A stretch of DNA of 64,000 nucleotides. Origin: an uncultured Flavobacteriales bacterium (lineage in GTDB: Bacteria > Bacteroidota > Bacteroidia > Flavobacteriales_D > Sanyastnellaceae). The notes below the pieces were generated by a model, which was not told the DNA's origin, made no database searches, and saw only the letters and a list, made by a program, of their open reading frames with translations. This document shows positions 1 through 64,000 of the stretch, one piece after another. The DNA is taken from positions 1 through 64,000 of the forward strand of contig CALKFF010000003.1 in the NCBI GenBank assembly GCA_938084585.1. Direction: 5' to 3'. The position numbers and the translations under genes were made by a program. Position 1 is the first letter of the stretch. Each line of letters opens with the position of its first letter.

Positions 1-4
1 CTTT

Positions 5-886
5 TTGACACGCTTGCCTTTCCAGCACATTTGCTTTACTGGCGGCACAGGCATCGGCCGCAAGGTGATGCATGCCGCGGCCGACAACTTGGCGTCTGTC
101 ACCCTCGAACTCGGCGGGAAAAGTCCGGCCATTGTCGACGCCACTGTGCACGTGGCGGACGCCGCCAAGCGTCTGGCTTGGGGGAAATTCTTGAACAGCG
201 GACAAGTGTGCATTTCGCCAGACTACCTCCTCGTGGAAGAGACCATTGCAGACCAAGTGGTTGAAGAATTTGTGGCCCAAATCCAGCACATGTACGGAGC
301 GTCCCCCGACGTCCAATTGTCGTGTGCCCAACGTTCTCGCATGGTCAACGACCACCACTTCAAGCGGGTGGTTGGATTGATTGAAGACGCCGTGCGCCAG
401 GGTGCGCGCGTGGTGACCGGGGGAACTTGGGACGCTGCAACCAAGCGAATCGCCCCCACCGTGCTGGAAGATGTCACGTTGGACATGGCCATCATGCATG
501 AAGAGATTTTTGGGCCCGTGCTTCCCGTGATCCGGTGGTCCAAGGAAGCTGAATTGAAACGCGTGCTGGAGGCCAACCCCCACCCCTTGGCCATGTACTT
601 TTTCTCCAAAGACACCGGCAAGGTGGCGCGTTGGATGGCTCAATTCCCTTCAGGCACGACAGCGGTCAACGAAGTCATCCTTCAAGTGGCGCAACCTGAG
701 TTGCCGTTTGGTGGGATTCAAACCAGCGGCATCGGCCGCACCGGGGGCTATGCAGGCTTCCAGGCCTTCTCCAACCCACGTACCGTGGTCGCCCAGCGAA
801 GCAGGTTCAACATCCTGCCTTTGACCTTCCCTCCGTTCACCTCGTTCACGTCCAAGCTCATCGCCGCCGTGCTTCGTTGGCTCTGA
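5..886 (+). CDS. aldehyde dehydrogenase family protein (5'-truncated by window edge)
   Basis: ORF contains VTLELGGKSPAIVD, the GQVC catalytic Cys context, HEEIFGPVLPV and PFGG motifs of the ALDH family; the N-terminal half is missing. Confidence 0.95.
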   Translation: MTRLPFQHICFTGGTGIGRKVMHAAADNLASVTLELGGKSPAIVDATVHVADAAKRLAWGKFLNSGQVCISPDYLLVEETIADQVVEEFVAQIQHMYGASPDVQLSCAQRSRMVNDHHFKRVVGLIEDAVRQGARVVTGGTWDAATKRIAPTVLEDVTLDMAIMHEEIFGPVLPVIRWSKEAELKRVLEANPHPLAMYFFSKDTGKVARWMAQFPSGTTAVNEVILQVAQPELPFGGIQTSGIGRTGGYAGFQAFSNPRTVVAQRSRFNILPLTFPPFTSFTSKLIAAVLRWL

Positions 887-1995
887 TGCCTGAAGGGCTA
901 CCTTCGAACCAGATGCTCGTCCAAACGCATTTCCCACGCAGCTTGTCCCGATCCAGGTACGACCAGTACCTGGCCTCAGGATGGTTCCGCGGCTCAGTGA
1001 TGCTGTACAAAATGGACTTGTTGTGCATCGACGAGCAGCTGTTCAGCGTGGTGAACATCCGAATGAACCTGCATCACCACGAACCCACGGCCCGCCAGCG
1101 CAAGACCATGCGCAGGGTGGAATCGAGGTTCACCGTGACTTACGGCCATGCCCAGCCCAACGCCAACAAAGAGGCGCTGTACGCCCAACACAAACACAAG
1201 TTCAAAGGCTTCGTGCACAACACGTTGACAGAATATTTGAACGCCGGATTCCAAGGCACGGTCTTCGACACCCGGGAGGTGTGCGTGTACGACGGAGACA
1301 AACTCATTGCCGTGAGTTACTTCGACCTCGGGGAACAGAGCATGGCCAGCTTGTTGGGGCTGTACGACCACGACTACACCAAATTCAGCCTGGGCACCTA
1401 CACCATGCTGAAAGAAGCCGAATACGGACGGCGCACCGGTCGGAAGTGGTTCTACCCGGGGTACATCCTCGACAAACGTTCCGACTTCGACTACAAGTTG
1501 AAGTTGGGCCCGATGGAACACTACACCGTGAACAAACGTTGGGCCAAGCTCGAGAACTTCAAGCCGGAGACCACCACCTCCCACCACATTCATTTGGCCA
1601 CCCAAGCCTTGGTGCAAGGGCTCTCTGACATGGGCCTGCCCGCCAAGCTTTGGCTCTACCCCTATTTCAGCATGGGGTACATGGGGCCATGGAGCGCCTT
1701 TTTCCTGAGGCTGCCAGCGCCTGTGGAATTGGGGCACGACACCGAAGGCATGTTGGTGGCTGGCTACGACCCGGAGACGAAGGGCTACACGCTCATGCAC
1801 ATCCACCCTTGCCCTGACGCCTCCCAGTTTTTGAACATGGAGCCTTCTTCTGAATTCCAAACGGGGGAAGTCTATTTGAACCATTTGTACCAAACCGGCG
1901 ACACGCTTCTCGCCCACGGATCGCTGGACGAAGTGCTCGTCCTCGTGGCCGAATGGAGCGCCCGCCCTGACATTCTCCTGCGCGCATGCGACTGA
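886..1995 (+). CDS. arginyl/leucyl-tRNA--protein transferase (ATE/BPT-like)
   Basis: C-terminal ATE-like block FKGFVHNTLTEYLNAGFQGTVFDTREVCVYDGDKLIAVSYFDLGEQSMASLLGLYDHDYTKFSLGTYTMLKEAEYGRRTGRKWFYPGYI. ATG at 886 overlaps the ALDH stop; the ORF track starts at an upstream TTG (877). Confidence 0.75.
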   Translation: MPEGLPSNQMLVQTHFPRSLSRSRYDQYLASGWFRGSVMLYKMDLLCIDEQLFSVVNIRMNLHHHEPTARQRKTMRRVESRFTVTYGHAQPNANKEALYAQHKHKFKGFVHNTLTEYLNAGFQGTVFDTREVCVYDGDKLIAVSYFDLGEQSMASLLGLYDHDYTKFSLGTYTMLKEAEYGRRTGRKWFYPGYILDKRSDFDYKLKLGPMEHYTVNKRWAKLENFKPETTTSHHIHLATQALVQGLSDMGLPAKLWLYPYFSMGYMGPWSAFFLRLPAPVELGHDTEGMLVAGYDPETKGYTLMHIHPCPDASQFLNMEPSSEFQTGEVYLNHLYQTGDTLLAHGSLDEVLVLVAEWSARPDILLRACD

Positions 1996-2750
1996 TGAGC
2001 TGGAACGTGAACGGCCTCCGAGCCGTTGTGAAGAAGGGATTTCAAGACCAAATCAACGGCCTCGCCCCTGACGTCCTCGGGCTTCAGGAAACCAAGGCCC
2101 AAGACGACCAAGTTCGAGAGGCGCTCTTTGGTTGGGATTCCTACGAATTGCACTCCAGCTCTGCCGTCAAAAAGGGCTACAGCGGCACCGCAATCCTCAC
2201 CAAGCACCAACCGCTTTCTGTCCAAGCGGGTCTCGGGGTGGCCGACTTGGACACGGAAGGCAGGGTGCTTCGCGCGGAGTTCGATGCATTTCATTTTGTC
2301 ACGGTCTACACGCCCAACTCCAGCTCAGGGCTGAAGCGCTTGCCCTTCCGAGGAACATGGGACGCAGCATTCCGCGATTACCTGAAAGAGCTCGACCAAG
2401 ACAAGCCTGTGGTGTGCTGCGGAGACTTGAATGTCGCCCATCGGGAAATCGACCTCGCCCGTCCGGCGGCGAACTACAACAAAACCCCCGGCTACACCCA
2501 GCAGGAAATCGACGGCATGGACGCCTTGCAACAAGCCGGGTTTGTCGACACCTGGCGTGCCGCCAATCCCGACGAGGTGAAATACTCGTGGTGGAGCTAC
2601 CGAGGCGGGGCCCGTGAGAAAAATGTGGGGTGGCGATTGGACTACATGCTTGTGAGCGAGCGCGCCATGCAGCACGTTCAACATGCCGAAATCCACAATG
2701 ACGTCCTGGGCAGCGACCACTGCCCCGTGTCGTTGAGCTGGCAATCCTGA
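1986..2750 (+). CDS. xth: exodeoxyribonuclease III (AP endonuclease family)
   Basis: MRLMSWNVNGLRAVVKKGF...LGLQETKAQ...GDLNVAHREIDLARP...GWRLDYMLVSE...SDHCPVSL: complete Exo III motif set. Confidence 0.97.
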   Translation: MRLMSWNVNGLRAVVKKGFQDQINGLAPDVLGLQETKAQDDQVREALFGWDSYELHSSSAVKKGYSGTAILTKHQPLSVQAGLGVADLDTEGRVLRAEFDAFHFVTVYTPNSSSGLKRLPFRGTWDAAFRDYLKELDQDKPVVCCGDLNVAHREIDLARPAANYNKTPGYTQQEIDGMDALQQAGFVDTWRAANPDEVKYSWWSYRGGAREKNVGWRLDYMLVSERAMQHVQHAEIHNDVLGSDHCPVSLSWQS

Positions 2751-2820
2751 AGCCTGCACATACGACTGTCAAATGAATGCGTGACGTGCACACGTTGGGG
2801 GCATCCTTGCCTCCAAAAAC

Positions 2821-3480
2821 ATGACACACCACCACATTCGGTTGGCCCTTGCCACCCTGAGCATGCTGTCCTTCGCGGAGGTGCATGGCCAATGCCATAC
2901 CGACTTGAACGGCAACCACATGGTCGACAACCACGACCTCTTGATTCTGCTGGCTGACTACGGCGCGACGTGCGAGGAAGCCGGCTGGCACGACCCCATC
3001 TTGTCTGAAATCCACTACAACCCGAGCACCCAACAAGGGGCAGACAGCGACCATGAATTCCTTGAATTGACCAACCCCCACCCCTTCGACCTTCATTTGG
3101 GCGGTTGGTCCATCGCAGACGGCATCGACTGCGCATTTCCCCCAGACACGTGGGTCGAAGCCGGAGGTCATCTTGTCGTTGCCAACAACCCTGACACGCT
3201 GGGGGCGTTGGTGCCCGCTTTCACGCCCGTCCTTGGCTGGTCAGGCGCGTCTGGCCTTCACAACAGTGGAGAAACCTTGAGGTTGGTTCGGCCTGACGGC
3301 TCCGTGGCCCAAACCGTCACGTACAGCGACACAAACGGGTGGCCAGAAGATCCCGACGGAGGTGGCGCCTCTTTGGAATGGCTCGGAACCCCGCACGACA
3401 ACGCCTTGCCCACTTCTTGGGTGGCCAGTTCAGCCTTGGGCGGATCTCCAGGATCGCCCAACAGCACCTGGGCCGATTGA
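2821..3480 (+). CDS. secreted lamin-tail-domain protein with N-terminal dockerin-like segment
   Basis: Signal peptide, then CHTDLNGNHMVDNHDLLILLADYG (dockerin-like), then LTD fold text ILSEIHYNPSTQQGADSDHEFLELTNPHPFDLHLGGWSIADGI. Confidence 0.75.
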   Translation: MTHHHIRLALATLSMLSFAEVHGQCHTDLNGNHMVDNHDLLILLADYGATCEEAGWHDPILSEIHYNPSTQQGADSDHEFLELTNPHPFDLHLGGWSIADGIDCAFPPDTWVEAGGHLVVANNPDTLGALVPAFTPVLGWSGASGLHNSGETLRLVRPDGSVAQTVTYSDTNGWPEDPDGGGASLEWLGTPHDNALPTSWVASSALGGSPGSPNSTWAD

Positions 3481-3482
3481 CG

Positions 3483-5711
3483 TCAAGCCAAATCCAACGT
3501 CTGGCCGTTGACCGACACAGACAGCGCGTCGCCTGTCAACAAGGCCACATTGGCTCCTTCGGCGTGAACGGCGACTTCCAACGTCCTGCCCCGGAACTGA
3601 AGCTTGAACGCGAAGGATGACCACCCCTCGGGGAGCATCGTGTGGAACGTAGGCACGCCGTCGACCACCCGGAATCCGCCGAATCCTTCCACCACAGACA
3701 TCCACGTGCCTGCCATCGAGGTGATGTGCAGCCCTTGGTACGCCTCGGCGTTGTAGTCGTCCAGGTCCAACCTGGAAGTGCGGAGGTACATCTCCAAGGC
3801 TTTCTCTTTGCGTCCAAGACGAGACGCCAGAATCCCGTGCACACAAGGCGACAAGCTGCTTTCGTGCACTGTCATCGGCTCGTAGAAGTCGAAATTGTCC
3901 CTCAGCTCTTCCGCACTGAAGTCGTCCGGGAAGAAGTAAAATCCCTGAAGGACGTCCGCTTGCTTGATGAAACAGGAGCGCAAAATGCGGTCCCACGACC
4001 ACACTTGGTTGATGGGGCGAACTTCCTCTGGCAACTCCGCGGCTGGCATGAGGTCCTTGTCCAAGAATCCGTCTTGCTGAAGACGAATGTGGGTGCCATC
4101 TTGCTGAGGCAAGCACATCCGCGTGGCAATGTCGGTCCATTGGCTCAGCTCTTCTGGGCCGACTTGTCCGTCAAAACGGCGAACCAACTCCACGGCATAC
4201 TTCAGGCACCACACGGCGAGGTAATTCGTGTACCAGTTGTTGTTGACGTTGTTCTCGTATTCGTTGGGTCCAGTGACCCCGAGCATCACGTACCCATCGC
4301 GGTGCGACGACCAGTGCACGCGTTGGGCCCAGAAACGGGCCACAGCCACGGCCACCTCGACGCCTTCTTTCGCCAGGTAGGTCGTGTCCCCGGTGTACAT
4401 CTCGTGGTTCCTCAAGGCCAAAATCATGGCTCCGTTGCGGTGAATCTCCTCGAAGGTGATCTCCCATTCGTTGTGACACTCCTCGCCGTTCATGGTGACC
4501 ATGGGGTACAGCGCCGCGCCGCCTGCGAATCCCAACTTCTCGGCATTCTCGATGGCTTTCCCGAGCTGGTTGTGCCGGTACCGGAGCAATTGCTCAGCAA
4601 CGTGCTCTGGATGTGTCGCCAAGAAAAACGGCAAACAGTACGCCTCGGTGTCCCAGTAAGACGCACCGCCGTACTTCTCCCCAGTGAACCCCTTGGGCCC
4701 GACGTTCAATCGCGCATCGTCGCCACGGTACGTTTGGTTCAAGTGGAAAATGTTGAAGCGAATGGCTTGCTGCGCCTCCACGTCGCCTTCAATCCGGATG
4801 TCCCCCAACGACCAAATGTCCGCCCAAGCCGCCTCGTGTCGGGTGCGCTCTTCGCGGTAGCCCAACTCCCTTCCTTCGCGCGCCTCGTTCAGTGCCAGCT
4901 CGGGACAGTCCGCAGACGTGGCGTGCAACGAACTGACCAAGCCCACGTGCTTGTGGAACACCAGCGGTGTCTCGGGCGATTCAAAAGAGGCACCGAGTCC
5001 CGTGGCCTTGACGGCCTCGATCCCTGTCCAGGTTGCCCCAGACAGATTCACAGCCTGTGCGCATGCAACGGTGAATTCCGTTTTTTCGGTGGTGTTCCAG
5101 AGCACCGATGTGCCGGCATCAGGGTGCGATTCGTGCCCCTCGTGGAGCCAGAACGAATCGTCCCAATTCGTGTCCTCGTTGGACACGTCTCCATCCAACA
5201 ACGGTCGGACTTCCAACGTCTCGACGCCATGAAGGGGCGTCACACGCACCTCCACGGCAGCCCTGTTGGGGGAAGCCATGCTGATGAAGCGCTCCGTCTC
5301 CAATTTGATTTTGGCGCCGTCTTGAAGCTCCACAGTGCACGTACGCTGAAGAAGACCCCGACGCATGTCCAGCACCCGCTTGAATCCTTCAATGGACTTT
5401 GTGACGTTCAGGTCCAGGACTTGGCCGTTGACCACGACGTCGGTGCGTGTCCAATTGGTCGCGTTGAGCACTTTGGCGAAGTACTCTGGGTACCCGTTTT
5501 TCCACCACCCCACCTTGGTGCGGTCGGGGTAATACACCCCACCGACGTAACTGCCAAGCATGTGGTCGCCGCTGTAGCCTTCCTCGAAATTGGCACGCTG
5601 GCCAAACCGGCCATTGCCAATGGAGAAGATGCTCTCCGAGCTCCGCATGTTGTCGGGATCAAACCCTTCCTCCACGATGCACCAGGCATCGGCTTTCAGA
5701 TACTTGTTCAT
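3483..5711 (-). CDS. glycoside hydrolase family 65 phosphorylase (maltose phosphorylase-like)
   Basis: MNKYLKADAWCIVEEGFDPDNMRSSESIFSIGNGRFG; YGGASYWDTEAYCLPFFLAT; GVTGPNEYENNVNNNWYTNYLA. Start set at MNKYLK rather than the ORF-track upstream Met. Confidence 0.92.
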   Translation of the reverse strand: MNKYLKADAWCIVEEGFDPDNMRSSESIFSIGNGRFGQRANFEEGYSGDHMLGSYVGGVYYPDRTKVGWWKNGYPEYFAKVLNATNWTRTDVVVNGQVLDLNVTKSIEGFKRVLDMRRGLLQRTCTVELQDGAKIKLETERFISMASPNRAAVEVRVTPLHGVETLEVRPLLDGDVSNEDTNWDDSFWLHEGHESHPDAGTSVLWNTTEKTEFTVACAQAVNLSGATWTGIEAVKATGLGASFESPETPLVFHKHVGLVSSLHATSADCPELALNEAREGRELGYREERTRHEAAWADIWSLGDIRIEGDVEAQQAIRFNIFHLNQTYRGDDARLNVGPKGFTGEKYGGASYWDTEAYCLPFFLATHPEHVAEQLLRYRHNQLGKAIENAEKLGFAGGAALYPMVTMNGEECHNEWEITFEEIHRNGAMILALRNHEMYTGDTTYLAKEGVEVAVAVARFWAQRVHWSSHRDGYVMLGVTGPNEYENNVNNNWYTNYLAVWCLKYAVELVRRFDGQVGPEELSQWTDIATRMCLPQQDGTHIRLQQDGFLDKDLMPAAELPEEVRPINQVWSWDRILRSCFIKQADVLQGFYFFPDDFSAEELRDNFDFYEPMTVHESSLSPCVHGILASRLGRKEKALEMYLRTSRLDLDDYNAEAYQGLHITSMAGTWMSVVEGFGGFRVVDGVPTFHTMLPEGWSSFAFKLQFRGRTLEVAVHAEGANVALLTGDALSVSVNGQTLDLA

Positions 5712-5740
5712 GGCAAAGTCTTGCGACGCGATGCCGCCAA

Positions 5741-6397
5741 TCAGGCGGACATCCAGGTTGTCAAATCGTGCAGGCGCACGCCTTTCAAGTCGGGCTTCAC
5801 CACATCCGCAGCTCCAAGAACCTCGGGGTCGCCGAGGCCCACAGCAAAGAATCCACCCGCCTTTGCGGCGGCCACACCTGCTGCCGCATCTTCGAAGACA
5901 ATGCATTCTGCAGGCTGCACCCCCAATCCCTGGGCGCCCTTCAGGAACACTTCTGGATCGGGCTTGGACAAGGTGATGTGGTTGCCGTCCACGACGACTT
6001 TGAAAAAGCCCGAAAGCTCCACGTTGTCCAAAATGAGCTGGGCGTTTTTGCTGGACGATCCCAGCCCCACGCCAATGCCCGCATCGCTCAACTCCTGGAT
6101 GAGCTCTGCGGCGCCAGGCAAAATGTCTTCCTTCCGCATGCCCTTGATCAAATCGAGGTACCACTCGTTTTTGTGGTTCATCAATTTGAGCTTGGTGGCC
6201 TCGTTGAGTTCCATGTTGCCCAACCGAAGGATGTGCTCCAAGCTGTCCACACGGCTCAACCCCTTCAAGGCATGGTTGTCTTCCTCGGTGAAGGGAATGC
6301 TGAGCTCATCGGCCAGCCGTTTCCAAGCCACAAAGTGGTGCTTGGCCGAATCCACCAGCACCCCGTCCATGTCAAACAAACATCCTTTCAAAGCCAT
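5741..6397 (-). CDS. pgmB: beta-phosphoglucomutase (HAD superfamily)
   Basis: MALKGCLFDMDGVLVDSAKHHFVAWKRLADEL...GLSRVDSLEHIL...GLGSSSKNAQLIL...VFEDAAAGVAAAKAGG. Confidence 0.93.
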   Translation of the reverse strand: MALKGCLFDMDGVLVDSAKHHFVAWKRLADELSIPFTEEDNHALKGLSRVDSLEHILRLGNMELNEATKLKLMNHKNEWYLDLIKGMRKEDILPGAAELIQELSDAGIGVGLGSSSKNAQLILDNVELSGFFKVVVDGNHITLSKPDPEVFLKGAQGLGVQPAECIVFEDAAAGVAAAKAGGFFAVGLGDPEVLGAADVVKPDLKGVRLHDLTTWMSA

Positions 6398-6399
6398 GG

Positions 6400-7263
6400 T
6401 CAAAGCGAGTTGAGAATGAATTTCACGTGGTAATTCGCCAGCCCGTCGATGGGCTTTTTGATGATGTTGCCCACGGTGTATCCGCGGTCCGCGCAAGCCT
6501 GCTTCAGTGCATCCTGGAAATGATAAGCCACGCTGCCCACGAAGTGCACAGGCATGCGCTCCGCCCCTTCAAAGCAGGCCACGTGGGCGTCCAAGAAGGC
6601 CTTGAAGCCTTCGTCCAGCCAATTCTGAATGAATGGATGCTCCTTGTGCTGCCCCAAGAAGGTCATGAAACTGGCCAAAAAGACGTTGGCGTCTGGCTCC
6701 TGGTAAACTTTTCGAGTGATGGACAATTTGTCCAGACCGTACTTCGATTGGAAGTCCGCTTGGATTTCAGCAGGCAACTTGCGGTACAAGAACCCCGCGA
6801 GCAACTTCTTGCCAAACCAAGAACCACTGCCTTCGTCACCCAAGATGTACGCCAGCGCCGGGACCTCCTCGGAGACGTCCTTGCCGTCAAACATGCAACT
6901 GTTGGACCCTGTGCCCAAGATGCAGGTCACGGCCGGCTCACCTGTGTAGGTGCTGTAGGCCGCGCCGTCCAAATCGTGGCCGACGTGCACCACCGCGCCA
7001 GGGAACACGCGCTCAAGCCCTTCGGCGATGACCGCGCACAACTCCGGGGAAGACGACCCTGCGCCGTAGAAGTAGACCCGGTCCACTCCCTCGGCCATGG
7101 CCATGGCTTGAGAATTGGCCTTCATTTCCCGCTCCACCAAGTTGGCGTCGTGGAAATAAGGGTTGAATCCCATGGTGTGGAATTCGCCCAGTTCTTGGCC
7201 ACCTTCTGTGATGGCCAGCCAATCACATTTGGTCGAACCGCTGTCTGCGATGAGGATGCGCAC
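6400..7263 (-). CDS. BadF/BadG/BcrA-type sugar kinase (GlcNAc kinase-like; possible glucokinase)
   Basis: VRILIADSGSTKCDWLAI...CILGTGSNSCMFDG...YILGDEGSGSWFGKKLL: ATPase-fold sugar kinase motifs. GTG start 10 nt after the gapA stop. Confidence 0.82.
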   Translation of the reverse strand: MRILIADSGSTKCDWLAITEGGQELGEFHTMGFNPYFHDANLVEREMKANSQAMAMAEGVDRVYFYGAGSSSPELCAVIAEGLERVFPGAVVHVGHDLDGAAYSTYTGEPAVTCILGTGSNSCMFDGKDVSEEVPALAYILGDEGSGSWFGKKLLAGFLYRKLPAEIQADFQSKYGLDKLSITRKVYQEPDANVFLASFMTFLGQHKEHPFIQNWLDEGFKAFLDAHVACFEGAERMPVHFVGSVAYHFQDALKQACADRGYTVGNIIKKPIDGLANYHVKFILNSL

Positions 7264-7273
7264 GACCCTGGGC

Positions 7274-9287
<2,014 letters not shown>

Positions 9288-9377
9288 GGACTTTCGGTCA
9301 AAACGGTCGCAAATGTCTTCCACAGAACGCAATTTTCCGAATGTAAAACCCAAAGATTCACAGGGCTTGGCCATGTA

Positions 9378-9394
9378 AGTGTACTTTCGACACC
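9378..9394. promoter_or_regulatory. candidate operator/promoter: AGTGT-ACTTTCG-ACACC inverted repeat overlapping a TACTTTCG -7-like box
   Basis: Imperfect inverted repeat (GTGT/ACAC arms, 7-nt centre) in the divergent pfkA/Nudix gap; same 17-nt layout at 13145-13161 before susC. Confidence 0.5.
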
Positions 9395-9439
9395 TAGTCC
9401 GCTATCTTTCGGGCTTCGCACCCACGAATTGTTCCCACC

Positions 9440-10135
9440 ATGGATGTCAGTGTCGATTGTGTTTTGTTCGGGTTTGACGGAGAATCCCTCAAACTCCTGT
9501 TGATTCGTCAGCGCACGGAATCCGCCGGAGAGTTGACGGAGGCTGCGCTTCAAATGGCCCTGCCTGGCAACTTGGTGGAGGAAGACGAATCACTCGACGA
9601 CGCCGCCAAGCGGGTGTTGAGCGAGCTGACCCAACTTGACGACGTGTTCCTGAAACAATTTCACACCTTCGGCCATCCCGATCGGGTCAGCGATTTGAAA
9701 GACCAGCAATGGCTCCGAACGTTCAGGGAGGAACCGCAAAACCGCGTCATGACCGTGGCCTATTACGGCCTGGTGTCCTTGCACGACCACACCCCTGCGC
9801 CGGCTTCCTTTGCAGGTGACGTGCATTGGACCGACGTGCGGGACTTGCCCAACTTGGCATTCGACCACGACGAGATCGCCTCTCTGGCCCTGGCCACACT
9901 TCGTGCGGAATTGGAATCCAAGCACATTTCGTTTGAGCTCTTGCCGGAAAAATTCACGCTGCGCCAGCTTCAATCTCTACACGAGGTGGTTCTTGACAAG
10001 AAGCTGGACAAGAGAAATTTCCGAAAGAACATCAAGAAGTTGGACCACGTGGTCCCATTGAATGAAAAAGAAGAAGGCGTGTTGCACAAGCCTGCACAAC
10101 TGTTCACCTACGACTCCTCACTCACCCAACCATGA
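9440..10135 (+). CDS. Nudix-domain transcriptional regulator (NrtR/AraR-like, C-terminal winged helix)
   Basis: N-terminal Nudix fold with degenerate Nudix box (GNLVEEDESLDDAAKRVLSELTQL) and C-terminal FTLRQLQSLHEVVLDKKLDKRNFRKNIKKLDHVVPL, typical of NrtR-family DNA-binding regions. Confidence 0.85.
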   Translation: MDVSVDCVLFGFDGESLKLLLIRQRTESAGELTEAALQMALPGNLVEEDESLDDAAKRVLSELTQLDDVFLKQFHTFGHPDRVSDLKDQQWLRTFREEPQNRVMTVAYYGLVSLHDHTPAPASFAGDVHWTDVRDLPNLAFDHDEIASLALATLRAELESKHISFELLPEKFTLRQLQSLHEVVLDKKLDKRNFRKNIKKLDHVVPLNEKEEGVLHKPAQLFTYDSSLTQP

Positions 10136-13131
10136 AGACCTTTTTTCAACTTGCCCTTGGCGCTTGCATGACCTTGACCACCGGCCTCGACTTGCGCGCG
10201 CAAATTGTGTGGACCGAGCCCGCATTCCCCACGGCCAACGACCAAGTGACGTTGTACTACGACATCGCCGAAGGCAACGGCGCGTTGCTGTCGGCCACGC
10301 CTCCCTTTCCAGGCGGCCCGTTCGTGTACGCCCACACTGGGGTCATCACCAGCGCGAGCACGTCCCCCGCAGACTGGCAACATGTCCAAAACCCCTGGCC
10401 TGGGAACGGCAACCTGAGCGAGGCCAACAACGGAAACGTGCTGCTGCCTGTGGAGGGTACGGTGCACAGTTTTGATTTTGGGGGCTTGACCCTCGCCGAG
10501 TACTACGGCGTAGGTGCTGGGGAAACGATTGAACAGTTGGCCTTTGTCTTCCGAAACGCCAACGGCAGCCTCGTCGGCAAGACTGCCGATGAGAGTGACA
10601 TCCTTTACAATGTGTCGGACGGTTCGTTTGAAGTGGCGCTGACGTCACCCTCCGGATCCTCCATCCTGGAAACGTTGGGCAACACCCTCACGCTGCAGGT
10701 CCAAGCCACCCAACCCTGCGACCTGACCCTGGAAGTGAATGGAGAGGCGGTTGCGTCGGGCACAGGCACCTCCTTGAGTCATGGCCTGGTCTTGGACAAC
10801 ACGGGCGATTATCTCGTGACTGCGACAGGCGCGGTGGACGGCGCTTCGAGCACCGACCACGCCGCGGTGGTGGTCCTCCCTGACGCGACCCCAGTGTCTG
10901 CGCCTCCTGCCGGCCTTGTGGATGGCATCAACCACATGAACGACAGCACGGTGATCCTCCAGTGGACGGCCCCTTTCAAAGACTTTGTGTTTGCCGTCGG
11001 GGACTTCAACGATTGGACCCTGAGCACCGCTTCGATGATGCACGACGTAGGCAATGGCGAAACGTTTTGGATTGAGCTGAACGACTTGGTGCCGGGCCAG
11101 GAGTACCGCTACCAATACCACATCATGCCCGACGACATTCGGGTGGCGGATGCGTACGCCGAGGTCATCCTCGACCAATGGAACGACCCGTGGATTCCTG
11201 AAAGCACCTACCCCAACATGCCGGCTTACCCGGCCAACCACACGTCGGGGCCTGTCAGTGTGTTCACCCCAGGAGAAGTTCCGTTTGCGTGGACCGACGA
11301 CGACTTTGAGCGGCCCGACCAAGAGAATGTGGTCATTTACGAATTGCTCGTTCGGGACTTCTCCGAAGACCGCTCGTTCCAATTCATCATCGACTCCCTC
11401 GACTACCTCGAGTCTTTGGGCATTCAAGCGTTGGAGCTCATGCCGGTGAACGAGTTCAACGGAAACGACAGCTGGGGATACAACCCCACGTTCTACTTCG
11501 CGGTCGACAAGGCGTACGGCACCAAAGACGACCTGAAGGCCCTCGTGGACGCCTGCCACGCCCGTGGGATTGCTGTGATTTTGGACGTGGTGTACAACCA
11601 CGCCGACCAGCCCAATCCATTCATCACCATGTACTGGGAAGACTGGACCGTGTTGCCCTACAACCCCTGGTTCAACGTGTCCGCCCCCCACAGCTTCACC
11701 TGGTTCTACGATTGGAACCACGGGACCTCGCAGACGCGTGATTTTGTCAAACGCAACCTCGACCACTGGGTGCAGAATTACCACATCGACGGCTTCCGCT
11801 GGGACTTCACCCAAGGCCTGGTGCAGCAGCAAGGCGTGGACGGAAGCTACAACGCCCAACGCATCCAATGGCTGAAGGAATACGGCGACCACGTCTGGGC
11901 CCAAGACCCCAGCGTGTACATGATTTTGGAGCATTGGTGCGACTTCAACGAAGAGGTGGAGTTGGCGAACCACAATGGCGCCAACGGGGTCAACAGCCCT
12001 GGGTTCATGTTGTGGACCAACGCCACACACGGGTATCAAGAAGCGAGCATGGGCTACAGCGGCAACGACATCGGCTGGGCCAACTTCCAGTCTCATTCCT
12101 TCCAAGACCGCCACGCCGTGGCTTACGCAGAAAGCCACGACGAAGAGCGTTTGATGTACAAAAACCTTCAGTTCGGCAACAGCAACGGAGACTACGACGC
12201 AAGCGACGAAACCATTGCGCTGAGGAGACAACAACTCAGCATGGCGTTCAACTTGCTGATGCCTGGACCACGCATGATTTGGCAGTTTGAAGAGCTGGGC
12301 TACGACTACAGCATCAACACATGCAGCGACGGCGTCACGGTGAGCCCCGACTGCCGGGTGGCCGCCAAACCTGTCCGTTGGGACTACTACAGCCAACCTG
12401 AACGCAAGCACCTCTACGACGTGAGTGGGGCGTTTGCGGCGTTGAAGCGGGATTACCCCGCGTTTGGCCCAGACGCCACATGGTTCAACCTGGACGTGGG
12501 GAGCTACGGCAAGCGCATGCGCTTCGAGCACAGCGCCGGGGACGCGGTGGTTGTGGGGAATTTCAAAACCACAGGCATCGACATGGTGCCCGGGTTCACC
12601 CACACCGGAACGTGGTACGACTTTCTCTCAGGTGAATCGATCAACGTCACAGACCTCGACGCGGCCATGCCGTTCGCACCGGGAGAACTGCACGTGTACA
12701 CGGACACCCCCCTGGACACGCCTGTGCTGCAAGAAATCGACGTCGATTTGGACGGCCAACTGGCCTCCGAAGGCGACTGCAACGACCAAGATGCCACGGT
12801 GTACACCGGCGCTGTCGACATCGCCCTAGACGGCATCGATCAGGATTGCGATGGCGAAGACGCGTTGACCTCGGTGCATGAACACGCTTCCGAATGGTCC
12901 CTCTTCCCCAACCCGGCCACCGATGTCCTGACCTTCCTTCATTCCGACTCGGACATGATTGCATCCGTTCAACTTGTTGACGCCACAGGTCGCCGGATGG
13001 ACGTGTCCTTGGAAGTGGGAGTCGGGGCGTTGACCCTCGACTTGTCCAGCCTCGCCGATGGGGTGTACCACCTGACATGGACGGAAGCGGGTCGCGTCTT
13101 TTCCACACCTGTGCACAAAATGAACCGATGA
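10132..13131 (+). CDS. secreted alpha-amylase family protein (GH13) with MopE-like metal-binding motif and T9SS type-A sorting domain
   Basis: Catalytic regions VILDVVYNHAD, GFRWDFTQGL, ILEHWCDFNEE, YAESHDEERLMYKN; CDNDQD-type segment EGDCNDQDATVYTGAVDIALDGIDQDCDGED; C-terminal SLFPNPATDVLTF...GVYHLTW. ATGA overlap with the Nudix gene. Confidence 0.92.
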   Translation: MKTFFQLALGACMTLTTGLDLRAQIVWTEPAFPTANDQVTLYYDIAEGNGALLSATPPFPGGPFVYAHTGVITSASTSPADWQHVQNPWPGNGNLSEANNGNVLLPVEGTVHSFDFGGLTLAEYYGVGAGETIEQLAFVFRNANGSLVGKTADESDILYNVSDGSFEVALTSPSGSSILETLGNTLTLQVQATQPCDLTLEVNGEAVASGTGTSLSHGLVLDNTGDYLVTATGAVDGASSTDHAAVVVLPDATPVSAPPAGLVDGINHMNDSTVILQWTAPFKDFVFAVGDFNDWTLSTASMMHDVGNGETFWIELNDLVPGQEYRYQYHIMPDDIRVADAYAEVILDQWNDPWIPESTYPNMPAYPANHTSGPVSVFTPGEVPFAWTDDDFERPDQENVVIYELLVRDFSEDRSFQFIIDSLDYLESLGIQALELMPVNEFNGNDSWGYNPTFYFAVDKAYGTKDDLKALVDACHARGIAVILDVVYNHADQPNPFITMYWEDWTVLPYNPWFNVSAPHSFTWFYDWNHGTSQTRDFVKRNLDHWVQNYHIDGFRWDFTQGLVQQQGVDGSYNAQRIQWLKEYGDHVWAQDPSVYMILEHWCDFNEEVELANHNGANGVNSPGFMLWTNATHGYQEASMGYSGNDIGWANFQSHSFQDRHAVAYAESHDEERLMYKNLQFGNSNGDYDASDETIALRRQQLSMAFNLLMPGPRMIWQFEELGYDYSINTCSDGVTVSPDCRVAAKPVRWDYYSQPERKHLYDVSGAFAALKRDYPAFGPDATWFNLDVGSYGKRMRFEHSAGDAVVVGNFKTTGIDMVPGFTHTGTWYDFLSGESINVTDLDAAMPFAPGELHVYTDTPLDTPVLQEIDVDLDGQLASEGDCNDQDATVYTGAVDIALDGIDQDCDGEDALTSVHEHASEWSLFPNPATDVLTFLHSDSDMIASVQLVDATGRRMDVSLEVGVGALTLDLSSLADGVYHLTWTEAGRVFSTPVHKMNR

Positions 13132-13144
13132 ACCCAAGGGGGTT

Positions 13145-13161
13145 GGTGTATTTTTGACACC
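13145..13161. promoter_or_regulatory. candidate operator/promoter: GGTGT-ATTTTTG-ACACC inverted repeat overlapping TATTTTTG -7 box
   Basis: Perfect 5-bp arms with 7-nt centre, 40 nt upstream of the susC ATG; 14/17 identical to the site at 9378-9394. Confidence 0.55.
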
Positions 13162-13201
13162 ATCACTCTTTTGGGGGTTTCACCTACGACAAACCAAATC
13201 C

Positions 13202-16200
13202 ATGATTCCAATTCAACGCATCGCCGCCGCGGCGTTTGCGCTCACCCTGCTCAGCACGGCGTGGGCCCAAGGCACGGTCAAAGGCAAAATCACGGACGAA
13301 CAGGGCACTCCCCTGCCATCTGCCACCGTGGCGGTCACGGGGGGGACCGGGGTCTTCACCGACTTTGACGGCAACTACGAACTCCAGCTGGCCGCGGGAG
13401 ATTACACGTTGGCGTGCTCGTACATCGGCTACCTCAACAAGACCAAAAAGGTGTCGGTCAAAAACGGCGAGACCGTGACCCGAAACATCCGCTTGTCGGA
13501 GGACGCTGTGATGTTGAACGAATCCGTGGTTGTGGGCTACGGCGTCCAACGCAAGAAGGAAGTCACTGGATCCATCGCCACCATCGACTCCAAAGAGATC
13601 ACCGCAGTCCAAACGCCTTCGTTTGAAGCCGCCCTGCAAGGGCAGGCTGCCGGTGTCCAAGTCACCCAAGGTTCGGGCATGGCGGGCAGTGCATCCATTG
13701 TGCGCATCCGCGGCCTAAGCTCGATTTCAGCTGGCGGCGATCCGCTGTACGTGGTGGACGGCATCCCCATCACCCAAGACTACTTCGCAGGCGGCAACAG
13801 CGGCGCGATGAACCGCAACCCTTTGGCGTCTTTGAACCCCAACGACATCAAGGACATCCAAGTGCTGAAAGACGCTGCGGCCACAGGCATTTACGGGTCT
13901 CGCGGCGCCAACGGGGTGATTTTGATCACGACCAAGCGGGGTGTCAAGAAAGGCATCCAAGTCAGCTACGGGTCTTCCATTGGCTACGGCGAATCCACCG
14001 CCACGCCCAACATGATGACCACCGAGGAATACCTCACCATCCGTCAGGAAGCATGGGAGAACGACGGCGGCACAGGCTACGTGTGGCTTCCCTTGTTGAG
14101 CACCCCAGGCTCCAGCCCAGACGCGCGTCGCCGGGCCTACGAGAGGGCCTTGGAAACCAACACCGATTGGTTTGACCTCTTCACCCGCCGCGCCCAAAAA
14201 ACCCAGCAAAACATTGGACTGCGGAGTGGTGGCGAAAAGTGGTCCATGTACAATGGCGTGAGTTACGACAAGAATGAGAGCTACGCTGTGGGCAACAGCT
14301 ACACGCGCCTCAGCGCCCGGACCAACTTCGACTGGACGCCGAACGACAAGCTCAAGTTCTTGCTGTCCGGAAGCACGTCTGAAGGCCGCAACCAGCGTGT
14401 GCGCGGCGGATGGTCAGGCGGCATCGGCGCGGCCATGTCGACGGCCCTCCCGTACATGTCACCATTTGTGGTTGACTCGACGTTTGACGCCAACGGCAAC
14501 CTCACAGCCACCGAGCGCAACTATGAGTTGAACCGTTGGTTCAACCCCATGGCGTATCAGGATTTGATCCAGTGGCGCGAAACGGAGCGTCGTCAAATCG
14601 CCACAGGCCAAATCGTGTACAGCCCCCACAGCAAGGTGGACATCGTGGTGAACGGAGGGTACGACAACAGCCGTCTGGAAAACGACTCCCACGAGGACTC
14701 GTACCTCGACCGGACCAACGGGTTCTCGTACGCGAACTGGAGCGAATACAACGCCCGGAACTACAATGTGGGCGGGAACGCCACCTTCCGCGTGCTCGAC
14801 AACGATTCCACGAGCTTGTCCCTCATGGTGGGTGCGGAGGCGCAGAAGTTTGAAAGCGACGGCTTCGGCTTCAACTTGCGGGATTCCGAGGGCCCAGCGT
14901 ACGCCATCACGACGTTGCGCGACTCGTTGTTTGGGCTGCAGGACAGCCTGTACGACGCCGTCTCCACTGTCACCAACGCCTATCCCATCCAGTACCGCAC
15001 CGACGGCTTCGCGTCCACGTTCGCGCGGATGAACTACAGCCTGTTGGACAAGTACTTCTTCCAGGCCACGGCGCGGGTGGACGGATCCTCCCGATTCGGC
15101 GAAAACAACCGCTTCGGCTTCTTCCCCTCGGCCTCCATTGGCTGGGTGGCCAGCGACGAAGATTGGTTCAATTCCGAAACCATCAGCTTCCTGAAAGTCC
15201 GCACCAGCTGGGGACGCACAGGCAACGCCAACATCGACGGCTTCAGCCGTTTCGCGCTGTACGTCGACCAAAGCCAAGGCGCCACGTATGCGGGCGACAC
15301 GTTGGTGTTCCCGACCCAACCTGGCAACCCAGACCTGCGCTGGGAAACGGTCCGCACAGTGGACGCCTCGGTGGAAATGGGACTTTGGAACGATCGCGTG
15401 TCCGTCGAATTGGGCTTCTACGACAAGTTGGCCAGCGACGTCCTCATGAACGTGGAACTCCCCTCCCACACCGGCTTCAACAACCGCTCCGTCAATGCGG
15501 GTGAGGTGTTGAACCGGGGGGTGGAATTGGGCGTCACGTCCAACAACCTCACAGGGCCAGTCTTGTGGAAGACCACCCTGAACTACGCTTACAACTACAA
15601 CGAATTGGTCAGCACCGGGGCGTTCACCGAGGACGCGATTTCGGGCGGCACCAACGACAGCCGCGCCGTGACCGGCGCCCCACTGACCACCTACTTCCTG
15701 GTCCCATTCAGCCACGTCGACCCCGAATCCGGACTGCCTGTCTACATCGACATCGAAGGCAACGAAACGTTCGAGTACAACCTCGAAGACCGCCGGGCAG
15801 TGGGCGACGGGTTGCCCGACCACGTGGCCGGACTCCGCAACGAATTCTCTTGGGGCAATTGGAGCTTCAGCTCCCAGTTCACGGCGGCGTTCGGCGCCAA
15901 GATTTGGGACAGCTCGGCCAAGCGCCAACTCGGCGTGGTCACCGACTGGAACATGCGCACCGACTTGTTTGACCGGTGGAGGCAGCCGGGCGACATCGCC
16001 TCGTTCCCGCGCCTCACGTTGGACGAAACCACCTACGGATTGCCCGCGGGATTCCCGTGGTGGAACACCAGCCTCTTCATGTACGACGCCAGCTACGTTC
16101 GCTTGCGCAACGCCTCGCTGTCGTACCGCGTGCCCATGGACAAGGGCGACGTGACCTTCCGTGTGGCGGGGAACAACCTCTTCGTGCTCACCAACTTCAT

Positions 16201-16327
16201 CGGGCTGGACCCCGAGCTGACCCGGGACTTTGAGAACCGTCAAGACCGCAACTTCTCCGGAGGAGCCAACTACTTGACCGCCCCGCAAGAGCGCTCCGTC
16301 ATCTTCTCCATCGCTGCCAACTTCTGA
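13202..16327 (+). CDS. susC: SusC/RagA-type TonB-linked outer membrane protein
   Basis: Signal peptide, carboxypeptidase-regulatory domain (GTVKGKITDEQGTPLPSATVAV), plug (NESVVVGYGVQRKKEVTGSIATI, IRIRGLSSISAGGDPLYVVDGIP), GSRGANGVILITTKRG. Confidence 0.97.
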   Translation: MIPIQRIAAAAFALTLLSTAWAQGTVKGKITDEQGTPLPSATVAVTGGTGVFTDFDGNYELQLAAGDYTLACSYIGYLNKTKKVSVKNGETVTRNIRLSEDAVMLNESVVVGYGVQRKKEVTGSIATIDSKEITAVQTPSFEAALQGQAAGVQVTQGSGMAGSASIVRIRGLSSISAGGDPLYVVDGIPITQDYFAGGNSGAMNRNPLASLNPNDIKDIQVLKDAAATGIYGSRGANGVILITTKRGVKKGIQVSYGSSIGYGESTATPNMMTTEEYLTIRQEAWENDGGTGYVWLPLLSTPGSSPDARRRAYERALETNTDWFDLFTRRAQKTQQNIGLRSGGEKWSMYNGVSYDKNESYAVGNSYTRLSARTNFDWTPNDKLKFLLSGSTSEGRNQRVRGGWSGGIGAAMSTALPYMSPFVVDSTFDANGNLTATERNYELNRWFNPMAYQDLIQWRETERRQIATGQIVYSPHSKVDIVVNGGYDNSRLENDSHEDSYLDRTNGFSYANWSEYNARNYNVGGNATFRVLDNDSTSLSLMVGAEAQKFESDGFGFNLRDSEGPAYAITTLRDSLFGLQDSLYDAVSTVTNAYPIQYRTDGFASTFARMNYSLLDKYFFQATARVDGSSRFGENNRFGFFPSASIGWVASDEDWFNSETISFLKVRTSWGRTGNANIDGFSRFALYVDQSQGATYAGDTLVFPTQPGNPDLRWETVRTVDASVEMGLWNDRVSVELGFYDKLASDVLMNVELPSHTGFNNRSVNAGEVLNRGVELGVTSNNLTGPVLWKTTLNYAYNYNELVSTGAFTEDAISGGTNDSRAVTGAPLTTYFLVPFSHVDPESGLPVYIDIEGNETFEYNLEDRRAVGDGLPDHVAGLRNEFSWGNWSFSSQFTAAFGAKIWDSSAKRQLGVVTDWNMRTDLFDRWRQPGDIASFPRLTLDETTYGLPAGFPWWNTSLFMYDASYVRLRNASLSYRVPMDKGDVTFRVAGNNLFVLTNFIGLDPELTRDFENRQDRNFSGGANYLTAPQERSVIFSIAANF

Positions 16328-16332
16328 TTGCC

Positions 16333-17742
16333 ATGAAGCACACTCATCACCTTTTCGCGGCCCTGTTGGGATTGGTTCTTCTCCTTCCTGCCTGCCGCTG
16401 GCTTGAAGTCAACCCCGACCAATACATTTTGGCGGAGGACGCCTTGGAGACCCCAGAGGATTTGCAAGCCTTGCTCGTGTCTTGTTACGACGTGTTGGCC
16501 AACCTCTACGACGGAGACGTTCAGTTGATGAACGAACTCCGCGGAGACAACACCAACGAACCGTTGTCCAACAACGACTTCAAGGCGATTTACAACCGTG
16601 AGACCATCCGTTGGACCTCTTACGTGGGCGGCGTCAACCGGGACTTCTTCTACCCTGTCCTGCGCGTCAACAGCCTGCTGAGCAGCTTCGACTTGATTGA
16701 AGGGTTGAGCGACGAGGAACGCGACCGGATGGAAGCCGAGGCGTTGTTCATCCGCGCCTTCTGCTTTTGGGGTGCCGTCAAGATGTTTGCCCAGCCCTAC
16801 GGGTACACGGCAGACAACAGCCACCCCGGCATTCCCCTGCCCACGTTCCTTCGGGACGCCCCCTTCCCCCGCGCCAGCGTGGCGGAGGCTTACGCACAAA
16901 TTGAAGATGATTTGAACGCCGCCATCGCCGGCTTGCCTTCAGAGAATGGCGTGTACGCCACCAGCCATGCCGCCAAGGCCCTCCTCGCCCAGGTGCACTT
17001 CCTGAAGCAAGAATGGCAACAGGCGGCAGACTTGGCCACCGAGGTCATCGGGTCTGGCGAATTCACCCTCGAACAGCCTGAAAGCGACAGCGCCTTTGCG
17101 GTCATGCGTCTTCCCATTGGGTCAAGCAGCAGCGAGACCATCTTCGGGGCCTACAGCACGCTGAGCACCAACGACAACCGCACTGACCAATTTGTGCAGT
17201 GGTGGCAGCCCACCTCCAACCCTGAAATCAGCCTCACGACGGATTTTTGGAATTGGTTCCAACAAATTGCCCCTGGCGCCAACGAAGACCGGCGCGCCTT
17301 GTGGTTGGTGAACCAACCCACCGAAGGCAAGGCCTTGCTCACACGCTTCAACGAGCACAGCTTCTTCAACGTGCCACTCATTCACCTCACCCAAATGATG
17401 CTCATCCGGGCGGAGTGCCGCGGTGAATTGGGCACCAACTTGGATCAGGCTGCAGGCGACTTGAACGCCATCCGCAACCGCGCCGGCATCACCTCAGAAG
17501 TCTACCTCTTGGGTCCTGACGCCAACGCCGAAGACATCGTCACCGCGGCCCGTCACGAATACCGGAAGGAAACCTTGGGCATGGGACTCTGGGTGGAACA
17601 ACTCCAGCGCCGCGGCACCATGGGAGAAGACATCATGATCCGCAATGCGCCGTGGGATTGCCCAGGCATGGCCTTGCAATTCTCTGCCTCGGAAGGCAAC
17701 GTTGCAGGGTTTGAGTTCAACGAAGTGGGCGGATGCAACTGA
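16333..17742 (+). CDS. susD: SusD/RagB-type nutrient-binding lipoprotein
   Basis: Lipoprotein signal LLPACRWLEVNPDQYI, SusD-like NSLLSSFDLIEG...AEALFIRAFCFWGAVKMFAQPYGYT; LNAIRNRAGI near the C-terminus; directly downstream of susC. Confidence 0.95.
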   Translation: MKHTHHLFAALLGLVLLLPACRWLEVNPDQYILAEDALETPEDLQALLVSCYDVLANLYDGDVQLMNELRGDNTNEPLSNNDFKAIYNRETIRWTSYVGGVNRDFFYPVLRVNSLLSSFDLIEGLSDEERDRMEAEALFIRAFCFWGAVKMFAQPYGYTADNSHPGIPLPTFLRDAPFPRASVAEAYAQIEDDLNAAIAGLPSENGVYATSHAAKALLAQVHFLKQEWQQAADLATEVIGSGEFTLEQPESDSAFAVMRLPIGSSSSETIFGAYSTLSTNDNRTDQFVQWWQPTSNPEISLTTDFWNWFQQIAPGANEDRRALWLVNQPTEGKALLTRFNEHSFFNVPLIHLTQMMLIRAECRGELGTNLDQAAGDLNAIRNRAGITSEVYLLGPDANAEDIVTAARHEYRKETLGMGLWVEQLQRRGTMGEDIMIRNAPWDCPGMALQFSASEGNVAGFEFNEVGGCN

Positions 17743-17756
17743 CAAACACAAGCAAC

Positions 17757-18275
17757 ATGAACACAACAACGATCCAACAAACGATGCTGCGTGCCACGTT
17801 CGCCTTGTGCGCAGTGGCGAGCCTTTGGGGCTGCAAGCCAGAACTTCAAGGCGAGTTGGGCCAACCCTTCAACAAGGTGGATGGCATGATTGGCGTGTGG
17901 GAATTGAACAGCTTTTCCCAGACCGACTTGCAAAGCGCGTTGACCGAAGTCCGCGACCTCAGCGAATTGTACATCGACGACATGGTGACCCCCATGCGCA
18001 TCACGCTGAACGAGGACCGCTCGTACGCCGTCAGCCTTGAGAAGGGCCGCAACTACTTCGGCGAGATGGGAACCTGGGGCTTGGACGACGAAGAGCACCC
18101 CACCTTCCTGATCCTTCACACCATGGACGACATGGGCATGGTGACGGACACCCTCCAATACAACCTTGGCGCCGTCGTCCGTCCGCACGATGCCATCTTG
18201 GACATTGTGTACGACCGCCCATGCGACGGAGACCCCGTCTTGGCCTACACCTTCAGCTTTACACGACAGTCATGA
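17757..18275 (+). CDS. small lipoprotein of the Sus-like locus (DUF5004-like)
   Basis: Lipobox ASLWGCKPEL and VDGMIGVWELNSFSQTD; sits between susD and the SusE-like gene. Confidence 0.6.
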   Translation: MNTTTIQQTMLRATFALCAVASLWGCKPELQGELGQPFNKVDGMIGVWELNSFSQTDLQSALTEVRDLSELYIDDMVTPMRITLNEDRSYAVSLEKGRNYFGEMGTWGLDDEEHPTFLILHTMDDMGMVTDTLQYNLGAVVRPHDAILDIVYDRPCDGDPVLAYTFSFTRQS

Positions 18276-19153
18276 AGACATTGAACATTTCCTCCCTCGC
18301 CCGCGCCTCTTGGAGTTTTGGCTTGGGCTGTGCGCTCGCCTTGGTGGGATACGGTCAAGCCGTGACCGTGACCCCGAGTCCGACGGCCCTTCAAGAAGAA
18401 GTGACCTTGACCATCGACGTCAGCAAGAGCGAAGAACATGGCCTCAAGACGATCTTGGAAGCCAACCCAGATTTGCCCGTGTACATCTGGACATGGACCC
18501 CAAGCGACCCCGTGGGGACCAACGGTTCTTGGAACAACAGCTCTGACGGATGCCTTTTGACCCACCAAGGTGGATTGAAGTACTCGTTGACCTTCGTGCC
18601 AGCCGAGTTTTACACCAACCCCAGCGGACTGTACAGCCAGGGCATTTCGTTTTTGGCCAAGCTGAAGGACGGGGCACCCTACCCTGGCTTTGAAGACTTC
18701 GGAGAAGCCAAGACCGAGGACTTCAACGTGGGCATCTTGCCCAAGCTGTGTGAAGACCAAATGTGCATCTTCCCCGAAACGCGACGCGCCAGCGACTTCG
18801 TGAGCATCACGTACAACACCAACCTGGACACGGCCCTGAACGTGCAAGAAGGCGAAGACGTGTACCTCCAACTGAGCGCGCGAGGCACCGACGGCCAGTT
18901 TTACACACTCGCCGAAGACGACCAGGTGACCAACACCCCTGAACTCAAAATGACCCCGGTCGAAGACAAGCCGGGCTTCTACCGGTTCATCGTGCTTCCC
19001 GAGGAGTTCTTCGGGGCACTGATGCCCGAGGGATTGGGCATCTTGACCATGGTGGCCTTCCCCACCAAGGCAGGGTTCGAGTACGCCCCAGACACCACCC
19101 CATGGGATGGGTTGTACTACGAGACCAACATTCCGTTGCTGGATTGCGAATGA
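18272..19153 (+). CDS. secreted SusE/SusF-like glycan-binding candidate
   Basis: Signal peptide GYGQAVTVTPSPTALQEEVTLTIDVSKSEE; ATGA overlap with upstream gene inside the Sus-like operon. Function assigned by position. Confidence 0.5.
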   Translation: MKTLNISSLARASWSFGLGCALALVGYGQAVTVTPSPTALQEEVTLTIDVSKSEEHGLKTILEANPDLPVYIWTWTPSDPVGTNGSWNNSSDGCLLTHQGGLKYSLTFVPAEFYTNPSGLYSQGISFLAKLKDGAPYPGFEDFGEAKTEDFNVGILPKLCEDQMCIFPETRRASDFVSITYNTNLDTALNVQEGEDVYLQLSARGTDGQFYTLAEDDQVTNTPELKMTPVEDKPGFYRFIVLPEEFFGALMPEGLGILTMVAFPTKAGFEYAPDTTPWDGLYYETNIPLLDCE

Positions 19154-19160
19154 CCTGAAC

Positions 19161-21527
19161 ATGACAACACGAATCATCATTCCAAAGGCTGTGGCTTGCG
19201 CCATGGCCTTTGTTGCTTTTTGGGGTTGTTCCCCCCAGACCACAACGTCCGAAGCGAATTGGGGTCCCACCATGCCGATCCGTGCAGGGGCCTCGGAAAC
19301 CGTCCTCCTGCTCCAGGATTGGCTCATGCCAGGGCAAGACGTGGGCGCCGTGGTGTACCACCCTGAGCCAGGTGCCAACCTTGACCTCGAGGTGAACGAC
19401 GGAGGCGCGGCCTTGCCTTCTCCTCCGTCAAGCGGCTTGGGACACGTCGCCATCCAGGCCGGAGAAACTTCCCTTGACGTGCCGGTCCTGGGCAAGGGCG
19501 AACGCGCCATGCAGGCGGTGTTCGTGCCCGCGGAAGACCAACTTCCCCAGCACGTGCAATTCGTGGGCGACGCCACAGGATGGACGCCCCAAGACGCCAG
19601 GTTTCAGGAAGACGGGCGCTGGACTTTCGACTTGGTGCTCTTGCCCGGAAGCCACCCTTACCAGTGGGTGGTCGATGGCGAGTGGCAACTTGATGCCCAC
19701 AACCCCATCACCATGTCCAACGGCATGGGCGGGCAAAATTCGGCGTTGGTGGTCGACACCCCTGTGGCGCCGGGACTGAGTGCAAAAGGCTTGGGCTCCA
19801 AGGTGTTCTTGTCGACGGATGGGGCGGCCACTTTGCTCGTGATGATGGACAACGACGTTGTGCATTTCGGGAACCACGACGATGCTGTGATGCTCCCCTT
19901 GTCTCTTGAAGGAGACGCGGTGGGACGGCGGCACCTCCGGGCGTGGGCAGCCCACGACGGGGGCATTTCCCAAGACCTCCTCCTTCCGATCGAAGGCAAC
20001 GAAGTGGTCACAGAAGTCGGTAAATTGGACAGGTCCGACTGGCACGCCGCCACCATGTATTTCCTGATGGTGGACCGGTTTGTCGACGGCGAGTCAAGCA
20101 ACAACGAACCTGTCGAGGATGCGGCCATCCGGCCTGAGGCCAACCACCAGGGCGGCGACTTGCAAGGCGTTGAGCAACGCTTGCGCTCCGGCTACTTTCA
20201 AAATTTGGGACTGAACACGGTGTGGATCTCGCCCGTGACCCAAAACGCAGAAGGATCCTGGGGACTGTGGCAAGACAGCGCCCGCACCGACGTCACCAGC
20301 AAATTCAGTGGGTACCATGGCTATTGGCCCGTGAGCTGCACCCAGGTGGACCGGCGATTTGGCTCCCAAGGCGCGCTGGAAGCCCTCACGGAAAGCGCCC
20401 ATGAACGGGAGATGAACGTGGTCTTGGACTACGTGGCCAACCACGTCCACGAAGACCACCCGTTGATGGACGCCCATCCCGACTGGACCACCGACCTCTA
20501 CCTCCCGGACGGCACCATGAACACCGAGAAGTGGGACGAGCACAGGCTCACCACGTGGTTCGACACGTTCATGCCCACGCTGGACCTGGAGCGGGACGAG
20601 GTCAGCGAGGTGATGAGCGACAGCGCCGCATGGTGGGCCCACCACAGCGGCATCGATGGATTCCGTCACGACGCGACCAAACACATCCCGGAATCGTTTT
20701 GGAGGAAGCTCACCCACAAACTGAAGATGGCCCAACAGCAAAACGGAAAGCGGATGTTTCAGATTGGCGAGACGTACGGCAGTCCCGACCTCATCGGAAG
20801 CTACCTCTCGTCAGGCATGATCGACGCCCAGTTCGACTTCAACCTCTACGACAAGATGGTGGGGGCGATCGCGTTTGACAACGGCAGCTGGGAAGATTTG
20901 GTCCAAACCAACCGCGAAAGTCTCCAGGCCTACGGCGCACACCACCTCATGGGCAACATCACTGGCAACCAAGACCGGCCGCGTTTCACGTCCCTCGCGG
21001 ACGGCAGCCTCGACCCGCAAGAGGACACCAAATTCCAGGGCTGGACGCAGGACATTCAACACAACGGCGACGAGGGCTACGCCAAAATGCGCTTGCTGAT
21101 GTCGTACCTGATGTCCGTGCCTGGCATCCCTTGTGTGTACTACGGCGACGAAATCGCCGACGTGGGCGGCGACGACCCCGACAACCGCAGGATGATGCGG
21201 TTCGACAGCTTGAACGAGCAAGAACTGCGCACACGGGACTGGACTTCCACTTGGGCCAAGCTTCGCACCAGCCACATGGCCATGTTGTATGGCACCACAA
21301 AATTCACCTTGCTGAGTCCTGAGGTTCTCCTCGTCACCCGAACCTACCTGGACCAACAAGTGCACGTGGCCATGAACAGAAGCGGCGTCTCCCAGCCTCT
21401 GGACCTCAGGTCGCTTGCACCAGAAGATGGCCAAGAAGCCCCTGCCCTCGTGTACCTTGCAGGGCAAGAATCCACCACCACGCTTGAACCTTACGGCGCG
21501 GTCGCATTTGAAATTGACACGCACTGA
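19161..21527 (+). CDS. GH13 alpha-amylase/neopullulanase lipoprotein (SusG-like)
   Basis: Lipobox AFWGCSPQ; VVLDYVANHVHEDHP, GFRHDATKHIPESFW, IGETYG, GNQDRPRFTS; N-terminal glycogen-binding-like segment HVQFVGDATGWTPQDARFQEDGRWTFDLVLLPGSHPYQWVVDGEW. Confidence 0.93.
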   Translation: MTTRIIIPKAVACAMAFVAFWGCSPQTTTSEANWGPTMPIRAGASETVLLLQDWLMPGQDVGAVVYHPEPGANLDLEVNDGGAALPSPPSSGLGHVAIQAGETSLDVPVLGKGERAMQAVFVPAEDQLPQHVQFVGDATGWTPQDARFQEDGRWTFDLVLLPGSHPYQWVVDGEWQLDAHNPITMSNGMGGQNSALVVDTPVAPGLSAKGLGSKVFLSTDGAATLLVMMDNDVVHFGNHDDAVMLPLSLEGDAVGRRHLRAWAAHDGGISQDLLLPIEGNEVVTEVGKLDRSDWHAATMYFLMVDRFVDGESSNNEPVEDAAIRPEANHQGGDLQGVEQRLRSGYFQNLGLNTVWISPVTQNAEGSWGLWQDSARTDVTSKFSGYHGYWPVSCTQVDRRFGSQGALEALTESAHEREMNVVLDYVANHVHEDHPLMDAHPDWTTDLYLPDGTMNTEKWDEHRLTTWFDTFMPTLDLERDEVSEVMSDSAAWWAHHSGIDGFRHDATKHIPESFWRKLTHKLKMAQQQNGKRMFQIGETYGSPDLIGSYLSSGMIDAQFDFNLYDKMVGAIAFDNGSWEDLVQTNRESLQAYGAHHLMGNITGNQDRPRFTSLADGSLDPQEDTKFQGWTQDIQHNGDEGYAKMRLLMSYLMSVPGIPCVYYGDEIADVGGDDPDNRRMMRFDSLNEQELRTRDWTSTWAKLRTSHMAMLYGTTKFTLLSPEVLLVTRTYLDQQVHVAMNRSGVSQPLDLRSLAPEDGQEAPALVYLAGQESTTTLEPYGAVAFEIDTH

Positions 21528-21537
21528 CCCCTTCGCC

Positions 21538-22944
21538 ATGAACCTATTGAAATCCACAGCTCTGACGGCCCTTCTCATGGGTTCAGCTTTTGTGCCCTGC
21601 AAACTTTCAGCCCAAACCACGTGGCAACTCGAAGAAACCACGCTGGTGGAATACGACTTGGCCACAGGCATCAGCATCCCTTGGGAATTGCTCTGGGGAC
21701 CGGACGACATGCTCTGGTGCACCACACGTTACGGCGACGTGTTGCACATCGACCCCGCCACTGGCGCGTACGACACGGTGTTGGAGTTGGACGTGTACGG
21801 CGGCAATGGCGAGCCTGGGCTTTTGGGCATGGCCATGCACCCTGACTGGGAGAACACGCCGGAAGTGTTTTTGGTCTACACGGAAGGCAGCTGGATCGGC
21901 GGCACGTCTGAGCGGTTGAGCAAATTCACCTGGAATGGATCGGAGTTGGTGGACGAGCAAATCTTGCACAGCGTGGAAGCCGGAGGTATCCACAACGGCA
22001 GCCGCCTGTTGGTCCTCCCTGACAACACCTTGCTCATGACCACCGGCGACGTGGGCGACGGCGGCGTCAGCTCCCAAAGCGACAACTCAGACAACGGCAA
22101 AGTCCTTCGATTCAACTTGGACGGCAGCGTTCCGGCCAACAACCCCACCCCTGGCAGCCACGTGTGGAGCAAGGGGCACCGGAACGCCCAGGGCCTCTGC
22201 CTTGGCCCCAACGGTCTGGTCTACAGCTCTGAGCACGGCCAAAGCAATTGGGACGAATTCAACATCATTGAACCTGGTCGCAACTACGGCTGGCCCAACG
22301 TCGAGGGGGAATGCAACACCAACGCAGAACAGGCGTTCTGCGAAGCGAACGACGTCATGGAACCCCTCATGACCTGGTCGCCATGCGCTGCCGTCAACGG
22401 CATCGAGTACTACGACCACGTGGGCATTCCCGAATGGCAAGGCTCCGTGTTGATGGCTGTGTTGGGGGGATTTGCCCTGAACGACAAGCGTTTGAGCGTG
22501 CTCCACATGAGTGAAGACGGCTTGACCATCGAAAGCGAAGACCAGTTCTTTTCCGAGTTCAACCAACGCGTTCGCGACGTTGCGGTCAACCCCTACACCG
22601 GCGCGGTCTACCTCGCCTTCAATGGACCGAGTTACCCGGGATCTGGCTTGAACGTGATCAAGGAATTCCGTCCACAGTCTGCCGATCAGGTGGAGGACTG
22701 GAGCGACGACCGAGGCTTGGACATGTTCCCCAACCCCACGTCCTCCAGCGTGCGCCTGAACGTGGGTGCCGCGTGGAACCGTGCTGAGGCCAGTGTGTAC
22801 GACATGCAAGGCCAAGAAGTGTGGCGCGGGGTGCTGACGCCAGGCTTGACATTGGACGTCACGTCTTGGAACCCCGGGACGTACTTCTTGGCGACCACCG
22901 ACGACCAAGGGCACACGCTCTCACGGACGTTGGTCGTGAAATGA
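21538..22944 (+). CDS. PQQ-dependent sugar dehydrogenase (GSDH family) with T9SS type-A sorting domain
   Basis: IPWELLWGPDDMLWCTTRYGDVLHID; GGIHNGSRLLVLPDNTLLMTTGDVG; GHRNAQGLCLGPNGLVYSSEHG; GRNYGWPNVEGEC; C-term MFPNPTSSSVRL...NPGTYFLATTDDQGHTLSRTLVVK. Confidence 0.9.
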   Translation: MNLLKSTALTALLMGSAFVPCKLSAQTTWQLEETTLVEYDLATGISIPWELLWGPDDMLWCTTRYGDVLHIDPATGAYDTVLELDVYGGNGEPGLLGMAMHPDWENTPEVFLVYTEGSWIGGTSERLSKFTWNGSELVDEQILHSVEAGGIHNGSRLLVLPDNTLLMTTGDVGDGGVSSQSDNSDNGKVLRFNLDGSVPANNPTPGSHVWSKGHRNAQGLCLGPNGLVYSSEHGQSNWDEFNIIEPGRNYGWPNVEGECNTNAEQAFCEANDVMEPLMTWSPCAAVNGIEYYDHVGIPEWQGSVLMAVLGGFALNDKRLSVLHMSEDGLTIESEDQFFSEFNQRVRDVAVNPYTGAVYLAFNGPSYPGSGLNVIKEFRPQSADQVEDWSDDRGLDMFPNPTSSSVRLNVGAAWNRAEASVYDMQGQEVWRGVLTPGLTLDVTSWNPGTYFLATTDDQGHTLSRTLVVK

Positions 22945-24986
22945 CCGCTTCCAAGTTCGTGCGCGGCAAAAGCGCCTTGGCCTTGGTGGTCTGGGCCATG
23001 TCCTCGGTGTGCACTTTGGCTGCACCGCAGGAAGCACCAGAACCAGACACGTTGTGGCAGCGCTGGGTCATGCTGGATTCCGCCGCGGTGTCTGCCTACA
23101 CTCCCCTGCTGCCTTCAGAGCAAATCACCCTCAGCTTGTGGACGGCGGACAGCGCACTCACGACAGGGTTTGGAAGCCCCGATGTGGCCAACGCGCTGAA
23201 CGCGATTCCAGGGGTGTTGATGGAGACCCGCGGTCTCGGGGGAAGCCGGAGACTCAGCATTCGAGGGTCTTCGCTTCGGAGCCCGTTCGCGGTTCGAAAC
23301 ACCATGCTCTTCGTGCATGGCTTCTGCCTGACCGAGGCGGACGGCACCAGCCCAGTGGAGTGGCTTGAGCCAAGCTGGTCGTCCCCGCTTCGCGTGGTCT
23401 CAGGGCCGGCTGCCACCTCATTTGGAGGTGCGTACGGCGGCGCCATCCTCGTTGAACCAGGTGTTACGTCTGGATTCTCGCAGGTGCGGACGTCCTTCGG
23501 CACCACTGGACGTCCAGGCGGCCTGCAATCCCACACCAGCGCCCAAGTCGCTGGGGACGTCTGGGAAGCGCGTTTGGCCCATGCCCAAAACACAGGATTC
23601 CGCACCTGGGAAAGCAACGAACGTTGGCAGGCTGAACTGTCTCGTCGTTGGCAAGGTGACAATGCCTCTCACCACACCTGGCTTGCGGTCCTCAACGCGT
23701 CTTGGGACCTTCCGGGATCGGTGGACAGTCTCACGGCAGCTGAAACACCTGAGTTTGCTCCCGGCGACAACTTCAACGCCCACGTTCAACGGCGGCGTGC
23801 ATTGTGGGGCCATCATGTTAGAGCCCACGATGTCCCTGCACTTGGGACGCGCAGCACCGTCGACGTGTGGGCCTTGTTGCGGCTGACCGACAAAATCAAC
23901 CCATTTGGCACGTCGCCGTTTTTCAACGGATACAAGGAAGAATCAGGTTCGGGTGCCAGCCTGCGCATCCGCCAACGGTGGGCGGCTGTCAAGCGTCCCT
24001 CGTGGAACCTTCAAGCCGAATGGAGCGCCATGGCGACCCTTGACCGAGGCCGTTTTGGACTTTGGGACGACCCGCAATGGGCCGATTTGAGTCCGCAGAG
24101 GTACGACTTGACTGTGGAAGGTTGGCAGGCGCAATGGACCCCGGCCGTGGCCATGAGTCACCACAACGGGTGGCGCATGGAAGCCAGCGTCGCGGCATCT
24201 GCAAGGGCCAGAACGGCAGAAGGCACGGCTTCTGACGCCGCGTACAGCGCCCCATTCAATGCGGCAGAATGGTTGCCCAGGGTAGGAATCTCGAAAACAT
24301 TGGGCCCCAAGCTTTCGTTGTTCACCCAAGCGTGCACGGGTTACAGCGACCCCACCAATTTTGAGACCCTGCCGTTTGAAGACGGGGCAAACGCATCGGC
24401 CACGCTCATGTCCGAACGGGCGCGCTCCATCGAATTGGGTCTGCGTCGTCCGGGCTTGGAGTGTGTGCTGTACCACCAGAATGTACAGGACCCCATCGTG
24501 GAACAAGTGGACAGCCTCGGGATCTCGACTTTTGTCAACGCCGATGCGCCGCTGCAGATGCAGGGCATCGAGACACGGGCCCAATGGCAAGGGGCCCATC
24601 ATGCCCTGTCCGTGGCCGCCACGTGGCAGCGTCACCTTCTGAACGACAATGGCCTGCCAGGATCTCCCCCATGGATGGCCAACCTTCAGTGGAGGTGGCA
24701 GCCTCGATGGGCCCGAACGTGGACGGCGCACACCTTGATCCGGGGCCTGGGAGAAACCCCGCTGAACAACAGCAACACCGTGAGTCACCCGGCGTACTTG
24801 ACCGCGAACCTAGAATTCAGCTGCAGCTTTCCAGGTCATGGCCTGTTGCTGACAATGGGATGCCGAAACCTCACCGACACGGCCTACTCCGGTTGGCATC
24901 AGGTGAATGCCTTCGGCGGCCGCTTTTACAACCCCGCACCACCAAGAACCTTCACCTTGGGCCTGACCTGGCGTCACCGCGGCTGA
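22941..24986 (+). CDS. TonB-dependent receptor (vitamin/siderophore-type, not SusC)
   Basis: Plug-like NAIPGVLMETRGLGGSRRLSIRGSSLRSPFAVRNTMLFVHGF..., beta-barrel ending NAFGGRFYNPAPPRTFTLGLTWRHRG; ATGA overlap with the PQQ dehydrogenase gene. Confidence 0.88.
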   Translation: MTASKFVRGKSALALVVWAMSSVCTLAAPQEAPEPDTLWQRWVMLDSAAVSAYTPLLPSEQITLSLWTADSALTTGFGSPDVANALNAIPGVLMETRGLGGSRRLSIRGSSLRSPFAVRNTMLFVHGFCLTEADGTSPVEWLEPSWSSPLRVVSGPAATSFGGAYGGAILVEPGVTSGFSQVRTSFGTTGRPGGLQSHTSAQVAGDVWEARLAHAQNTGFRTWESNERWQAELSRRWQGDNASHHTWLAVLNASWDLPGSVDSLTAAETPEFAPGDNFNAHVQRRRALWGHHVRAHDVPALGTRSTVDVWALLRLTDKINPFGTSPFFNGYKEESGSGASLRIRQRWAAVKRPSWNLQAEWSAMATLDRGRFGLWDDPQWADLSPQRYDLTVEGWQAQWTPAVAMSHHNGWRMEASVAASARARTAEGTASDAAYSAPFNAAEWLPRVGISKTLGPKLSLFTQACTGYSDPTNFETLPFEDGANASATLMSERARSIELGLRRPGLECVLYHQNVQDPIVEQVDSLGISTFVNADAPLQMQGIETRAQWQGAHHALSVAATWQRHLLNDNGLPGSPPWMANLQWRWQPRWARTWTAHTLIRGLGETPLNNSNTVSHPAYLTANLEFSCSFPGHGLLLTMGCRNLTDTAYSGWHQVNAFGGRFYNPAPPRTFTLGLTWRHRG

Positions 24987-24997
24987 TTCGACACCCG

Positions 24998-26953
24998 TCA
25001 GAGGTCGATCACCACTTCCACGCGTCGGTTTGCCGACCGCCCCTCCTCTGTGGTGTTGTCTGCCACGGGCATGGAGTCGCCGAGGCCCAAGACGTCCACC
25101 CTGAATGCGTCAATCCCTTTCGCTTCCAGAAACACCCGCACGGCCTCTGCCCGTTCCAAGCTCAGCGCTTGGTTGCTTGACGAGCTTCCCACATTGTCGG
25201 TGTGCCCTTCCACCCGCACCCGGACCTCTGGATGCGCCAGCATCCACGAAGCCAAGCGCTCACAACCGCCTTGGTACGAGGACCGCAACAACGACTTGCC
25301 TGTCTCAAATTGGATGGCCTCCAAGGTGAACATGACCCCGTCCGCAATGGGGGCCAATCGAATCTCAACATCGCCACTGGAAGCACTGGCACCAGCCATG
25401 CCTTGGCTGTACGACTCCACCTTGAACACAAAACCTTGGGCCGAGACTTCAAAGGTGTAATCCCCCTCTTCAGGCAAAGGAATGGCGAAGCCCTGGCCCG
25501 CCGTCGATTCCACACGCGCGACGCGCGACCCCGTCTGGGCATTCACCAGCACCACCTCCGCCGTCAGAGGCTGGCCAGAGACGTCGTCCACGACCTTGCC
25601 AGACAACACGCTGACCTCAATGGGCTTCACCTCGTCGTGCAAAGGGATTTGCCACAGGTCCAAGTGGTCTGAGCCTCGGGTCGTGGCGAAATAAGCCAAT
25701 TGTCCGTCTGGACTGACCATCAAACTGTTGTCCCTGCCGTGGCTGTTGATGCCTGGTCCGAGGTTCTTGGGCTCACCCCAGGATCCGTCCGCTTGAAGGC
25801 GCGACACAAACACGTCGAGTTGTCCAAACCCTGGATGGCCGTCGCTGCTGAAATAAAGGGTTTGACCATCGGGATGCAAAAACGGGCTTTCCTCGGTGTA
25901 AGGTGTGTTCACCAAGCCGGGGAGCGGCTCCGGCTGCGACCACCCTCCTGAGGCCATGCGACGACACATCACCAAATCGGAAGGCTTGTTCCTCCCCCGG
26001 GAAGATTGGGCGAAGACCAGGGTTTGTCCATCCGCACTCACGGAAGGTTGGCTTTCCCACCCCGCGCTGTTGGGGGCGCCCAAATTTCTGCCCACACCCC
26101 ATTCTCCCTTGGAGGGATTCCATGTCGTCTCGAACAAATCGCACGACCCCTTCCCCCTGCGGCGTCCGTAGCCGTCTCGTGGGCTTGCACACGCGGTGAA
26201 AATCATGGTCATTCCGTCGCCTGTCCACGTCGGGGCGCCCTCGTTTTGTCGGGTGTTCACCCCGCGAAGGAGGACCGGTGGAGACCAGTCTCCTGACTCG
26301 TTCATGGACGACTGGAAAAAATCCTCCCCGCCTACAGCTTGCTGCAATCCTCGGCCCGCCCTGGTCAGGATCATGTGTCGCCCATCCAAACTCAACGCCC
26401 CGTAGTACTCGTCCGCGACGGTGTTGATGGCACCTGGCATCGGGACCGACTGCAAGGCCTCGTGGTCTGAGGCCTGCGGCGCAGTGGAGAATTCCAACCC
26501 TGCACGGACCCAAGCTTCGGTCCGGGCCATGTCTGCAGACAAAAGTTCCGCTCCGAGTTTGTCAAATTCCTGAAGCACCTCCAAGCCCGACGCATAGGCC
26601 CCGCGTTCCCATTCAAATTGGGCCAAGTGAATCCACCCCGCGGGAAAGCGGTCCGGACCGAGGTCGAGGGCCCGCTTCATGGTCTCCCCGAAGGCCGGAG
26701 ATCCCTGGTCGCGCAAGATTTGGGCCTTCAAAAACCACGCATCGACAAAGCCTGGGGTCTTCTCAATGGCCCGGTTCACCCGTTCCAATGCCAAGTCCGG
26801 TGCTTGAAAACGGTACGCCTCCAAGGCGGCATCGTAGGCTTTGCGCGCGGACCTGCCGGGATCTTGCGGGGGCAACAAATGCACCGATTGTGCTTGCCCC
26901 TTTGAGGAGGGAAGCCACATGCACGCCAACAAAGCCAAACTCAGCCATTTCAT
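24998..26953 (-). CDS. PorE-like protein: TPR + PD40/WD40 propeller + carboxypeptidase-regulatory domain + OmpA C-terminal domain
   Basis: TPR-like ALERVNRAIEKTPGFVDAWFLKAQIL; PD40 repeats (SADGQTLVFAQS, HPDGQTLYFSSDGHPGFGQLDVF, SPDGQLAYFATTRGSDHLDLW); VLSGKVVDDVSGQPLTAEVVLVN; OmpA VRVEGHTDNVGSSSSNQALSLERAEAVRVFL...RSANRRVEVVI. Confidence 0.85.
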   Translation of the reverse strand: MKWLSLALLACMWLPSSKGQAQSVHLLPPQDPGRSARKAYDAALEAYRFQAPDLALERVNRAIEKTPGFVDAWFLKAQILRDQGSPAFGETMKRALDLGPDRFPAGWIHLAQFEWERGAYASGLEVLQEFDKLGAELLSADMARTEAWVRAGLEFSTAPQASDHEALQSVPMPGAINTVADEYYGALSLDGRHMILTRAGRGLQQAVGGEDFFQSSMNESGDWSPPVLLRGVNTRQNEGAPTWTGDGMTMIFTACASPRDGYGRRRGKGSCDLFETTWNPSKGEWGVGRNLGAPNSAGWESQPSVSADGQTLVFAQSSRGRNKPSDLVMCRRMASGGWSQPEPLPGLVNTPYTEESPFLHPDGQTLYFSSDGHPGFGQLDVFVSRLQADGSWGEPKNLGPGINSHGRDNSLMVSPDGQLAYFATTRGSDHLDLWQIPLHDEVKPIEVSVLSGKVVDDVSGQPLTAEVVLVNAQTGSRVARVESTAGQGFAIPLPEEGDYTFEVSAQGFVFKVESYSQGMAGASASSGDVEIRLAPIADGVMFTLEAIQFETGKSLLRSSYQGGCERLASWMLAHPEVRVRVEGHTDNVGSSSSNQALSLERAEAVRVFLEAKGIDAFRVDVLGLGDSMPVADNTTEEGRSANRRVEVVIDL

Positions 26954-27013
26954 GAGGTTAAATTCAGGCAAAAGGCCCGACATCTGACGTGGCTTTGTCA
27001 GAACTTCACAGGC

Positions 27014-27511
27014 GTGAACATCGCGTTGCTCTCAGACACCCATGGCCACATGGACGACCGCATTCTTCAACACGTGGAAGGATGCGATGAAGTCTGGCAT
27101 GCGGGGGACATCGGGACGCTCGAAGTCACCGATGCCTTGAAAGAGGTGGCGCCCGTGCGTGCGGTGTTTGGCAACATCGATGGCCAAGCCATTCGCTCTG
27201 AATGGCCTGAACACGCCAGGTTCACCGCCGGCGGGGCCCAGGTTTGGATGACGCACATTGGTGGGCGTCCCCCGAAGTACGCCAAAGGCATCCTTCCGCA
27301 ACTCACCCTTGAACGGCCCGACTTGTTCGTGTGCGGCCACAGCCACATTTTGTTGGTCAAGCCGGTGCCAAGCTGGGGCGGATTGCACTTGAATCCAGGT
27401 GCGGCGGGCGTTTCAGGGTTTCACAAGGTCCGGACCATGTTGAAGTTCACCTTGAACCAAGGCCAAATCGGCGACCTGCGCGTCGTGGAGTGGGAACGCA
27501 AGCGCGGATGA
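27014..27511 (+). CDS. YfcE/MJ0936-family metallophosphoesterase
   Basis: MNIALLSDTHGHMDDRI...VWHAGDIG...VFGNIDG...MTHIGGRPPKY...FVCGHSHILLVK...LNPGAAG; GTG start. Confidence 0.93.
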   Translation: MNIALLSDTHGHMDDRILQHVEGCDEVWHAGDIGTLEVTDALKEVAPVRAVFGNIDGQAIRSEWPEHARFTAGGAQVWMTHIGGRPPKYAKGILPQLTLERPDLFVCGHSHILLVKPVPSWGGLHLNPGAAGVSGFHKVRTMLKFTLNQGQIGDLRVVEWERKRG

Positions 27512-27561
27512 ACAGGGAAGAATAGTGCCTTCAACCCAGACCAAGTAGAGGTCATCCTGTG

Positions 27562-27595
27562 TATCTTTGAGGGCAACCGGTGCCAACCTGGCACC
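27562..27595 (+). promoter_or_regulatory. rho promoter candidate (TATCTTTG) followed by 5'-UTR hairpin GGTGCC-aacct-GGCACC
   Basis: Exact TAnnTTTG at 27562-27569; perfect 6-bp stem at 27579-27595, in the 126-nt gap before rho. Confidence 0.55.
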
Positions 27596-27637
27596 ATCGA
27601 AGCCTAGCGCTTCTCCCCCTATTGAATCACGTAAGAG

Positions 27638-29425
27638 ATGTTTGACATCATCGAATTGAACGGCAAGAAAGTTGCCGAACTGCGACAAATCGCAGGCAAG
27701 CTCGGAATCACCCGGCTCGACAAACTGAAAAAACAGGACTTGGTGTACAGCATTTTGGACGCACAAGCGGCCCAACCTGCAGACAAGTCCGACAAGAAAT
27801 CCGCCCCCAAAGGCCGCGCGAAATCCGCCAAGCCGAACGACGACGGCGCTGAATCCCCCAAGGAGGACCAGACCACACGCTCGCGTTCTCATAAGCCCCG
27901 CGGAGAACAGGGCAAAGACGAAGACAAGAAGGAGGCACGCACGCCTGAATCCGGGTCCAACGACAACAAGGAAAACAAGGACAAAGACGGAGGCAAGCGA
28001 GAAGATGGCCGTCGTCAAGGCGAAAGCATGCGCGAGCGCCGCGACCGCCGACGGAAGGAATCCCAAGAGGGTGGCCAGTCCAACGACAACAAGGACAACA
28101 AGGAAGGCCAGGGCCGCAACGACCGTGGAGACCGCAACGACCGCGGCGGACGCGACCGCAACCGCAACGACCGCGACCGCAACCGGAACGACCGGGGAGA
28201 TCGGAACGACCGAGGAGATCGGAACGACCGCAACGACCGCGACCGCAATCGGAACAACCGGAACCGCCGCGACCCCTTCATCTCCGAGCCTGAAGAGCAC
28301 GGCTTCGATTTCGACGGCATCGTCCAAACCGAGGGTGTGGTGGAAGTCCAGCCCGAGGGACATGCGTTCTTGCGGTCCGCCGACTACAACTACTTGAATT
28401 CTCCGGACGACGTGTACGTCTCTGGAAAGCAGCTCAAGCAATTTGGCCTCCAAACGGGCGACACGGTGGTGGCCGACATCCGCCCGCCACGCATCGGCGA
28501 GAAGTACTACCCCTTGATTGGCGTGAAGAGCGTCAACGGCCGCAGCCCTGAGTGGATTCGCAACCGCGTGCCATTCAAATTCTTGACGCCGTTGTTCCCA
28601 CAGGAGCGCTTCAAACTCAGCACTTCTCGCGGCACGGTGAGCACGCGCTTGATGGACCTCTTTGCCCCCATCGGAAAAGGGCAACGCGGCATGATTGTGT
28701 CGCAGCCCAAAACAGGAAAAACCACCTTGTTGAAGGACGTGGCCAACGCCATCAGCCTGAACCACCCCGAGGTGTACCTCATCATCTTGTTGATCGACGA
28801 GCGTCCGGAAGAAGTGACCGACATGAAGCGCAGCGTGAACGCAGAGGTCATTGCCTCTACGTTTGACGAGCCGGCGGACCGCCACGTGCGCATTGCGAAT
28901 TTGGTCTTGGAGAAGGCCAAGCGCATGGTGGAATGCGGCCACGACGTCTGCATCCTGCTTGACTCGATCACACGCTTGGCAAGGGCCTACAACACGGTGT
29001 CCCCGTCTTCAGGAAAGATCCTGTCCGGCGGTGTGGAAGCGAATGCCCTCCAAAAGCCCAAGCGCTTCTTCGGGGCGGCCCGCAACATCGAAAATGGCGG
29101 ATCGCTGTCCATCATCGCCACCGCCCTCACCGAGACTGGATCCAAGATGGACGAGGTGATTTTCGAGGAATTCAAGGGCACGGGCAACATGGAACTCCAG
29201 CTCGACCGCCGCATTTCCAACCGCCGCATCTACCCTGCCATCGACATCTTGGCCTCGGGCACGCGACGTGAAGACTTGCTCATGGACAAGAGCGACTTGC
29301 AACGCATCTGGATCCTGCGCAAGCACTTGGCCGACATGAACAGCGTCGAAGCCATGGAATTCGTGAAGGACCGCGTGGAAGGCTCTCGCAACAACGAGGA
29401 CTTCTTGGCGAGCATGAACGGCTGA
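27638..29425 (+). CDS. rho: transcription termination factor Rho with long low-complexity N-terminal insert
   Basis: Rho N-terminal [38 protein letters not shown]; core [17 protein letters not shown]-like [70 protein letters not shown]. Confidence 0.98.
28111..28275 (+). repeat. low-complexity (NDRG/DRNR) coding repeat inside rho
   Basis: Encodes [55 protein letters not shown] from reiterated cgaccgc/gaccggaacgac units. Confidence 0.9.
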
Positions 29426-29429
29426 TCTC

Positions 29430-30011
29430 ATGCCACGCGCCAAGACGCTGGCCTCCTGCCTCGCCCTCATTGCAGGGTACGTCTTGTTCAAGGCGGTTTC
29501 CTCCGAATGGGTCTTGGCCGAGCGGGCTGTGGCCCTGGGCGGCATGTACCATTGGACCGCGCTTGTGACCCTGGTCGTCGGATGGTCCGTCGCCATGGTC
29601 CGGCAAGGATGGAGCGCAGGCTCTTGGGTCGGCGACGTGAAACAGCTTCTGCAACCCACCTTCACTTACGCCCTGTTGGCGGCCGTGGCCGTGTACGGGT
29701 GGAACCACGTGTGGGCGAAGGAATCCACCGAGCTTCGTAAATCCATCCGAATCGCCCAGGTGGAAGAGTTCACCAAGTCCGACGCTGCATTTGAAGACTA
29801 CCTGTTGACGTTGCCGCTGGGACAGCGGGACGCCATGCCTGACCGGGAGACCGTTCGTACCCAAGCGATTTCACAGGTCGAGTGGATGATGTCCGGAGGG
29901 GTAACGTTTGCACTTTCCTTGTTGATGTACATTTTTGCAGCAGCCCTTCTTTCTGCGGTGGCTTCGCTGTTGCTGCATCAGATTTGGGGAATCCGACCGT
30001 TCCAAGGATGA
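29430..30011 (+). CDS. DUF4199-like membrane protein
   Basis: Four predicted hydrophobic segments with central VEEFTKSDAAFEDYLLTLPLGQRDAMPDR; located between rho and porT. Confidence 0.5.
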   Translation: MPRAKTLASCLALIAGYVLFKAVSSEWVLAERAVALGGMYHWTALVTLVVGWSVAMVRQGWSAGSWVGDVKQLLQPTFTYALLAAVAVYGWNHVWAKESTELRKSIRIAQVEEFTKSDAAFEDYLLTLPLGQRDAMPDRETVRTQAISQVEWMMSGGVTFALSLLMYIFAAALLSAVASLLLHQIWGIRPFQG

Positions 30012-30727
30012 CAACCCGCACACACATGGCCCCCGTCAGAAACATCCTCTTCCTGCTCTCCTTTGTGGCTTGCTCACTGACCGTGCATGCCCAAGGTGTG
30101 GGTCGGAAGAACCTGCCAAACTTCGACAACCGCCCCTACCACTTTGGGTTCATGTTGTCGGCAAACCGCAGCGATTTCAACTTCGCCATGGCCGACAGCT
30201 TGGCCGACGACGTGCGTGGCATTTCCAACTTGCCTCAAGCTGGATTCAACATGCACTTGATGGCGTCGTACACGCTGAGCCGACACATGCGCCTGCGCTT
30301 CGAGCCGGGGTTGAGCTTCCAAGACCGCGCGCTGAATTACCGATTTGCGGGCCAAGCAGACGTGGTGCGCCGCACCGAGGCGGTCAACTTGGACATCCCG
30401 CTGCTGCTCAAGTACCGGACCGACCGGCTGGACAACTTCGCGGCGTACGCCCTGTTTGGGGTGAAGTACATGCGGGACTTTCAATCCCAAGAAAACGTCA
30501 ACCAGCAGCTTCAATCGGACAACATTTTGCGGTTGCAATCCGGGAACTTCGCGGCCGACCTAGGAGCGGGCATCGACTTGTTCTTGCCCTTTTTCAAACT
30601 CTCCATCCAAGCGAAGACGGAACAAGGCCTCATCAACGTCCTCATTCCTGACGACAGCAACTACGCCAACCCCCTGGAATTCCTGCGTTCGCGCAGCTTT
30701 GTGTTGTCCTTCTGCTTTGAAGGATGA
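30008..30727 (+). CDS. porT: PorT-family T9SS outer membrane beta-barrel protein
   Basis: Signal peptide then NLPNFDNRPYHFGFMLSANRSDFNF, characteristic of PorT-family proteins; barrel-like alternating sequence ending SFVLSFCFEG. ATGA overlap with upstream ORF. Confidence 0.82.
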   Translation: MTTRTHMAPVRNILFLLSFVACSLTVHAQGVGRKNLPNFDNRPYHFGFMLSANRSDFNFAMADSLADDVRGISNLPQAGFNMHLMASYTLSRHMRLRFEPGLSFQDRALNYRFAGQADVVRRTEAVNLDIPLLLKYRTDRLDNFAAYALFGVKYMRDFQSQENVNQQLQSDNILRLQSGNFAADLGAGIDLFLPFFKLSIQAKTEQGLINVLIPDDSNYANPLEFLRSRSFVLSFCFEG

Positions 30728-31335
30728 ACGCCGGAAACAAGGACACCTACCTCACGTTGGAAGGGCCTTGCGAAGGGCTGTTCAAATCCAAAGGCAGCAA
30801 GCACTTCGGATACGGCTTTCCCATCCACGCTGAAGCGGAGGTCAAAAGTCATCTCGAAGCCATCCGAAAATCCCACCATACCGCTCGGCACGTCGCCTAC
30901 GCATGGATGATCGGGTTCAACGGCGACCACTTCAGGTCCAGCGACGATGGCGAACCAAGCAACAGCGCAGGACCGCCCATCCTGGGGGTGATTCGGTCCC
31001 ACGACCTGACCAACGTCATGTTCGCGGTCGTCCGCTACTTCGGGGGTGTCAAACTTGGCGTGGGTGGGCTGATTGAGGCGTACCGAGAAGGGGCTGCCGA
31101 CGCCCTGGCCCACGGACACATCGTGGAACGCATCCGAACCCAGCGTGTGCGCGTGGCCTTTGCCTACGAGCACATGGGGGTGGTCATGGGGTTGCTGAAG
31201 CGGGCTGGCCTGTCGCCGGCCAACACGGACTTCAACATGACCTGTTCGCTCGATGTGGACGTGCGGTTGAACGACCTCGAAGCCTTCAAGCATTCGGTCG
31301 CGCAGACCAGGATCGCCGAAGCCAAAGACGTTTAA
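30724..31335 (+). CDS. YigZ/IMPACT family protein
   Basis: SKGSKHFGYGFPI...HHTARHVAYAWMIG...SSDDGEPSNSAGPPILGVI...VRYFGGVKLGVGGLIEAYREGAADAL. Confidence 0.95.
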   Translation: MNAGNKDTYLTLEGPCEGLFKSKGSKHFGYGFPIHAEAEVKSHLEAIRKSHHTARHVAYAWMIGFNGDHFRSSDDGEPSNSAGPPILGVIRSHDLTNVMFAVVRYFGGVKLGVGGLIEAYREGAADALAHGHIVERIRTQRVRVAFAYEHMGVVMGLLKRAGLSPANTDFNMTCSLDVDVRLNDLEAFKHSVAQTRIAEAKDV

Positions 31336-32105
31336 ACCGCCGGCTTGGTCACCTTGTAAATCCAGCGCTCCTCCCCGAGACTGTAACGCCTGAACCGCGC
31401 TTCGCCCAGCGTGTCCTTCATGTCGACCACATCCACCTCGAATCCAGCTTCCTTCAACCGCTTGGGGTAGTCTTTGTGACCGTACAACCGAACGTGGTCT
31501 TGTTGCCAGTAAAGGCGCTCCCGTTCCATGGGGTCAGTGACATTGGGGTCTTCAGCCGTGTCGCCGTCTTTGTAGTTCACGGGCACCTGCAAAATGCCCC
31601 AGCCACCAGGCTTCATGACCCGGCAAAACTCCTTCAGCACCTGTCGGTCGTCCTCCACATGTTCCAACAAATGGTTCGCCATCAACACGTCGAAGGTGTT
31701 GTCGTCAAAGGGGATGTCGTGGCAATCGAAATGGTGGTCGGCCCAAGGGCTGTTCAAATCCGCGGTGATGTACTCCAACGACGTCTGGTTCTTGAACCGC
31801 TTCAGAAAGCAGTATTCCGGCGCGAGGTGAAGCATCTTCCCCTGCGTGGTGAAGAATGAGGTCGACCCTTTCAAATAGGCCCAGACAGCCCGGTGGCGTT
31901 CCAGGCTCAGGGAATGGGGGGCCAAGGCGTTGGCGCGGCTTCGCACACGTCCGTAGGGCAACATCTTCCGGTACGATTTGCCGACGATGGGGTCTTCCAG
32001 GGAGTTGCCTGCATACGTCCACGCCACGCTCTGCAACGCCAAATGCGCCCCGCGTTGCAACACTGTGCGAGGCACCCACCTCGTCAACACACTGACCAAT
32101 CCCAT
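31332..32105 (-). CDS. class I SAM-dependent methyltransferase
   Basis: MLHLAPEYCFLKRF...DLNSPWADHHFDCHDIPFDDNTFDVLMANHLLEHVEDDRQVLKEFCRVMKPGGWGILQVP. Confidence 0.85.
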   Translation of the reverse strand: MGLVSVLTRWVPRTVLQRGAHLALQSVAWTYAGNSLEDPIVGKSYRKMLPYGRVRSRANALAPHSLSLERHRAVWAYLKGSTSFFTTQGKMLHLAPEYCFLKRFKNQTSLEYITADLNSPWADHHFDCHDIPFDDNTFDVLMANHLLEHVEDDRQVLKEFCRVMKPGGWGILQVPVNYKDGDTAEDPNVTDPMERERLYWQQDHVRLYGHKDYPKRLKEAGFEVDVVDMKDTLGEARFRRYSLGEERWIYKVTKPAV

Positions 32106-32114
32106 GGGCTAAAA

Positions 32115-32144
32115 ATAAGGCGGGACCTCTCGGCCCCGCCTTTT
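32115..32144 (-). terminator. Rho-independent terminator of the FG-GAP/ASPIC gene
   Basis: Stem aaggcggg/cccgcctt (32117-32124 with 32135-32142), T-rich TTATTTTTA downstream on the minus strand. Confidence 0.85.
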
Positions 32145-32165
32145 CAACTCAAGTCAATCTTAAGG

Positions 32166-34985
32166 TCACTTGACCACGAGGGTTTGGTGTTGCGCCTGGC
32201 CTTTCCGGACCACACGCAAGGTGTACCAACCGGCGGGCCAGTTCACCTGCAGATCGCCAGTCCACGCACCCTCAAACACCACACGACCTTGGACGTCCAC
32301 AACGGTCATGGGCGTGCCGCCCGCCAAGCCGCGCACAGCCAGCACGTCGCCTCGGTTCACGGGGTTGGGTCCCACGGTCCAAGCGCCGTTCTCTTGCTCC
32401 GCCAACGACGAGGTGCCTTCCACTGTGATGGTGGTGGGCACGCGGTCTGAAGCGCACTCCACTGGGAGAGGCTCCGCTTGCCACGCGTAGAAGAAGTAGT
32501 AGTACTGCAAGCTTGGTCCTGCTGTGCTGTTGGTCACGGTCAGAAGGTCTCCCACCTCGTAGGGGTAGTTCAAATCTGAGTCGGTCCCTTCGCGCCACAA
32601 CTGTGGATCGTTTGTGGTGCAGCGGAGACCGTAGTTGGCCCCAGGCTCAATGTCCCAGCCCAACTCCAACACAAACGTGCCGTCCGTGACGTTCTGGGTG
32701 GTGCTTTCAAGGACCATTCCGAATTCGTTGATCAACTCGAAGGAGCGCTCGAACGTGCCGTTGGCGTAGAGGGTGACGCTGTTCAAGCGAATGTCCTCAT
32801 GCACGTCAAACTCGAGCCAGCGCTGGCTGTTGGTGTGGTACGCCCCACCTGGTTGGTTCTGGATTTCTCCGCCAATTTGGGTTTCCCCGGCATTCACACG
32901 GACATCCTCCGCCCAGTAAGTCACCGTCGCGTCGACCATCGGGCTGAAATCGTTGCCCGTGGCCACCGCGTTGCCGCCCATGGCCGCGTCGTACCAGGTG
33001 ATGTTTTCTCCTGTCGCGTTCAAATCAACCAAGGCTGGGGCGGGAATGGTTTGGTCTGGGGTGACAGTTGGGTTTTCCAACGGCGCGTCATACACCTCCA
33101 CAAACAACGTGTCAGAGACCCCGTCGTTGCCGCAGATGTCCACGCTGTACACGGCATACGCTCCTGACGTCGCGACTTCAATGCTTTGGCTTTCCTCGCC
33201 AGTGGACCAAATGAAGTTGTCGGCGTTGGACGCCGTCAACGTCAACATGCCTCCGTCGCACAAGTTGACGTCTCCGTCCACAGCGATGGTCGGCACGTTG
33301 CCCACAATTTCAGTGACTGTGAGCAAGTTGCTGAAGCCCGCACATCCTGCGTCGTCGTAGACCAGCACAGAGTAAGCGCCGCCTGCGGACACCTCGGTCG
33401 TTGGCGTCTCCGCCCCGTTGGACCACTCGTAAGAAGCGAAGCCCTCCGGCGCAGTCAACGTCACCGATTCGCCTGGGCAGAAGCCCTCTGCACTGGCTGT
33501 CGCGGTCACGTCAACCGTGCAAGGCACTTCCAGGACGTTGTGGTATTGATCAATCGCAGGGTTGTCAATCACCGTTTCCAACCCGCTTGGCCACTTGACG
33601 GTGGCTTGCGTCACGGTCTCGTGCTGCCCCAGGCCGAAACGGCAGGCGAACGTGCAAGTGATGCCGTAGCTCTCGCCTCCGCGCACTTCGCGCACCATGG
33701 TGCCGAAGTCTCCAGTCAACTCCACCTTGGCACCCACCGCGTCGATGTTGCTTTCAAAGCCTTCCAAGTCGAAGGCGATCCAGTGGTTGTCGTTGCCATC
33801 GTTCACCCAAAGGATGTCGGGGTTCCCGTTGTCGGGGCTCACGTAGCTGTTGCCGTAGCTGGCGTAGACGTCCAACTGGCCGTCGCGGTTCACATCGCCC
33901 GACGCAAAGCTGTGCATTGTGTCGTTCCATGGGAACATGTTGGGCACCTCGGTGAACGTCATGTCGCCGTTGTTGCGGAAGAACCCGTCCGCACCGCCTG
34001 TGTAGATGAGGTCGACGAACCCGTCGTTGTCGAAGTCGTCCATCTTGGCCTGCAAGAAGAACCCTGTGACCTCCAATCCGCTGCCCGCGGTGATGTTGGT
34101 GAAATGGCCTGTGCCATCGTTCTCCAACAATTGAATGGTCGAGCTGTGGTTGGTCGCCAAGCAATCGAAATCGCCGTCGTTGTCGATGTCTGCAAAGTCT
34201 GTGGTCCAGCTCTGCTCGTACAACACCAATCCGCGCTCCAACGCTTCTTCTGTCCAACCGCCGTTGCCGTCGTTCACCCAGAGTTGGTTGATGCGGCGCG
34301 GATCTTGAGGGTCATTTACAAACTGGCGGCACTTGGCGATGAACAAATCGATGTCCCCGTCGCTGTCGAAGTCCGTCCACACCGTGCCGTAGTTGCCGCT
34401 GTGGTCGTTGCCTGGGTAGTCTTGCAGGTCGTAGTCCGTCAAGTCGATGAACTGGGGTGCGGGCGACAAAGTGCCGTCCTCGTTGCCTTGCCACATGCGG
34501 CTCAGCGCGTCGTCGTGGCAGCCAAACACATCCAGGACCCCGTCGTTGTCGATGTCCACCCAGTTGCACGCCTGCATGAACATGCTGCCGTCGGCCAGTT
34601 CCAACGTGTTGGACACGCCTGGTGCGGTGATGTGCTGGACGTGCACCCCGTCGTAGGAGCCGCCCGAGAACACATCCTTGTGGCCGTCGTTGTCAAAATC
34701 CGCGACACACATGCCCCACTGGCTGTTGTTGCTCACCTGTCCCAAGTTGTAATCGACGAATCCGCCTTCAGGGGTTTGGTACAACGTGTGGAGCGTGTTG
34801 CTCTGGTCCAAGACGATCAGGTCGTCGTAGCCGTCGCCGTCCATGTCCGCGAATCCAACGCACCCGCCGCTGTTGTACGTGTCGGGCAACAAGTTGCTGG
34901 CATTGGTGAACGTTTGGGCTTGGGCCACCGAGGCGGTCATCGCCAAGGCAAGGAGCCATGCGCTGTGTCTTGTAAATGTGTTCAT
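32166..34985 (-). CDS. large secreted FG-GAP/VCBS + ASPIC/UnbV (CRTAC1-like) protein with Ig-like modules and T9SS type-A sorting domain
   Basis: Repeated DFDNDGHKDV / DIDNDGVLDVFG / DFDSDGDIDLFIAK units; ASPIC-like VGAKVELTGDFGTMVREVRGGESYG; CTD TVGPNPVNRGDVLAV...GWYTLRVVRKGQAQHQTLVVK. Confidence 0.92.
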   Translation of the reverse strand: MNTFTRHSAWLLALAMTASVAQAQTFTNASNLLPDTYNSGGCVGFADMDGDGYDDLIVLDQSNTLHTLYQTPEGGFVDYNLGQVSNNSQWGMCVADFDNDGHKDVFSGGSYDGVHVQHITAPGVSNTLELADGSMFMQACNWVDIDNDGVLDVFGCHDDALSRMWQGNEDGTLSPAPQFIDLTDYDLQDYPGNDHSGNYGTVWTDFDSDGDIDLFIAKCRQFVNDPQDPRRINQLWVNDGNGGWTEEALERGLVLYEQSWTTDFADIDNDGDFDCLATNHSSTIQLLENDGTGHFTNITAGSGLEVTGFFLQAKMDDFDNDGFVDLIYTGGADGFFRNNGDMTFTEVPNMFPWNDTMHSFASGDVNRDGQLDVYASYGNSYVSPDNGNPDILWVNDGNDNHWIAFDLEGFESNIDAVGAKVELTGDFGTMVREVRGGESYGITCTFACRFGLGQHETVTQATVKWPSGLETVIDNPAIDQYHNVLEVPCTVDVTATASAEGFCPGESVTLTAPEGFASYEWSNGAETPTTEVSAGGAYSVLVYDDAGCAGFSNLLTVTEIVGNVPTIAVDGDVNLCDGGMLTLTASNADNFIWSTGEESQSIEVATSGAYAVYSVDICGNDGVSDTLFVEVYDAPLENPTVTPDQTIPAPALVDLNATGENITWYDAAMGGNAVATGNDFSPMVDATVTYWAEDVRVNAGETQIGGEIQNQPGGAYHTNSQRWLEFDVHEDIRLNSVTLYANGTFERSFELINEFGMVLESTTQNVTDGTFVLELGWDIEPGANYGLRCTTNDPQLWREGTDSDLNYPYEVGDLLTVTNSTAGPSLQYYYFFYAWQAEPLPVECASDRVPTTITVEGTSSLAEQENGAWTVGPNPVNRGDVLAVRGLAGGTPMTVVDVQGRVVFEGAWTGDLQVNWPAGWYTLRVVRKGQAQHQTLVVK

Positions 34986-35064
34986 GAGTGCAGGTTTCAT
35001 TTCTGGTGTGGTTCGGCAATTTAACACGGCATACGACCCGGAAGTTGCATCTGTTGGCCGATTG

Positions 35065-35072
35065 TACTTTTG
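35065..35072 (+). promoter_or_regulatory. mtaB promoter -7 box TACTTTTG (5 nt before ATG)
   Basis: TAnnTTTG match; TTG at 35045-35047 upstream at -33-like spacing; ATG at 35078. Confidence 0.6.
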
Positions 35073-35077
35073 CGGCC

Positions 35078-36376
35078 ATGGTCCTGGGACACAAGGCGGC
35101 GTTTCACACGCTCGGATGCAAACTCAACTTCAGCGAAACGAGCACGTTGGCGAGGCAACTGGCCGAGGCAGGATACGCGCGTGTTCACATTGACGACGCC
35201 CCGGACGTGGTGGTCATCAACACTTGCAGCGTCACAGACCACGCCGACGCGAAGTGCCGCAACGCCGTCCGTCGCGCCATGCAAAGCAATCCGGAAGCCT
35301 ACGTGGTGGTGGTGGGATGCTACGCGCAACTGAAACCTGCTGAAATCGCGGACATCGACGGGGTTGACCTGGTGCTCGGCGCAGGCGAGAAATTCAATTT
35401 GGCAGACCACCTTGCCTCGGCCACCAAAGGGGATGAAGCGAAAGCCATTGCCGGAGAAATCAAAGAAGTGCGTGATTTCATCCCTGGGTTCTCGAGCGGG
35501 GACCGAACCAGGACATTCCTGAAGGTTCAAGACGGTTGCAACTATTTCTGCGCGTTTTGCACCATCCCCTTGGCCCGAGGGCGATCAAGAAGCGCCAACG
35601 TGGCCGACACTGTGGCACAAGCGCGCAAGGCCGTCGAAGCCGGAGCGAAGGAAATCGTCCTGACCGGCGTGAACATCGGAGACTTTGGCACAGCACACGG
35701 CGAAAGCCTGCTGGATTTGGCCAAGGCGCTGGACCGCGTCGACGGGGTGGAACGTTTCCGCATCTCCTCCATCGAACCCAATTTGTTGGAAGACGACCTC
35801 ATCGACTTTGTGGCCGCGTCGCAGAAATTCCAGCCCCATTTCCACATTCCCTTGCAATCGGGCTCCGACGACTTGCTGGCCGCGATGCGAAGACGCTACC
35901 GCACAGAGCTGTACGCCAGCCGCATCCGACGCATCCGCGAGAAGATGCCCCATGCGAGCATCGGCGTCGACGTCATCGTGGGCTTTCCGGGAGAAACGGA
36001 TGCGTTGTTCATGGAGACGGTGAACTTCATCAAGTCCCTCGACATCAGCTACCTGCACGTGTTCACCTACAGCGAGCGCCCCAACACAACGGCACTCCGA
36101 ATCGACGACGTCGTGCCTGTTCCAGTCCGAAAGGAACGCAACAAAACGCTGAGAAACGTGAGCTTGAAAGCGCAACGCGCCCACTACGAATCGCACCTCG
36201 ACAACGTGTTGCCGGTGCTGTTTGAGGAGGCGGAAGAGGACGGATTGCGCATGGGGTACACCCCCAATTACATCCGGGTGGCGGTGCCGTCCGCTGAGGT
36301 TCAAGGCAACGTGGTTCGGTCTGTGACGTTGGACCGCATTGACCCCATGGGATGGGTGCACGGCAGCCTGGCCTGA
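35078..36376 (+). CDS. mtaB: tRNA (N6-threonylcarbamoyladenosine(37)-C2)-methylthiotransferase MtaB
   Basis: AAFHTLGCKLNFSETSTLARQL, VINTCSVTDHADAKCRNAVRRA, KVQDGCNYFCAFCTIPLARGRSRS (radical-SAM CxxxCxxC), IGVDVIVGFPGETDALFMET. Confidence 0.96.
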   Translation: MVLGHKAAFHTLGCKLNFSETSTLARQLAEAGYARVHIDDAPDVVVINTCSVTDHADAKCRNAVRRAMQSNPEAYVVVVGCYAQLKPAEIADIDGVDLVLGAGEKFNLADHLASATKGDEAKAIAGEIKEVRDFIPGFSSGDRTRTFLKVQDGCNYFCAFCTIPLARGRSRSANVADTVAQARKAVEAGAKEIVLTGVNIGDFGTAHGESLLDLAKALDRVDGVERFRISSIEPNLLEDDLIDFVAASQKFQPHFHIPLQSGSDDLLAAMRRRYRTELYASRIRRIREKMPHASIGVDVIVGFPGETDALFMETVNFIKSLDISYLHVFTYSERPNTTALRIDDVVPVPVRKERNKTLRNVSLKAQRAHYESHLDNVLPVLFEEAEEDGLRMGYTPNYIRVAVPSAEVQGNVVRSVTLDRIDPMGWVHGSLA

Positions 36377-36391
36377 CGTAGCTTCGCCCGC

Positions 36392-37600
36392 ATGTACCCC
36401 AACCTGTATTTCGCCTTCCTCGACCTGTTGGGTTGGGATTTGCCGGCCCTCAAATTGATCAACAGCTTCGGATTTTTCGTGGCGTTGGCGTTTGTCGTGG
36501 CCCACGGCTTGTTGCGAACGGAACTCAAGCGCATGACGGCCTTGGGGCACTTCACGCCTTCGTCAAGGACCGAACGCATCGGAGAGCCCCCGCATCCTCT
36601 GGATTTGGGAATGCAAGCCCTGATGGGTTTTTTGTTGGGATGGAAGGTCCTCTACCTCGTGGTGAACGCTGGCGATTTGTTCCAAGGCGGGGGGCTGCCT
36701 CAAGCCCACCTTTTCAGCACGGAGGGCAACGTGGTTTGGGGGGTGTTGGGTGCGTTGGCGTTGACAGGATGGAGGTACTGGGAGGTGCAGCAAGCCAGGT
36801 TGCCTGAACCCAAAACTGTCGCCGTTCAAGTCCCCCCCCACGAACACGTCGGGGGCGTCACGGCCGCCGCCGCTGTTGGGGGCATTGCAGGAGCCAAGTT
36901 GTTCCACCTTTTGGAGTACCCCGATGAATTCGTGGCTTTCCTCCAAGCGCCCAGCTTGAACGCCTTCCTGGGTGGGCTCACCATTTACGGCGGCTTGATC
37001 GTTGGAGGCTTGTCGGTGTACGTGTACGCCCGACGTCACAACCTCAACTTCTTGAAGCTCGCAGACGGCACGGCGCCTGGGCTGTTGCTCGCCTACGGCA
37101 TTGGGCGCATCGGATGTCAAGTGAGTGGCGATGGCGATTGGGGCATTCCCAACCCCAACCCCAAGCCGGCATGGCTGTCTTGGGCGCCAGATTGGGTTTG
37201 GTCGTACGCCTACCCCAACAACGTGAACGGCGTCTACGGACCGCGGTCGGCGGGTTACACAGGCAAACTCATTGACCCCAACGTCCATCCATTCCCAGCA
37301 TTCGAAGGTTACGGGACCTACCTCGACCCCGCCGTGTTCCCCACCCCGATCTACGAAACCACGGCTGCGGCCCTGGGCTTTGCCATGCTCTGGACCATGC
37401 GGACCAAATGGGCCAAACCGGGCCAAATTTTTGCCGCCTACCTGATGTTCAACGGGTTTGAGAGATTTTGGATCGAGAAGATTCGGGTGAACACCACATT
37501 CGATCTTGCAGGCATCACCATGACCCAAGCGGAACTCATTTCGGTGTGCACGTTCCTCTCAGGGGTTGCCCTTTGGGCCTGGACGACCAAGCGCAACTGA
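36392..37600 (+). CDS. lgt: prolipoprotein diacylglyceryl transferase
   Basis: LTIYGGLIVGGLSVYVYARR...DGTAPGLLLAYGIGRIGCQVSGDGDWG...PTPIYETTAAALGFAMLW...FNGFERFWIEKIRVN. Confidence 0.95.
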   Translation: MYPNLYFAFLDLLGWDLPALKLINSFGFFVALAFVVAHGLLRTELKRMTALGHFTPSSRTERIGEPPHPLDLGMQALMGFLLGWKVLYLVVNAGDLFQGGGLPQAHLFSTEGNVVWGVLGALALTGWRYWEVQQARLPEPKTVAVQVPPHEHVGGVTAAAAVGGIAGAKLFHLLEYPDEFVAFLQAPSLNAFLGGLTIYGGLIVGGLSVYVYARRHNLNFLKLADGTAPGLLLAYGIGRIGCQVSGDGDWGIPNPNPKPAWLSWAPDWVWSYAYPNNVNGVYGPRSAGYTGKLIDPNVHPFPAFEGYGTYLDPAVFPTPIYETTAAALGFAMLWTMRTKWAKPGQIFAAYLMFNGFERFWIEKIRVNTTFDLAGITMTQAELISVCTFLSGVALWAWTTKRN

Positions 37601-37609
37601 GGCTCAGCG

Positions 37610-37996
37610 TCAAGAGTTGGGCGAGAACATGAGGCAGACGCCGTTGATGCAGTAACGTGTCCCGGTGGCTGTGGGGCCGTCGGGGAACACATGCCCCAAG
37701 TGGCTGTCGCACCCTGAGCACCTCACCTCCACCCGGACCATGCCGTGCGAGCGGTCGGCCACCTTCACAAGGTTGGCCGCTTCCTCTTCGCGGTCAAAAC
37801 TGGGCCAACCGCATCCTGCATCAAATTTCGAGTCTGACTCAAACAGGGTCTTGCCACACCCTTTGCACGCATAACACCCCTCGCGCCATTCGGCGTTGAG
37901 CTCACTCGAGCCAGGGCGCTCCGTGCCGTTTTCGCGCAGAACGCGGTGCTCCTCTTCGGAGAGCGCCTCGCGCCATTCTTCGGGCGTGCGTGTCAC
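37610..37996 (-). CDS. msrB: peptide-methionine (R)-S-oxide reductase
   Basis: CYACKGCGKTLFESDSKFDAGCGWPSFDRE...VEVRCSGCDSHLGHVFPDGPTATGTRYCINGVCL. Confidence 0.98.
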   Translation of the reverse strand: MTRTPEEWREALSEEEHRVLRENGTERPGSSELNAEWREGCYACKGCGKTLFESDSKFDAGCGWPSFDREEEAANLVKVADRSHGMVRVEVRCSGCDSHLGHVFPDGPTATGTRYCINGVCLMFSPNS

Positions 37997-39384
37997 GATC
38001 CTTTGGATTGGCCGCCTCCTGGGTTGCCGCGACGCTTGAAGTGGCGCTTGCCACCCTGCCCACCGCCGGAGGAAGACCCTCCTGATTTGCCACCGCCGTG
38101 GCGACGACCGCCTGAGTGACGGCCTCCCGGTCCCCGATCTCCGCCGCCGCGACCGCCTCGGCCGCCACGAGTGCCAGCCGACTTGGGGTCGTACACAGGC
38201 GCGTCGCCCAAGGCTTTGGGCACCTCCAACTTGGGCACCTCCTTTTCAATGAGCTTCTCGATTTTCCCGAAGCGACGCATGTCGTCGGGGGTCACGAGCG
38301 TGATCGCCTCACCCTTGCGCTGGGCACGCGCTGTACGGCCAATGCGGTGAACGTAGTCTTCCTCGTTGGGGGGAACGTCATAGTTGACCACAAGCTCAAT
38401 GCTGTCGATGTCGATGCCGCGGGACACCACGTCGGTGGCCACCAGGATGGGCAACTTCTGCTGGCGGAAAGCCAACATCACTTCTTCGCGTTCGGACTGG
38501 TCGAGGTCGCTCGACATGCGTCCGCATTTGATGCCAGCTTTGCGCAAAGCGCGCACAACTTGACCCACAGTTCGCTTGCGGGACGTGAAGACAATACCGC
38601 TTTTCACGTTGCGCTCCTTCAAGACGTCCACAAGAACCGCATCCTTTTGGTGGTCGAACAAGGCGTACGCCCCTTGCTTCACATTGGCAGCAGGCTTGCT
38701 CAACGCAAGCTGCACCGTGACAGGGTCGTTCAGCAATTCGTGGGCCAGGTTTCGCATGCGGTCGGGCATGGTGGCCGAGAACAACAAGGTTTGGCGTTCC
38801 TTCCGACAGTGCGACGCAATGCGCATGATGTCCGCATGGAATCCCATGTCGAGCATGCGGTCGGCTTCGTCCAAGATGAGGACCTCGAGCGAGGACAAGT
38901 CCACGTACCCGAGCGTCAAGTGCGAGAGCATCCGTCCCGGGGTGACGATGACGATGTCGGCCCCTTCGGTCAACGCTTTCTTCTCTTGGGCAAACTCCTT
39001 GCCGGTGCCGCCTCCGTAGATGGCCAGCGATGTGATGCCCGTGTAATAGGCGAAGCCCTCGGCGGCTTGGTCGATTTGGATCGCCAGCTCGCGCGTTGGA
39101 ACCACGATCAAAGCCTTGACTTTGCCGTCGTTGGGCGTGTCCATGATTCGATCCATGGTCGGCAGCAAAAACGCCGCCGTCTTTCCAGTGCCCGTCTGGG
39201 CGATGCCCAAGATGTCTTTGCGCTTCAAGGCGTGGGGAATGGCTTTTCCCTGGATGGGTGTCGCCGTTTCAAACCCCATCGACCACAAGCCGTCTTCAAT
39301 GTCTGGGTGCAATTCGAGATCGTCAAAACGAACCCTCTCTTCTGCGGCCTTTTGGCCTGCGTCTTCCGCGTGTTGTTCTTCCAC
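37993..39384 (-). CDS. DEAD-box ATP-dependent RNA helicase with RGG-rich tail
   Basis: TPIQGKAIPHALKRKDILGIAQTGTGKTAAFLLP, VPTRELAIQI, VLILDEADRMLDMGF, LLFSATMP, VATDVVSRGIDID, HRIGRTARA; GTG start at 39384; tail RGGRGGRGGGDRGPGGRHSGG. Confidence 0.97.
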   Translation of the reverse strand: MEEQHAEDAGQKAAEERVRFDDLELHPDIEDGLWSMGFETATPIQGKAIPHALKRKDILGIAQTGTGKTAAFLLPTMDRIMDTPNDGKVKALIVVPTRELAIQIDQAAEGFAYYTGITSLAIYGGGTGKEFAQEKKALTEGADIVIVTPGRMLSHLTLGYVDLSSLEVLILDEADRMLDMGFHADIMRIASHCRKERQTLLFSATMPDRMRNLAHELLNDPVTVQLALSKPAANVKQGAYALFDHQKDAVLVDVLKERNVKSGIVFTSRKRTVGQVVRALRKAGIKCGRMSSDLDQSEREEVMLAFRQQKLPILVATDVVSRGIDIDSIELVVNYDVPPNEEDYVHRIGRTARAQRKGEAITLVTPDDMRRFGKIEKLIEKEVPKLEVPKALGDAPVYDPKSAGTRGGRGGRGGGDRGPGGRHSGGRRHGGGKSGGSSSGGGQGGKRHFKRRGNPGGGQSKGS

Positions 39385-39452
39385 GTCTCGAAGGTAGGGC
39401 GAATCGAAGGGGCATCCTGTAAGTTTGTGAGGAACCCTTTGTCTTCAGCCCC

Positions 39453-41711
39453 ATGTCTTCACAAACCAGCCACCCCTTCACTTGGCGTCACGTGTTGACG
39501 CTGGCTTGGCTCAGCATGATGGCGGCCCCATGGGCTTGGGGCACGCACTTGGTGGGCGGGGACTTCCACTACGTGCATTTGGGTGGCGACGAATACAGCA
39601 TCGTGCTGACAGTGTACCGCGACTGCAGCCCCGCCAATACCAACGGCACCGGGTTCGACGCCTTCGCCGCCGTGGGCATGTGGGATGGCACAGGGACCAT
39701 TGGTCCGGAAGACGTCATCACCATGACGCTCTCCCAAACCAACGTCTCTACCGTGCCTGTGGAAATGGGCAACCCTTGTGGCACCCCGCCCCCAGAATTG
39801 TGCATCGAGAAGGCGGTGTACACCACCACGGTTGAATTGCCGTCGAATCCCTACGGCTGGGATTTGGTCTACCAGAGGTGTTGCCGCAACCCGACAATTG
39901 TGAACCTCGAAAATTTCGGGGGCGGCGAAAATGCCGGCATGAGTCTGGAGGTGCACATCCCCGGCACCGACGTCCTGGACGACGACAACAGCAGCCCGGC
40001 GTTTCAGGAATTGCCTCCCGTGGCCTTGTGCAGCAACCTGCCCTTTGTGTGGGACCACAGCGCTTTGGATCCCGATGGGGACGACCTGGTGTACTCGCTT
40101 TGCCCTCCCCAACAGGGAGGAGACCCCAACAACGCCCAGCCCAATCCGCCCACCACACCCCCGTACGTCGACGTCCCTTATGTGGCCGGTTTCTCCTGGG
40201 ACGACCCCATGACGGCGGACCCGTCGTTGAGCATCGACCCCAACACAGGCGAACTCACCTGCACCCCCACCATGCCTGGCCAATACGCCATCGGCATTTG
40301 CGTGGAGGAGTACAGAGATGGCGTCTTGTTGAGCATGGTGCGCCGCGATTTCCAATTCAACGTGACCACGTGCGAGCCCACCGAAATTGTGTTGGAAGCC
40401 GACGCCGTGCCGTTCGCCGCGGGAGGGCTGGTGAACCTGGTGCCGTACGAAGACGCCCTGGGGCTGCCTGCCGTGCTCGAGTACCCCAATGGCGAAACGT
40501 TCCCGATGGCGGCGTGGCTGGCCAACAACGACATGGCCGTGACGGTGGATGGCGAGACGATGGTCGTGGACGCGGTGGTCATGGAAGGATGCAACGACGC
40601 CCGCTTCACCATCGAACGTCCCGAGTCCGAGTCCGACATGACCGACACCACGTATTTGACCTTGACGGGGTCGGCTGTCCAAGGGCTGGATTTTGACGAG
40701 AACTTCTACGAAGTGGTGATGGCCGCTGGGGAAACCTCGAGTGACATCACTTTGGGATTGGAAGACGACGGGTTCGAGGAGGGCGTGGAGCATTTGCGCA
40801 TTGAATGCAACTACGTGAACGCATGCGACCAACTCTCAAGCACAGTGGCGCGCGTGGTGCTGGTGGACCCCATCCCCATTGTGCCCTTCCCTGCGCCGCT
40901 CTCGTGCCTGGAGGACGACGGTTCCCAAACGCTGGGCTACGAGGACATTTCCGGCTACGGACCCTTCATGTACGAATGGGATGGTGACCCTTGGGGAAAC
41001 GCCACCCAGGCCCCAGGAGCCTGGACGACCCAATTCGACTCGACGTTTTCGTTCGTCGATGGGTCTGGCCAGTTGGCCTTTGAGACGCTGGTGGACTTGT
41101 CCATCACCGACCAATGCGGCAAAACGCTGCTTCACACCATCCCTGTCTTGCACCCAGTTGCCACGGAAACCGCGCTTTGTCCCTCGGAAGCGATTGAGTT
41201 TCCTGCAGAGAACGACGGCATCCCCGTCGCGGACGTATTGTACAACGGCGTGTCCATCCTGAACAACCCGGACTCCGGCGTGCCGCTCCTGGCGAACGCG
41301 ACCCCTGAAGGAGACCATTGGGTGTTGGACGGGTTGGAAGCGCTCGCCACCTCGGTGTCGTGGTACGAACCGCTGAGCTTGGTGGACACCTGCGGATTTG
41401 TGACTGAAGCCATGGTGCGGGTGCGCAATTGCGACATCCCCAACGTGTTCACGCCGGACGACCTCGGTGGCAACAACTCGTTCCGCATTCGGGGCCTGTC
41501 CAACTTGGAAGGCACACGGCTCGTGGTGTTGAACCGGTACGGGGTGGAAGTTTGGTCGGATCAAACCACGTCCAACGCCCAATCGGAACTGGTGTGGAAC
41601 GGCAGGCACCCCAACGGCGACCGCGTGGCGGATGGACATTACCAATGGGTGCTCATGCGCCCCGATGGCCAGCGGAAGCACGGCAGCCTGCATGTGTTTC
41701 GTTCGCCCTGA
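39453..41711 (+). CDS. large gliding/T9SS-associated surface protein with C-terminal type-B (CHU_C) sorting domain, paralog 1
   Basis: N-terminal THLVGGDFHYVHLGGDEYSIVLTVYRDCSPAN...YQRCCRNPTIVNLENFGG; C-term IPNVFTPDDLGGNNSFRIRGLSNLEGTRLVVLNRYGVEVW...HYQWVLMRPDG. Confidence 0.9.
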   Translation: MSSQTSHPFTWRHVLTLAWLSMMAAPWAWGTHLVGGDFHYVHLGGDEYSIVLTVYRDCSPANTNGTGFDAFAAVGMWDGTGTIGPEDVITMTLSQTNVSTVPVEMGNPCGTPPPELCIEKAVYTTTVELPSNPYGWDLVYQRCCRNPTIVNLENFGGGENAGMSLEVHIPGTDVLDDDNSSPAFQELPPVALCSNLPFVWDHSALDPDGDDLVYSLCPPQQGGDPNNAQPNPPTTPPYVDVPYVAGFSWDDPMTADPSLSIDPNTGELTCTPTMPGQYAIGICVEEYRDGVLLSMVRRDFQFNVTTCEPTEIVLEADAVPFAAGGLVNLVPYEDALGLPAVLEYPNGETFPMAAWLANNDMAVTVDGETMVVDAVVMEGCNDARFTIERPESESDMTDTTYLTLTGSAVQGLDFDENFYEVVMAAGETSSDITLGLEDDGFEEGVEHLRIECNYVNACDQLSSTVARVVLVDPIPIVPFPAPLSCLEDDGSQTLGYEDISGYGPFMYEWDGDPWGNATQAPGAWTTQFDSTFSFVDGSGQLAFETLVDLSITDQCGKTLLHTIPVLHPVATETALCPSEAIEFPAENDGIPVADVLYNGVSILNNPDSGVPLLANATPEGDHWVLDGLEALATSVSWYEPLSLVDTCGFVTEAMVRVRNCDIPNVFTPDDLGGNNSFRIRGLSNLEGTRLVVLNRYGVEVWSDQTTSNAQSELVWNGRHPNGDRVADGHYQWVLMRPDGQRKHGSLHVFRSP

Positions 41712-41754
41712 GTCAACCTTTTGCCGCCATCCAACGTTACCTCTGCGCGGCACG

Positions 41755-41762
41755 TACTTTTG
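41755..41762 (+). promoter_or_regulatory. -7 box TACTTTTG upstream of paralog 2
   Basis: Exact TAnnTTTG, 32 nt before the TTG start. Confidence 0.5.
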
Positions 41763-41794
41763 ACGCTGCTTCGTAGGACTTCTCATTCCATCCG

Positions 41795-44542
41795 TTGAAT
41801 TTGTCACGACTCCTGAAATGTGTGTGGGCCGCCTTCCTTGGTTCGGTGAGCCTCCTGGCAGGTGCCACACATTTGGTTGGAGGAGAGATTTATTACACCC
41901 ACTTGGGAGGAGACCAATACCTGGTCACCTTGAAGGTGTACCGCGATTGCGGGCCTGCCAACACCCTGGGCACAGGGTTCGACGACCAGGTGTACATCGG
42001 GATGTGGGACGGGTCCGGAACGATCGGAAACAACGACGTCCTCACGATTCCACTGACCCAATCGAATGTGTCGAGCGTGCCTGTTGTGCTGGGCAACCCC
42101 TGCGGCACGCCGCCTCCAGATTTGTGCATCGAACAGGCCATCTACAGCACCACGGTGACGCTGCCTGCCAACGCCTACGGATGGGATTTGATGTGGCAAC
42201 GCTGCTGCAGGAACCCCTCCATCAGCAACCTGCAGAATTTCGGGGGCACGGAAAATCCTGGGGCGACGTTTTTGACCCACGTTTCTGGCACAAGCCAAGG
42301 GGCTGGCGCCACCAACAACAGTTCGCCCGTCTTTCAGGAACTGCCCCCTGTCGCGGTTTGCGCCAACTTCGACTTCACTTGGGACCACAGCGCGATTGAC
42401 CCGGACGGGGACGAATTGGTGTATTCCTTCTGCGCGCCTTTGGACGGGGGCGGCACAGGTGGTGGCAACGGGTACGACAGCCCCGTCCCCAACCCGCCTG
42501 CCACCCCACCTTACAACGACGTGCCTTATTTGAACGGGTACAGCGCCACTTACCCCATTGCCTCCAACCCGGCCATGGAGATCGATCCAGTGACGGGGGT
42601 GATCACAGGCATGCCGACCCAACCTGGTCAGTACGCCATCGGCATCTGTGTGTCCGAATACCGCGACGGCGAACTCCTGAGCACCACGATGAGGGATTTT
42701 CAGTTCAACGTCACCTTGTGCGACCCCAACATTCAGTCGCTGGTGGCCGACCAAACCCCGGCCCAACTGTGCATTGGCGAAACGCTCACCTTGGACAACA
42801 ATTCCCAAAACGGAACAAGCTACAGCTGGGACTTCGGGGTGCCGGGGATGACCACCGACGTGAGCGACGAGTTCGAACCCACGTACACCTGGCCCACTCC
42901 TGGCGACTTCATCGTGACCTTGGTCGTGAACCCTGGATGGCCTTGCGCCGACACCTCGGAGGCGATTTACATGGTGTACCCGCCTGTGGAACCTCAAATC
43001 GTGTTGGAAGGGTTTTCTTGCGACGACGGAAACGAAGTCTTCGACTTCAGCGTGGAGGGCAACAACATCGACGATTTTGCCGACATCCAATGGGATTTCG
43101 GCGTCGGTTCACCCACGTTGTCCAACCTGGAGTCGCCATCCAACATCAGCTACGGAAACGCATCTTCGTGGGAAGCGACCGTGTACATCGAGAACCACGG
43201 TTGCACGGAAGAAGCGACGTTCATTTACGACTCGCCTGCGGATCCGGTGGCTGTGGTGGAAGACCAATACCAGTTCTGCACGGGCCTCACGTTTGACTTT
43301 GTCAACCTCTCGGAAAACGCAGAGGTCTACATCTGGGATTTTGGGGACGGCCAAGGCGGTTTGCCAGCCGGCACCAGCACCGACCCCAATCCGACCTACA
43401 CGTTCCCGGACACGGGCGTGTACACCATCACCTTGAGCGCGGGGGCCGATTTCAGTTGTCCCGACTACGCCACGGCAGAAGTTGAAATCCAGTTCTTGTT
43501 GGAACCCGAATTCGTGGCGCCCACGCCGGACTGCTTTGAAGACCACTACTTCAGCATGGAAGGCGTGGCCTCCGTGGACGAGAACACCGTGTACGAATGG
43601 GACTTCGGAGGGGAAGTGGCCTTCGCAGACATCGACGGCGAGGTGGTCAACGGGCTGATCTACGCAGAACCCGGCACGTACGAAGTGAGCCTGACGGCCA
43701 GCGTCCCCGGTCTGACGGGATGCCTGGAAACGTTCAGCGCTCCAGTCACCGCCATCGCAGAGCCTACCATCCAATTTGAGGCTGGTCCCACCTCGGGGTG
43801 TCCCCCGCATTCGGTCAGCTTCACCAACTTGAGCACCACAGAAACGCCCACCACCTACACGTGGCACTTTGGGGACGGCAACACGTCCAACGCCCCCAAC
43901 ACCAGTCACCAGTACACCTCAGCCGGCACGTTCCCAATCACCTTGGAAATGGAAACCGGTGGGTTTTGCCCCCGAAGTCTGGAATTGGTCGACGCCGAGG
44001 TGATTGAAGTGCTGCCCGTGCCGCAAGCGGCCATCGACATCACGCCCAACCAGGTGGACATCCTGAATCCTCAAGTGTGGGTGGAATACCTCGGAGACCA
44101 AGACGTCGACTGCTATTACAACTTTGGAGATGGCAACGGCCTGGAAGGGTGCTATGTGCAATACATCTACGAAGACGGCGGCACGTACACCATCACCCAA
44201 ACCGTGGTGAACGACTTCGGATGTGCGGCCACGGCCACAGGCGAGGTGAGCGTGGCCGGCTCCGTCTTCTACGCCCCCACCGCCTTCACCCCAGATGGAG
44301 ATGGCATCAACGACGTGTGGCTTCCGGTGGTCAGTGGGGTCACCCAATACCACTTGCGCATCACCAACCGCTGGGGAGAGTTGGTGTTCGAGAGCTTCGA
44401 CCCTGACCAACCTTGGCTGGGGCAACGTGGCGACGACGGGCAGCACTATTGCCCGGACGGCGTGTACCTCTTTTACGTGGCCTACTTCGACCAAATCGGG
44501 TACCCGCGGGAGATGGCAGGCCACTTGACGCTTGCCCGATAA
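41795..44542 (+). CDS. large surface protein with PKD repeats and C-terminal type-B (CHU_C) sorting domain, paralog 2 (TTG start)
   Basis: THLVGGEIYYTHLGGDQYLVTLKVYRDCGPAN...WQRCCRNPSISNLQNFGG; PKD units YIWDFGDGQGG, YTWHFGDGNTSN, YYNFGDGNGL; C-term FYAPTAFTPDGDGINDVWLPVV...ITNRWGELVFES. No ATG between the in-frame TAG (41774) and TTG 41795. Confidence 0.9.
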   Translation: MNLSRLLKCVWAAFLGSVSLLAGATHLVGGEIYYTHLGGDQYLVTLKVYRDCGPANTLGTGFDDQVYIGMWDGSGTIGNNDVLTIPLTQSNVSSVPVVLGNPCGTPPPDLCIEQAIYSTTVTLPANAYGWDLMWQRCCRNPSISNLQNFGGTENPGATFLTHVSGTSQGAGATNNSSPVFQELPPVAVCANFDFTWDHSAIDPDGDELVYSFCAPLDGGGTGGGNGYDSPVPNPPATPPYNDVPYLNGYSATYPIASNPAMEIDPVTGVITGMPTQPGQYAIGICVSEYRDGELLSTTMRDFQFNVTLCDPNIQSLVADQTPAQLCIGETLTLDNNSQNGTSYSWDFGVPGMTTDVSDEFEPTYTWPTPGDFIVTLVVNPGWPCADTSEAIYMVYPPVEPQIVLEGFSCDDGNEVFDFSVEGNNIDDFADIQWDFGVGSPTLSNLESPSNISYGNASSWEATVYIENHGCTEEATFIYDSPADPVAVVEDQYQFCTGLTFDFVNLSENAEVYIWDFGDGQGGLPAGTSTDPNPTYTFPDTGVYTITLSAGADFSCPDYATAEVEIQFLLEPEFVAPTPDCFEDHYFSMEGVASVDENTVYEWDFGGEVAFADIDGEVVNGLIYAEPGTYEVSLTASVPGLTGCLETFSAPVTAIAEPTIQFEAGPTSGCPPHSVSFTNLSTTETPTTYTWHFGDGNTSNAPNTSHQYTSAGTFPITLEMETGGFCPRSLELVDAEVIEVLPVPQAAIDITPNQVDILNPQVWVEYLGDQDVDCYYNFGDGNGLEGCYVQYIYEDGGTYTITQTVVNDFGCAATATGEVSVAGSVFYAPTAFTPDGDGINDVWLPVVSGVTQYHLRITNRWGELVFESFDPDQPWLGQRGDDGQHYCPDGVYLFYVAYFDQIGYPREMAGHLTLAR

Positions 44543-44592
44543 GTTGGGGTTTGCCCTATCTTCAGGGCAAGCAACCTTGAGATCTCTCCACC

Positions 44593-44970
44593 ATGTCGAG
44601 TTACGAAAACCAAGACGAGTTGTACTCACGGCCTGTTCGGGCTGGCAAGCGCACGTACTTTTTTGACGTCAAAGCCACCCGCGGCAAGGACCTGTACATG
44701 ACCATCACCGAAAGCAAGCGGCGCTTCGACGACAACGGCAATGTGAGCTACTCCAAGCACAAAATCTTCCTCTACAGGGAAGACTTTGAAAAGTTCGAAG
44801 AGGGCTTTTTGGATGCGGTGGACAAGATCCAAGAACTCATGGCAACGGGAGAGTACCGGGACCCGATCGCGGAGCGCGCAGCGCAAGAAAGCGAGGCCCC
44901 ATCTGAGGCGGATTCATCCGACCAAGACGACGCCAACAGCGAGGAAGACATCGCCTTCGACGACCTCTGA
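44593..44970 (+). CDS. PUR-family DNA/RNA-binding protein (DUF3276)
   Basis: ELYSRPVRAGKRTYFFDVKATRGKDLYMTITESKRRFDDNGNVSYSKHKIFLYREDFEKFEEGF. Confidence 0.92.
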   Translation: MSSYENQDELYSRPVRAGKRTYFFDVKATRGKDLYMTITESKRRFDDNGNVSYSKHKIFLYREDFEKFEEGFLDAVDKIQELMATGEYRDPIAERAAQESEAPSEADSSDQDDANSEEDIAFDDL

Positions 44971-45066
44971 ATCCTTGATAAAGCGGGGCGAGGCTGTGCA
45001 TAACTCCACCCCCCTTCACCCCATCTCGGCCCTACCTTCGTTCAAACCGCGAAGAGACCGAGTGCC

Positions 45067-45879
45067 ATGGGAAAAATCATTGCTGTAGCGAACCAAAAAG
45101 GTGGGGTTGGAAAGACCACCACAGCCATCAATTTGGGGGCTTGTCTGGGGGTGTTGGAATACAAAACCCTTCTCGTGGACCTCGACCCGCAAGCGAACGC
45201 ATCGAGCGGCGTGGGCGTCGACCCCCGACAGGTCGTTCAAGGCAGCTACGAGGTGATTTCTGGCGACGCGCCGTTGCGCGACTGCATTGTTCCATCCTCT
45301 TCCCCCAACCTTGACGTGCTCCCCACCAACCTCGACCTGGTGGGTGCCGAGATCGAGTTGGTCCACGCCGACCAACGGGAACGGAAATTGCGTCAAGCCC
45401 TTGAAGGGGTTCGCGACGACTACGACTTCATTGTGCTGGACTGCTCCCCAAGTTTGGGCTTGCTTACGTTGAACGCCCTCACGGCTGCAGACAGCGTCAT
45501 GGTGCCTGTCCAATGCGAATACTTCGCATTGGAGGGGCTGGGCAAATTGCTCAACACGGTGAAGATTGTGCAGACCCAGTTGAACCCATCTCTGGCGGTG
45601 GAAGGCATCTTGCTGACGATGTACGACACGCGGTTGCGTCTTGCGAACCAGGTTGTGGAAGAGGTGCGCACGCACTTCCAAGATTTGGTCTTGAACACGG
45701 TCATCCACCGCAACACCCGCCTCGGGGAAGCCCCAAGCCACGGTGAAAGCATCATCCTCCATGACGCGTCGTGCAAAGGGTCCATCAACTACCTGAACCT
45801 CGCGCGCGAGTTGCTTCAGAAGAACGACATGACCCAGATGCGGACCGAGGACAAGTACATCAGCCATGGCGCCCAGTAA
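45067..45879 (+). CDS. parA: chromosome partitioning ATPase ParA/Soj
   Basis: MGKIIAVANQKGGVGKTTTAINLGACLG...LVDLDPQANASSGVG...VLDCSPSLGLLTLNAL. Confidence 0.98.
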   Translation: MGKIIAVANQKGGVGKTTTAINLGACLGVLEYKTLLVDLDPQANASSGVGVDPRQVVQGSYEVISGDAPLRDCIVPSSSPNLDVLPTNLDLVGAEIELVHADQRERKLRQALEGVRDDYDFIVLDCSPSLGLLTLNALTAADSVMVPVQCEYFALEGLGKLLNTVKIVQTQLNPSLAVEGILLTMYDTRLRLANQVVEEVRTHFQDLVLNTVIHRNTRLGEAPSHGESIILHDASCKGSINYLNLARELLQKNDMTQMRTEDKYISHGAQ

Positions 45880-46798
45880 GGGGCTTGGACGTGGACTGGA
45901 CGCCTTGTTGGGCCACCCGAGCGACGCCCGACCTGCTACCCAGGCGGTTTCTGCACGCACGGCGGCTGGCGTTCCAAGACCTTCCTCGGCGGTTCGGCAA
46001 GTGCCCATCGCCGACATCGAAGCCAACCCGAACCAACCTCGGCAAGAATTTGACAAAGCCGGGCTGAAGGCCTTGGCGGAAAGCATTGACGCGCTGGGAA
46101 TCATCCAGCCCATCACCCTTCGCCGGGTGCGCGCTTCGAAATTTCAAATCATCTCAGGCGAGCGGCGGTTTCGTGCGGCCCAGATGGTGGGGCTCGACGC
46201 CTTGCCTGCGTACGTGCGTGAGGCCGACGACCAAACCCTTTTGGAGATGGCGTTGGTGGAAAACATCCAGCGCGAAGACTTGAACCCCCTTGAGGTGGCG
46301 CTGAGCTACAAGCGTCTGATGGACGACTGCGGGTTGACCCAGCAGGAGCTTGGCAAGCGTGTGGGCAAAGCGCGGTCTTCCGTGACCAACCACCTGCGCA
46401 CCTTGGACTTGCCCCTGCGCATCCAGCACATGCTTCGGGAAGGCCTACTGGGCCTGGGACACGCCAAGGCCTTGGCTGGCTTGTCTGGGAACGACGCGTT
46501 GTACCAACAAGTGGCGCTGGCAGAAAAAGCCCTGGCTGAAGGGGCCAGCGTGCGTGAACTGGAGTCTTGGGTGAAAGCGCTCAAATCCCCTGGGACCGCA
46601 TCCGCGAAGTCACAGAGAGAACGGCTGGCCGTTCGGGAAGACGAGACCTTGGCCTTGGACCGACTGCGGATGAAGCTGAGCGACACCCACGCCAAGCTCG
46701 CCATCCAACGCAGCCCCAAGGGCGGAGGCCAAATCACCCTGAAATACCAGGACCTCACGGACCTCGAATCCATCCTCAACAAACTCGGTCTGCATTGA
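45866..46798 (+). CDS. parB: chromosome partitioning protein ParB
   Basis: KGLGRGLDALLG...VPIADIEANPNQPRQEFD...GERRFRAAQMVGLDALPAYVRE...ALVENIQREDLNPLEVALSYKRLMDDCGLTQQELGKRVGKARSSVTNHLRTL. Confidence 0.98.
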   Translation: MAPSKGLGRGLDALLGHPSDARPATQAVSARTAAGVPRPSSAVRQVPIADIEANPNQPRQEFDKAGLKALAESIDALGIIQPITLRRVRASKFQIISGERRFRAAQMVGLDALPAYVREADDQTLLEMALVENIQREDLNPLEVALSYKRLMDDCGLTQQELGKRVGKARSSVTNHLRTLDLPLRIQHMLREGLLGLGHAKALAGLSGNDALYQQVALAEKALAEGASVRELESWVKALKSPGTASAKSQRERLAVREDETLALDRLRMKLSDTHAKLAIQRSPKGGGQITLKYQDLTDLESILNKLGLH

Positions 46799-47358
46799 AG
46801 GTTGCTTGCGTCTGGATCGGAGCCCTCGTTCTCAGCTGGGGCGTGGCTTGGTCCCCGCAGGCCCACGGCCAAGAGGCGCCGCTTGACAGCACATCGCTGC
46901 GCGTGAAGCGCACCACGGTTTGGGCGGCATGTGTCCCAGGCATGGGCCAAATCCTGAACAAACAAGTCTGGAAGGTTCCCGTCGTTTGGGGAGGCTTGGG
47001 GTACGCTGTGTGGTCCACGCAAGGCAACGTCCAAGAATTTCGGGCCAGCCTCGACGACCTCATCGCCCTGACCGACGACGACCCCTCCACCACACCTGTG
47101 CTCAGGGACGAGTTTGGAAACTTCTACACCGAGAACGCACTTGAGGAACGCGCCCTCTTCTACCGAAGAAACCGCGACCTCAGCATCTTGTCCATCTTGC
47201 TGGCGCATGGCCTGCAAGTGTTGGACGCCAACACCGGTGCCTTGCTCCGAGGATTGGACACGTCCGACGACTTGAACGCAGGACTGACCTCCGTGTTTGG
47301 CAAGCCCGGGGTTCGCGTCACTTGGGCCTTTCAACGCCGCCGAACCTCGACGCCATGA
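46795..47358 (+). CDS. DUF5683 domain protein
   Basis: Signal peptide; AACVPGMGQILNKQVWKVPVVWGGLGYAVW, typical of DUF5683 in the Bacteroidetes parAB-dapB-lepB order; TTG start overlapping the parB stop (TTGA). Confidence 0.85.
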   Translation: MKVACVWIGALVLSWGVAWSPQAHGQEAPLDSTSLRVKRTTVWAACVPGMGQILNKQVWKVPVVWGGLGYAVWSTQGNVQEFRASLDDLIALTDDDPSTTPVLRDEFGNFYTENALEERALFYRRNRDLSILSILLAHGLQVLDANTGALLRGLDTSDDLNAGLTSVFGKPGVRVTWAFQRRRTSTP

Positions 47359-48053
47359 CGCAACTCCCCCTCCCTTCCCACATGCCGCCCCTTGCGGTGG
47401 TCGGCGCCGGAAAACTTGGGCAGGCCGTGGCCCACGCTTGGTCTGACGCGGGGGGGACCCTCGGCGCTCAGGTTCAAGCGGGCATGGCGTGGTCGCCCGA
47501 GGGCATTGTTTTCGAAGCGACCGAACCCTCGGCGGCCTTGGGCAATTTGACACGGTGCGTCGAGGCAGGGGTGCCCGTGGTGACCGGCACCACAGGGTGG
47601 CATCAGGACCTTGACAAGCTTCAAGTCGCAGCATCAGAACGCGGAACGACTGTCTTTTGGAGCACCAACTTCAGCCCAGGCGTGCACGCCACCAACCTGG
47701 TCGCCCGAGAAGCGGCCCGCGTGTTTGCCCTGCTCGAAGGGTACAAGGCGTCCATCCACGAGGTGCACCACACCCACAAGAAGGACGCGCCCTCGGGAAC
47801 CGCCCTGACGTTGAAATCCCATGTGGAACAAGGAGGTTGGCCCCACCCGATTGCCGTGACTTCTGAACGCACGAGGGACGTGGTGGGTTTGCACACGTTG
47901 GCGTGGAACTCCGTCCACGATGCCGTTGTTTTGCAACACGAAGCCAAATCCAGGCAAGGGTTTGCCGAAGGCGCCGTCCTCGCCCTGCGCTGGACGTGGG
48001 CCAAACACCTTGCCAACGACCACGGCGTTTACACCATGACTGACCTTTTCTGA
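47355..48053 (+). CDS. dapB: 4-hydroxy-tetrahydrodipicolinate reductase
   Basis: VVGAGKLGQAVAHAW...GVPVVTGTTGWHQDL...STNFSPGVHATNLVAREAA...IHEVHHTHKKDAPSGTALTL. Confidence 0.95.
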   Translation: MTQLPLPSHMPPLAVVGAGKLGQAVAHAWSDAGGTLGAQVQAGMAWSPEGIVFEATEPSAALGNLTRCVEAGVPVVTGTTGWHQDLDKLQVAASERGTTVFWSTNFSPGVHATNLVAREAARVFALLEGYKASIHEVHHTHKKDAPSGTALTLKSHVEQGGWPHPIAVTSERTRDVVGLHTLAWNSVHDAVVLQHEAKSRQGFAEGAVLALRWTWAKHLANDHGVYTMTDLF

Positions 48054-48055
48054 CC

Positions 48056-49651
48056 ATGCATCTCATTCCTTGGATCCTCTTGGCTTTGGCCATCTTGGTG
48101 CAACTCGCCGTCTTGCCCGTGCTCATCAAGCGCAATGACGCCGACGGCCCCGCATGGCAAGGGGCCGTGCCCGGCTTGCACTTTTTCCCCTGGCTCGATT
48201 TGATCGGCCGTCCCAAGCATTGGGCCCTGTTTCTTTTGGTGCCAGGCATCAACCTCCTCATGCTCACAATCATGCACGTGGAGCTCGGCCTTGCGTTTGG
48301 CAAGCGCTCCACGAAAGACCAGTGGATGTTTGGCGCCCTCCCATGGTGGGCGTTGTGGGAGCTGCGTCAGCAGGACCAAGCTTGGGTGGGAAAACGAGAC
48401 TGGTCCAAAACGCGCAAGTCCACGGCCCGAGAATGGAGCGAAGCCCTGTTGTGGGCCGTCGTGGTCGCGGGCTCCCTGCGCATGCTCATCGTCGAGCCCT
48501 TCACCATCCCCACGCCTTCCATGGAAGGGTCCATGCTTGTGGGAGATTACCTCATTGTCGACAAGACGGCGTACGGCCCCAAGTTGCCCCAGACCCCCGT
48601 GTCTATGCCGTTCATTCACAACGCCCTGCCTGGGGGCCTGACCCCGAGCTACACCAGCTGGTTCACCACGCCGTACACCCGTCTCCCGGGATGGCGGGGG
48701 GTGAAGCGCTACGACGCGGTGGTGTTCAGCTTCCCTTTGGGCGACACGGTGTACGTCGACCCGGTGTTGGTGGGACACGACACGCAGGCACTCCTGCGCC
48801 GTGAAGGCATTCGGCGTGCAGGCGGGGACGTCCAATCCTTCTCTTTGGCCCCTGACAAGTACATGGACGAAGCGCGCAAGCAAGCGGCCAAATCTCCTGG
48901 GTTGCGGGCGCGACCCATCGACAAGATGGAGAACTACGTGAAGCGGTGCGTGGGCTTGCCGGGAGAAACAGTGAGCGTGGTGGAAGGCCAACTTCACATC
49001 AACGGCGAGGCCATTGAGAACCCCGAAGGACTGCAGATGGAACACCGCGTGGTGTTTGCCAACCAAGCCGAAGCGCAGAATGCCTTCCGAAAACTTGGCC
49101 TGACCAAACTCGACCTCGGCCCTGTGAGCGCAATCCCTGAAGGCATCGCCGCGGTCATGGCCCTGACTGAAAAGGAGGTTCAGGCCATGGGAAATCTGGC
49201 TGTGTCGGTGGAGCCCATGAGCAATGCCCACAGACGGGGACGTCTGGAAATGTTCCCCAACGTGTGGGACCCCGAATTCAACGCGTGGGATCCTGACAAC
49301 TTCGGGCCCGTCACGTTGCCTCAGGCAGGTGCCACGGTGGAGCTGACCCCGCGCAACTTGGACATTTACCGCCGCTGGATCACCGTCTACGAAGGCCACG
49401 ACCTCGTGGAGCGTCCCGACGGACAAGTGACCCTGGACGGAGAGCCAGCCACGACGTACACCTTCGGCATGGACGGGTATTGGATGATGGGCGACAACCG
49501 CCACCGCTCGGCCGACAGCCGCATGTGGGGGTTTGTGCCTGAAAACCACATCGTAGGGCGGGCGTCGTTCATTTGGTTCAGCAAGCAAAACGAGGCGCAG
49601 CACGGCGAAGCCAAAATCCGGTGGGACCGCATGATGAAAACCGTCAAGTGA
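48056..49651 (+). CDS. lepB: signal peptidase I (long Bacteroidetes form)
   Basis: VVAGSLRMLIVEPFTIPTPSMEGSMLVGDYLIVDKTAYGPKLPQTP...VKRCVGLPGETVSVVEGQLHINGE...YWMMGDNRHRSADSRMWGFVPENHIVGRA. Confidence 0.97.
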   Translation: MHLIPWILLALAILVQLAVLPVLIKRNDADGPAWQGAVPGLHFFPWLDLIGRPKHWALFLLVPGINLLMLTIMHVELGLAFGKRSTKDQWMFGALPWWALWELRQQDQAWVGKRDWSKTRKSTAREWSEALLWAVVVAGSLRMLIVEPFTIPTPSMEGSMLVGDYLIVDKTAYGPKLPQTPVSMPFIHNALPGGLTPSYTSWFTTPYTRLPGWRGVKRYDAVVFSFPLGDTVYVDPVLVGHDTQALLRREGIRRAGGDVQSFSLAPDKYMDEARKQAAKSPGLRARPIDKMENYVKRCVGLPGETVSVVEGQLHINGEAIENPEGLQMEHRVVFANQAEAQNAFRKLGLTKLDLGPVSAIPEGIAAVMALTEKEVQAMGNLAVSVEPMSNAHRRGRLEMFPNVWDPEFNAWDPDNFGPVTLPQAGATVELTPRNLDIYRRWITVYEGHDLVERPDGQVTLDGEPATTYTFGMDGYWMMGDNRHRSADSRMWGFVPENHIVGRASFIWFSKQNEAQHGEAKIRWDRMMKTVK

Positions 49652-50268
49652 GCGGTGCACGGGCCATCCTGCCCGCCGCGTTGTTCCCCCCGGCCGCGTG
49701 GTTCGAGGTCGCCCGAAAGCCGAGAACGTTGGTGTGCCAGCACGAACACTACGTCAAGCAGAGCCTGAGAAACCGCATTGCCTTGGTCCAGAGCCAAGGC
49801 CCTTGTTTTGTCACGGTGCCCGTGCACCGGCGGGGTGCGGCAAGCCGGGGGCTTCGCGACATCTTCTTCACCGACAAGGTTCATCCGGGCCTCTTGCTCA
49901 AACCCCTTCGCACCAATTGTGGCAGTGCGCCGTTTTTCGAGCACTACATGGACGACGTGGAACGTTGGTCGTTCGACCACCTTCAACCCGGCGGGTCGTG
50001 GCTTGACGCCGCCCTGGCCTCGACCACCTTGGCCAGCGGCTGGCTCGGGCAGGCGCACCCGGCGCTCACACCTTCCTACCTCGAGGCGGAACCTTATGCA
50101 GACTGGCGGCGGAAAGGGCGTTGGCTCGACGTCTCCACCGCGCCCTATCCCCAAGTTTTTGAAGACAGGCTGGGCTTTGTTGGAGGTCGGTCGATCCTCG
50201 ACGTGGTCTTCCACCTCGGGCCGGAAGCCGCCTCTTTACCTTCGCGCCATGGAGACACCCCCACTTGA
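49648..50268 (+). CDS. WbqC family protein
   Basis: WFEVARKPRTLVCQHEHYVKQSLRNRIALVQSQGPCFVTVPV...DKVHPGLLLKPLRTNCGSAPFFEHYMDDV; GTG start overlapping lepB stop. Confidence 0.82.
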   Translation: MSGARAILPAALFPPAAWFEVARKPRTLVCQHEHYVKQSLRNRIALVQSQGPCFVTVPVHRRGAASRGLRDIFFTDKVHPGLLLKPLRTNCGSAPFFEHYMDDVERWSFDHLQPGGSWLDAALASTTLASGWLGQAHPALTPSYLEAEPYADWRRKGRWLDVSTAPYPQVFEDRLGFVGGRSILDVVFHLGPEAASLPSRHGDTPT

Positions 50269-51355
50269 ACTCACCCCCCTCCACGATGCGCACCTTGCGG
50301 CGGGAGGCAAGATGGTTCCCTTCGCTGGGTTCAACATGCCTGTGCAATACGCCGGGCTGAAGGAAGAGCACCACGCCGTGCGCGACCACGTTGGCATGTT
50401 TGACGTGAGCCACATGGGCGAGTTTTTCGTGTCTGGACCAGACGCGTTGGCCTTGGTCCAGTGGGTGTCCAGCAACGACGCCAGCGCCTTGTTCGACGGC
50501 AAAGTCCAATACAGCTGCATGCCCAACGGCCGCGGCGGCATCGTGGACGACTTGTTGGTGTATCGGATGGCGGAAGACCGGTACATGCTCGTTGTCAACG
50601 CAAGCAACCGGGCCAAAGACTGGGCTTGGATTCAATCCCAAGTCGACGAGAAAGGCTTCGACGTGTCGCTCGAAGACGCCAGCGACAGGCATGCGTTGAT
50701 CGCGCTCCAAGGCCCGGAAGCCCAACGCGTCCTCGGGCAGCTGTCCCCGTCCCGCAAGGATGGTCAGCCTTGGGAAGAGCTTACCTACTACACCTTCGCT
50801 GAAGGCACGCTCCTTGGATCCAACGTCTTGGTGTCGGCCACAGGCTACACCGGCGCCGGCGGCGTGGAGATTTACGTGGTGCCAGAAGGGGTGGAAGCCA
50901 TCTGGCGCGCCTTGTTGGATGCTGGCGTGCCGCCATGCGGACTCGGCGCCCGCGACACGTTGCGCATGGAAATGGGGTTCTGCCTCTACGGCAACGACAT
51001 CGACGACACCACCTCCCCCATGGCCGCCGGACTGGGCTGGGTCACGAAGTTCACCAAGGACTTCGTGGACGCCGACACCCTGAAGGCCCACAAGTCCGAC
51101 GGCACGCCGCAACGGCTGCGGGGACTGGTCATGGACGACCGAGGGATTCCTCGCCAGGGGTACGACGTGGTGGACGCGTCAGGCCAGGTGGTGGGAACCG
51201 TCACGAGCGGAACGATGTCCCCTTCCTTAGGCCATGGCATCGGGATGGCCTACCTTGACCGCGCTGTGTCCAGCTTGGGCACGGACCTGTTCGTCCAAAT
51301 CCGAAACAAAAGGGTGGCCTGCCACGTGGTGAAGTTTCCCTTTTTGACCTCCTGA
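50249..51355 (+). CDS. gcvT: glycine cleavage system aminomethyltransferase
   Basis: TPLHDAHLAAGGKMVPFAGFNMPVQYAGLKEEHHAVRDHVGMFDVSHMGEF...GYTGAGGVEIYV...GLGARDTLRMEMGFCLYGNDID. Confidence 0.98.
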   Translation: METPPLELTPLHDAHLAAGGKMVPFAGFNMPVQYAGLKEEHHAVRDHVGMFDVSHMGEFFVSGPDALALVQWVSSNDASALFDGKVQYSCMPNGRGGIVDDLLVYRMAEDRYMLVVNASNRAKDWAWIQSQVDEKGFDVSLEDASDRHALIALQGPEAQRVLGQLSPSRKDGQPWEELTYYTFAEGTLLGSNVLVSATGYTGAGGVEIYVVPEGVEAIWRALLDAGVPPCGLGARDTLRMEMGFCLYGNDIDDTTSPMAAGLGWVTKFTKDFVDADTLKAHKSDGTPQRLRGLVMDDRGIPRQGYDVVDASGQVVGTVTSGTMSPSLGHGIGMAYLDRAVSSLGTDLFVQIRNKRVACHVVKFPFLTS

Positions 51356-51374
51356 ATCTGACACCCACGACGTC

Positions 51375-52106
51375 ATGAACCGCATTGAAGTTTGCTTCTC
51401 GCCCGGCGAGTACCACCTCTACGAGCAAGACTTTGACCTCGTGGTCGTCTTGGACGTGCTTCGGGCCACCTCCGCCATTTGCACCGCCATGGAACACGGC
51501 GTGGGGGAAATCATCCCTGTGGCGACGTTAGAGGAAGCTCGGGCGTACAAGGAACAAGGCCACATCGTGGCTGCGGAACGCGGTGGACAAATCGTGGAAG
51601 GGTTTGACATGGGCAATTCTCCCTACAGCTACATGGAACCCGAGCTGAAGGGCAAAACCGTGGTGCTGACCACCACCAACGGCACGAAAGCGATCAACAT
51701 GGCCAAGGACAAGTCCACTGTGGTGGTGGGCGCGCTGAACAACCTCGACGCCATCTGCGCCTGGCTCATTGAGCAAGAGCGCGACGTGTTGGTCTTGGGG
51801 TCGGGGTGGAAGGACAAATTCAACCTGGAGGACACCATTTGTGGCGGGGCCATCGCGGACCTCTGTTTGGCCTCAGGGAAGTTCTACGCGGACGAAGACA
51901 GCACCGTGGCGGCCAAATTCTTGTTCCGTTCGTCGCGCGACAACATGTTCTCTTTCTTGAAGGCCTCCTCGCACAGACGGCGGCTGCGCAAGTTGAATTT
52001 GAACGAGGACGTGAAGTATTGCTTGACGCCAAACAACTGCACAGCCATCCCCATCTTGAAAAACGGTTCCTTGGTTCGGCTGAACCATGAACCGACGTCC
52101 ACTTGA
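51375..52106 (+). CDS. comB: 2-phosphosulfolactate phosphatase family protein
   Basis: VVVLDVLRATSAICTAMEHG...TTTNGTKAINMAK...VLGSGWKDKFNLEDTICGGAIAD. Confidence 0.92.
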   Translation: MNRIEVCFSPGEYHLYEQDFDLVVVLDVLRATSAICTAMEHGVGEIIPVATLEEARAYKEQGHIVAAERGGQIVEGFDMGNSPYSYMEPELKGKTVVLTTTNGTKAINMAKDKSTVVVGALNNLDAICAWLIEQERDVLVLGSGWKDKFNLEDTICGGAIADLCLASGKFYADEDSTVAAKFLFRSSRDNMFSFLKASSHRRRLRKLNLNEDVKYCLTPNNCTAIPILKNGSLVRLNHEPTST

Positions 52107-53331
52107 GCTTCTGGCAGGCGCCATCGTCTGCTCCCTCCCTGCCTTGCTGACTGGCTGGGGGTTCTCCCCGCACCGCCACATCCACGCGAAAGCCTGGACG
52201 CAACTGCCCCGTGACCTCCAGGAGGCCTGGGGCGGTGACCCCACCGTCTTGGTGCGCCATGCCACATCCGCCGACGCCCGCAAGCACACCGACACCCTCG
52301 AGCCGTCCCGGCATTACCTCGATTTGGACGACGTCCTGGACGTGTGGACTGAACCTTCGTCGTCCGCCGAGCTTGTGGGCGTGAGCTGGCAAGACTACCG
52401 CACCATGGTGACGTCGGTTGACAGCACCCTGGATCCACGAAGGTTTGGGGTGTTGCCCTGGCAGTTGCATTGGACGTACCGGAAGCTTGTGGCTTTGATG
52501 GCCGCGACAGACTCCACCCCTGTCGCCTTGGACGACGTGCTGCGGACCGCCGCGGATTTGGGACACTACTTGGCGGACGCCCACGTGCCGCTTCACACCA
52601 CCGGGAACTACAACGGCCAACGGACCAACCAAACGGGCATTCACGCCTTGTGGGAAACCCACAATGTGGAGCACCTGATGGCGTCGCACACGTGCGACCT
52701 GTCCGAGGCCCTCCCCGACTACGACCCCCTTTGGACGCCATGGGACATCCTGAGAACGAGCCACAGAGACGTGGCACATGTGCTTGCGGCAGAAGCGGAA
52801 TGGCGACAGCTGACCCAAGCCCACGGATGGGCATTGCGCCGGCGCGGGCGCACACTGTCCATGCTGCCGAGTCCCGAGGCGTTGCATTGCTGGGACAGCC
52901 TGACCGGGCACCGCACATGGCCGAGGTTTTGCGAAACCAGCCACATTGTGGCGTCTGCATGGGTGAGCGCATGGCACGACGCCGGCACCCCAACCTTGGA
53001 CCACAGCCGTCCAGCGTTGCGCGAACCCGGCATGTTGTACCTTTTCAAAACCTGGCTTCATGAACGATTCCACGCACATCCTCCTGTTGGACCCCTTTCA
53101 CGGAGGATCCCACGCCGCTTGGAGTCAAGGCGTCCGAAAAGGACTCACCCGACTTGGACATCGCGTGGAACTTTTCACGTTGCCCGCCAACCATTGGAAG
53201 TGGCGCATGCAAGGCGCCGCGGCCATTTGGGCCAACCAGTTGCAAGACGCGCCTCGCCCAGACGTCCTTCTCACCACGGACATGTGCGACCTCGCGCAGC
53301 TGAAGGGCTTGTTGCCGGCCTCTTGGCATGA
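52087..53331 (+). CDS. zinc-dependent phospholipase C / S1-P1-nuclease-like protein; probable anomalous C-terminal readthrough
   Basis: LTGWGFSPHRHIHAKAWTQLP...SRHYLDLDD...DLGHYLADAHVPLHTTGNYNGQRTNQTGIHALWETH...ASAWVSAWHDAGTP. Residues after ~53060 are R/P/H-rich and out of frame with the next gene. Confidence 0.8.
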   Translation: MNRRPLELLAGAIVCSLPALLTGWGFSPHRHIHAKAWTQLPRDLQEAWGGDPTVLVRHATSADARKHTDTLEPSRHYLDLDDVLDVWTEPSSSAELVGVSWQDYRTMVTSVDSTLDPRRFGVLPWQLHWTYRKLVALMAATDSTPVALDDVLRTAADLGHYLADAHVPLHTTGNYNGQRTNQTGIHALWETHNVEHLMASHTCDLSEALPDYDPLWTPWDILRTSHRDVAHVLAAEAEWRQLTQAHGWALRRRGRTLSMLPSPEALHCWDSLTGHRTWPRFCETSHIVASAWVSAWHDAGTPTLDHSRPALREPGMLYLFKTWLHERFHAHPPVGPLSRRIPRRLESRRPKRTHPTWTSRGTFHVARQPLEVAHARRRGHLGQPVARRASPRRPSHHGHVRPRAAEGLVAGLLA

Positions 53332-54187
53332 CGTCAAATGTGTGGTCATGTTCCACGAGAACCAACTCACGTTTCCGTGGTCCCCGACGGATCAGGACCC
53401 CCACCTGGGCCGAGACTTGGCGTACAGCTACATCAACGTGTCGAGTGCGCTTGCCGCAGACCAGGTTTGGTTCAATTCCGCCCACCACCGCGACGTGTTT
53501 TTGGAGGCCGTCGACCTCTGGATGGCCAAGATGCCCAAGCCGAGGCTGCATCAACCGGCGGCGCGCATCGCGGCCCGAAGTCATGTGGTGCGGCTTGGGT
53601 TGGACTTTGAAGGGTGGGACGCCCTGAAGCCCAACGCCGCCACCATCTGGAAAGACTGCCAAGTGCCAGTGCTTCTGTGGAACCAAAGGTGGTCGTGGGA
53701 CAAAGGCACAGACGCCTGGATGGATCTCGTTCACGGCATTTTGGAACAGGGCATTCCAGCCGAGTTTGTGGTGCTGGGAGAATCCAAGGGGAGGCTCCCC
53801 GACGGCTGGGAGGCGATGCGCGACAAAATGGGGGCACGTTGCCTTCAGTGGGGATACGCCGACTCCAAGTCCGACTACGTTCAATGGTTGTGGCGCAGCA
53901 CAGCGGCTCCCTTGGCGCCGAAGCAGGAATACTTTGGGTTGGCCATGGTGGAAGCCATGCGGTGCGAAGTGATGCCGTGGGTGCCGGAATCGCACGCCTA
54001 CACAGAGACCATGCCTAAGGGGCACCGATTCATGCCACAGAACACCTGGCTCGACGGCCTTCGTGATCAAGTGTGGAAAACCTGGCCTATGTCCCCTGCC
54101 GCGTACCGACGGAAGGCCGATTCCTACGCTTGGGACAACGTCATCCCCGACCTGGATCTGCTCCTTGGACAGGCTGTGTCTTCCTGA
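53060..54187 (+). CDS. GTDC1/QTMAN-like (tRNA-queuosine alpha-mannosyltransferase-like) glycosyltransferase
   Basis: ILLLDPFHGGSHAAWSQG, VELFTLPANHWKWRMQGAAAIWANQL, DVLLTTDMCDLAQLKGLLP, CVVMFHENQLTFPW, AYSYINVSSALAADQVWFNSAHHRDVFLEAV; C-terminal GT4-like EYFGLAMVEAMRCEVMPWVPE. Confidence 0.82.
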   Translation: MNDSTHILLLDPFHGGSHAAWSQGVRKGLTRLGHRVELFTLPANHWKWRMQGAAAIWANQLQDAPRPDVLLTTDMCDLAQLKGLLPASWHDVKCVVMFHENQLTFPWSPTDQDPHLGRDLAYSYINVSSALAADQVWFNSAHHRDVFLEAVDLWMAKMPKPRLHQPAARIAARSHVVRLGLDFEGWDALKPNAATIWKDCQVPVLLWNQRWSWDKGTDAWMDLVHGILEQGIPAEFVVLGESKGRLPDGWEAMRDKMGARCLQWGYADSKSDYVQWLWRSTAAPLAPKQEYFGLAMVEAMRCEVMPWVPESHAYTETMPKGHRFMPQNTWLDGLRDQVWKTWPMSPAAYRRKADSYAWDNVIPDLDLLLGQAVSS

Positions 54188-54194
54188 ACAGCAT

Positions 54195-54635
54195 TCAGGA
54201 CCACACCAACCCCATGGCCGACATGGCCTGGGCCAACTCCTTCGGCGCCCGTTTGGGCCTGCCTGACCTTCCGTCCACAAAAACCAAAACCACCCTGCCC
54301 ACCACCAGAAGATCTTCCCCCCGTCTCACTTCACAATGGAGCTCCAGTTTGGATGTGGGCGGCTGGGTGATGTGCGAGTGCACTTCCAGCAGCTCGTCGT
54401 AACGTGCAGGCAGCTTGTACGTCAGATCCAATTGAACCACTGGCAACAACGTCCCTTCCTGTTCCATTTGGGCGTACACAAATCCCGCGTCGCGCAGCAT
54501 TTCCACGCGAGCCGCTTCCAAGTAGGCCGCGTACGTCCCATGGTACACCATGTCCATCCTGTCTGTGTCTGCGTACCTCACACGCACATCGTGCACGTGC
54601 ACCTTGCCTCCGTCGGTGGCCTGAAAATGTCCCAT
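54195..54635 (-). CDS. YbgC/FadM-type acyl-CoA thioesterase
   Basis: HVHDVRVRYADTDRMDMVYHGTYAAYLEAARVEMLRDAGFVYAQMEQEGTLLPVVQLDLTYKLPARYDELLEV. Confidence 0.9.
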   Translation of the reverse strand: MGHFQATDGGKVHVHDVRVRYADTDRMDMVYHGTYAAYLEAARVEMLRDAGFVYAQMEQEGTLLPVVQLDLTYKLPARYDELLEVHSHITQPPTSKLELHCEVRRGEDLLVVGRVVLVFVDGRSGRPKRAPKELAQAMSAMGLVWS

Positions 54636-54859
54636 GGGTGCAAGATGCAAAGCGGGAACGGACTCAGCATTTTTCACAACATAAATTTTATGGTTGCTTT
54701 GGATTTTCACCCTGTTAGAATTCGTCAAAAATCAAGGCCTGTGAATTTTTTTTTTGAGGAGATTTATCCCAAAATTCGCCTTCTCGGTTGTGGATGAAAA
54801 ACACCTCTTTTTAGGGGTGTTTGAAGACCAACCGGTTGAACCTTTTTCATCCTCTCTGC
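54636..54859. other. AT-rich intergenic region upstream of dnaA; candidate oriC
   Basis: Visibly AT-rich relative to surroundings (gaattttttttttgag, ataaatttta); DnaA-box-like TTTTTCACA (54670-54678) and TGTGGATGA = TCATCCACA rc (54789-54797); hairpin aaacacctc-ttttta-ggggtgttt before dnaA. Confidence 0.5.
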
Positions 54860-56296
54860 ATGAACCAAGACCACGCCAGCGTTTGGGCCCAGTGCCTGAC
54901 TGTCATCAAGGACAACATCAACGATCAGGCGTTCAAGACTTGGTTTGCCCCCATCAAGCCGGTGAAGCTCGATGGCAATGTGCTCACGATTCAAGTCCCC
55001 TCCCAGTTTTTCTACGAGTGGCTTGAGGAGCACTACGTCTCTTTGTTGCGCAAGACTGTGCGCAAAGAGCTCGGCGCGGACGCTCGTTTGGAATACAGCA
55101 TCATCATGGAGCACGCCCGCCAAGGGGTCTCCAGCAGTCCCTACACGGTCAATGTTCCCACCACCGAAGTGCGCGCCACTCGGAACGCGGAAGTGTCCAT
55201 GCCGATTGTGGGAGAGCCCGCCCCCATCAAGAATCCTTTTGTGATTCCAGGATTGCGCAAGTTGAACATCGACTCCAACCTGAATCCCAACTACGCATTC
55301 GACAGCTTCATCGAAGGTGAGTGCAACCGTCTTGCACGCAGCGCAGGTTTTGCCGTGGCCAACAAGCCTGGCGGAACGGCCTTCAACCCCCTCCTCATTT
55401 ACGGAGGTGTTGGCTTGGGCAAAACGCACCTCGCCCACGCCATAGGACTGGAGATCAAGAACCAACAGCCGGACAAGACCGTGCTGTATGTGAGTTCTGA
55501 GCGCTTCACCCACCAATTCATCGACGCCGTCCGCAACAACACCGTCAACGACTTCAGCCACTTCTACCAAATGATGGACGTGCTGATCATCGACGATGTG
55601 CAGTTCTTCAGCGGCAAGGAAAAGACCCAAGACGTCTTCTTCCACATCTTCAACCACCTGCACCAAACGGGCAAGCAAATTGTCCTGACATCGGACAAAG
55701 CGCCTGTGGAGATGCAGGGCATGGAGCAACGCCTGTTGTCACGCTTCAAGTGGGGATTGAGTGCAGACCTCCAGGTGCCTTCGTTGGAAACCCGGATGGC
55801 CATCTTGGAAAAGAAGATGTACGCCGACGGCATTGAGCTTCCACGGGAAGTCATCGAGTACCTGGCGTACAGCATCACGACCAACGTGCGTGAGTTGGAG
55901 GGCGCCCTCATTTCTTTGGTGGCCCAAGCCAGCTTGAACCGCAAGGCCATCACCCTGGATTTGGCGAAGCACATGATTGACAAGTTTGTCAAGAACACCG
56001 CACGGGAAGTCAGCATTGACTACATCCAGAAAGTGGTGTGCGACTACTTCGACTTGCCCATCGAGTTGCTTAAGAGCAAGACCCGCAAGCGCGAAATTGT
56101 CCAGGCCCGCCAGATTTCGATGTACTTCGCAAAGAAGATGACCAAATCGTCGTTGGCCAACATCGGATTGCACTGTGGAGGCAAGGACCACGCCACCGTG
56201 TTGCATGCGTGCCGGACGGTCAACAACCTGAGCGAAACCGACAAGCACTTCCGGAAGTACTTGGAAGACCTCGAAAAGAAACTGGCCATCCACTGA
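54860..56296 (+). CDS. dnaA: chromosomal replication initiator protein DnaA
   Basis: NPFVIPGLRKLNIDSNLNPNYAFDSFIEGECNRLARSAG...LLIYGGVGLGKTHLAHAIG...VLIIDDVQFFSGKEKTQDVFFHIFN...HCGGKDHATVLHACRTV. Start at MNQDHASVWAQCL. Confidence 0.98.
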   Translation: MNQDHASVWAQCLTVIKDNINDQAFKTWFAPIKPVKLDGNVLTIQVPSQFFYEWLEEHYVSLLRKTVRKELGADARLEYSIIMEHARQGVSSSPYTVNVPTTEVRATRNAEVSMPIVGEPAPIKNPFVIPGLRKLNIDSNLNPNYAFDSFIEGECNRLARSAGFAVANKPGGTAFNPLLIYGGVGLGKTHLAHAIGLEIKNQQPDKTVLYVSSERFTHQFIDAVRNNTVNDFSHFYQMMDVLIIDDVQFFSGKEKTQDVFFHIFNHLHQTGKQIVLTSDKAPVEMQGMEQRLLSRFKWGLSADLQVPSLETRMAILEKKMYADGIELPREVIEYLAYSITTNVRELEGALISLVAQASLNRKAITLDLAKHMIDKFVKNTAREVSIDYIQKVVCDYFDLPIELLKSKTRKREIVQARQISMYFAKKMTKSSLANIGLHCGGKDHATVLHACRTVNNLSETDKHFRKYLEDLEKKLAIH

Positions 56297-56320
56297 TTGG
56301 TCAGGCGATTCACAATCGAC

Positions 56321-56350
56321 AAAGCCCCTGCAGTTGCGGGGGCTTTTTTT
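56321..56350 (+). terminator. Rho-independent terminator downstream of dnaA
   Basis: AAAGCCCC-tgcagttgc-GGGGGCTTTTTTT. Confidence 0.9.
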
Positions 56351-56366
56351 GTGCCATCTTGGACGC

Positions 56367-56831
56367 ATGAGCAAACACCCCATGAATGTCCTGGCCGTGT
56401 GTCTCGGCAACATTTGCCGGTCCCCCATGGCAGAAGGCCTCCTGCGACACCACATTCAACAGCGTGGGCTTCGCTGCAGAGTCGACTCAGCCGGCACCAG
56501 CGCTCACCACGCAGGCGAGCATCCCGACCGACGTGCGCAACAAGAAATGCGACGCCACGGCATCGACATCTCCAAGCAAACGTCCCGTCAGCTCGTGCGC
56601 AAAGACTTCGAACGCTTCGATTGGATTCTCGTGATGGACCGTTCCAACCTCGCCAACGCGCAGGAGCTTGCAGGACACAACGAGGGCCACTTGGCCAAAA
56701 TCAAACTGTTCGTGCCCGACGCCGAAGTCCCAGACCCCTACTACGGGGGCGCAGAAGGATTCAGCCAGGTTTACGACATGGTGGATGCCGCCGCTGAGCG
56801 ATGGGTGGCGACGTGGCAAAGCGACATTTGA
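56367..56831 (+). CDS. low-molecular-weight protein tyrosine phosphatase
   Basis: NVLAVCLGNICRSPMAEGLLRHH (CX5R P-loop), DSAGTSAHHAGEHPDRRA, VPDPYYGGAEGFSQVYDMVDAAA. Confidence 0.96.
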   Translation: MSKHPMNVLAVCLGNICRSPMAEGLLRHHIQQRGLRCRVDSAGTSAHHAGEHPDRRAQQEMRRHGIDISKQTSRQLVRKDFERFDWILVMDRSNLANAQELAGHNEGHLAKIKLFVPDAEVPDPYYGGAEGFSQVYDMVDAAAERWVATWQSDI

Positions 56832-56834
56832 TGC

Positions 56835-57815
56835 TCACCACACTGGCGAGACTTGAACGTCGAACCGCACAGGTGTGGCAGGCCTGACCCCCGCCGCGGG
56901 CACCCCCTTCCTTTGGAAGGCGTGTTCCGACGTCGTCCAGACCGTCAACACCTCTGCATCGGGATGAGACAACAACGCCTGTTCCAAGGCCGGCACCACC
57001 TGGTCCGGGGTGCCTCGCACCCACTCCATCGTGGACTCCATGCCTTGCCCTCCCTCCAAGATGGCTTGCGCGTCAATCGTGAGGATGTCCAACCGCAACG
57101 CGCGTTCTGAAGGCGTAGACAAGTCACAATCGATGCACTCCACCCACACAGGAAGCTCTGCCAGCCGTGCGGCGTCCGGAGCCGCTTCCTCCAAAAAAGC
57201 CTTCAACCACACTTCTTCTTCGAACGTCCCTTGCTGGACTTCGGCCAACCAAGACGCATCAAGGACTGGGCGCCGCTGGGTGAAATGAACCTCCAACGCT
57301 GTGAAGGGCGGAACTTCACCTGGAACGCCGGACGCCCCAAAAGCCGTTGTGGACGTGGTCCAAAACTGACCCTGACCGTGCCAAGGGGTGGATTTGGCCA
57401 CCTCATGGAAACACAACGGCAGCGCATCTTTCTCCACCAAGAAGTCTTCTTCCCCCGACGTCAACGTATCCCCTTCCAGGTTCTGGGCGACCCACGTCCA
57501 CTGCACGCGGTCGCCAGCCACAGGCGGTGCGGGGAACAGCCCTGGCCCTCCCTCGTCCAGGCTCAGCCACATGCCGCCCGGCAATCCCTCAGCTTCAGGT
57601 GCATGCGCGTGCGCTGCAGAATCCACGTCATGTCGCTCCTGCTCAAAGCGTGCTGCGTTGAATGCCCGGAGCCGGTTGCGCGTGGATTGGGCTCGCTCCT
57701 CGGCGTTGGGCATGTTGGGGGGCACAGCACGCGGTGGTTCGCAAGAGAGGAGCAGCATCCCCGCCAGCAAGAGCCAACCCAGGCCAGCGTGTTGTGACCC
57801 GAGGTCAACCTTCAT
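56835..57815 (-). CDS. lipoprotein, FKBP-type PPIase-like (GldI-like)
   Basis: Lipobox GMLLLSCEPP; FKBP-like VAGDRVQWTWVAQNLEGDTLTSG...GVPGEVPPFTALEVHFT; C-terminal domain of unknown type. Confidence 0.5.
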   Translation of the reverse strand: MKVDLGSQHAGLGWLLLAGMLLLSCEPPRAVPPNMPNAEERAQSTRNRLRAFNAARFEQERHDVDSAAHAHAPEAEGLPGGMWLSLDEGGPGLFPAPPVAGDRVQWTWVAQNLEGDTLTSGEEDFLVEKDALPLCFHEVAKSTPWHGQGQFWTTSTTAFGASGVPGEVPPFTALEVHFTQRRPVLDASWLAEVQQGTFEEEVWLKAFLEEAAPDAARLAELPVWVECIDCDLSTPSERALRLDILTIDAQAILEGGQGMESTMEWVRGTPDQVVPALEQALLSHPDAEVLTVWTTSEHAFQRKGVPAAGVRPATPVRFDVQVSPVW

Positions 57816-58851
57816 TTTGGAGTTGCGAAGCGTACGTCGGGAGCAAACCGATCAACCGAGCCACGACGCTGTCAAGCGACTCCCCAGGGCAAGCCCCTCC
57901 TGCAGCATTGTGATGTCCGCCGCCGTTGAAATGGGTGGCCGCCACGTCTCTCACGCTGAACGTCCCAGTTGAACGAAGGCTCATTTTCACCCGGTCCACA
58001 TCCTCCTTCACAAACACGGCGAAGCGAATGCCTTCGATGCTCAGCGCACGGTTGACCAGGCCCTCCGTGTCGCCTTTTTGGGCGTTGAATCGCTCGAGTT
58101 CCTCCAAGCTCAGGCTCACAATGGCGCTGTTGTATTCCGGGAAGACTTGGAGCTTTTGGCCCAGCGCGTAGGACGTCAAGCGGATTTGGTCGAGGCGGCA
58201 CGCGTCGTAGATCAAGCTGTGAACCTTGCTGTGATCCATGCCTGTCCCCAACAAATGCGCGGCCATGGCGTGGGTTCGGGGGGTGACTGAAGGAAACCGG
58301 AAACTCCCCGTGTCCGTGATGAGTCCACAGTAGAGGCAAGAGGCCATGTCCGCGTGAATGTCGTCGGCCATGCCCCACGCCAACACCAGGCGGTAAATCA
58401 ACTCTGCCGTGCTGCCAGTCGACGGGTCAGACAACAGCAAATCCGCGAAATCTTCCGGTTGTTGGTGGTGGTCGATGACGACCACAAACGTGTCCGCCTG
58501 GGACGCCGCTGTCGCCACGGCAGACCCAAGCCCCCCTGCGCGAGAGGGCGCGTTGTAATCCAAGCAAAACACCACATCCGCCCCGAGCAGAGCTGTGTCG
58601 CATCCTTCCGGATCTGCGTCGTGGAAGCGCACGCCGTCTTGGCCAGGCAACCACGTCAAGAAATCAGGGTAGCCATCAGGCATGACCACTTGAGACGACA
58701 CGTTCAAGCACGAAAGAAGGTGTTGCAGCGCCAAGGAGGAGCCAATGGCGTCTCCGTCCGGCGAGCGATGCGCGGTGACGATCACCTGCTTGGCCCGTTG
58801 GACCCTTCCCTTCAGCTCCGACACCGATTCCTGCTTGAACACATCTTCCAT
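57805..58851 (-). CDS. nrnA: DHH/DHHA1 phosphoesterase (NrnA-like oligoribonuclease/pAp phosphatase)
   Basis: VIVTAHRSPDGDAIGSSLALQHLL...VVIDHHQQPEDFADLLLSDPSTGSTAELIYRLV...CGLITDTGSFRFPSVTPRTHAMAAHLL...HFNGGGHHNAAGG. Confidence 0.94.
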   Translation of the reverse strand: MEDVFKQESVSELKGRVQRAKQVIVTAHRSPDGDAIGSSLALQHLLSCLNVSSQVVMPDGYPDFLTWLPGQDGVRFHDADPEGCDTALLGADVVFCLDYNAPSRAGGLGSAVATAASQADTFVVVIDHHQQPEDFADLLLSDPSTGSTAELIYRLVLAWGMADDIHADMASCLYCGLITDTGSFRFPSVTPRTHAMAAHLLGTGMDHSKVHSLIYDACRLDQIRLTSYALGQKLQVFPEYNSAIVSLSLEELERFNAQKGDTEGLVNRALSIEGIRFAVFVKEDVDRVKMSLRSTGTFSVRDVAATHFNGGGHHNAAGGACPGESLDSVVARLIGLLPTYASQLQNEG

Positions 58852-58855
58852 GGTT

Positions 58856-58869
58856 GAAAGATACATTTG
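58856..58869. promoter_or_regulatory. overlapping divergent -7 boxes GAAAGATACATTTG (minus TATCTTTC, plus TACATTTG)
   Basis: Each box is 4 nt from its own ATG (58851 on -, 58874 on +). Confidence 0.5.
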
Positions 58870-58873
58870 CAAC

Positions 58874-59464
58874 ATGGGTGCGCAGGAGACCGGTTTTGTC
58901 AAACGATTCACAACGTCACGTCGGTGGATTGGGCTTTGCTGTGGGGTTTTGGCCTTGTTGGCTGCGGTCCCGGCCCACGACTTCCACTTTTCGCGGACCG
59001 ACGTGCATTGGAACCCGGAGACCTCCACCTGCCAAGCCACCGCGCGCGTGTTCACCGACGACCTTGAATTGGCCATCCGGCATCACGCTGGTCTGGGCGA
59101 AACCCACGCCATTTGGCTGGGTGATGACCAAGAGTGGCCAGGCGCCGACAGCGCCATCGCCGTTTGGCTCGGGCAACACTTCAACCTTCGGGTGGACGGC
59201 ACGCCCGTGGCGCTGACTTGGGTGGGCAAAGAAGTGGAGTTGGACGTGTCGTACCTCTACCTCGAATCCCAACCGCTCAACCTCACAGGTGTGGAACCGT
59301 GGCATGCCAAGAACACCATGCTCTTTGCGGAGTTCGACGACCAAGTGAACGAAGTGCACCTCCACGCGTTTGACTCTCTGGGAATGGGGCAAGAAAAGCG
59401 GGAAATGCTCAGCCGAGACATGCCCGCCTTCACGTGGAAACCCAACCTTGAACGCGATGGGTGA
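58874..59464 (+). CDS. DUF6702 family protein
   Basis: AHDFHFSRTDVHWNPETSTCQATARVFTDDLELAIRHHAG...VGKEVELDVSYLYLESQ. Confidence 0.8.
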   Translation: MGAQETGFVKRFTTSRRWIGLCCGVLALLAAVPAHDFHFSRTDVHWNPETSTCQATARVFTDDLELAIRHHAGLGETHAIWLGDDQEWPGADSAIAVWLGQHFNLRVDGTPVALTWVGKEVELDVSYLYLESQPLNLTGVEPWHAKNTMLFAEFDDQVNEVHLHAFDSLGMGQEKREMLSRDMPAFTWKPNLERDG

Positions 59465-60137
59465 ATTGACCACCAAATCCGACAAGGTTCGCTGGCTTGT
59501 CGAAGAACTCGAGCGGCTTTATCCGGAGACGCCTGTGCCATTGGATCACACCGACCCTTACACGTTGTTGGTGGCGGTGTTGTTGTCCGCGCAATGCACC
59601 GACGAGCGCGTGAACAAGGTGACGCCTGCGCTTTTTGAATTGGCCGACAACCCTGCAGACATGATGAAGCAGGAGGTGGCCGACATCAAGGCCATCATTC
59701 GGCCCTGCGGGTTGTCCCCGAGAAAGAGCGCGGCAATTTCAGAATTGAGCCGAATCTTGGTGGAGGAGCATGGCGGAGAAGTGCCGGCAGACTTTGAAGC
59801 GCTGGAGGCCCTCCCAGGGGTGGGCCACAAAACCGCTGGGGTGGTGATGAGTCAGGCGTTTGGCATTCCTGCTTTCCCCGTCGACACCCACATTCACCGC
59901 TTGATGCACCGATGGAACCTGTCCAACGGGAAATCGGTGGAGCAAACGGAGCGTGACGCCAAGCGCTTGTTCCCAAAGGAGAAGTGGAACAAACTTCACC
60001 TGCAGATCATCTTCTACGGTCGTGAGTGCAGCCCTGCCCGAGGATGGAATCTGGAGACCGACCACATCTCCGCGCGCATCGGGCGTCGAAGCCTTTGGAA
60101 AGGCATGACCCTTCCCGGCAGCACCCCAACTTCTTGA
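59457..60137 (+). CDS. nth: endonuclease III
   Basis: PYTLLVAVLLSAQCTDERVNKVTPALF...EALPGVGHKTAGVVMSQAFGIPAFPVDTHIHRLMHRWNL; the tail differs from the canonical CxxxxxxCxxCxxxxxC cluster (only CSPARGW seen). Confidence 0.95.
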   Translation: MGELTTKSDKVRWLVEELERLYPETPVPLDHTDPYTLLVAVLLSAQCTDERVNKVTPALFELADNPADMMKQEVADIKAIIRPCGLSPRKSAAISELSRILVEEHGGEVPADFEALEALPGVGHKTAGVVMSQAFGIPAFPVDTHIHRLMHRWNLSNGKSVEQTERDAKRLFPKEKWNKLHLQIIFYGRECSPARGWNLETDHISARIGRRSLWKGMTLPGSTPTS

Positions 60138-60140
60138 CAC

Positions 60141-60169
60141 AAAAAAGGACGCCATCAAGCGTCCTTTTT
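60141..60169. terminator. bidirectional Rho-independent terminator between convergent nth and fabI
   Basis: AAAAAGGACGC-catcaa-GCGTCCTTTTT, perfect 11-bp stem. Confidence 0.92.
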
Positions 60170-60188
60170 CAATGGAGGAGCAAGTGGC

Positions 60189-61013
60189 TCAACCTTCCTC
60201 AGGTCCGAACTTGGAGATGACTTCCATGGACACCCCTGTGTTGGAGAAACCGCCGTCGTGGAAGAGGTTCTGCATGGTCACGTAGCGGGTAAGGTCGCTG
60301 AACAAGGTGATGCAGTATTCCGCGCACGATTGGGCGTCCGCGTTGCCCAGGGGCGACATGGCCTCGCTGTAGCTGATGAACTCGTCAAAGCCCTTCACGC
60401 CGCTGCCCGCGGTCGTCACGGTGGGCGATTGGCTCACGGTGTTCACGCGGATTTTCTTGGCCACCCCGTAGTGGTATCCAAAGCTCCGGGTGATGCTCTC
60501 CAACAACGACTTCGCGTCCGCCATGTCTCCGTAATCTGGGAAGATGCGCTGCGCGGCGATGTAAGACAACGCCACGACGCTTCCCCACTCGTTGAGTGCG
60601 TCGAGCTTCTTGGCGGTGGCCAAGGTCTTGTGCAGGCTGATGGCGCTCACATCCAAGGTGGTTTGGAGGAACTTGTAGTTGATGTCGGTGTAGTGCTTGC
60701 CTTTGCGCACGTTGGGGCTCATGCCGATGCTGTGCAAGACGAAATCCACTTTGCCGCCGAAGTGCTCCATGGCCCCTTCAAACAACTTCTGCAAGTCTTC
60801 TTCACTTGTGGCGTCGGCGGGAATGACCGGAGCGTCGCCACACAACTTGGCAAGGTTGTGGATTTCCCCCATGCGCATGGCCACGGGGGCATTGGTCAAC
60901 ACAATTTCAGCGCCCTGTGCGTGGGCTTCCAGCGCCACTTTCCAGGCGATGGACATGTCGTTGAGGGCTCCAAAAACGATGCCCTTTTTTCCTTTCAAAA
61001 GATCGTGCGCCAT
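60189..61013 (-). CDS. fabI: enoyl-[acyl-carrier-protein] reductase
   Basis: LLKGKKGIVFGALNDMSIAWKVALEAHAQGAEIVLT...VDFVLHSIGMSPN...ALSYIAAQRIFPDYGDMADAKSLLESITRSFGYHYG. Confidence 0.95.
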   Translation of the reverse strand: MAHDLLKGKKGIVFGALNDMSIAWKVALEAHAQGAEIVLTNAPVAMRMGEIHNLAKLCGDAPVIPADATSEEDLQKLFEGAMEHFGGKVDFVLHSIGMSPNVRKGKHYTDINYKFLQTTLDVSAISLHKTLATAKKLDALNEWGSVVALSYIAAQRIFPDYGDMADAKSLLESITRSFGYHYGVAKKIRVNTVSQSPTVTTAGSGVKGFDEFISYSEAMSPLGNADAQSCAEYCITLFSDLTRYVTMQNLFHDGGFSNTGVSMEVISKFGPEEG

Positions 61014-61113
61014 GGCTCGAATGAGTTGGTTGGTTTGGGGGGCAAGCTACCCATCCCCTGCGACATGCCGTCGCCAACGACGCCCCCAGTTCTTCACAAC
61101 GCCACGTGGGCTG

Positions 61114-62616
61114 TCACTGCTGGAACACCCTCACGTAGTCGACCACCATGGTTTGCGGGAATTGGGTTGTGGCGTCTGGGTACCCAGGCCAGTTGCCACC
61201 CACTGCGATGTTCATGATGAAGAAGAACGACGCATTGAATGGATATGGCTGACCGTTCATCTGAGCGCTGTTGATGCTGAAGTACGGCTGGTCGTCCATA
61301 TACCACGTGATGTTGTTGGCTTCCCACACAATGGAAAACAAGTGGAACGCCTCGCTGAATTTGGCGCCGCCTGGCAATGAAATTTGCCCGCCGTTGTACT
61401 GGTGCACATTCCAGCTGCTGCCCCAGTGGGCCGTGCCGTGAACGGTGCCCGGTTGGTGACCGACCAATTCCATGACGTCGATTTCGCCACACTGCGGCCA
61501 ACCGCCCTCGGGGAAATTGGATCCAAGCATCCACAAAGCAGGCCAAACACCCTGTCCTTCAGGCATTTTGGCCCGGAAGTCAATCCGACCGTATTGGAAT
61601 TCCTGGAGGTCCACCGACTTCATTCGCGCAGAGGTGTACCCCCCGCCTTCCTGGCGGGCCGTGATGGTCAAATACCCATCGGCCACAGAGCTGTTGTTGG
61701 CTGAGCTGGTGTAGTTCTGCCACTCGTTGTTCCCCCACCCGCTGGCGCCCAAGTCGTAGGTCCAGTTGTTGGAATTGATGGTGCTTCCGTCAAACTCGTC
61801 CGACCAGACCAAGGTCATGCCAGGGTAGCTGTCCGCACCTTGGTACCCGTCGCCATCCACCACGCCCGTGTTTCCGTTCACCCGTGTGAACGTGTAGGTG
61901 AAGTATCCTCCTGTTTGCTGACAAGACGCGTTGTCGGTGTAGGTGTGGATGACCAAGGTTGTGGGGGTCAATTCCACGATGTCGTAGGTCGTGCCTCCGT
62001 CGTTGGTGCCCATGAAGGGGCAGCTGCAAGCTCCGCCGGTGGCGCCCAACGTGAAGGCGTCTTCCCCGGAGGTGCCCGCACCTGGGCTGAAGGTCAAGTC
62101 GGCGCCCCCGCACATGTACACTTGCTCGCTGTAATCGATGAATGCGTCGATGATGAGCCCGTTGTAATCCGACGTGAAGGAACCGTCCTCGTGGAAGGTG
62201 TACACGTCGTCGTATTGGGCGTTCTGCAATCCATTCACCGGGCTTGAGAACCACTCGTCGCTGTACGGGCTTGACCCCACCTTGACAGCGCCTGCAGCTG
62301 TGCTGAATTGCCAAGAACCGATGAGCAACTCCGGCAACAGTCCTTCTCCTCCACACACCCCAAAGCTGTCCTCGTACAAGCATTCTTCGGTTGGGTTGGC
62401 GGTGTAGTTGCACGCTTCGATGTCTGTGCACAGGTCGTCTCCGTCCCAGATGTAGTCTTGGTCGGTGTCGACCTCTCCGAACAAACCAAGAATCGCAAGG
62501 ATGTCGGTCACCCCAATGGCCCAATCTGGGTCCACGTCAGGTTGATAGCCACAATCTGTTTGGGCCCAAGGTTGAAGGCACCAGGACATGGCAAGGAGAA
62601 ATGAAATACGCTTCAT
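61114..62616 (-). CDS. secreted GH16 beta-glucanase (laminarinase-like) with N-terminal dockerin-like/CNY module
   Basis: LVWSDEFDGSTINSNNWTYDLGASGWGNNEWQNYTSS...WPALWMLGSNFPEGGWPQCGEIDVMELVGHQPGTVHGTAHW (ExDxxE nucleophile motif). Confidence 0.95.
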   Translation of the reverse strand: MKRISFLLAMSWCLQPWAQTDCGYQPDVDPDWAIGVTDILAILGLFGEVDTDQDYIWDGDDLCTDIEACNYTANPTEECLYEDSFGVCGGEGLLPELLIGSWQFSTAAGAVKVGSSPYSDEWFSSPVNGLQNAQYDDVYTFHEDGSFTSDYNGLIIDAFIDYSEQVYMCGGADLTFSPGAGTSGEDAFTLGATGGACSCPFMGTNDGGTTYDIVELTPTTLVIHTYTDNASCQQTGGYFTYTFTRVNGNTGVVDGDGYQGADSYPGMTLVWSDEFDGSTINSNNWTYDLGASGWGNNEWQNYTSSANNSSVADGYLTITARQEGGGYTSARMKSVDLQEFQYGRIDFRAKMPEGQGVWPALWMLGSNFPEGGWPQCGEIDVMELVGHQPGTVHGTAHWGSSWNVHQYNGGQISLPGGAKFSEAFHLFSIVWEANNITWYMDDQPYFSINSAQMNGQPYPFNASFFFIMNIAVGGNWPGYPDATTQFPQTMVVDYVRVFQQ

Positions 62617-62704
62617 GAGGTCAAGAATCAGAATATCGACGGTCCGTTGCCGTCTCCCTAAAGGTACAGCGCGTTGAAGCGCGCCTGACGTACCCAGGTC
62701 AAAT

Positions 62705-64000
62705 TCAGGCATGCCAGCCAGGAAAAATCTTCCCTGGGTTCAAGATGCCCTTGGGGTCAAGCGTCGCCTTGATGCCTTTCATCACATCCAAAGCCCGGTC
62801 GCTGCAGGCGACGTCCATGAATTCTTTTTGCACCAGACCGATGCCATGTTCGCCACTCAAGGTGCCACCCAACTCCACCACGCGGGTGAACAAGGCGCGG
62901 ATGGCCACCTTCATCATGGCTTCCCATTCGTCGTCGTCCATGCCGTCTTTCAAGATGTTGACATGAAGGTTGCCGTCCCCGGCGTGGCCGTAACAGATGG
63001 AGCGAAATCCGTGCTCCTTCCCAAGGGTTTTGACGGCCTCCAACAGGGCCGGAAGCTCCCCACGAGGCACCACGGTGTCTTCCTCCTTGTACACGCTCTC
63101 GGCCTTCACGGCTTCGCCCACGCGCCGACGCAAGAACCAAAGCTTCTCTTTTTCAGCAGCGCTCTCGGCAAACAAGACCTCTCCCGCGTGGTGCCGCTCC
63201 AGCACGGGCAGCATCCGTTCGCATTGAGGCATGAGGTCCTCTTGAGAGAACGCGTCCACCTCGATCAACAAGTGCGCTTCGTCGTCCGGCTGCAACTCCG
63301 GTTCGTGGACGCCGGTGAAGGTTTGGGCCAACAGCACGGCGTCGCGTTCCATGAACTCCAGGGCACTTGGCACCGCCCCAGCTTGAAACAAGTCTGCCAC
63401 GGCTCCGCATGCGTCCTGGGCCGACTTGAAGGGGACCAACATCAAGGCTTGGTGCGTGGGAAGCGGGAGCAACTTCAGCGTCGCACGGGTCACAATGCCC
63501 AAGGTTCCTTCGCTTCCCACCATGAGCTGGGTCAAATTGTAGCCTGTTGAATTCTTCAAGGTGTTGGCGCCCGTCTCAATGACGGTGCCGTCGGCCAGCA
63601 CGACTTCCAGGTTGAGGACCCAGTCCTTCGTGACGCCGTATTTCACCGCCCTCGGCCCGCCGCTGTTCTCGGCCAAATTGCCCCCAATCGTGCATGTCCC
63701 ACGGGAAGCCGGGTCGACGGCGTACATCAAACCCTCGGCGGCGGCGGCGTTGGACAACTCTTCGGTGATCACTCCCGGCTCCACCACCGCCTGGTGGTTC
63801 AGGGTGTCGATGGCCACAATCCGGTTCATGCGCCGCGTGCTCAGCAGAATCCCGCCTTGCACAGGCAGCGCGCCCCCACTCAACCCCGTGCGCGCGCCGG
63901 CGGCGGTCACAGGCACCTCGTGGGCATGCGCATAGGCCAAAATCTTAGACACTTCTGCCGTGCTTGTGGGCTCAACCACCGCGTCAGGCACGAACACCAA
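62705..64000 (-). CDS. FAD-linked oxidase, GlcD/D-lactate dehydrogenase-like (N-terminus beyond window end)
   Basis: VTAAGARTGLSGGALPVQGGILLSTRRMNRI...VDPASRGTCTIGGNLAENSGGPRAVKYGVTKDWVLNLEVVLADG...GHAGDGNLHVNIL...SGEHGIGLVQKEFM. Confidence 0.95.
   Translation of the reverse strand: MVFVPDAVVEPTSTAEVSKILAYAHAHEVPVTAAGARTGLSGGALPVQGGILLSTRRMNRIVAIDTLNHQAVVEPGVITEELSNAAAAEGLMYAVDPASRGTCTIGGNLAENSGGPRAVKYGVTKDWVLNLEVVLADGTVIETGANTLKNSTGYNLTQLMVGSEGTLGIVTRATLKLLPLPTHQALMLVPFKSAQDACGAVADLFQAGAVPSALEFMERDAVLLAQTFTGVHEPELQPDDEAHLLIEVDAFSQEDLMPQCERMLPVLERHHAGEVLFAESAAEKEKLWFLRRRVGEAVKAESVYKEEDTVVPRGELPALLEAVKTLGKEHGFRSICYGHAGDGNLHVNILKDGMDDDEWEAMMKVAIRALFTRVVELGGTLSGEHGIGLVQKEFMDVACSDRALDVMKGIKATLDPKGILNPGKIFPGWHA

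Follow-up and report, generated by a model that had tools for sequence, protein, structure and literature searches.

The two 17-nt inverted repeats at 9378-9394 and 13145-13161 of the window (the whole 64,000-nucleotide stretch of DNA that was analysed) are best read as operators bound by the Nudix regulator encoded next to them, a protein of the AraR/NrtR type, and they would belong to a wider regulon of starch use and glycolysis/gluconeogenesis. On the comparisons given below we put the probability of this reading at about 0.8. It is strongly supported by sequence, since the regulator carries the DNA-reading helix of a characterised family member, the repeats are of the same operator type, and the word is both conserved and found together with the regulator. 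An operator of the adjacent Nudix regulator had already been predicted by the sequence-only reading, and this prediction held well: the repeats have the operator type of that protein family and track the regulator across genomes.

Two inverted repeats in a starch and glycolysis locus

The features of the locus are as follows.

3483..6164, - strand: GH65, maltose phosphorylase type; the ORF probably extends upstream of the true start
5741..6496, - strand: HAD hydrolase, beta-phosphoglucomutase type (pgmB), type assigned by context
6400..7305, - strand: sugar kinase, BadF/BadG-type, from a weak Pfam match
7274..8260, - strand: gapA, glyceraldehyde-3-phosphate dehydrogenase, assigned from its sequence
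8316..9287, - strand: pfkA, divergent from the regulator, assigned from its sequence
9378..9394: putative operator 1, in the spacer between the divergent pfkA and Nudix genes
9403..9411, + strand: TATCTTTCG, proposed from its conservation as the -7 box of the regulator promoter
9440..10135, + strand: Nudix regulator P0001, AraR/NrtR-like by Pfam profiles and alignment with BtAraR
10132..13131, + strand: secreted GH13, overlapping the regulator stop codon
13145..13161: putative operator 2, before susC
13149..13156, + strand: TATTTTTG, inside operator 2, possible -7 box of susC
13202..16327, + strand: susC, TonB-dependent transporter, from its own sequence and the adjacent SusD
16333..17742, + strand: susD

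On the plus strand the regulator is followed by the secreted GH13 gene, with which it shares a transcription unit, then by susC, susD and more GH13 genes. The divergent minus-strand genes run in the order pfkA, gapA, BadF-type kinase, pgmB-type HAD and GH65. The divergent spacer measures 152 bp, and the pfkA start codon at 9287 lies 90 nt from operator 1. Both sites were thus confirmed at the targets proposed earlier (the regulator-GH13 unit and susCD), but that target set was too narrow in that it overlooked the divergent pfkA operon.

Operator 1 is AGTGTACTTTCGACACC (AGTGT-ACTTTCG-ACACC), in which four of the five arm pairs match and the outer pair is A/C, while the 5-bp arms of operator 2, GGTGTATTTTTGACACC (GGTGT-ATTTTTG-ACACC), are perfect (GGTGT/ACACC). 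Fourteen of the 17 positions are identical between them and three differ, exactly as, and where, the sequence-only reading had them. Its distance of 45-50 nt to the start codon is right for operator 1, which ends 45 nt before the regulator ATG at 9440, but not for operator 2, which ends 40 nt before the susC ATG at 13202.

The pair alone does not exceed chance. At a tolerance of three mismatches the window should contain 0.84 matches by chance, and at least two were found in 22 of 100 shuffles. Across the whole of its own genome the bare word RGTGTN7ACACY occurs 7 times against 9 for the reversed control, which is no enrichment, and its genome-wide count is not enriched in genus genomes either. 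What lifts the word above chance is therefore its position and conservation, and not the pair or the bare count. Six of the seven own-genome sites stand upstream of starch or glycolysis genes, and eight of the nine control words fall within long ORFs. The site at C33:55404, inside a 2610-aa ORF, was taken as a chance match. For any one 300-bp upstream stretch, the chance of meeting the word is about 0.002, or roughly 1 in 500 (24 sites in 4.1 Mb).

The Nudix regulator and its relation to AraR

P0001 matches Pfam PF00293, PF21906 (E 2e-23) and PF19368, all over cut-off, and has an N-terminal Nudix domain followed by a C-terminal NrtR/AraR winged helix, which places it in the NrtR/AraR family. 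Its Nudix signature GNLVEEDESLDDAAKRVLSELTQL is impaired as in AraR, the REUxEExG part reading KRVLSELT. In the tree it groups with strong support (99/98) in a set of 16 rows, almost all of them pfkA-linked regulators of Flavobacteriales.

The closest characterised comparison is BtAraR (BT0354) of Bacteroides thetaiotaomicron, a member of the NrtR family (PDB 5bs6/5dd4/5ddg/5deq; PMC4666351), to which P0001 aligns with E 9e-36. Both proteins combine a dead Nudix domain with a winged HTH, and the recognition helix DKRNFRK (residues 190-196 of P0001, invariant in 11 orthologs) is identical in the two. The BtAraR residues Lys179, Arg180, Asn181, Arg183 and Lys184 touch DNA and, together with wing residues, define the GTGT half-site (PMC4666351). 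EMSA and a crystal structure have established the BtAraR operators as AGTGT-N7-ACAC[CT], for example AGTGTATTTGATACACC and AGTGTAAAAAAGACACT (PMC4666351), and these are likewise placed before susCD and glycoside hydrolase genes; the repeats of the window follow the same pattern. The wing of P0001 reads HKPAQ (residues 216-220). Its H216-K217, also invariant in 11 orthologs, align with wing K204-R205 of BtAraR when the alignment is made through the paralog described below, so the BtAraR wing pair itself is not retained.

The ligand pocket departs further. The arabinose contacts H131 (in FDH) and an equivalent of R86 are kept, but R34, F36, G48 and F49 of BtAraR align with Q, T, N and L in P0001. 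Assignment of P0001 as an AraR ortholog was rejected, as R34 is lost and the neighbours are pfkA, gapA, the kinase, pgmB, GH65, GH13 and susCD; the surroundings are glycolytic and starch-related, with no araBAD. P0001 also has some 15 extra residues that are specific to its clade and absent from AraR, RVxxLKDQxWLRxFR (residues 82-96, about 9683-9727 of the window); this insert has invariant basic residues and adjoins the predicted ligand pocket. Such a basic insert could accommodate a phosphorylated ligand. Because the helix and operator are kept while pocket residues are replaced and the insert is added, the DNA word is the one known from AraR, and the ligand of P0001 is probably different.

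Two other family members differ in what they control. XylR (BT0791; PMC3878776, PMC4666351) is, like P0001, a Bacteroidota sugar regulator of the NrtR family, but it is assigned to xylose genes. NrtR of Shewanella oneidensis (PDB 3gz5/3gz6) shares the Nudix and winged-helix architecture; it is more distant (E 3e-13), with ADP-ribose as its signal and NAD metabolism as its target. A further Nudix regulator of the NrtR/AraR-like kind is encoded in the own genome at G000:C11:86994-87611 (L086:9944-10660), between dnaB and metK; it is 36% identical to P0001.

Conservation and wider targets of the word

Within the genus, all 10 regulator-bearing genomes have a single copy of AGTGTANNNNNGACACC (AGTGTA-N5-GACACC), always directly before the regulator, and G003, a genus genome without the regulator, has none. 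Beyond the genus the centre varies and GTGT-N7-ACAC stays constant: 27 of 30 genus and family genomes have it within 300 nt of the regulator, in the spacer to pfkA. The word lies in the same spacer again in named Cryomorphaceae, Schleiferiaceae, Marivirga, Pedobacter and Mucilaginibacter genomes, and where pfkA and the regulator stand apart (L314, L332) it remains at pfkA. In genomes with no detected ortholog, only one of 13 pfkA upstream regions bears the word (G053), and the genus mates of that genome, G043 and G059, have the regulator.

Elsewhere in the own genome, sites were found at the following positions.

C9:66451: before pckA
C14:39889: before pyk, overlapping the stop codon of the preceding gene
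C20:31700: before a SusG-like GH13
C22:13437: between a divergent pair, a cyclomaltodextrinase-type GH13 and a CBM48 protein
C39: site(s) before a CBM48 protein and an MFS transporter

Hence the targets named in the sequence-only reading also fall short outside the window, where pckA, pyk and further GH13 genes are preceded by sites. No site precedes pgi or gdhA in the own genome. In the complete genome of a relative (G021), by comparison, sites precede pgi (C1:1045031), pckA (2381131), gdhA (3199964), isocitrate dehydrogenase (2544768), a glycogen-type GH13 operon (630793), the pyk operon and an operon ending in gpmI. In raw counts that are uncorrected for kinship, the upstream site of pyk is present in 11 of 21 genomes with the regulator versus 0 of 7 without it, and that of pckA in 12 of 20 versus 0 of 7 (G044 set aside); on the same uncorrected basis the exact core precedes GH13 genes of other genomes in 16 of 22 cases, and a site precedes gdhA in 4 of 22 and pgi in 4 of 19. 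Many regulator-bearing genomes lack the sites at pyk, pckA, gdhA or pgi, so the regulon is plastic. In the own genome it would comprise the pfkA operon, pyk, pckA, GH13 genes, CBM48 proteins and the MFS transporter, and would thus span import and hydrolysis of starch and maltodextrin, glycolysis and gluconeogenesis.

Promoter boxes, rival readings and proposed control

The Bacteroidota -7 consensus is TAnnTTTG, and the -33 TTTG is often dispensable (PMC2483708, PMC7366714). The operator centre had earlier been equated with this box, which is plausible at susC, where TAnnTTTG fills the centre of operator 2 in 6 of 7 genus genomes, but weak at the regulator. There the centre box TAnnTTYG (TACTTTCG at 9382, in operator 1) occurs in 3 of 10 genus genomes, all from near-identical species, whereas all 10 have a second, distinct box, TATCTT(G/T) or TAACTTG, 7-8 nt downstream of operator 1. 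The operator centre also reads TAnnTTTG at pckA of the own species group, and in several family genomes a TATsTTT box follows the pyk operator at a distance of 8-9 nt. Among 86 collected sites the centre box is found forward in 13 and reverse in none, a bias that is suggestive of meaning, though it comes mostly from few related lineages. As a general rule, equating the centre with the -7 box was rejected. Column composition by itself would give 9%, not far from the 15% observed in these 86 sites.

The same figures bear on the view that only the -7 box is functional and the arms match by chance. It draws on the forward-only orientation and on the own genome, where TAnnTTYG is central at the regulator, at susC and at pckA; the near-expected box rate and the separate conserved box downstream of operator 1 weigh against it. 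Phylogenetic footprinting, which had been proposed along with the sequence-only reading, gave invariant arms around a variable centre (TACAATCG, TACAAAAG, TATATTTT and others), the opposite of a conserved -7 box between drifting arms, and we regard this view as quite improbable. An RNA hairpin (an attenuator or leader element) in place of an operator is less probable still. At susC a 5-bp stem with a 7-nt loop could form 40 nt before the start codon, but the regulator promoter has its conserved -7-like box downstream of the element, which is therefore probably untranscribed there; moreover, neither the centre nor the spacing to the gene (about 15 to 170 nt) is constant, and the geometry is that of a crystallised AraR operator.

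Somewhat more weight, though still little, goes to the possibility that the main protein binding these sites is a different family member, either the C11 paralog or a subfamily of 43-47% identity. The paralog carries the identical helix DKRNFRK, so cross-binding to P0001 sites is possible, and G044 has sites before pckA and gdhA although its sole homolog is 43% identical. On the other hand, G021 and G014 have the ortholog only and the sites are present, whereas G015 and G034, with only a 44-45% homolog, have no site at pfkA, and G015 has none at pyk, pckA, gdhA or pgi. The paralog's own dnaB-metK stretch is also free of RGTGTN7ACACY sites. We consider this alternative unlikely.

With P0001 as the regulator that reads the operators, a dimer would contact GTGT in each half-site of GTGT-N7-ACAC through its winged helices. 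Operator 1 would serve the divergent pfkA and Nudix-GH13 promoters, and operator 2 susCD. By analogy with AraR, the apo-dimer would most likely repress by covering the promoter: occlusion of the -7 box itself is plausible at susC and at pckA of the own species group, while at the regulator, and at pyk in family genomes, the operator would lie over the -33/spacer region that precedes the -7 box. A glucose-derived ligand in the dead Nudix domain would then release the repressor, again as modelled on AraR. Free glucose or a hexose phosphate is our guess for the effector, because pfkA, gapA and the sugar kinase are the most constant neighbours and the starch products of the locus end in glucose and glucose-1-phosphate. 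At the gluconeogenic pckA the sign of control may differ.

To our knowledge, no dedicated transcriptional regulator of glycolysis has been reported in Bacteroidota, and our literature search found no description of a Nudix glycolysis regulator in this phylum. In other phyla, central carbon metabolism is under Cra/FruR, CggR or HexR, which belong to protein families unrelated to Nudix; the regulon proposed for P0001 is similar in scope, with targets of the pfkA, gapA, pyk, pckA and pgi type. We see an even chance that this Nudix-fold factor is a central regulator of glycolysis and gluconeogenesis across much of Bacteroidota (at least Flavobacteriales and Sphingobacteriales) and a functional counterpart of these three, one whose dead Nudix pocket, with its basic insert specific to the clade, senses glucose or a hexose phosphate, and which links pfkA, pyk and pckA directly to the loci for starch uptake. 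The sugar members described for the NrtR family, AraR and XylR, deal with a single pentose each (PMC4666351, PMC3878776). The operator type and the protein family are thus known, and what appears new is a much wider, central-carbon target set. A conserved regulator whose operator word is searchable and stands at starch loci as well as at pfkA, pyk and pckA makes it possible to test how central carbon flux is controlled in these abundant polysaccharide degraders, with cultured Pedobacter, Mucilaginibacter and Marivirga as direct test hosts.

Homologs in other lineages were also observed. In Crocinitomicaceae and relatives (L335, L338, L341), homologs with the helix DKRNFRR adjoin a BadF-type kinase, GH13 and an MFS transporter, and have a TGTGTCATTTTTACACT site at -86. 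Bacteroidales homologs in Geofilum, Marinifilum and Carboxylicivirga (L352, L363, L365) are followed by an apparent GPH-type sugar transporter and a GH94-type phosphorylase, both judged by sequence, hinting at glucoside phosphorolysis as a common theme.
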